Shown in pieces: positions 1 through 24,359 of a stretch of 24,359 nucleotides of DNA. How positions within the stretch are numbered: position 1 is the stretch's first letter; each line of letters starts with the position of its first letter. The stretch comes from a virus: positions 1 to 24,359 of IMG/VR virus record IMGVR_UViG_3300020469_000256. One strand, 5' to 3'. The notes under the pieces are model-generated. The model had not been told where the DNA came from. It did not search any database and saw only the letters and a program-made list of their open reading frames with translations. The translations under genes and the position numbers were made by a program.

Positions 1-129
1 AAAGATGACACAAAAGCTTGGCAGTTGGAAACAACTACTAGAGCTGCTGGAATTATAGAAAAATGGGATATAACCACAGACTATACAATAAACTCTACTA
101 CAAATTCCTTCTCTGTCTTCTCACAGTAG
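1..129 (+). CDS. C-terminal end of an unidentified (probably structural) phage protein, partial
   Basis: Frame 1 is open from the left edge and ends with TAG at 127-129, giving 42 residues rich in Thr, Asn and Ser (ends TNSFSVFSQ). The composition resembles the end of a tail or fibre protein, and the position before the packaging genes is where T7-like phages keep internal virion, tail fibre and lysis genes. It overlaps the next gene by 67 bases, an unusually long overlap for this genome, so either the following start is internal or the two truly overlap. The start and domain content lie outside the window, so the product cannot be named. Confidence 0.6.
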   Translation, partial: KDDTKAWQLETTTRAAGIIEKWDITTDYTINSTTNSFSVFSQ

Positions 130-584
130 GCAGTCCAGTATTTGCTGAAGGAGATACCAATAATAATGCGAATCCAGTGGCAGCCGCTACCGGAAACGTT
201 TCAAATCAAGCCGTAATGTTTCAGAATAATGGTGCTCCTTCGAGACAGCAGTTCAGCACTGGGAACTCGTGCAATGGGAGCACTATGACATTTAGTCCAT
301 TTTATATGGGAAATGATGTGCAACCTGAAACTGAAGACGGATATGTCATAAACGAAAACTGGGGATTTCAAATTAATTTTATGGTCCCCTTAAATAGAGA
401 TCTGACCGACCAATGTGAACGCATCGCTGCGTTGCATGAAAGGAATATGAGACTTTCTCAAGAAATGACTAGAGCACTTAAATGTGCCGAACTACAGCGG
501 AAAGGGTTCACCTTCCGACCCAATACAGATTCAGCAAAATTATGTGCTGATGTCGTACCTATCCAATTAACACAACAAAATTAA
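63..584 (+). CDS. Exported protein with N-terminal signal peptide, unknown function
   Basis: 173 residues. The N-terminus is a clear Sec-type signal: a basic segment (HRLYNKLYYK), a hydrophobic core (FLLCLLTVG) and a likely signal peptidase I site after VFA at about residue 28. The mature part begins with an Asn-rich low-complexity stretch and continues into a domain with a central aromatic and Gly region and a charged, probably helical segment at about 115-140 (RIAALHERNMRLSQEMTRAL). Four Cys in the mature part could form disulfides in the periplasm. ATG 63 is the only start that includes the signal. It sits between a structural gene and the terminase genes, where lysis genes often lie, so a role at the envelope is possible, but no known lysis domain is recognisable. 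Confidence 0.7.
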   Translation: MGYNHRLYNKLYYKFLLCLLTVGSPVFAEGDTNNNANPVAAATGNVSNQAVMFQNNGAPSRQQFSTGNSCNGSTMTFSPFYMGNDVQPETEDGYVINENWGFQINFMVPLNRDLTDQCERIAALHERNMRLSQEMTRALKCAELQRKGFTFRPNTDSAKLCADVVPIQLTQQN

Positions 585-585
585 A

Positions 586-744
586 ATGTTAGCACTAGCA
601 AAACCATTCGTACTTTCTGCATTAAGAAGTCCAAAATTTAAAACATTCGTTATTGACCTACTACAAAAGTTAGTAGAGCAATCAGATAACGACCTTGACG
701 ATAAAGCATTAGCAATAGTTAAAAAAGGTTTAGGAATCGAATGA
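586..744 (+). CDS. Small conserved-looking phage protein, unknown function
   Basis: 52 residues starting MLALAKPFVLSALRSP, too short for most gene callers. The N-terminal 30 residues are amphipathic and mildly hydrophobic without a clear membrane segment; the C-terminal part is acidic (QSDNDLDDKA) and ends in a Lys- and Gly-containing tail. It begins 1 base after the previous stop and its TGA overlaps the ATG of the next gene in an ATGA arrangement, which strongly supports translation as part of the packaging operon. Position directly before the small terminase suggests a minor role in lysis or packaging; this is inference from context only. Confidence 0.65.
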   Translation: MLALAKPFVLSALRSPKFKTFVIDLLQKLVEQSDNDLDDKALAIVKKGLGIE

Positions 745-986
745 ATAAAAAAGCAACCGAAGACCAATTCAACGAGTTGCATAATTTAGTTACTACAGAA
801 TTTTTGAGCCGTATAAAAAACGGAGAAGCCACTACTCAAGATTTAAAAGCAGCTTGTGATTGGTTAAAAACAAATGACATTAATGGTGTAGCTCATGAAG
901 GTACAGCATTAGATGAATTGGCAAAAATAATGCCATCAATAGATCCAGAATCTGTACAGAGAAGGATGTATGCAAAAAACCGCTAG
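741..986 (+). CDS. Terminase small subunit (T7 gp18-type DNA maturase A)
   Basis: 81 residues. The charged helical N-terminus (NELHNLVTTEFLSRIKNG), the segment TTQDLKAACDWLKTNDI and the C-terminal MPSIDPESVQRRMY resemble the small packaging protein of T7-like phages, which recognises concatemer ends and helps the large terminase cut and package DNA. Length fits gp18 (about 90 residues). Context supports this: the large terminase follows four genes later. Its start overlaps the preceding stop (ATGA), and its end overlaps the next gene by 17 bases. The call rests on family resemblance and position; no catalytic motif is expected in this subunit. Confidence 0.75.
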   Translation: MNKKATEDQFNELHNLVTTEFLSRIKNGEATTQDLKAACDWLKTNDINGVAHEGTALDELAKIMPSIDPESVQRRMYAKNR

Positions 987-1203
987 ATATTATTCAAGAA
1001 ATCCAGAAGCACGAGCCAAACGTCTAAAACAACAAACTGAATACGAAAAACAACCACATCGTAGAAGGAATAGAACAAAGTTAGCCATGCTTAATCGCAA
1101 GATGGGCAAGGTTGGCGATGGTAAAGACGTATCTCATAGAAAAAATGGCAGTGTATTTCTTGAAAAACAATCAAAAAACAGAGCTAGGAAAGGTAAAGCA
1201 TGA
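970..1203 (+). CDS. Small basic protein of the packaging module, unknown function
   Basis: 77 residues with very high Arg and Lys content and almost no hydrophobic core: SRNPEARAKRLKQQ, RRRNRTKLAMLNRKMG, GDGKDVSHRKNG and SKNRARKGKA. Similar short basic proteins with a GDGKD-S-H pattern and an SKNRAR-like end are familiar beside terminase or HNH genes of marine phages, but I know no assigned function. It probably binds DNA or RNA. It overlaps the small terminase by 17 bases and the HNH gene by 4 (ATGA), so it appears co-translated with both. Confidence 0.7.
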   Translation: MQKTARYYSRNPEARAKRLKQQTEYEKQPHRRRNRTKLAMLNRKMGKVGDGKDVSHRKNGSVFLEKQSKNRARKGKA

Positions 1204-1544
1204 CCCCATTACTACCTAGTCCAAAACATTACTTATACAACTTAATAACCATGACAAGTCCCGAAGCAAAAAAGCTATGGCGTAAAGCTATAAAGGAACA
1301 TTTCAACTGTACATGTGTTTATTGCGGAAAAAATTATGAACGAAACGAACTTACGATTGATCATGTTACACCGAGAAGTAAAGGAGGCGATAGCTCACTT
1401 AGAAATCTCGTCCCCGCCTGTAGAAAATGTAATAAGGACAAAGGTAGTAAAGAATGGAAAGCTTATATGCGACAAGCTCATGGAGTAAATCCAAAAAGAG
1501 AAGAATTAATTTTTAATCACATCGGTTTAAATGAAAAAACCTAA
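1200..1544 (+). CDS. HNH endonuclease
   Basis: 114 residues. A classical zinc-containing HNH core is present: CVYCG at about 38-42, then TIDHVTPRSKGG with the first His, SSLRNLVPACRKCN with the central Asn and second Cys pair, and DKGSK in place of the last His, as in many HNH proteins. The family makes metal-dependent DNA nicks or breaks. Next to terminase, HNH proteins of other phages help cut concatemers; a free-standing homing endonuclease is the alternative. The start at 1200 overlaps the previous stop (ATGA); ATG 1251 is a possible alternative that would not affect the domain. Confidence 0.88.
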   Translation: MTPLLPSPKHYLYNLITMTSPEAKKLWRKAIKEHFNCTCVYCGKNYERNELTIDHVTPRSKGGDSSLRNLVPACRKCNKDKGSKEWKAYMRQAHGVNPKREELIFNHIGLNEKT

Positions 1545-2943
1545 TTTAAGAAGCATAAAAGGTCCGAATAGGGCCGCAAAATATGCAAAACAAATGAAGG
1601 CATACACAAAATACCTTCAATCAGCTGGAAAACTCGTTAAATCTCCTGGAGGCAAGGTTGTTAAATCTCCTGGAGGCAAGCTAGCTACAAAAACACCTGG
1701 AGGGAAACTTGTAAAATCACCTGGAGGTAAGGTTGTTAAATCTCCTAAAGGTGAAGTAGTCAAATCTCCTAAAGGTGAAATAACTAAGTCTCAAAAAGGC
1801 AAGTTACTTAAAACTAACAACAAAGGAGTTATCTCAGAAACAGCCAATTTTTCTAAAGATAAAGTTACTGCAAGAGGTACAAGAACAGGTAAGCCTGGTA
1901 AAAATATAAAATTACTAGAAAGTAGAAAAGGTGCTAAAGGACAAAATTATCAAGCACCTAAAATACCTAAATCGGCTAGAAAAACTTCTAGAGCTGGTAG
2001 GTTTGTAGATAGAGTTACAACCCAACAAAAATCATCTGCAAAAGGACTTGGTAAAAGATTAAATAAATTAAATCGCATCAGGCAAACTTTAAAAACAGTT
2101 AAACAAGGTGATCCAGGGAAATTACTTAAGGCTTCAGAAAAAGCACAAAGAACTTTAAAAATAACAAGAGGAGCAAAAAGTCTACGCGGTATACTAAATC
2201 CTAAAAATTTTAAAAATCTTAGCAGTATCAAAACAGCTGGAGCAGGGTATGTTTTAAATTCATTAGCTGATGTTGGTGTTAGAAGATTAAGTAGATCTAT
2301 TAGTAATAAAATATTCAGAAAAGGTGAAAAGCCAGAAACTCAAAAGGAATATAACGCTAGAATTGAAAAACTGAAAGGCTTAAGTCGTAGTGAAAAAAAG
2401 GCACTATTAGATAAGCAGAAAGGTAAAACAGTAAAAGCTAAAACTCCAATAGTTTCTGCTGGTAGCAATAATAAAAAAAGAAATAAGAAAAAAGTAGTAA
2501 AACAAGTTACAAACAAAACTTCTACTCCTACTACAAATAAGATTAATAAAATTAAGGCATCAGACTTTGATAGTAGAAAAACTAAAGTAGAAAAGAAAGT
2601 AGAAAAGAAAGTTACTCCAATAGTTGATAAAAAAGTTACTCCAATAGTAAAAACTAAGACTACTGTTACTCCAACTGTAAATAAAACCACTAAACCAGTT
2701 TCTACAAATACTACTACAAAAAAATCTTCAACTAATCCATTTAGAAGAACTAAAGGTGAAGGTGTTGAAGGTAAGAGTGATGGTTATAGAGGCGATACAC
2801 GAATTACTAGAAGACTTAAAAAGTCTGGTTTTACTGAAACTCGTTTAGCAAAACTAAGAGAAAAAAATGCTGCATTTCAAAAGGCTAAAAAAGGCGGTAA
2901 GGAAGCAATGAAAGCTTATCGCAAAACATATCCTAAAAAATAA
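1531..2943 (+). CDS. Long Lys-rich protein with N-terminal histone-tail-like repeats
   Basis: 470 residues, extremely rich in Lys, Thr, Ser and Val. Residues about 34-99 hold roughly eight degenerate 8-residue repeats built on KVVKSPGG or KVVKSPKG (nucleotides about 1630-1830). A second repetitive tract lies at about 350-400 (KKVEKKVTPIV, then KTTVTPTVNK). The C-terminal 60 residues (TRITRRLKKSGF, LAKLREKNAAFQ) look like a short folded helical domain. S-P-K/G-K units resemble the DNA-binding tails of eukaryotic and bacterial H1-like proteins, so DNA condensation or a packaged internal protein is a reasonable guess. It starts inside the end of the HNH gene and ends with a one-base TAATG overlap with the next gene. 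No enzyme motif is seen. Confidence 0.75.
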   Translation: MKKPNLRSIKGPNRAAKYAKQMKAYTKYLQSAGKLVKSPGGKVVKSPGGKLATKTPGGKLVKSPGGKVVKSPKGEVVKSPKGEITKSQKGKLLKTNNKGVISETANFSKDKVTARGTRTGKPGKNIKLLESRKGAKGQNYQAPKIPKSARKTSRAGRFVDRVTTQQKSSAKGLGKRLNKLNRIRQTLKTVKQGDPGKLLKASEKAQRTLKITRGAKSLRGILNPKNFKNLSSIKTAGAGYVLNSLADVGVRRLSRSISNKIFRKGEKPETQKEYNARIEKLKGLSRSEKKALLDKQKGKTVKAKTPIVSAGSNNKKRNKKKVVKQVTNKTSTPTTNKINKIKASDFDSRKTKVEKKVEKKVTPIVDKKVTPIVKTKTTVTPTVNKTTKPVSTNTTTKKSSTNPFRRTKGEGVEGKSDGYRGDTRITRRLKKSGFTETRLAKLREKNAAFQKAKKGGKEAMKAYRKTYPKK

Positions 2944-3152
2944 TGGAACAGATGTATCAAAATAGGGACTCTCTCCTTATTAAGAAACCAGCTGGTCCTG
3001 GTAAGAAGAAAAAGAAAAAAAAGAAGAACCCATTATTAGATGGAGCTAAACGTCTTTTACTTAATAAGAAAAATGTTGCACCAGCTGCAAAGGCTATGCA
3101 ATCAATAACTGACAGAAATAAAAGACTTCAAAAATTAATAGACGGTATGTAA
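2943..3152 (+). CDS. Small poly-lysine protein, unknown function
   Basis: 69 residues. Residues 15-30 are mostly Lys (GPGKKKKKKKKNP), encoded by an A-rich run near 3003-3028; the C-terminal half (AAKAMQSITDRNKRLQKLIDG) should form a helix. Start and stop each overlap the neighbours by a single base (TAATG), so it is part of the packaging operon, between the Lys-rich repeat protein and the large terminase. Its charge suggests nucleic acid binding. The A-rich coding run could cause polymerase or ribosome slippage. Confidence 0.65.
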   Translation: MEQMYQNRDSLLIKKPAGPGKKKKKKKKNPLLDGAKRLLLNKKNVAPAAKAMQSITDRNKRLQKLIDGM

Positions 3153-4882
3153 TGACAGATGTCATAGCAGAGTTGAAAGGCGATTTTAAGCTGTTCCTAC
3201 AGGCATTGTGGGATCAGCTTGATCTTCCCGAACCAACAAGAGCACAATATGCCATAGCAGATTATCTACAACACGGACCTAAACGATTACAGATCCAGGC
3301 GTTTCGTGGTGTTGGTAAATCCTGGATAACAGCCGGGTTTGTTTTATGGACATTATTTAAAAACAACGAAAAAAAGATAATGATTATTTCTGCATCTAAG
3401 GATAGAGCAGATAACATGTCGATTTTTTTACAGAAACTAATAGTAGAAACACCGTGGTTAAATCACCTACAACCAACAAACGAAGATGCAAGATGGTCCA
3501 GGATCAGCTTCGATGTAGCTTGTCCTCCGCACCAAGCACCTTCCGTCAAATCCCTTGGTATCACTTCGCAGTTGACCGGGTCCAGGGCCGATTTTATTTT
3601 ACTAGACGATGTAGAAGTTCCTGGAAACAGTATGACGGAGTTAATGCGTGAAAAACTTCTTCAACTTTGTACGGAGACCGAATCCATCCTCACACCATCG
3701 GATGATTCTCGTATTTGTTTCCTTGGGACTTATCAGAATAGCTTTAGTATTTATACTCGCCTTGCAGAGCGGAATTATAAACCGTTTGTTTGGCCAGCCC
3801 GATATCCAAGAAAAACAGAGTCTTATGGAGGACTCCTAGCACCACAACTCTATGAAGATATAGAAAGAGGTGTAGATCCAGGTGAATGTACTGACCCAGA
3901 TAGATTTGATGATGAAGACTTACTACAAAGAGAAGCTTCAATGGGTAAAAGCAACTTTATGCTTCAATTTATGCTCGATACAAGCTTATCCGATGCTTCG
4001 AAGTTTCCTCTTAAGTTTGCTGATCTTATTGTTACTTCTGTTAACCCAACTACCGCTCCAGAAGCAATTATATGGTGCTCCGATCCAAGTAATGTCATCA
4101 AGGATTTACCAACAGTTGGACTTCCTGGAGATTACTTCTACTCCCCTATGCAAACAAAAGGTGAGTGGTCAGAATATAACCAGACAATTGCCAGTCTTGA
4201 TCCATCAGGCCGTGGCTCCGATGAAACAGCAGTCTCGTACCTTTCAGAAAAAAACGGTATCATCTACCTGCATGAAATTCGAGCCTACAGAGATGGTTAT
4301 TCAGACAATACCTTGCTTGATATCCTTAAAGGATGCAAAAAATATGGAGTTACAAAGATGGTTATTGAGACAAACTTCGGAGATGGTATAGTCTCTGAAC
4401 TTGTCAAAAAACATTGTATACAAACTAAAAACTATATAGATATAGAAGAGGTTAGAGCTAACGTCCGTAAAGAAGACAGGATAATAGATGCCTTAGAACC
4501 TGTCATGAACCAACATAGATTAGTTGTTGATCGTAAGGTTATCGAATGGGACTTCGCTAGTAATCCTAAGTTACCTCCAGAAGAACGTATCGGTTATATG
4601 TTGTTCGGACAAATGTCTAAAATGACCAGGGCTAAGTTCGCAATAAGACATGATGATAGGCTTGATTGCCTTGCCCAGGGTGTTAAATACTTTACAGAGT
4701 GTCTAGCAGTTTCAGCATTAGAACAGATTAAGTTAAGAAAACAACTTGAGTGGGATGACATGATTAAAGGATTTCTAGATGATCCTCAATCATCTGCTAA
4801 TCACCTAGTTATGGGAATGAATTATAAGCAAAGACAAGAAGCTAGAGGACAAGAAATAGATAACGATAATACTTGGGCTTGA
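3152..4882 (+). CDS. Terminase large subunit (T7 gp19-type packaging ATPase and nuclease)
   Basis: 576 residues, close to T7 gp19. The N-terminal ATPase has a Walker A motif AFRGVGKSW at about 50-58, the coupling region IMIISASKDRAD at 76-87 and a Walker B FILLDDVE at 148-155. The C-terminal RNase H-like nuclease carries ASLDPSGRGSDETA near 347 (first acidic residue), a middle segment EDRIIDALEPVMNQHR and the final acidic cluster HDDRLDCLAQGV near 500. It pumps concatemeric DNA into the prohead through the portal and cuts it to unit length. It starts on the stop of the preceding gene (TAATG). It ends the rightward packaging operon: a terminator-like hairpin follows within 50 bases. Confidence 0.96.
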   Translation: MTDVIAELKGDFKLFLQALWDQLDLPEPTRAQYAIADYLQHGPKRLQIQAFRGVGKSWITAGFVLWTLFKNNEKKIMIISASKDRADNMSIFLQKLIVETPWLNHLQPTNEDARWSRISFDVACPPHQAPSVKSLGITSQLTGSRADFILLDDVEVPGNSMTELMREKLLQLCTETESILTPSDDSRICFLGTYQNSFSIYTRLAERNYKPFVWPARYPRKTESYGGLLAPQLYEDIERGVDPGECTDPDRFDDEDLLQREASMGKSNFMLQFMLDTSLSDASKFPLKFADLIVTSVNPTTAPEAIIWCSDPSNVIKDLPTVGLPGDYFYSPMQTKGEWSEYNQTIASLDPSGRGSDETAVSYLSEKNGIIYLHEIRAYRDGYSDNTLLDILKGCKKYGVTKMVIETNFGDGIVSELVKKHCIQTKNYIDIEEVRANVRKEDRIIDALEPVMNQHRLVVDRKVIEWDFASNPKLPPEERIGYMLFGQMSKMTRAKFAIRHDDRLDCLAQGVKYFTECLAVSALEQIKLRKQLEWDDMIKGFLDDPQSSANHLVMGMNYKQRQEARGQEIDNDNTWA

Positions 4883-4883
4883 G

Positions 4884-4903
4884 CAACCCCTCCCTGTACA
4901 GGG
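4884..4903 (+). repeat. 20-base repeat with 12-base palindrome, copy 1 (intergenic)
   Basis: CAACCCCTCCCTGTACAGGG lies two bases after the terminase stop and recurs exactly at 11877-11896 inside the RNA polymerase gene. The last 12 bases (CCCTGTACAGGG) are a perfect palindrome. Here the flank adds a further G and an AGAGAAGGG segment, so the RNA can form a longer CCCCT/AGGGG-based hairpin; a similar CCCCT-CAT-AGGGG hairpin follows at 4922-4934. Confidence 0.75.
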
Positions 4904-4929
4904 GAGAGAAGGGTGGACTCGCCCCTCAT

Positions 4930-4962
4930 AGGGGAAGACACAATCTTCCTCTATTTATTATT
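4930..4962 (+). terminator. Probable terminator at the end of the packaging operon
   Basis: AGGGGAAGA (4930-4938) pairs with TCTTCCTCT (4944-4952) as a 9-pair stem with one G-U pair and a CACAA loop, followed by ATTTATTATT. The run is not a pure T tract, but the stem and the position 50 bases after the terminase gene fit a late terminator. Confidence 0.55.
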
Positions 4963-5046
4963 GTCAGCGAGCGAAGCGAGCGGGTGAATCAATAATTCTT
5001 TGTTTAGGGTTCTTAAATCCTATTTAATAATATATATATACATAGT

Positions 5047-5214
5047 ATGAAAAACTATCTCCTACGGATATACGAGGAGAGGTTAAAAGTAGTAATAGAA
5101 AAAATAAAGTACGCTTTAAAACTACAAAGATGGCCACTCTTAGATCCAAAAGCTCAAAGACTTGAGTTAAAGAAAATGTATTTAGAAAGACTTTTACAGA
5201 AACGTTTTAAATGA
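5047..5214 (+). CDS. Small basic protein, unknown function
   Basis: 55 residues (MKNYLLRIYEERLKVVIEK...), rich in Leu, Lys and Arg, probably one or two amphipathic helices with no membrane segment. Too short for the usual cut-off, but its TGA overlaps the ATG of the following gene (ATGA at 5211), which supports it. It lies after the terminase terminator in the position of the small T7 genes 19.2-19.5 or the first left-end genes. No function can be assigned. Confidence 0.55.
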   Translation: MKNYLLRIYEERLKVVIEKIKYALKLQRWPLLDPKAQRLELKKMYLERLLQKRFK

Positions 5215-5480
5215 CAAAATTAAAAACAGGTAAATTTAAAAAACTCTATAAATTACTAAAAACTCCTTTTACTCCATTAAATTGGTTGATCTTAGGGTTC
5301 TTAGTAGGTGTAGAAGAACAATATATAGATCTAAGTGTTAAACAAAACTTAGATAGTGAAATTCATAGGTACAAAGAAGAACAATCTAGGCTATATAACA
5401 AGCAACAAAACATAGTCTATGACAAGGAGGATAATTCTTTTTCAATCTACTACAAAGACGATAAGCCTGATAATTTTTGA
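5211..5480 (+). CDS. Small protein with one predicted membrane segment
   Basis: 89 residues: a basic N-terminus (KLKTGKFKKLYKLLK), one short hydrophobic segment at about 27-41 (LNWLILGFLVGV) and a long charged, Gln- and Lys-rich C-terminal part with probable coiled-coil character. The layout would place the basic end in the cytoplasm. Spanin, holin or another envelope protein are possible, but nothing diagnostic is present. It follows a small basic gene by ATGA overlap and is the last gene before the gene-free junction region. A perfect 12-base palindrome (CAGAAATTTCTG) starts directly after its stop. Confidence 0.55.
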   Translation: MTKLKTGKFKKLYKLLKTPFTPLNWLILGFLVGVEEQYIDLSVKQNLDSEIHRYKEEQSRLYNKQQNIVYDKEDNSFSIYYKDDKPDNF

Positions 5481-5592
5481 CAGAAATTTCTGAGGTCCTT
5501 AATCACATACGTTTAAGGAAGGACTCCCCCCGGTGGCATTTTCGCGGTTTGTTAATGATTATGTTTATAAAACATACGCGATTTACTGGGAT

Positions 5593-5620
5593 TTGAGAGA
5601 ATATTGCATAATTTTATAGT
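5593..5620 (+). promoter_or_regulatory. Sigma70-like early promoter
   Basis: TTGAGA (5593-5598) and TATAGT (5615-5620) are separated by 16 bases; each matches the consensus boxes at five of six positions. Predicted start near 5627. Position left of the early genes suits a host-polymerase promoter. A weak TTATA/TATAA hairpin with six T bases (5614-5635) overlaps it. Confidence 0.5.
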
Positions 5621-5736
5621 TTTTATAACTTTTTTGTAAACGTTCCGTCTTTTTTGCGTGGCCTGTACGCTTGCAAAAATTCTAGGTATCAACTGACTTT
5701 ATATACAAATAAATAATATCTTTATATTCTATTTAA

Positions 5737-5766
5737 TAGACATAAGCGGATAGATCCGGCTAATAT
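5737..5766 (+). promoter_or_regulatory. Possible second sigma70-like promoter
   Basis: TAGACA (5737-5742, five of six to the -35 consensus) and TAATAT (5761-5766) are 18 bases apart, in an AT-rich tract. Weaker than the 5593 promoter and easily produced by chance at this base composition. Confidence 0.3.
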
Positions 5767-5889
5767 ATAAATAGTTATATTTTTAATTTATTCTTCAATC
5801 CTAAATACAGTTAACAACGGCAACAGCTGGACCGAACAAAAGTAAGTCTGTTTTATAAATTGCTCTAACTATAAATAGAGTCTCGGAAC

Positions 5890-5920
5890 TGATCAAACCG
5901 CGTGAAGTGATCATTTTTTT
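5890..5920 (+). terminator. Possible terminator in early leader
   Basis: TGATCA (5890-5895) and TGATCA (5908-5913), a self-complementary hexamer, can pair across a 12-base loop and are followed by seven T bases (5914-5920). The stem is short and AT-rich, so efficiency is uncertain. It would end a leader RNA of about 290 bases from the 5593 promoter. Confidence 0.4.
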
Positions 5921-5948
5921 ACTTTAATCAATCCGATTAAGTAACTAA

Positions 5949-5991
5949 TGCGGTAATGGCATTCTTTAGGGTTCGATTCCTTAAACCGCAA
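5949..5991 (+). ncRNA. Mini tRNA-like RNA 1 (acceptor stem plus T arm only)
   Basis: TGCGGTA (5949-5955) pairs with AACCGCA (5984-5990) at six of seven positions as an acceptor stem. TAGGG (5967-5971) and CCTTA (5979-5983) form a 5-pair T stem (one G-U) around the canonical T loop TTCGATT (5972-5978). An A at 5991 sits in the discriminator position; CCA is not encoded. Between the acceptor strand and T stem, where a tRNA has D, anticodon and variable parts (about 41 bases), there are only 11 bases (ATGGCATTCTT). A terminator hairpin begins two bases later. A second element of the same plan is at 7337-7381. The topology equals the minimal substrate recognised by RNase P and CCA-adding enzyme. 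Function unknown; it cannot decode. Confidence 0.6.
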
Positions 5992-5992
5992 T

Positions 5993-6017
5993 AACCATAT
6001 TTTTTATGGTTTTTATT
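5993..6017 (+). terminator. Terminator directly after mini tRNA-like RNA 1
   Basis: AACCATA (5993-5999) pairs with TATGGTT (6005-6011) around a TTTTT loop, followed by TTTATT. A 7-pair stem with a short U-rich tail is consistent with an intrinsic terminator, though AT-rich. It contains the in-frame ATG at 6006, which argues against that codon as the start of the next gene. Confidence 0.55.
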
Positions 6018-6031
6018 CACAATCACAATCA
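6014..6031 (+). repeat. Early-region repeat TATTCACAATCACAATCA, copy 1
   Basis: 18 bases identical to 6617-6634; the last 16 are also at 7165-7180. The core is two tandem CACAAT units between TT and CA. This copy follows the terminator at 5993-6017 and ends 10 bases before the ATG at 6042. No recognisable Shine-Dalgarno sequence separates it from the start. Confidence 0.75.
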
Positions 6032-6041
6032 GTTATTACTT

Positions 6042-6368
6042 ATGACTAGCTCACTAACAGCTTTTCAACTTGAAAACTTTTCAGAATTACAAGCTTATTG
6101 CTTCACACATTTAGAGGCAATGCATGCAATTAAAACACTGAAAAAAACCCGCGGCAATGCATACAAAATAATCAACATGCACAGGATGGCCGAAGAACCA
6201 GCAGAACCAAAGGAAAAAAAGGATTTTATTACATGGTTTATAAACCTTGATAACGACCCAAAAAACGAAGAAAGAATTATAAACCTTTTATATAAAAAGG
6301 GATATTCTGCACGACTAGCAGAGAGAAGATACAGGGAAGCAGTAAACGCATTAAAAGAAGGTTGGTAA
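6042..6368 (+). CDS. Early protein, unknown function
   Basis: 108 residues from ATG 6042 (MTSSLTAFQLENFSEL). The frame extends to ATG 6006, but that codon lies in a terminator hairpin and its extra residues would only translate the early-region repeat, so 6042 is preferred. The protein is charged and mostly helical by composition; the C-terminal third (NEERIINLLYKKGYSARLAERRYREAV) has an HTH-like pattern, which might bind nucleic acid. First gene of a five-gene early set that ends at 7331, followed without a gap by the next gene. No homologous family recognised. Confidence 0.65.
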   Translation: MTSSLTAFQLENFSELQAYCFTHLEAMHAIKTLKKTRGNAYKIINMHRMAEEPAEPKEKKDFITWFINLDNDPKNEERIINLLYKKGYSARLAERRYREAVNALKEGW

Positions 6369-6587
6369 ATGATAACAGTAAATTATGTTTCGGATTTACA
6401 AAAAGCAAAGACCAACAGTGAACTGGCAATTCAAATTCTTGCTAACAATCCAACCAAAGAAAATGCAGATTTTTCCAGACTTCAAAAAAGGATTTATGAC
6501 CATGTTAATTATGGAAAAATGACTTTATTTGAAGCAAACAAAAAAGAAAAATTGAATTTTTTTGATTCAGATTTCGTACTCGTTTAA
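6369..6587 (+). CDS. Small early protein, unknown function
   Basis: 72 residues, starting right after the TAA of the previous gene. The protein is Asn- and Lys-rich with a helical middle (SDLQKAKTNSELAIQILANN) and an aromatic, acidic end (LNFFDSDFVLV). No motif or signal is recognised. The tight junction indicates co-transcription and probably coupled translation. Small left-end proteins of T7-like phages often redirect host functions, but nothing here shows a specific target. Confidence 0.6.
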   Translation: MITVNYVSDLQKAKTNSELAIQILANNPTKENADFSRLQKRIYDHVNYGKMTLFEANKKEKLNFFDSDFVLV

Positions 6588-6616
6588 AAAACTGCACCTG
6601 ATCAAAATTTATTTAC

Positions 6617-6634
6617 TATTCACAATCACAATCA
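6617..6634 (+). repeat. Early-region repeat, copy 2, abutting a start codon
   Basis: Same 18 bases as 6014-6031, here with the last A directly before the ATG at 6635. It fills the space where a Shine-Dalgarno sequence would be expected, so the repeat may be a translation-start or operator element. Confidence 0.75.
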
Positions 6635-6910
6635 ATGGCAAAAACTAGACAAATTATTGTAACTTTCCCTGATCACACACAGGCAACAAGGCAAACCGAC
6701 CGCATATACACACACGCGGTTAAGTCTAAAGATGACCACAACAACGGAACAATCCGCTGGTGCGGTAGACCCGATTTAATGATTAAAACTAAGAGGAAAT
6801 ATAAAGATCCTCTAGTAGGTGTTATTACTTGGGATCCTTGGATAGCTCATCCAATTGAAGCACCCAAGAATTTCAAACCTTACGACCTCAAAACCGGGCA
6901 AATATTATGA
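6635..6910 (+). CDS. Early protein, unknown function
   Basis: 91 residues beginning MAKTRQIIVTFPDHTQ. Beta-rich and basic in the first half (RQTDRIYTHAVKSK), then GTIRWCGRPDLMIKT and a Trp-containing segment VGVITWDPWIAHP. No known domain is recognised. The start directly abuts repeat copy 2, and the stop overlaps the next start by ATGA. The gene is separated from the previous one by 47 bases that hold only the repeat and an AT-rich stretch. Confidence 0.6.
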   Translation: MAKTRQIIVTFPDHTQATRQTDRIYTHAVKSKDDHNNGTIRWCGRPDLMIKTKRKYKDPLVGVITWDPWIAHPIEAPKNFKPYDLKTGQIL

Positions 6911-7092
6911 ATAAATTTTTAAATAATTCATACGCAATAACCGCGGCCCGCTGGAGTTTATGGGAATGTCAAAAAAAGAGACTTAATTTATTAAGTACTC
7001 CTAATTATGACGAAACCGAACTAACAAACATTAACGCAACTATTCGGGACCTTGAAAAGCACATTGATTGGGCCGAAGGTTTAAAACAATGA
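6907..7092 (+). CDS. Small early protein, unknown function
   Basis: 61 residues; ATGA overlaps at both ends show tight coupling with its neighbours. The N-terminus (NNSYAITAARWSLWECQKKRL) and the C-terminal IRDLEKHIDWAEGL look like two amphipathic helices joined by a short loop (STPNYDETELT), a helical hairpin layout. No family recognised. Confidence 0.6.
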   Translation: MNKFLNNSYAITAARWSLWECQKKRLNLLSTPNYDETELTNINATIRDLEKHIDWAEGLKQ

Positions 7093-7331
7093 GCGAGTTT
7101 TTATACAGGATCCCCAATAAAAAACTAGCTTGGAAGTTTTTAGCCTATTTAGACCGGGCAGCCGTTCACAATCACAATCAATTTAATTTTAAGGATTGTT
7201 CGGCCCGGGATAGCTTATACAAACAACTGTGTACAGCTGAACAAAAAGACCTAGGTTGGCCATCGGAAAAAGTCGCGGAGACTTTCCCAAAAAGAAAACT
7301 AAAGAAAAAACATATAAAAAAAATTTATTAA
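7089..7331 (+). CDS. Small basic early protein, unknown function
   Basis: 80 residues from ATG 7089 (MSEFLYRIPNKKLAWKF), chosen because it overlaps the previous TGA as ATGA; ATG 7068 in the same frame would overlap further. The C-terminus is strongly basic (PKRKLKKKHIKKI). Repeat copy 3 (7165-7180) lies inside the reading frame and encodes VHNHNQ. The gene ends 5 bases before the second mini tRNA-like RNA, so the RNA may be processed from this gene's transcript. Function unknown. Confidence 0.6.
   Translation: MSEFLYRIPNKKLAWKFLAYLDRAAVHNHNQFNFKDCSARDSLYKQLCTAEQKDLGWPSEKVAETFPKRKLKKKHIKKIY
7165..7180 (+). repeat. Early-region repeat, copy 3, inside a gene
   Basis: TTCACAATCACAATCA, identical to 16 bases of copies 1 and 2, inside the gene 7089-7331. 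The 10-base core TTCACAATCA occurs again at 7864-7873, and shorter matches (TTCACAATC, AATCACAATC) occur near 8983 and 10962. Confidence 0.7.
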
Positions 7332-7336
7332 ATAAC

Positions 7337-7381
7337 TGAAAAGTTGGCACATTATGGCGGGTTCGATTCCCGCCTTTTCTA
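7337..7381 (+). ncRNA. Mini tRNA-like RNA 2 (acceptor stem plus T arm only)
   Basis: TGAAAAG (7337-7343) pairs with CTTTTCT (7374-7380) at six of seven positions. GCGGG (7357-7361) and CCCGC (7369-7373) form a perfect T stem around TTCGATT (7362-7368). A at 7381 is the discriminator position; CCA is not encoded. The linker between acceptor and T stem is 13 bases (TTGGCACATTATG) and shares TGGCA and a following TT with element 1, although both stems differ in sequence. A strong terminator starts four bases later. With no upstream room for D and anticodon arms this is not a normal tRNA. Candidate roles: tRNA decoy, substrate for tRNA-processing or EF-Tu, or a tRNA-derived attachment remnant. 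Confidence 0.65.
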
Positions 7382-7384
7382 TTG

Positions 7385-7408
7385 CCGCTCAATGAGAGCG
7401 GTTTTTTT
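7385..7408 (+). terminator. Intrinsic terminator after mini tRNA-like RNA 2
   Basis: CCGCTC (7385-7390) and GAGCGG (7396-7401) form a perfect GC-rich stem with an AATGA loop, followed by seven T bases (7402-7408). This is the clearest intrinsic terminator in the window. It ends the early five-gene module and the small RNA. Confidence 0.9.
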
Positions 7409-7415
7409 GTATCTA

Positions 7416-8132
7416 ATGTCTATCAACATTCATTTGAAGAATGATAGTAAAAACTCCAAAATTGGAAAGTTAGCACTATCAACAACAACGGGGGCCGAAT
7501 CGTGCCCTAATACTTGCATACATAAGAAAGCGGGAACGTGTTATGCAATGACTGGCCCGCAATCTTGGCATTGGGCAAAAACGACCAAAGGAACATATAA
7601 AAAGAATGTTTCTTCTAATTGGTCGGACCTTTTCGAAGCTATAGAAAAGTTACACCAGGGCGATAAATGGCGGTTGAATATATCCGGGGATTTGATGCCC
7701 GGGGGATTTGATGAAAACGGCCTAGACATTGCGGATCCAAACTATATAGCCGGACTAGTTAAAGCTAATAACAAGTCAAAGGCTAACGGCTACACTTATA
7801 GTCATTATTCAATTAAGAATAAAAGCAATTTGAAATCTTTTAAATTTGCAAATAAAAACGGATTCACAATCAACACCAGCAACGAAACATACGAAGACGC
7901 AGACGATAGTTTTAAAAAGGGATTACCAACAACACTAACTAGACCCAGTACGGAAAAAATTCCGGCTTACTCACCAGCTGGTAATAAATTGGTTATATGC
8001 CCTCAACAAACAAGCAACGGTAAAATTACCTGTGAAAGTTGCAAATTATGCGAGATTGGAAACCGCGAGGAAATAGTAATTTTCTTAGCCCATTCAGCAA
8101 GAAAAAACAAATTAAACGAATTAATAAAATAA
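7416..8132 (+). CDS. Cysteine-rich phage protein with two Cys clusters, unknown function
   Basis: 238 residues from ATG 7416. The frame runs further upstream through the terminator and tRNA-like RNA, which only non-ATG codons could open, so 7416 is preferred; it is 7 bases past the terminator T tract and has no clear ribosome site. An N-terminal cluster (CPNTCIHKKAGTCYA, about 31-45) and a C-terminal cluster (CPQQTSNGKITCESCKLC) could bind zinc or an iron-sulfur centre. Between them are WRLNISGDLMPG, YTYSHYS and a GFTINTSNE segment. This pattern is familiar from an uncharacterised phage family (I believe labelled DUF7227); I do not know a proven function. Enzymatic redox or radical chemistry is only a guess. 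Confidence 0.75.
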   Translation: MSINIHLKNDSKNSKIGKLALSTTTGAESCPNTCIHKKAGTCYAMTGPQSWHWAKTTKGTYKKNVSSNWSDLFEAIEKLHQGDKWRLNISGDLMPGGFDENGLDIADPNYIAGLVKANNKSKANGYTYSHYSIKNKSNLKSFKFANKNGFTINTSNETYEDADDSFKKGLPTTLTRPSTEKIPAYSPAGNKLVICPQQTSNGKITCESCKLCEIGNREEIVIFLAHSARKNKLNELIK

Positions 8133-8323
8133 ACTTGTATTACTAGTTTTATAGATTAATAGAATTTATATCAGTATTAGTTTTTGTAACAATTTATACA
8201 TGATGATTTTAAGTTTTGTTTAAGGACGTATCCGCTTATGAGTAGAGACCATAAGGACGCAAGGACGCAAGGACACACATAAATTTTGCAAGGACGCAAG
8301 GACGCAAGGACACAAGAACGAAT
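8133..8323 (+). other. AT-rich intergenic tract leading into a tandem repeat array
   Basis: 8133-8220 is almost pure A and T with scattered TTTTATAG, TTTATATC and TTTATACAT words, any of which could serve as -10 boxes, but no convincing -35 partner is seen. The AAGGACGC repeats follow. No gene is supported before 8324. AT-rich tract plus iterated short repeats is a layout seen at replication origins, but also in ordinary leader regions. Confidence 0.5.
8253..8321 (+). repeat. Tandem 8-base repeat array (AAGGACGC)
   Basis: Two blocks: three units at 8253-8276 (two AAGGACGC, one AAGGACAC) and four units at 8290-8321 (two AAGGACGC, AAGGACAC, AAGAACGA). The first three units of both blocks form the same 24 bases. 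The blocks are 13 bases apart. Isolated AAGGACG copies occur at 8222, 8344, 8469 and 8617. Unit length has no multiple of three, so it is not a coding repeat. Confidence 0.85.
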
Positions 8324-8506
8324 ATGCATTTATCCAACAACACAAGGACGTTGCTGCTCAAGCAACTTAGCACCACTCCATACCTATCCGAGACATGGTA
8401 TCGGCTCGTACACATTCTGGAATTTGACACCCATGAACAAAGCAAAGTGCTATCAGGCAACGTACCACAAGGACGGAATCAACATAGCAATTATCATCCA
8501 TGCTGA
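8324..8506 (+). CDS. Possible small protein overlapping the next gene
   Basis: 60 residues starting MHLSNNTRTLLLKQLS, with a credible helical first half (ETWYRLVHILEFDTHEQSKVL) and a less protein-like end where it overlaps the better supported gene at 8433. A GTTGCT/AGCAAC hairpin (8350-8366) lies inside. No ribosome site is apparent. It may be a real gene that ends in overlap, or a chance frame. Confidence 0.3.
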   Translation: MHLSNNTRTLLLKQLSTTPYLSETWYRLVHILEFDTHEQSKVLSGNVPQGRNQHSNYHPC

Positions 8507-8603
8507 GGATGACATAGCAGCCGGCTATGAAGCTATTGCTATCAGCAAAAAATGCTCATTAAAATTATTGGATGTAATCCCTAATGAAATATTTTCCAAA
8601 TAA
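8433..8603 (+). CDS. Small protein, unknown function
   Basis: 56 residues from ATG 8433 (MNKAKCYQATYHKDGINIAI). The longer upstream frame would translate the tandem repeat and is rejected. Two short beta strands and a helix (AAGYEAIAISKKC) followed by LKLLDVIPNEIF give a compact alpha/beta composition. The end overlaps the next gene by 20 bases. Small proteins of this kind occur in the left arms of marine T7-like phages, but function is not known. Confidence 0.6.
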   Translation: MNKAKCYQATYHKDGINIAIIIHAEDDIAAGYEAIAISKKCSLKLLDVIPNEIFSK

Positions 8604-8868
8604 CTGGCAAGCAATTAAGGACGCAGATCCTCAATTTTTTCCAACATTACCATTTGAACAATTTATTAAATGGAAAGACAATTATCAGCTTCCATCTTCG
8701 GTTTATTGTCTCATTAGAGAAATGAATCCTAAGAACAAAAAAGTAAAAGAGCATACCTTTACTACGGAAAGGGCAGCTAGGCAAAAATTCCTAAAACTAA
8801 TGGACCAAGGGGCAGAGTTTTTAGTCTGTCATCACGATGCCATTGAACAACTATATCCAGAGGATTAA
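8584..8868 (+). CDS. Small early protein, unknown function
   Basis: 94 residues (MKYFPNNWQAIKDADPQFFP). Aromatic-rich N-terminus, a central IREMNPKNKKVKEHTFTTERAA segment and a C-terminal LKLMDQGAEFLVCHHDAIEQL. Probably a small soluble alpha/beta protein. It overlaps the preceding gene by 20 bases and is followed by another small gene after 8 bases. No family assignment. Confidence 0.65.
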   Translation: MKYFPNNWQAIKDADPQFFPTLPFEQFIKWKDNYQLPSSVYCLIREMNPKNKKVKEHTFTTERAARQKFLKLMDQGAEFLVCHHDAIEQLYPED

Positions 8869-8876
8869 TTAACTAA

Positions 8877-9014
8877 ATGAACGAACATACACAACAGGTA
8901 GTGGTTGATAAACTATGTAATGAAATCAAAACACATCCTAGACGAGAGCAGTTATTGTATTTAATCTATTCTCAAATCCAAGATTCACAATCGGATCGAT
9001 ACGCTAAGGAGTGA
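8877..9014 (+). CDS. Very small protein, unknown function
   Basis: 45 residues (MNEHTQQVVVDKLCNEIKTH...), charged and helical, below the usual length limit. It sits between two genes with no other use for the DNA, starts 8 bases after the previous stop and ends 3 bases before the next start, which has a good AAGGAG ribosome site (9006-9011) inside this gene's end. Confidence 0.5.
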   Translation: MNEHTQQVVVDKLCNEIKTHPRREQLLYLIYSQIQDSQSDRYAKE

Positions 9015-9017
9015 AAC

Positions 9018-9290
9018 ATGCCAACCGTATTCAGCAAAGGTAACTTCTATCTAGGAAGTGATGATCATGATTCATCAAATATTACAAATAAACGTACTCA
9101 ATTACATATATCGTTCCATATCTGGAACTATCGTTTAGAGTACGAATACATGCAACCATACAAACGGTATGAAAAGCATTATGATTCCAACAGTACAAAA
9201 ACTGCTGGAAATGGACCAAATCAGACCTTCCGATCCGCAGATGGACAAAATCCTAAAGGCGATCGAAATAATAAGGGACCTAGATCGTGA
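9018..9290 (+). CDS. Small protein overlapping the MarR-like gene, unknown function
   Basis: 90 residues (MPTVFSKGNFYLGSDDHDSS). A strong Shine-Dalgarno sequence (TAAGGAGTG, ending 4 bases before the ATG) supports the start. The first 50 residues look protein-like (LHISFHIWNYRLEYEYMQPY); the last 40 lie in a 122-base overlap with the regulator and are low complexity, so the functional part is probably the first half. No family recognised. Confidence 0.5.
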   Translation: MPTVFSKGNFYLGSDDHDSSNITNKRTQLHISFHIWNYRLEYEYMQPYKRYEKHYDSNSTKTAGNGPNQTFRSADGQNPKGDRNNKGPRS

Positions 9291-9573
9291 ATCTAAAAGT
9301 CAAGAGCTACCTATACAGGTTGTTTCTTTGTTCTTATATATAGCGTCTAGAAATAATTGCAATAAGCAAAGTGCTGAAGATCATTTAACAATGTCTAAAG
9401 CCAGTGCATCTCGTAATACTGATTGGTTATCCAGGACCCACTACAACGGCAGACCAGGTTTAAACCTGATACGCAAAGAAGTAGATCCAGAAGATAGAAG
9501 GAAATCAACTCTTCGCCTGACCCGCAAAGGAAGAGATTTAGTAGAAAAATTAACCTCCATCCTTTATGACTAG
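9169..9573 (+). CDS. MarR-like winged-helix transcriptional regulator
   Basis: 134 residues. After an N-terminal dimerisation-like helix (MDKILKAIEIIRDLDRES), the order VSLFLYIASRNNCNKQSAEDHL, SKASASRNTDWLS and GLNLIRKEVDPEDRRKSTLRLTRKGRDLVEKL matches helices 2-4, the beta wing (D-P-x-D-R-R-K) and the C-terminal helix of MarR-family regulators. MarR proteins bind palindromic operators and often repress. P-SSP7-like phages have such a gene just before integrase and RNA polymerase. Starts at 9184 or 9211 are alternatives. It overlaps the integrase gene by 8 bases, so both are probably made together. Confidence 0.8.
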   Translation: MKSIMIPTVQKLLEMDQIRPSDPQMDKILKAIEIIRDLDRESKSQELPIQVVSLFLYIASRNNCNKQSAEDHLTMSKASASRNTDWLSRTHYNGRPGLNLIRKEVDPEDRRKSTLRLTRKGRDLVEKLTSILYD

Positions 9574-10498
9574 TTCTACGGCAACGAACTTCCGTAACAT
9601 CGAACAAGTATTTAAATTTAGTTTCAGCAACAAACATACATGGAAAACCAATTACAATACTCGGAAGAGTATGGAAAATTGCAGTAGACATGTATTACAA
9701 CATCTTGGACCTAAATTTGAAATAAGAAAAACCGACCAGAGTGCAATGGATTATCTCTATGACACTATGGTTGAGCATGATGCAAGTAACTCATTATTTA
9801 ATAGAGCAAAAACATCATTGCAAACTGCTCTTAATTTTGGTGTATCTAGAAAAAAGATATTCACTGACCTAAGAGAGCCACATATAAATGCCCAGGGTAT
9901 GTTTCATTTCGAATCAAAACCTGAGAATCGCGTACCGCAGCCTGTAATTAAAAAGCATGAGGCTGATCAAATGGTTAAAGTTGCACGAGAACATTTCGGT
10001 GGCAACTTAGCTGATTCAATAGCAATTAGTGTTTATAGCGGTATGGGCTACGATGAATGGACGCAGCTTCAAGCTTGCGACATACATTGGGAAGATGTCC
10101 CATTTATATGGATTGGTAACAGGCCAGACTTTAGGCTTAAAAGAAACTCCAGAAAAAGAAAGATACCTCTTGTTGGTAATTTAACAGGTGGTAATCTTAT
10201 ACCTATTCTCAAAAAAAGATATGAAGATGCTCAGGGAACTGACATCCCATTATTTGGTGATGATTGGAACAATGCTGATCAACATCGCAGAGAGTTTAAC
10301 AAGGTAAAAACCTGGTGCAGAATTAATCCAAAAGTTACACCATATTGTTTACGTCATAGTTTTTGTACTTGGTTAATCCAGGCTGACGTTGCATTACCAA
10401 AAGTAAAAGAGCTTATGGGGCATGCACAGATAACTACGACAATGAACTACATACATGTAGCTGATAATGATTTAGCTAATGCAATTGGGAGGCTCTGA
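9566..10498 (+). CDS. int: Tyrosine recombinase (phage integrase) with altered active site
   Basis: 310 residues with a helical N-terminal core-binding domain (about 10-110) and a C-terminal catalytic domain. Recognisable are the basic K in RKRKIPL (about 199), CLRHSFCTWL with Arg II at 263, LMGHAQITTTMNYIHV with His/Trp-position His 286 and nucleophile Tyr 295. The Arg I box, normally TG-x-R-x-x-E-L, reads SGMGYDEWTQL, with Gly 161 (GGC) in place of the invariant Arg, and the HxxR His is Tyr 260. Loss of Arg I usually abolishes strand cleavage, so this protein may be inactive or reused. Family role: site-specific integration at host tRNA genes. It lies between MarR and RNA polymerase as in P-SSP7-type phages. 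Confidence 0.88.
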   Translation: MTSSTATNFRNIEQVFKFSFSNKHTWKTNYNTRKSMENCSRHVLQHLGPKFEIRKTDQSAMDYLYDTMVEHDASNSLFNRAKTSLQTALNFGVSRKKIFTDLREPHINAQGMFHFESKPENRVPQPVIKKHEADQMVKVAREHFGGNLADSIAISVYSGMGYDEWTQLQACDIHWEDVPFIWIGNRPDFRLKRNSRKRKIPLVGNLTGGNLIPILKKRYEDAQGTDIPLFGDDWNNADQHRREFNKVKTWCRINPKVTPYCLRHSFCTWLIQADVALPKVKELMGHAQITTTMNYIHVADNDLANAIGRL

Positions 10499-10500
10499 TC

Positions 10501-10629
10501 ATGAAATTTGTTCCTATAAATAAATTGCCTTATGACATATATAAAGAGATCATGATTGATCCAGGCATATCAGATAAAGAAAAACAAAAAATAAAACAGG
10601 AAAGAAATTTACACAGGAAGAAACTTTAA
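10501..10629 (+). CDS. Tiny protein, first of two tandem paralogues
   Basis: 42 residues (MKFVPINKLPYDIYKEIMID...). It shares the pattern KLPY-x-I-Y/F-K-x-I, then PGIS-x-x-EK, then a basic ER-containing end with the next gene, showing a tandem duplication. The start is 2 bases after the integrase TGA, so the two are coupled. Tiny basic proteins beside an integrase can be excisionases or regulators; there is no specific evidence for that here. Confidence 0.6.
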   Translation: MKFVPINKLPYDIYKEIMIDPGISDKEKQKIKQERNLHRKKL

Positions 10630-10631
10630 TT

Positions 10632-10772
10632 ATGGAAGTTGTATCTGTCAAAAAATTACCTTATTTTATTTTCAAAAGAATAATAAAAAATCCAGGTATT
10701 TCTAAAGAAAAGAAAAAACAACTAATGAATGAAAGATATTTTCAAGATAAATATAACTTTAGATGTCTATAG
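10632..10772 (+). CDS. Tiny protein, second tandem paralogue
   Basis: 46 residues (MEVVSVKKLPYFIFKRIIKN...). About half of the aligned residues match the preceding gene, including KLPY, K-x-I, PGIS and ER. It starts 2 bases after the preceding stop. More basic than its paralogue and with a divergent tail (FQDKYNFRCL). Conservation of both copies as intact frames suggests that both are made. Function unknown. Confidence 0.6.
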   Translation: MEVVSVKKLPYFIFKRIIKNPGISKEKKKQLMNERYFQDKYNFRCL

Positions 10773-10831
10773 TCATCACGCGATACAGACCAGGCTAATT
10801 TAACAACCCCTTTTTTATAAATTTAAACATT

Positions 10832-10915
10832 ATGTACAACGTAACTCTTGAGAACTATTACTACAACTGGTTTTATCTTGTAATGCGTATGTATATGATT
10901 TATATGGAGAAATAG
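10832..10915 (+). CDS. Possible aromatic micropeptide
   Basis: 27 residues, with nine Tyr, Phe or Trp and five Met (ENYYYNWFYLVMRMYMIY), enclosed by a 9-base inverted repeat. It is hydrophobic enough to be a small membrane peptide. No ribosome site is obvious, so it may be a chance frame. Confidence 0.3.
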   Translation: MYNVTLENYYYNWFYLVMRMYMIYMEK

Positions 10916-11023
10916 AATAATTTAGCCTGGATACATCGGAGCAAAAAAGCTATAACTAGCGTAATCACAATCGACAACAGCGATCCGTAAGAGGATTAGT
11001 TATTTTTAAAGGATCGATAATAT

Positions 11024-11039
11024 ACATCCGTGCGGATGT
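11024..11039 (+). promoter_or_regulatory. Hairpin just before RNA polymerase
   Basis: ACATCCG and CGGATGT are separated by two bases; in RNA a 6-pair stem with a GTGC loop forms. It has no T tract and ends 24 bases before the ATG, so it is better explained as an RNA processing or translation-control structure than as a terminator. Confidence 0.45.
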
Positions 11040-11063
11040 CAATAAATTTACAACCCAATATAC

Positions 11064-13403
11064 ATGCCAACTCCCTCACAAATTGATGAGGAGTTTTTGT
11101 TTGAGCGGAAATTAATAGACGGTGGTTTAGAAAAATTTAGAAAAGATACTCTTAAATTAGAGAAGGCTTCATATGCCTCAGCTACCGTATATGGTTCTAG
11201 TTCAATCGAGAACTTACTACCTATATTTATAAAATATATAAAGGAAAAAACTGCAAAAAGATTAAAAAATGCAAGTGGTCATAGATTGCATTTATTACAC
11301 AATTTCATACTACAAATAGACCCGGAGAGTGCAGCTGCAATTGCAAGCAAGATTGTATTCGATAAGGTCTTTTCTTATAGAAAGGAAGAGAGTGCAGTTT
11401 GCAAAATTACAGAATCATGTGGTCGAGCTATAGAAGCAGAACTACAGATGAGATATTACGAACAAATTAAGCCTGGACTATTCAATGCTTTAAAGAAAAA
11501 CTATTGGCATATGTCTAAAGGTACGGAATCCAAAAGAAAAAGCATGCAAGTGCTTATGCAAAAACAGGATATTGATCCTTGGGTTGCATGGACTCCAGCT
11601 ACCAGAGTAAAAGTTGGTGGTTGGTATGTTGATGCATTATGCGAATCTTCTGGATGGTTTGAGGTTTTACCTTTTTATACAAGGAATAGAACAGAGAACA
11701 GATTAGTACCAACTGAACAGTTCATCAAACATAAAGATGAGATCGTAAAAATAGCTGAATTATTTAGTCCATTCAGCTGGCCAATGTTGATAGAACCTAA
11801 TGATTGGAGTCAAACAAACGAGGGAGGTTATTTACTTAATCAACTTACAAGATGTCACGATTTTGTACGCAAAGGACAACCCCTCCCTGTACAGGGAAAA
11901 TTAATTTACGAATTTATCAATGGGATACAAAAAGTAAAGTATACATTGAACCCCTGGATTGTTGAGGTAGCTGAAACTCTGGAACAGCTGCAACGTGGTG
12001 TTGGCAAATTTCGCCCCATCATGTACACAGAGATACCACCAAAACCAGCTGACATTGATACCAATGCTGAAAGTAAGAAGCGTTGGAAGCGGGATGCTAC
12101 TAAAATCAACAATGCTAATGCACAGGAATTTCGAAAGTCTTGTCGAACAAGAATGACAATGAATTTTGTCAAAGAATTCAAAAATAAACCTTATTATTAT
12201 TTGTGTTTTTCATGTGACTACAGAGGAAGGATTTATCCTATACCTACTGTTGGATCAACTCAAGACACTGACTTTGGAAAGGCATTAGTTAGAGCGGGAG
12301 ATGAATCTCCTGTAACTCCTGACGCTATAACTTGGATAAAATTTGAGGTAGCCACATGCTACGGCCTTGATAAAAGTCCAATGCAAGAAAGATTAGATTG
12401 GACAACAAATAATCACAATCTAATAGAACAGGTAGCTACAGATCCTATAGGTTGTTTACCAGCCTGGGAAATTGCAGAAGAACCTTTCAGATTTCTTGCA
12501 GCTGCTAGAGAATACTACGAAATAGTAATAGCGAAAACTAGAACAACTACAGGACTATGGATCAGTATTGATGCCACCAGTTCTGGATTACAACTACTTG
12601 CAGGGATGAGTTCTGACTTATCAACTGCCAAACTTACAAATTGCGTACCAAGCGATAGGCCACAAGATGCCTACAAAGTAGTAGCTGAAGCTGCTAAACC
12701 ACACATACCGCAACGATTTTGGAAAGTATGGGATAGGAAAAATGTTAAAAGAATAGTTATGACATTACCCTACTCAGCTAAGTTCCAAAGCAATTTGACT
12801 TACATAAGAGAAGGCTTAGTTGAAAAAGGAATAGAACCTACAACTGATGAAGTTACACAAACTGTAAGAGCAGTAAGAAAAGCTATGTCTGATATCTTTC
12901 CCGGACCCATGAAAACAATGTCCTGGATAGAAAAAGAGGTAGGAAAAGCAATTAAACGTGGAATGACAGAGATCTCTTGGGTAACACCGTCAGGTTTCAG
13001 AGTTGTTCAACGACTGATGAAGAAGGATACAGAAACAGTAGAACTAAAACTACTAGGTAGATGCCGAGTCAAGGTAGGGACTGGAGAGTTAGGGGTTGAT
13101 CTTAACCACCATAAGAATGCAACAAGTCCTAATTTAATTCATTCGATTGACTCATCAATGCTCGCCCTGGCTTGCACAAAAGCAAAGGGAGTAGACGTAA
13201 GCCTAATACATGACTGTATTCTTGCCAAAGCAACTGACATGACATTGATGTCAAAGCTCATCAGAGAAGCATATAAAGAAATCTTTACTAACCACAATGT
13301 CTTAAAAGATTTTGCAAAAGCAATTAATGCCGAAGAAGAACCTCCATATGTAGGAGATTTAGACCCTTCTTTGGTCACAGAGTCAACTTATTTTTTTTGT
13401 TAA
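11064..13403 (+). CDS. Single-subunit T7-type DNA-directed RNA polymerase
   Basis: 779 residues, shorter than T7 gp1 (883). Palm and finger motifs are present: CDYRGRIYPIPT (T7 DWRGRVY region), ISIDATSSGLQLLAG with the first catalytic Asp, RKNVKRIVMTLPYSAKF with the O-helix Lys, a TPSGFRVVQ segment leading into the promoter-specificity region, SPNLIHSIDSSML, and SLIHDCIL with the second catalytic Asp. It transcribes middle and late phage genes. It follows the integrase block and leads into SSB with a TAATG overlap. A copy of the 20-base palindromic repeat lies within the frame at 11877-11896 and encodes GQPLPVQG, which may be an insertion in the N-terminal half. Confidence 0.97.
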   Translation: MPTPSQIDEEFLFERKLIDGGLEKFRKDTLKLEKASYASATVYGSSSIENLLPIFIKYIKEKTAKRLKNASGHRLHLLHNFILQIDPESAAAIASKIVFDKVFSYRKEESAVCKITESCGRAIEAELQMRYYEQIKPGLFNALKKNYWHMSKGTESKRKSMQVLMQKQDIDPWVAWTPATRVKVGGWYVDALCESSGWFEVLPFYTRNRTENRLVPTEQFIKHKDEIVKIAELFSPFSWPMLIEPNDWSQTNEGGYLLNQLTRCHDFVRKGQPLPVQGKLIYEFINGIQKVKYTLNPWIVEVAETLEQLQRGVGKFRPIMYTEIPPKPADIDTNAESKKRWKRDATKINNANAQEFRKSCRTRMTMNFVKEFKNKPYYYLCFSCDYRGRIYPIPTVGSTQDTDFGKALVRAGDESPVTPDAITWIKFEVATCYGLDKSPMQERLDWTTNNHNLIEQVATDPIGCLPAWEIAEEPFRFLAAAREYYEIVIAKTRTTTGLWISIDATSSGLQLLAGMSSDLSTAKLTNCVPSDRPQDAYKVVAEAAKPHIPQRFWKVWDRKNVKRIVMTLPYSAKFQSNLTYIREGLVEKGIEPTTDEVTQTVRAVRKAMSDIFPGPMKTMSWIEKEVGKAIKRGMTEISWVTPSGFRVVQRLMKKDTETVELKLLGRCRVKVGTGELGVDLNHHKNATSPNLIHSIDSSMLALACTKAKGVDVSLIHDCILAKATDMTLMSKLIREAYKEIFTNHNVLKDFAKAINAEEEPPYVGDLDPSLVTESTYFFC
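11877..11896 (+). repeat. 20-base repeat with 12-base palindrome, copy 2 (inside RNA polymerase)
   Basis: Identical over 20 bases to 4884-4903, and read here as part of QPLPVQG. Chance recurrence of 20 bases in 24 kb is very unlikely. The palindrome CCCTGTACAGGG is complete in both copies. Confidence 0.75.
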
Positions 13404-13990
13404 TGAGAGAAATCCACCTAACCAAAGAGCCTATTACATTAGAAGGCTTTCAAGCTGTATTAAAACCAAGTCAATATGGATATTGCCTTAGCACCATATT
13501 TGATCCGACTATGATATCTAAGCTTGAAAAAGAGAGAGAAGAGGTCCTTAAGTGGGCAGAATCAAAACTGAAAAACAAACGCAGATCCGTATTAAAACCC
13601 GAACCGTGGGAAGAAATCAGTGATGAAAAATTTATGGTCAAATTTAAATGGAAGGAAGAAAAAAAACCTACTATTGTAGACACCGAGGGTACACCTGTAA
13701 CAGATGTAAATATTCCGCTTTACAGTGGCTCGAAGGTCAAAATCTGCTTTGCACAGAAACCGTACATTCTGCCGGACAATGTAACATATGGAACCACTTT
13801 AAAATTAACGGCTGTCCAAATTGTCTCTGTGAAGAGCGAGGCGGGGACTGACGCTGGAGATATTACCCAAGATGAGGCGGTAAAACTATTTGGAACTTCG
13901 AATGGATATAAGATTGCTGATCCTGTAATTTCTGTACCAGCTACTGACGATACTTCACCATGCTCAGTTGAATCTGACGAAGACTTCTAA
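13403..13990 (+). CDS. Single-stranded DNA-binding protein (T7 gp2.5-like)
   Basis: 195 residues from ATG 13403, which overlaps the polymerase TAA. The middle (PLYSGSKVKICFAQKPYI, TTLKLTAVQIVSV) resembles the OB fold of T7 gp2.5 and marine podovirus SSBs, and the last ten residues (SVESDEDF) give the acidic tail with a terminal Phe that contacts polymerase and helicase in this family. The protein coats ssDNA and coordinates replication. Its place between RNA polymerase and endonuclease I equals the T7 order. The frame could open at TTG 13397, but the ATG is better. Confidence 0.9.
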   Translation: MREIHLTKEPITLEGFQAVLKPSQYGYCLSTIFDPTMISKLEKEREEVLKWAESKLKNKRRSVLKPEPWEEISDEKFMVKFKWKEEKKPTIVDTEGTPVTDVNIPLYSGSKVKICFAQKPYILPDNVTYGTTLKLTAVQIVSVKSEAGTDAGDITQDEAVKLFGTSNGYKIADPVISVPATDDTSPCSVESDEDF

Positions 13991-14340
13991 TGTTTAGATC
14001 AAAACTAGAAGAACAAGTAGCAGATATATTATTTGATAATCAAGTGGAGTATGAATATGAAGAAACTAAACTTAAATATGTTTTAGAAAAAAATTATATT
14101 CCAGATTTCAAATTAACCAATGGAACTTATTGGGAATGTAAAGGGTTTTGGGATAGTGCAGATCGAAAAAAAATAAAAACGGTTATTGAACAAAATCCAG
14201 GAATAGATCTTCGTATGGTTTTTATGAATCCATACAACAAGATCTCCAAAAAAAGCAAAACAACATATGCGGCTTGGTGTGATCGCCACAATATTAAATG
14301 GTGTGCGAGCTACTTGATACCAGTGGATTGGTTCCAATGA
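13990..14340 (+). CDS. Endonuclease I, Holliday junction resolvase (T7 gp3-like)
   Basis: 116 residues, short but complete for this family (T7 gp3 has 149). Key elements are SKLEEQVADIL with the first Glu, YIPDFKL with the catalytic Asp, and WECKGFW with Glu and Lys, in the PD-(D/E)XK order, then DLRMVFMNPYN and a WCDRHNIKW end. The enzyme cuts branched phage DNA and breaks down host DNA. TAATG overlap with SSB and ATGA overlap with the primase-helicase show coupled translation. Confidence 0.93.
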   Translation: MFRSKLEEQVADILFDNQVEYEYEETKLKYVLEKNYIPDFKLTNGTYWECKGFWDSADRKKIKTVIEQNPGIDLRMVFMNPYNKISKKSKTTYAAWCDRHNIKWCASYLIPVDWFQ

Positions 14341-15887
14341 CTGATTCCGAATTTATACAACATGAGCCATGTGAAGTATGTGGCTCAAGTGATGCAAAGG
14401 CTGTCTATACAGACGGCCATACTTTTTGTTTCTCGTGTCAAACCACCACAAGAAACGATGACAAAAAATTATACATGAATGATGTACAACTCAAAGGCAT
14501 ACCGACCAGACTCGGTAAAAGGCAAATTAGCCAAAAAACATGCGAATTCTACAAAGTCTTTAAAGACGGAGATACCCTACGATTCCCTTATTATTCGAGC
14601 GGTGGAAAAATTCAAGGATTCAAAGTAAAGAACAAACAAAAGGAATTTTATTATGAAGGGAATCCCACTGATACACTCTTCGGACAAAACCTTTTTAAAG
14701 ATAAAGGGAAAAGAATTGTTTTATGTGAAGGCGAACTCGATAGCCTTAGCGTTTATGAAGCAATGCCTGGATGGTCTTGTTGCTCTATTGCACATGGCTG
14801 TGCGGGGGCTAAAAAAGATATACAAAAACAGATTCCATATCTTCAAGGCTATGAAGAAATCGTATTATTCTTTGATAACGACTCTCATGGAAAGAAGGCT
14901 ACGGAAGAAGTTGCATCAATCTTACCTCCAGGGAAAGTCAAGATCGCTTTATTGGACACTAAGTACAAAGATGCATCTGATGCTTTACAAGCTAATGATT
15001 CTCAGGCAGTGCGGAAAGCAATATGGGATGCGAAGACTTACACACCTGATGGGATTGTTTCGGGGAAAGATCTTAAACAAATAATTACTACTCCAGGAAA
15101 ACCATGTGACCATGAATATCCATTCAAAGGTCTTCAGGAAATGAGTGGAGGAATAGAATACGGAACCCTTATTACAATTTGTGCGGGCACAGGAATCGGG
15201 AAATCATCCTGGACTAGGCAATTAGCTGCACACTTATTACAAACAGAACAAGAAGTTAAAGTCGGATATTTGGCATTGGAAGAATCCAATAAACAAACAG
15301 GACTTGGGCTTATGTCAACTTCCCTGGGTAAAGCATTTCATATCGGAGAACACGATAAAAAAGATTTAGAGAAAGCATATGACGAGACAATTGCTAATTG
15401 GAATTTATTCTTATTTGATGGCTTTGGTTCTTATGAAGCTGATATTATTTACAACCGCATCGAGTACCTTGCCTGTGGATTGGAGTGTCGTATTATATTC
15501 CTCGATCATTTGAGTATATTACTGAGTGGACAAATTTTAGATAATGAGCAAAAAGCTATATCGATTGTGATGACTAAGTTACGTTCTCTAGTAGAGCGTA
15601 CAGGCATAACATTATTTCTTATAAGCCATGTTCGTAGAACTATGTCAGACCAATCAAATGAAGAAGGTGCTCGCGTTACTTTAAATAGTTTGAAAGGCTC
15701 CTCCAGTATTGGTCAACTAAGTGACCAAGTATTTGCATTGGAAAGAAACAATCAATCGGAAGGCAATTTTGATAGTTCAACTACACTTAGAGTTTTAAAA
15801 AATCGTAGAACTGGTCGTACAGGAGTAGCAACAATGCTCAATTATGACACTGACAAATGTAGATATATAGAGAATGCTGATTTTTGA
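14337..15887 (+). CDS. Primase-helicase (T7 gp4-like)
   Basis: 516 residues from ATG 14337, preferred over an upstream in-frame ATG (14298) because of the ATGA overlap with endonuclease I. N-terminal zinc-binding domain with two Cys pairs (CEVC at about 12-15, CFSC at about 33-36), a TOPRIM primase core with CEGELDSLS and LFFDNDSHGKK, then a RecA-like ring helicase with Walker A CAGTGIGKSSW, Walker B RIIFLDHLSIL, a conserved ISHVRR (His/Arg finger region) and LKGSSSIGQLSDQ. It unwinds DNA and makes primers for the phage polymerase. T7 gp4 has 566 residues. It overlaps the polymerase exonuclease frame by 14 bases. Confidence 0.96.
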   Translation: MTDSEFIQHEPCEVCGSSDAKAVYTDGHTFCFSCQTTTRNDDKKLYMNDVQLKGIPTRLGKRQISQKTCEFYKVFKDGDTLRFPYYSSGGKIQGFKVKNKQKEFYYEGNPTDTLFGQNLFKDKGKRIVLCEGELDSLSVYEAMPGWSCCSIAHGCAGAKKDIQKQIPYLQGYEEIVLFFDNDSHGKKATEEVASILPPGKVKIALLDTKYKDASDALQANDSQAVRKAIWDAKTYTPDGIVSGKDLKQIITTPGKPCDHEYPFKGLQEMSGGIEYGTLITICAGTGIGKSSWTRQLAAHLLQTEQEVKVGYLALEESNKQTGLGLMSTSLGKAFHIGEHDKKDLEKAYDETIANWNLFLFDGFGSYEADIIYNRIEYLACGLECRIIFLDHLSILLSGQILDNEQKAISIVMTKLRSLVERTGITLFLISHVRRTMSDQSNEEGARVTLNSLKGSSSIGQLSDQVFALERNNQSEGNFDSSTTLRVLKNRRTGRTGVATMLNYDTDKCRYIENADF

Positions 15888-16389
15888 TATAGAAACTAAT
15901 GGATTATTGCAAGATTTAACCGAGATCCATTGCCTAGCAGTGCATGATACTGAGACAGGTAAGACTGAATCATTTAATGATCAGCCTGGGAACTTTGATT
16001 TAATTACAGGAGTTCAATACCTGGAAGATGCAGATTGTCTAGTAGGTCATCACATCTTGGGATTTGATATACCAGCAATAGAAAAAGTTTACCCGTGGTT
16101 TAATCCACCACGCTACAAAATCGATACGTTATTAATGTCTAGACTTATACATCCAAACATTATGGATATAGATAAGAAAAGACAATGGCAACATATGCCC
16201 TTACAAATGTATGGCAAACATAGCTTGGCATCTTATGGCTATCGATTGAATGAGTACAAAGGAGAATTTGGACAAACGACAGATTGGAGTACTTGGTCAG
16301 AAGAAATGGAAGAGTACTGCATCCAAGATGTCAAAGTGACTACAAAATTATGCAAACATTTTCACCCCTACCTGATTGGCTCCAATTAG
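15874..16389 (+). CDS. DNA polymerase I-type, 3'-5' exonuclease part (frame 1 of a split gene)
   Basis: 171 residues. Contains all three exonuclease motifs: FDIET at 4-8 (Exo I), VGHHILGFDIPA (Exo II) and EYCIQDVKVT near the end (Exo III). It stops with TAG at 16387-16389 while the polymerase domain continues in the -1 frame. Adding one T to the TTTT run at 16360-16363 would join both frames as KHF-SPLPDWL, which reads like a normal family A sequence. The frame may therefore be split by a one-base deletion, by an assembly error, by -1 slippage on TTT, or be a real two-protein enzyme. T7 gp5 is one chain of 704 residues. Confidence 0.9.
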   Translation: MLIFDIETNGLLQDLTEIHCLAVHDTETGKTESFNDQPGNFDLITGVQYLEDADCLVGHHILGFDIPAIEKVYPWFNPPRYKIDTLLMSRLIHPNIMDIDKKRQWQHMPLQMYGKHSLASYGYRLNEYKGEFGQTTDWSTWSEEMEEYCIQDVKVTTKLCKHFHPYLIGSN

Positions 16390-17621
16390 AACATGATGTT
16401 CAAGAGATTTTTACCGAGCAACACAGACATGGATGGTCATTCAACATCAAAAAGGCACAATGCCTCGAACAAGCTCTCCGAAGCGAAATGGAAGAGCTTG
16501 ATGCAATTCTTCGAAGTCAATTCCCTACCGTTGCAGGAACGTTGTTCATACCTAAACGAAGCAACAGGTCACAAGGATATGTCGAAGGAGCAGAAATCCA
16601 AAGAATAAAGGATACAAATTTTACTAGTAGGGACCACATAGCATGGATACTACAAACACATTTAAAGCAGAAGCTTCCTCAGCAGACAACAACTGGGAAA
16701 CCGGAGATTACAGAAACGACCTTACGCGAGATGAACTTACCGTTCTCAAACAATTGTGCAAGGATCTTGGATCTGAAAAAGCAGCTTGGCATGCTTTCAG
16801 AAGGAAAAAATGCCTTTCTGAAATGCTGCACGACTGCTGAACGAATACATCACAACTGTGCAGTAAGTTGTGCTACACACAGAACTTCTGCCAATAGGCC
16901 AAACCTTCAGCAAGTACCAAGTGATAAATCATTTAGGGAACTATTTAGAGCTACTCCTGGACTTGCATTAGTTTCAGCAGATTTAGCTGGAATCGAATTA
17001 AGAATGCTTGCTCATTACTTAACTAGATATGACGGTGGCCGTTATAGAGATATTCTTCTCACAGGAGATATCCATCAAACAAACGCAGATGCCATAGGCG
17101 TTTCGAGAAAATTAGTAAAAAATATTTCTTACGCAATTATCTATGGGGCATCTTTTCAAAAACTAGGACATTTATATGATCAGTCTTTACCTATCGACAA
17201 GTCAAAAACCAAAGGAAAAGAAATTAAAGAAGCATTTATTAATGCTATCCCTGGGTTTGCAGAATTACTGGCACAAGTTCGTCAGAAATCTATGCAGGGA
17301 CACATCAAAGCAATAGATGGCCGAAAAATATATGTAGATAGTCCTCACAAAGGACTCAATTTTTTGCTTCAATCATCCAGTGGGTGCTTGGCAAGACGTT
17401 GGCTGCTTATAGCAAATCAAACAATAAAAGAGGTTGGTATCCGTGCTCACCAACTCGCGTTTATACATGACGAAATAAATTTTGAGTGCGAAAAAAAATA
17501 TATAGATGAGCTTAAATTCACCCTCACACACTCTGCCGTTGAAGCGGGAGAGTATTACACACTTAGATGTCCAATATCAGCAGATGCAAAGGCCGGAGAA
17601 AACTGGAGCGAGGTCCACTGA
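16350..17621 (+). CDS. DNA polymerase I-type, polymerase part (frame 2 of a split gene)
   Basis: About 423 residues from ATG 16350, the nearest ATG before the family A region (PLPDWLQLEHDVQEIF); the frame is open upstream to 16284 but that part is out of frame for the exonuclease and not protein-like. Motif A SADLAGIELR (Asp at about 211), motif B RKLVKNISYAIIYG (Arg 253, Lys 257, Tyr 261) and motif C IHDEINFE (about 372-379) are complete, so polymerisation should be intact. Tyr 261 equals position 762 of E. coli Pol I. Together with the exonuclease frame this gives about 595 residues, normal for marine podoviruses. A separate start would give a polymerase without a bound proofreading domain. 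Confidence 0.93.
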   Translation: MQTFSPLPDWLQLEHDVQEIFTEQHRHGWSFNIKKAQCLEQALRSEMEELDAILRSQFPTVAGTLFIPKRSNRSQGYVEGAEIQRIKDTNFTSRDHIAWILQTHLKQKLPQQTTTGKPEITETTLREMNLPFSNNCARILDLKKQLGMLSEGKNAFLKCCTTAERIHHNCAVSCATHRTSANRPNLQQVPSDKSFRELFRATPGLALVSADLAGIELRMLAHYLTRYDGGRYRDILLTGDIHQTNADAIGVSRKLVKNISYAIIYGASFQKLGHLYDQSLPIDKSKTKGKEIKEAFINAIPGFAELLAQVRQKSMQGHIKAIDGRKIYVDSPHKGLNFLLQSSSGCLARRWLLIANQTIKEVGIRAHQLAFIHDEINFECEKKYIDELKFTLTHSAVEAGEYYTLRCPISADAKAGENWSEVH

Positions 17622-17910
17622 TACAAATAGAAAAGGAGATTTCTGGGAATATCACGTTGCTTTACAAGCCTGGAAAAGAGGTGCAGAAGTATTCATGAAT
17701 ATAGGAAGAACTGGAAAGACCGACCTAGTTCTTGAATGGCAAGGACAATTATTAAGAGTAGATGTAAAGCAGATGAGACTACAAAATGGTTGTTGGAAAT
17801 CAAATGGTAGACGTAAGTTTGGTTCATATCATGTACTTGTAAATCCAGAAACAGAAGAGGTTAGATGGATTAGAGGCTGGGTTCCAGCGGGATGGGAAAA
17901 CTTTTGGTAA
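17584..17910 (+). CDS. PD-(D/E)XK nuclease, Holliday junction resolvase-like
   Basis: 108 residues from ATG 17584; ATG 17506 in the same frame would add 26 residues overlapping the polymerase. KGDFWEYHVALQAWKRG has the first-helix Glu, then GRTGKTDLVL with the catalytic Asp and LRVDVKQMR with the D-x-K pair, the order seen in Hjc-like and other PD-(D/E)XK nucleases. The C-terminal WIRGWVPAGWENFW is aromatic. It probably trims or resolves branched DNA. It sits between polymerase and exonuclease and overlaps the latter by 19 bases. Confidence 0.78.
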   Translation: MQRPEKTGARSTDTNRKGDFWEYHVALQAWKRGAEVFMNIGRTGKTDLVLEWQGQLLRVDVKQMRLQNGCWKSNGRRKFGSYHVLVNPETEEVRWIRGWVPAGWENFW

Positions 17911-18671
17911 AACTTTTGATCGATTGTGATTATATCGTTTATAAATCATGTGCCGCTACCGAAACAGACATGGACTTTGGTGATGATGTAATAGTTGTCA
18001 CTTCAGATTTCACTGAAGCTATGAAGTGTACAGAACGTGCATTAAAAAAAATAAAAGATGAATTTGGTAATTTTTCCGAAATGATTTTGTTTTTTAGTAG
18101 CCCTAATAATTTTAGGAAAAAAATTTACCCCTTATACAAAGGATCTCGTTTACGGAAAAAACCCTGTGGATATAAAAGAGTTATCAGGGAATTAGAAAAT
18201 AGATACAAAGTAATCAAGATGCCACAGCTAGAAGCTGATGATGCTCTCGGAATTTACAGTGTAAACAATCCCGGAAACATAATTGTTAGTCCTGATAAAG
18301 ATATGCGTCAGATACCTGGGCAACTTTACGACTTTAAAGAAACAACTACTATCACACCTGAAGAAGGTGCAAAGTGGCATGCTCTACAACTTACAGCTGG
18401 AGATAATACTGATGGATACACTGGTATACCTGGGTTTGGCTTAAAAAAAGCTACACAATTATTTGATAGCAACGGTTACAGCTGGAAAACAGTTGTAGAT
18501 GCTTACGTAGACAAAGGATTGGATGAGAAAGAAGCTCTTCTTAATGCTCGTCTAGCAAAAATTCTTACACCATTAGAGTATGACGAAAAAAAAGGAGAAC
18601 CAATCTTATGGACCCCCACCACCGATCACTGCTTTGACGGCAGAACAAGATCTACGGCTGAGGGTAATTAA
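17892..18671 (+). CDS. 5'-3' exonuclease (T7 gp6-like, FEN family)
   Basis: 259 residues. N-terminal LLIDCDYIVYKSC has the first metal-binding Asp residues, FRKKIYPLYKGSR is the substrate-binding arch region, LEADDALGIYS and IIVSPDKDMRQIPG carry the central acidic cluster, and LTAGDNTDGYTGIPGFGLKKAT is the helix-hairpin-helix with the last Asp pair. The enzyme removes RNA primers and degrades host DNA. The start is in a GGATGG context inside the end of the preceding nuclease gene. The last 30 residues overlap the next gene in another frame. Confidence 0.95.
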   Translation: MGKLLVKLLIDCDYIVYKSCAATETDMDFGDDVIVVTSDFTEAMKCTERALKKIKDEFGNFSEMILFFSSPNNFRKKIYPLYKGSRLRKKPCGYKRVIRELENRYKVIKMPQLEADDALGIYSVNNPGNIIVSPDKDMRQIPGQLYDFKETTTITPEEGAKWHALQLTAGDNTDGYTGIPGFGLKKATQLFDSNGYSWKTVVDAYVDKGLDEKEALLNARLAKILTPLEYDEKKGEPILWTPTTDHCFDGRTRSTAEGN

Positions 18672-18879
18672 AGATTGTCTTGAGAAAGAGACATCAGAAA
18701 AGGAGGATATTATCACTGTCTTCCTTGCATTACAAAAACAAAATTTTATATTAGGAAATTGTTTAACGAATCTATTGGAGAAGTGGCCAACAAAGGACCA
18801 CGATACTACCAACGAGGACCAATCGATACTTGGGATTTTATACGCCAACAACAATTGGGATTCCACCTCGGAAACGTAA
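18580..18879 (+). CDS. Conserved small phage protein of the replication module, unknown function
   Basis: 99 residues. The segment LTAEQDLRLRVIKDCLEKETSEKEDIITVFLALQKQNFILGN, then LTNLLEKWP, is a helical domain whose pattern I recall from proteins encoded between exonuclease and reductase in marine podoviruses; no function known. The first 18 residues and the last 25 lie in long overlaps with neighbours (92 bases with the exonuclease, 121 with the next gene); a start at TTG 18634 is possible. Context suggests a link with DNA replication or nucleotide metabolism. Confidence 0.65.
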   Translation: MTKKKENQSYGPPPPITALTAEQDLRLRVIKDCLEKETSEKEDIITVFLALQKQNFILGNCLTNLLEKWPTKDHDTTNEDQSILGILYANNNWDSTSET

Positions 18880-18998
18880 TTAAATATGTATGCAGAGCGG
18901 GTCACAAAGATGACAACGGCATAGAAGATTTAGAAAAAGCCATCCATTACTTAGAAAATGAAATTGAAAACAGAAGGGAAGCCCAACCCGATAGTTAA
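18759..18998 (+). CDS. DUF3310 protein (phage nucleotide-metabolism-associated)
   Basis: 79 residues. RGPIDTWDFIRQQQLGFHLGNVIKYVCRAGHKDD and IEDLEKAIHYLENEIE match the short helical DUF3310 pattern (I-x-x-GNVIKY-x-x-RAG, then DL-KA-YL), which resembles one half of the MazG/dUTPase-like helical fold. Phages usually carry it beside reductase and polymerase genes; a nucleotide-binding role is suspected but not shown. It overlaps the previous gene by 121 bases in another frame, and the reductase by 41. Confidence 0.85.
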   Translation: MFNESIGEVANKGPRYYQRGPIDTWDFIRQQQLGFHLGNVIKYVCRAGHKDDNGIEDLEKAIHYLENEIENRREAQPDS

Positions 18999-20391
18999 AG
19001 TGGGTCGTATTCAGGATTGGCTAGATAATCCTGTCGGAAAATTACCGGTCAGCTGTACAACTTTTAAAGTTGGGGACAGTATGACAGAAGGAAGAGATTC
19101 TATTGAAGCATCATGGAAATTTACCTCATGGGGTTTACGAAATGGAGCGGGAGTAGGAATTACCCTGGACGATATAAGAGCAGAAGGGGAAGTAAACGAT
19201 AAGGGGTTGTATGCAAGCGGTCCTGTGTCATTCGCAAAAATATATTCAGCATTAAATGAAACACTTAGACGCGGTGGTGTTCAGAAAATTGGAGCGGTTA
19301 CGCTTCATCTTTCCATTGATCACCCTGACATTGTTACCTTCGTGCGGGCGACCAGAAGTAGTCTCCCCTGGGTTAAACGATGTGTTGACCTCACCCCAGA
19401 ACTCTGGGCTAATACAGAAACTTCAACAAAGACGGAAATACTTGGAGCAATTGCAAAAGGAGATGTCTGGTTAAACAAAATCAAGCATAACAAACATGGA
19501 GAAAGGCTTTTAAGTAATGTTTGCTTAGAGGTTTACACCCTATCCAGGGGCACATGTTTGCTTTCTCATTGCAACTTAGGTGCATGTCATGTTGGCATGT
19601 TAAAAACTGTCTTTGTAGATGCCATGACAGAGTTATGTCAGATGCATAGTAAGACAGGAGTTGGAGGTGAATATCTTACTCCTCAAGAAGATAAGCAAGT
19701 TGGTTTGGGTATTCTTGGACTAGCTAATTTCTTAGCTTATAGTCAAGTTACATACAAGGAATTTGGTGATGCTTTAGAACAAGTCAACCAGGGTAACTAC
19801 GCAGTAGGTCCAGCTGGAGTTTTAGCTCAGGAATTTCAAGAAGCAATAGATGCTGCTACAGATGTTGCATGTTCATATGGAATGGAAAGAGCATTCTGTA
19901 TAGCTCCAACTGCATCATGTAGTTATAGATCAAATGATCTTCTTGGTTACACAGCTACACCTGAGATAGCTCCACCTATAGATAGAGTTGTCTCCAGGGA
20001 TAGTGGAGAACTAGGAGTTATAGATGTTAACTATGGTCCTGATGTAGAGATAGCAAGAGAAGTTGGATGGGAAGTTTATAAGAAAGTTGCTGATCAATTA
20101 ATGACTATGTATGAGAGAACTGGATTGCTTCATGGCTATTCATTTAACTCTTGGTCGGACATGGTTACTTACGATGAAGCGTTTATAGAAGATTGGCTGA
20201 AATCGCCACAAACAAGTTTGTACTACAGTTTGCAAGTTCGTGGTGATACCCAGGATAAAACCTCAGCCTACGCAGCCCTTGATGAAGAGGAAGTAGAAGA
20301 GTACTTAGCAGATTTGTTTACAAAAGAACCCGACCCAAACGCAACACCCGATCCTAATTACAAGATTGAATGCTACGGCTGTGAACAATGA
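18958..20391 (+). CDS. nrdA: Class I ribonucleotide reductase, large (alpha) subunit, compact
   Basis: 477 residues, much shorter than E. coli NrdA (761), with no N-terminal ATP cone. LPVSCTTF holds the first active-site Cys (33), NVCLEV is the N-x-C-x-E motif with the thiyl radical Cys 189, LSHCNLGAC gives the partner Cys, and APTASCSYRSNDLLG matches the PTA-x-x-S motif. The end (CYGC, 472-475) is the redox-shuttle Cys pair. It reduces ribonucleotides for phage DNA synthesis. Homologues in P-SSP7 were long annotated as B12-dependent class II and later reassigned to class I because the next gene is the beta subunit; the same pair occurs here. A 4-base ATGA overlap joins it to nrdB. Confidence 0.93.
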   Translation: MKLKTEGKPNPIVKVGRIQDWLDNPVGKLPVSCTTFKVGDSMTEGRDSIEASWKFTSWGLRNGAGVGITLDDIRAEGEVNDKGLYASGPVSFAKIYSALNETLRRGGVQKIGAVTLHLSIDHPDIVTFVRATRSSLPWVKRCVDLTPELWANTETSTKTEILGAIAKGDVWLNKIKHNKHGERLLSNVCLEVYTLSRGTCLLSHCNLGACHVGMLKTVFVDAMTELCQMHSKTGVGGEYLTPQEDKQVGLGILGLANFLAYSQVTYKEFGDALEQVNQGNYAVGPAGVLAQEFQEAIDAATDVACSYGMERAFCIAPTASCSYRSNDLLGYTATPEIAPPIDRVVSRDSGELGVIDVNYGPDVEIAREVGWEVYKKVADQLMTMYERTGLLHGYSFNSWSDMVTYDEAFIEDWLKSPQTSLYYSLQVRGDTQDKTSAYAALDEEEVEEYLADLFTKEPDPNATPDPNYKIECYGCEQ

Positions 20392-21101
20392 ACCCATACG
20401 AAAAATTATTAAATAGAAAAAGAAAATGGACACCTGTCCAAGTCACAAAAGGAAAGGTAAAAGAAGGTGCTGAAGAAACCCTCAAGCGTGTACTCTCAAT
20501 ACGTCATATGGAGTTGCCAGTCGGAGCATTTGTTACTGAAGCTCTTGAGAAAGGTGTACCCGATAAAGCTAGAGAAGTTCTCCTCTCGAATGTTAAAGAT
20601 GAAGAGAATCACGATAAAGCTTTAGATTATGTTGTCCAGGCACATGGCTTAGATGAAAAGTCAGAACGAGAAGCTTTGATATTAAGGGATGCCTGGATGA
20701 GTCATCCTGACCACACGTTACTAAAATCATTGACTGCTGAAAGAGCGATATTTTTCGTTCTTTTACCGTTTTTAAGATTTAATGGTGACGTTGGTATGAG
20801 AACTACATCAATGGATATCTCGCGTGATGAACAGATCCATGTGGCGGTCGGAAGTCTTGTTACAGCAGAGCTTCAGCTTACTGCTAGTCCTTCCCTGGAC
20901 AAACTAAGGAAGGCAACAATTAACTGGATTATGCAGCCACTAGGTAATCACGAAGATAAATATTTAAATAAAAAATTTTGGTTAGATGCTTCAGACAGAT
21001 TGATGTATGAAGGCAGAGCACCAGAACTAGCACAAACAAAGGCTGCTAGAGTTCCAGCTTTTTTTGAGACAAGTAATGAAAATCTCCCCCAATACGCTTA
21101 G
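20388..21101 (+). CDS. nrdB: Class I ribonucleotide reductase, small (beta) subunit, divergent
   Basis: 237 residues, short for NrdB (about 320-375). A ferritin-like four-helix metal site is visible: Glu 42 (MELPVG), the first E-x-x-H (Glu 72, His 75 in KDEENHDKAL), Glu 118 (TAERAIFFVLLPF) and the second E-x-x-H (Glu 148, His 151 in SRDEQIHVAV). Spacing follows E. coli NrdB (84, 115/118, 204, 238/241). The position four residues after the first His, Tyr 122 in E. coli, is Leu 79; Tyr 81 is two residues away. So radical storage is probably not the standard tyrosyl. Gene pair with nrdA (ATGA overlap). Harrison and colleagues described an overlooked beta subunit of this kind in P-SSP7. Confidence 0.85.
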   Translation: MNPYEKLLNRKRKWTPVQVTKGKVKEGAEETLKRVLSIRHMELPVGAFVTEALEKGVPDKAREVLLSNVKDEENHDKALDYVVQAHGLDEKSEREALILRDAWMSHPDHTLLKSLTAERAIFFVLLPFLRFNGDVGMRTTSMDISRDEQIHVAVGSLVTAELQLTASPSLDKLRKATINWIMQPLGNHEDKYLNKKFWLDASDRLMYEGRAPELAQTKAARVPAFFETSNENLPQYA

Positions 21102-21258
21102 GCTCGAAGACGAAAGAATAGATGCATTGGTGAAAAGGATTGAAGACAACTTCAGACCATCACCAATACTTCCTTCGGATTCGATAGAAAAAATAATGTA
21201 TCAAGCTGGCCAAGCCAGTGTGATCGAGTATATAAAAAATCAATTAAAGGACGAATAA
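21076..21258 (+). CDS. Small protein after nrdB, unknown function
   Basis: 60 residues from ATG 21076 (MKISPNTLRLEDERIDALVK). Helical and charged, with IEKIMYQAGQASVIEYIKNQL as an amphipathic C-terminal helix. The frame begins inside the end of nrdB (26-base overlap) and stops one base before the next ATG. Place of the photosynthesis or high-light genes in other cyanopodoviruses, but this protein resembles neither. Function unknown. Confidence 0.6.
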   Translation: MKISPNTLRLEDERIDALVKRIEDNFRPSPILPSDSIEKIMYQAGQASVIEYIKNQLKDE

Positions 21259-21259
21259 A

Positions 21260-21520
21260 ATGTGTTTTTTTAGTAGACGCACACCAAGCCCCCCTCCAGC
21301 TGCTGCAACTTTACCACCAGCAAAAGCTGTAAACCCAACAGTAGATACCACTGTTCCAGATGCAAAAAAAATTACCGATACAGATGACGTAAAAAAAGTT
21401 AGTTACGGTGATGCTGGTAATAAGAAAGCTACACAGAAAAGTAACCGTGTAGGTTCAGATTCACTAAAAATAAATCTTAATACAGGATCAGGTGGATCAA
21501 GTGGAGGACTGAATGTATAA
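21260..21520 (+). CDS. Small Pro- and Ser-rich virion-associated protein (gp7.3 or gp6.7-like position)
   Basis: 86 residues. The N-terminus MCFFSRRTPSPPPAA, a flexible Thr- and Lys-rich middle and the C-terminal LKINLNTGSGGSSGGLNV form the pattern of short structural proteins encoded just before the portal in marine T7-like phages; T7 keeps 6.7 and 7.3 here. The GG-rich end is typical. AAAGGACG (21247-21254) provides a ribosome site. It overlaps the portal gene by 8 bases. Role in head or tail assembly is inferred from position. Confidence 0.7.
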   Translation: MCFFSRRTPSPPPAAATLPPAKAVNPTVDTTVPDAKKITDTDDVKKVSYGDAGNKKATQKSNRVGSDSLKINLNTGSGGSSGGLNV

Positions 21521-23102
21521 AGCTCGCGAAAGATACGATCAGTTATCTAGTGATAGAACAGAGTTTCTAGATATGGCTGTTCGTTGCAGCGAGCTTACCC
21601 TCCCTTATCTCATACATGACGATAACGTATATACCCATAATCGAAAAAATATTAATAAACCTTTCCAATCAACAGGAGCTGCTTGCTGTACCACTTTGGC
21701 TGCAAAGCTTATGCTGGCTCTGCTACCTGTGCAAACTACATTTTTTAAATTACAAGTAAAAAGTGACAAGATTGGAACCGAAATAGATCCACAAATAAAA
21801 AGTGAATTAGACCTTTCTTTTTCAAAAATTGAAAGAACTATCATGGACTATATTGCCGCATCTAATGACCGGGTTGTATTACACCAAGCACTTAAGCATT
21901 TAATTGTTGGTGGTAATTCATTAATTTTTATGGGCAAAGAGGGATTAAAAAATTTTCCTCTTTCACGTTATGTTGTGAATAGAGATGGTAATGGGAAATG
22001 GCTCGAATGCGTAACCAAAGAATTAATAAGTAGAAAATTATTAGAAGATAAACTACCTCCAAAAAAAACTAATACAGGTATTGATGAATCTAAGAATCGT
22101 AATGATGATGTAGAAGTTTATACATGTGTTAAATATGATCCCCAAGGTAAAAGATATACTTGGCATCAAGAAGCAGAGGATGTAATCCTTAATGGTAGTC
22201 AAAGTTCTGCACCTGAAGATGCAAACCCCTGGCTTTTATTGACCTTCAATCATACCGATGGAGAACCATATGGTCGTTCCAGAGTAGAAGAATTTATTGG
22301 TGACTTCGAAACATTAGATGCTTTGACCCAAGCTCTTGTAGAAGGGTCAGCTGCGGCAGCAAAAGTAATCTTTCTTTTAAATCCCGCTTCTCCAATAAAA
22401 CCACAAAATTTAAGTTTGAGTGGGAATGGAGCAATTGTATCTGGAAGACCAGAAGATATAGGTGTTGTTACCGTAGGAAAAACTCAAGACTTTTCTACAG
22501 CTGCACAACAAATAGCAAATATAGAAAAGAGATTGAACGAAGCATTCCTGGTTTATACACAGAGACAGGCAGAGAGAGTTACAGCAGAAGAGATAAGGAC
22601 CACACAGTTTCTCTTAGAGCAACAACTTGGTGGACTATTTTCATTGCTGACTACGCAATTTCTAAAACCATATTTGTCCAGGATACTTTTAGTTCTTACT
22701 AGATCAGGACAAATTCCTGACTTACCAAAAGATTTAGTACAGCCACAGATTGTAGCTGGTATCAATGCACTAGGAAGAGGATCAGATGCACAGCAACTAA
22801 CTACTTTCATGGGAACAATTGCTCAGACAGTCGGACCAGAAGCATTGATGAAATATATAAATCCCCAGGAAGCTATCAAAAGACTTGCAGCTGCACAAGG
22901 TATTGATGTTCTTAATCTTGTTAAGACAGTAGATCAAATGCAAGCAGATAAACAAGAACAGATGGAAATGATGACTAATAAATCACTTGTTGATCAAGCT
23001 GGTCAACTTGCCGGTACTCCAGTTTTAGATCCATCAAAAAACCCGGAAGCTTTGGACACAATAAACCAAGTAACCCAGGGAGCACTTTCACCCCAAGAAT
23101 AA
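21513..23102 (+). CDS. Portal protein (head-tail connector, T7 gp8-like)
   Basis: 529 residues, close to T7 gp8 (536). N-terminal MYKARERYDQLSSDRTEFLDMAVRCSELTLPYL, GAACCTTLAAKLMLALLPVQTTFFKL, HLIVGGNSLIFM, NHTDGEPYGRSRVEEFIGDFETLD and RQAERVTAEEIRTTQF are the familiar blocks of podovirus portals (in order, at about 1-34, 55-80, 128-140, 247-272 and 349-366). Twelve copies form the vertex through which terminase packages DNA. The C-terminal 60 residues are Gln- and Met-rich. It lies directly before scaffold, in T7 order. Start overlaps the previous gene. Confidence 0.95.
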   Translation: MYKARERYDQLSSDRTEFLDMAVRCSELTLPYLIHDDNVYTHNRKNINKPFQSTGAACCTTLAAKLMLALLPVQTTFFKLQVKSDKIGTEIDPQIKSELDLSFSKIERTIMDYIAASNDRVVLHQALKHLIVGGNSLIFMGKEGLKNFPLSRYVVNRDGNGKWLECVTKELISRKLLEDKLPPKKTNTGIDESKNRNDDVEVYTCVKYDPQGKRYTWHQEAEDVILNGSQSSAPEDANPWLLLTFNHTDGEPYGRSRVEEFIGDFETLDALTQALVEGSAAAAKVIFLLNPASPIKPQNLSLSGNGAIVSGRPEDIGVVTVGKTQDFSTAAQQIANIEKRLNEAFLVYTQRQAERVTAEEIRTTQFLLEQQLGGLFSLLTTQFLKPYLSRILLVLTRSGQIPDLPKDLVQPQIVAGINALGRGSDAQQLTTFMGTIAQTVGPEALMKYINPQEAIKRLAAAQGIDVLNLVKTVDQMQADKQEQMEMMTNKSLVDQAGQLAGTPVLDPSKNPEALDTINQVTQGALSPQE

Positions 23103-23105
23103 ATT

Positions 23106-23906
23106 ATGGCAGAAACATTAACTATTGATAATACAGAAGATAGTACAGTTCTTACAGAAGAGGAGCAAGATTCACTACAAGTTGGTGAAGATTTAGTAGG
23201 ACAACAAGAGGATCTTTTAGCTGGTAAATATGAAAATGCCCAGGAATTAGAAAAGGCATATATGGAACTCCAGAAAAAGCTTGGTCAATCAGAAGAAGAA
23301 GAAGAAGGCGAAGAGGTAGAAGAAGAACAAGAAGTTGAGTCTGAAGATGAAACTGAAGAGTATGAACTTTCAGATAATGCAGAACTTATAGCAGAGGCAA
23401 GTGCCGAATTTGAAGATGATGGGCAACTGAGTGAAGAAACACTAGCTAAGTTCCAAGGAATGTCATCTACAGATTTAGTAAATGCATATGTAGAAATGTC
23501 TGAGTTTGTTGGAGAAGATGGTGAAGTAGAAGCTGCACCTGATTTATCTGATACAGATATCAATACAGTTAAGAATGTTGTAGGTGGTGAACAGGCTTAC
23601 GAAAATATTATGACCTGGAGTCAAAATAATTTACCAGAGTCAAAGATAAGTGCTTTTGATGAACTTGTTGAATCAGGAAGTGTTGAAGCAATTTCATTAG
23701 CAGTAGAAGGTTTAAAAGCTAGATACGAAATGGCTAATGGTTATGAGGGTGAACTAGTAACAGGTCGAGCACCTGTACAACAAAGTGATGGATTCAGAAG
23801 TCAAGCTGAATTAGTAGCTGCTATGTCTGACCCTAGATACGATAACGACCCAGCATATCGCAATGACGTTATTGAAAAACTTGATAGATCAAACGTGGAA
23901 TTTTAA
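23106..23906 (+). CDS. Capsid scaffold protein (T7 gp9-like)
   Basis: 266 residues, highly acidic. A Glu-rich run (SEEEEEGEEVEEEQEVESED, about 59-78) separates an N-terminal part with the conserved LLAGKYENAQELEKAYMELQKKLGQ from helical C-terminal segments (LVNAYVEMSEFVG, NIMTWSQNNLPE, ELVAAMSDPRYDNDPAYRNDVIEKL). The LAGKY-x-x-xEELEKAY and SDPRY-x-xDPAYR patterns are typical of T7-like scaffold proteins. It guides capsid shell assembly and is released before DNA entry. It begins 3 bases after the portal stop. Confidence 0.92.
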   Translation: MAETLTIDNTEDSTVLTEEEQDSLQVGEDLVGQQEDLLAGKYENAQELEKAYMELQKKLGQSEEEEEGEEVEEEQEVESEDETEEYELSDNAELIAEASAEFEDDGQLSEETLAKFQGMSSTDLVNAYVEMSEFVGEDGEVEAAPDLSDTDINTVKNVVGGEQAYENIMTWSQNNLPESKISAFDELVESGSVEAISLAVEGLKARYEMANGYEGELVTGRAPVQQSDGFRSQAELVAAMSDPRYDNDPAYRNDVIEKLDRSNVEF

Positions 23907-23908
23907 TT

Positions 23909-24211
23909 ATGTCACCAATGGGACCAAATACTTACGGAAGTCAAAGAGGTAGACCACCAAAACCTAAAGCAGCGAAGCCACCAATGAGGCCAGCACCTCC
24001 AATCAAAACAACTGGAATGACTCCAGAGATGAAAAGAAAGCTTAAACAAGCTATGAAAAAAGCTGAAGAGAAAGCTAAGAACGCGGCTAAGAAAGTAACC
24101 AAAAAAAATTTAGCTACAAAAACACCAGCAAAAAAAAGAAAGCAAAAATATAACCCTTATGGTCCAGGAACTATGAATCCTACAAACGCTTCATATAGCA
24201 CAGGACCATAA
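23909..24211 (+). CDS. Small Pro- and Lys-rich protein after scaffold, unknown function
   Basis: 100 residues. N-terminal Pro- and Gly-rich segment (GRPPKPKAAKPPMRPAPP), central Lys- and Ala-rich helix (MKRKLKQAMKKAEEKAKNAA), then NLATKTPAKKRKQK and a Gly- and Asn-rich tail. H1-like composition suggests DNA binding. The LATKTP motif is shared with the repeat region of the Lys-rich protein at 1531-2943. Start is 2 bases after the scaffold stop. It sits between scaffold and the expected capsid gene, where T7 has no gene. Confidence 0.65.
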   Translation: MSPMGPNTYGSQRGRPPKPKAAKPPMRPAPPIKTTGMTPEMKRKLKQAMKKAEEKAKNAAKKVTKKNLATKTPAKKRKQKYNPYGPGTMNPTNASYSTGP

Positions 24212-24216
24212 CAGAA

Positions 24217-24256
24217 ACATAGAGGCGACCCGAATCGTATCGTCCTCGCCTTATGT
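24217..24256 (+). promoter_or_regulatory. Strong hairpin before the presumed capsid gene
   Basis: ACATA-G-AGGCGA (24217-24228) pairs with TCGCCT-TATGT (24246-24256): 11 pairs with a single bulged G around a 17-base loop. No T tract follows, so an RNase III-type processing or stability element is more likely than a terminator. Confidence 0.6.
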
Positions 24257-24278
24257 TTACTACCCTAACCGAACTATT

Positions 24279-24359
24279 ATGCGAACTACCGAATACGGTA
24301 AACAAAATATTTATCCAATCGAAACTCCAGCAAGAGTTATCGAAAACTATCCAATTAAC
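24279..24359 (+). CDS. Start of the next gene, partial (major capsid protein expected by position)
   Basis: 27 codons, open to the window edge (MRTTEYGKQNIYPIETPARV...). The order portal, scaffold, capsid in T7-like phages makes the capsid protein the best guess, but the visible residues are too few to confirm. A competing frame opens at ATG 24253 and also reaches the edge; the 24279 frame looks more protein-like. No Shine-Dalgarno sequence is evident in front of either. Confidence 0.4.
   Translation, partial: MRTTEYGKQNIYPIETPARVIENYPIN

Follow-up and report, generated by a model that had tools for sequence, protein, structure and literature searches.

The window analyzed here, a 24,359-base IMG/VR virus record, belongs to a T7-like cyanopodovirus akin to P-SSP2, P-SSP3 and P-SSP7. 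Two mini-tRNA elements lie between its terminase and RNA polymerase genes, in the part of T7-like cyanopodovirus genomes where the early genes lie. The features of the locus are as follows:

3152-4882, terminase gene
5949-5991, + strand, mini-tRNA element 1 (helix 5949-5990, discriminator A5991)
5949-5954/5985-5990, + strand, acceptor of element 1
5958-5959, + strand, GG, putative D-loop remnant of element 1
5966-5971/5979-5984, + strand, T stem of element 1
5972-5978, + strand, T loop of element 1, TTCGATT
5993-6011, + strand, 3' hairpin of element 1, AACCATA(TTTTT)TATGGTT, 2 nt past the discriminator and followed by a T run
6016-6031, + strand, leader TTCACAATCACAATCA 5' of the next gene, repeated at about 6619 and 7165
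6042-6368, + strand, first gene 3' of element 1, no family hit
7068-7331, + strand, small gene 5' of element 2, listed from a TTG at 7068
7337-7381, + strand, mini-tRNA element 2 (helix region 7337-7380, discriminator A7381)
7338-7342/7375-7379, + strand, acceptor of element 2 (T7337 opposite T7380, unpaired)
7346-7347, + strand, GG of element 2
7356-7361/7369-7374, + strand, T stem of element 2
7362-7368, + strand, T loop of element 2, TTCGATT
7382-7383, + strand, U74-U75 of element 2
7384-7402, + strand, 3' hairpin of element 2, GCCGCTC(AATGA)GAGCGGT, with a T run at 7403-7408
7416-8132, + strand, gene directly 3' of element 2, DUF7227 protein (PF23872)
9566-10498, tyrosine integrase gene
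11064-13403, T7-type RNA polymerase gene

The original prediction had placed tRNA-like RNAs at 5949-5991 and 7337-7381, and both were confirmed in the window sequence. Element 1 (5949-5990 plus A5991) reads TGCGGT-AATGGCATTCT-TTAGGG-TTCGATT-CCTTAA-ACCGCA and contains a 12-bp helix, the 5' side of which is broken by an 11-nt linker. Element 2 (7337-7380 plus A7381), which reads TGAAAAG-TTGGCACATTATG-GCGGG-TTCGATT-CCCGC-CTTTTCT, is built likewise, with 13 nt in the linker and two opposed T residues at the outer end; G7343 is able to pair with C7374 in place of G7356. The predicted shared plan held, whereas the division into a seven-position acceptor and a 5-pair T stem was only one way of reading it: the 12-bp helix allows a 6+6 split as well as a 7+5 split, and two T residues face each other in the terminal pair of element 2. 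The sequence GGTTCGANNCC occurs twice in the window (0.02 occurrences expected). RNAfold folded element 1 into the complete coaxial helix of 12 bp (z -2.07). In the minimum free energy structure of element 2, the T arm was kept and a competing small hairpin covered the 5' acceptor strand, and the proposed acceptor of this element rests on comparative evidence rather than on RNAfold.

A hairpin with a T run begins 2-3 nt past each element. Element 1 has U74, but its position 75 is A. The hairpin and T run behind element 2 also have a good intrinsic-terminator shape, and the ANYGA loop of this hairpin was seen again in relatives. The stop codon of the 7068-7331 gene lies 6 nt before element 2. 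For the gene following element 1, a start at 6042 is more likely than one at 6006, within the 3' hairpin. A leader of the TTCACAATCACAATCA type was also found after one of the mini-tRNA elements of phage Syn5.

Relatives of the window were collected with protein queries. The DUF7227 protein gave nothing usable and the RNA polymerase gave three loci; terminase and capsid queries performed better. We searched with a descriptor that combined a GTTCRANNC T-loop, a mismatch-free T stem, 12 bp in total and at most one acceptor mismatch. It returned 24 elements in 722 kb of terminase-linked contigs, compared with three in 3.6 Mb of Markov controls, and all 24 were on the coding strand. In a strand-blind test, in which selection was on T arms alone, we found 73 T arms in sense orientation (47 TTCRANN and 26 TGCRANN) and none in antisense; the same test gave no TACRA or TCCRA T arms. 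An upstream acceptor strand with at least five contiguous Watson-Crick pairs accompanied 52 of the 73 T arms, compared with 10.9 expected from shuffled upstream sequence. The descriptor found nothing in T7 or in pelagiphage HTVC304P, and in the first 50 kb of the cyanomyovirus Syn9 it gave only the five true tRNAs. Four hits inside virion or other genes (P-SSP7 41054, S-TIP37 32582, P60 6367 and 30850), together with one at L076 5591 and a second reading of element 2, were dismissed as fortuitous or redundant and excluded. A covariance model (R1) built from seven short-linker members revealed a further copy in P-SSP2 and P-SSP3. It matched the window elements only locally, via their T arms (E 0.0025 for element 2 and 0.36 for element 1), and therefore did not count as evidence that their acceptor stems belong to the family.

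The comparisons place both window elements in a predicted tRNA-like RNA family that occurs throughout the T7-like cyanopodoviruses and also in S-EIV1-like cyanophages, which are unrelated to them. The predicted plan of the family is a 12-bp acceptor/T helix with a T-loop of the TTCRANN or TGCRANN type and a linker bearing a tiny D-like arm, followed by a discriminator (mostly A73), UU and a hairpin. The typical member has no anticodon arm, as originally predicted: the linker measures 8-22 nt in most members, and ARAGORN called no tRNA at either window element. No Rfam 15 family exceeded the gathering score for the elements, those of the window included. The sole sub-threshold hit for element 2 was the T arm of tmRNA, and the loci otherwise gave Glutamine-II, a group I intron and a true tRNA. 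The open-access literature, to which our search extended (subscription papers lay outside it), contained no description of the element. The RNA family thus appears to be new, and the earlier proposal of a new phage RNA class corresponding to the acceptor/T half of tRNA is strongly supported. The hosts of the carrier viruses are marine and freshwater picocyanobacteria.

Homologues with compensatory changes were found at syntenic positions; their absence had been named as a refutation of the prediction. Orthologues of element 1 in L003 (10463-10504), L004 (5090-5132) and L168 (about 5941-5990) sit about 1 kb past the terminase gene. They differ from element 1 by pairing changes, for example G-C to T-A in L004, and by one replaced T stem; the L168 copy has kept the acceptor and carries two U-U mismatches in the T stem. 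The 3' hairpin is kept in these orthologues, with a stem change in L004 (AACCGTTA/TAACGGTT). Counterparts of element 2 with related 3' hairpins were found in L005 (5531-5579), L027 (6566-6614), L154/L170, L155/L172, L157 and L158/L171.

The second lineage was recovered with the pattern ATCCGTNNAAGCGG N8 GTGCRA, which fixes the D arm and the T loop and leaves the helices free except for the last T-stem G. It matched in at least 120 viral contigs, and those checked were relatives of the 79-kb Synechococcus phage S-EIV1. The S-EIV1 isolate has two copies, and an 88-kb relative has four within 0.8 kb. Among the matches listed there were 116 distinct copies, which are mutually related, so that counts made on them are not independent events. 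In this set, pairing reached 0.99-1.00 at all seven T-stem positions (0.40-0.75 expected at the variable ones) and 0.83-0.99 over five acceptor positions, it ended after exactly 12 bp, and double changes occupied 337 of 1392 cells. Sliding one strand by a single column reduced pairing among the matches listed to 0.60-0.63 in the T stem and 0.30-0.38 in the acceptor. A separate seven-sequence alignment gave a covariation value of 0.655, compared with 0.242 after shuffling.

The two RNAs had been described as lacking a D arm, and this part of the description had to be given up: most members have a small hairpin in the linker, a D arm in rudimentary form whose loop has GG or AG conserved. The TGGCA noted in both window linkers is real and is better understood as a D-loop remnant, with GG in nearly every TTC-class linker and covariation with the T loop. 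Of 15 TTC-class members, 14 had GG in the loop of the D hairpin; the 15 TGC-class members had no GG there, and AG was present in 13 of them. A stricter scripted count of the last two loop bases gave GG:AG ratios of 6:1 (TTC) and 0:10 (TGC) (Fisher p 0.0006). Simply counting GG across the linker gave a weak result for the TGC class, as stem strands contain GG as well; the difference became clear once the count was restricted to loops of Watson-Crick D hairpins. One homologous pair carries the double change (L029 9329, TCGGTTTAA/TTCAACT; L035 5126, TCAGTTTAA/TGCAACT), and four copies in one genome include both the GG/U55 and the AG/G55 state. These comparisons showed that the dinucleotide of the predicted D loop covaries with base 55 of the T loop, GG going with U and AG with G. 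Because of this covariation, a tRNA elbow probably forms. We read the double change as a replacement of G18-U55 by A18-G55 with G19-C56 kept, in what would be a tertiary contact. The switch would represent a natural experiment on the geometry of the tRNA elbow.

Mapping of the predicted elements showed them to be placed between cistrons on the coding strand. In P-SSP7 they lie at 602-648, 974-1045 and 20631-20679, and in Syn5 at 2699-2746 and 19841-19883. In 88 of the 116 S-EIV1-type copies among the matches listed, the upstream frame stops exactly 6 nt into the acceptor, and 110 of the 116 have TGA or TAA at this spot. Acceptor position 5 is a purine (G in 97 and A in 17 of the 116 listed), a choice that maintains pairing as well as the stop; the next start codon follows at a median distance of 45 nt in this listed set. 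Many podovirus copies likewise have a stop at +5/+6; in others, including both window copies, it precedes the element. The next ATG is often 3' of the hairpin. Positions 73, 74 and 75 are A, U and U in 105, 115 and 112, respectively, of the 116 copies among the matches listed, and U74 and U75 were found in 52 and 50 of 59 members of the podovirus-type set. A 3' hairpin starts at positions 74-77 in 67 of the 116 listed copies (2.6 expected) and in 29 of the 59 podovirus-type copies (1.9 expected); in many family members it has no T run. G is not conserved at acceptor position 1.

A recurrent location is the site upstream of the major capsid gene, where the helix ends roughly 118-184 nt before the capsid start codon and a promoter-like conserved block lies between the element and the gene. 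P-SSP2, P-SSP7, P-SSP3, P-GSP1, Syn5, S-TIP37, S-CBP3, S-SBP1, S-RIP1 and S-TIP28 have a mini-tRNA here, as do many environmental relatives, with different stems. P60 (8-nt T-loop) and S-CBP2 (weak acceptor) carry T-arm variants, and NATL1A-7 has a true tRNA-Gly. In S-CBP4, 9515-10a, S-RIP2 and SS120-1, the site is occupied instead by a hairpin whose conserved loop is CACCTCAGAGTCGGA; Rfam gave no match for this hairpin. Each of the 17 cyanopodovirus isolates examined thus carries, at this site, a mini-tRNA, a T-arm variant, a genuine tRNA or the alternative hairpin. The comparison of isolates showed that a true tRNA can stand in for the predicted mini-tRNA at one and the same site; in L049, a real tRNA-Asp is followed by the same 3' hairpin as the mini-tRNAs. 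T7-like cyanophages are among the best-studied viruses of the ocean, yet a structured RNA recurring in nearly all isolates examined has seemingly been overlooked in them because it is too short for tRNA finders.

The elements are most likely cutting or end-forming signals that divide long viral messages into separate mRNAs. Among the roles first suggested, processing or 3'-end formation fits best with the intercistronic placement and the A73-UU end. We put at about an even chance the explanation that they are intercistronic minimal tRNA-like RNAs at which RNase Z-type 3' processing forms mRNA ends. The host RNase Z, the enzyme that processes the 3' ends of CCA-less tRNAs, would recognize the tRNA-like fold and cleave after the discriminator. 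The upstream mRNA would be left with a stable tRNA-like 3' end, possibly CCA-tailed, and the downstream mRNA would begin with UU and a hairpin shielding its 5' end, just before the leader and ATG. Such a stop-process-start cassette would divide the phage polycistrons, doing the job of the RNase III sites of T7. RNase P might also act on copies in which the upstream stop codon precedes the element. We infer RNase Z cleavage from the CCA-less A-UU end, the stimulation of the B. subtilis enzyme by U, the tolerance of arm loss by an archaeal enzyme and the presence of RNase Z in cyanobacteria, reportedly described by Ceballos-Chavez and Vioque in 2005, a paper among the references of PMC7479834. 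The family has the CCA-less 3' end with U at 74 or 75 expected of an RNase Z substrate. In B. subtilis, a uracil at most 2 nt past the discriminator boosts cleavage of CCA-less pre-tRNA about 200-fold (PMC10100781), and archaeal RNase Z is able to process pre-tRNAs without D or anticodon arms (PMC7479834).

The explanation by RNase Z has its weak points: A75 in element 1, the two U-U mismatches in L168 and the acceptor of element 2, which RNAfold did not favor. The window hairpins with T runs could simply be terminators, and UU plus hairpin may be conserved for another reason, such as stability of the 5' hairpin or termination. We regard more tentatively, and as somewhat short of an even chance, the wider proposal of a new viral RNA class, built as a modular stop-process-start cassette whose tRNA elbow, devoid of a decoding arm, would recruit host tRNA 3' processing in unrelated cyanophage lineages. 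Its products would be mRNAs with tRNA-like 3' ends and hairpin-capped 5' ends, the upstream stop often lying within the acceptor stem.

Full tRNA punctuation, in which RNase P at the 5' side and RNase Z at the 3' side would excise the mini-tRNA as in animal mitochondria and at plant t-elements, seems unlikely. The acceptor/T minihelix with an elbow is the recognition unit of RNase P, which speaks for excision, as do the real tRNAs that NATL1A-7 and L049 have at equivalent sites. Against it, G is not conserved at position 1, and the stop codon lies 5-6 nt inside the acceptor in 88 of the 116 S-EIV1-type copies among the matches listed and in many podovirus copies. In such copies, RNase P cleavage at the 5' side would strip the upstream message of its stop codon and create non-stop mRNAs, while the window copies would keep theirs, so that an RNase P step would not be general. 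The original view of the elements as minimal RNase P substrates was weakened in this way for most copies of one large sub-family. On the side of excision, plant t-elements are cut by both RNase P and RNase Z, CCA-tailed and not charged (PMC11658184). The same embedded stop, at a fixed place and with a purine at acceptor position 5 that keeps pair and stop alike, could point to a translational device, a fold that governs termination, reinitiation or cistron coupling without cleavage, and the next ATG is usually close. We consider this quite improbable, as many podovirus copies, both window elements among them, have no embedded stop, and as 118-184 nt separate the pre-capsid element from the next gene, which apparently lies behind the promoter-like block.

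Rather improbable, too, is a module at which transcription by the host or phage RNA polymerase would terminate or pause, its tRNA-like part being an add-on for 3'-end protection. Hairpins with T runs do follow both window elements, and elements lie before promoter-like blocks upstream of the capsid gene, but the T run is missing from the hairpin of many family members, and a terminator needs neither a T-loop, nor elbow covariation, nor UU at 74-75. The acceptor/T half is the part of tRNA that is bound by EF-Tu and the CCA-enzyme, and the window has a tyrosine integrase gene; a decoy, a regulatory small RNA, an EF-Tu or synthetase binder, or attP remnants of host tRNA genes might be envisaged on these grounds. 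We hold this group of readings to be very improbable. The stems vary freely with pairing kept, the strand is always the coding one, and multiple copies per genome lie between small genes; decoy and EF-Tu roles, part of the original prediction, found no specific support. An attP origin was rejected, as the exact 24-mer and 22-mer that represent the 3' halves of the window elements were unmatched in 84,980 host genomes; the possibility that they copy the 3' ends of host tRNA genes, which had been named as a refutation, fell with it.

Signals of a known kind, tRNA-like processing or end-forming signals, thus appear here in an RNA family that itself appears to be new. T7-type transcripts are divided by RNase III sites, structured intercistronic RNA signals that, like the mini-tRNAs, lie between cistrons; unlike them, they are plain hairpins for RNase III, and the tRNA-like element was not found in T7. 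The conceptually nearest system is the plant mitochondrial t-element, from which the mini-tRNA differs in size, structure and carrier. Like the mini-tRNAs, t-elements are CCA-less, tRNA-like and located where mRNAs end; they are cleaved by enzymes of tRNA processing, as would be the mini-tRNAs in the explanation favored here, and are not charged (PMC11658184). t-elements derive from whole tRNA genes in organelles, whereas the mini-tRNAs are phage-borne, have no anticodon arm and a D arm of a few bp, and often come with an embedded stop and a 3' hairpin; for the window elements, no tRNA hit and no exact host-genome match pointed to a whole tRNA gene. mascRNA of human MALAT1, with divergent D and anticodon regions, is a tRNA-like signal that brings RNase P and RNase Z to a long transcript's end (PMC11658184). 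It resembles the mini-tRNAs as a tRNA-like element at a transcript end, processing being a proposal for the latter, and differs as a single locus in a eukaryotic lncRNA from many intercistronic copies in viral operons. The tRNA-like domain of tmRNA shares the acceptor/T arm without anticodon, as reflected in the sub-threshold T-arm hit of element 2, but the mini-tRNA is tiny, has no tag-coding mRNA part and gave no other tmRNA match. Canonical phage tRNA genes share the 12-bp acceptor/T helix, T-loop and discriminator, as well as the site in NATL1A-7 and the hairpin in L049. The mini-tRNAs differ from them in the G55 T-loop variant, which would pair with A18, and in having no anticodon arm or anticodon, because of which they cannot decode. 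If the elements are processing signals, they would explain how T7-like cyanophages split their operons and would represent tRNA punctuation that evolved outside organelles. The true tRNA, the D-reduced tRNA and the minimal elbow would then form a natural series from which the parts of tRNA needed for processing could be read.

Upstream of the major capsid gene, the place of the mini-tRNA (a tRNA-like intercistronic RNA) is taken in some of the compared viral loci (L-numbers) by a hairpin with variable stems and a conserved 15-nt loop, CACCTCAGWGTCGGA:

L090 19943
L093 34761, minus strand
L094 20926, minus strand
L148 35285, minus strand
L114-L132

An Rfam search with this pre-capsid hairpin gave no match, and it is apparently a second unrecognised element besides the mini-tRNA. 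Several cyanopodoviruses also carry Glutamine-II riboswitch aptamers (RF01704) 5' of the capsid-gene mini-tRNA, at a distance of ~55 nt in P-SSP2 and P-SSP7:

L083 27034-27087
L084 20522-20575
L089 20335-20388
L116 2097-2148

The sequence TGCCC-CCA-GCGG-AGA-TGGGCA-CCGC, directly 3' of the mini-tRNA helix, likely folds as an H-type pseudoknot, the putative stems of which covary. It replaces the simple 3' hairpin in L156/L165 and in ~20 of the 116 S-EIV1-type mini-tRNA copies.

Longer family members with an extra arm are intermediate in form between a true tRNA and the minimal type:

L049 5886-5962
L084 974-1045
L093 6020-6097
L083 7254-7326

In P-SSP2 (8566) and relatives, an anticodon-like arm (5-bp stem, 8-nt loop) is present without a D arm.

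The leader TTCACAATCACAATCA is repeated in the window, two copies lying shortly 5' of early-gene start codons:

6016-6031
~6619-6634
~7165-7180

A similar sequence also occurs 3' of an element of the isolate Syn5. Dense AAGGACGC/AAGGACACA repeats surround the start of a small gene (window ~8250-8360).
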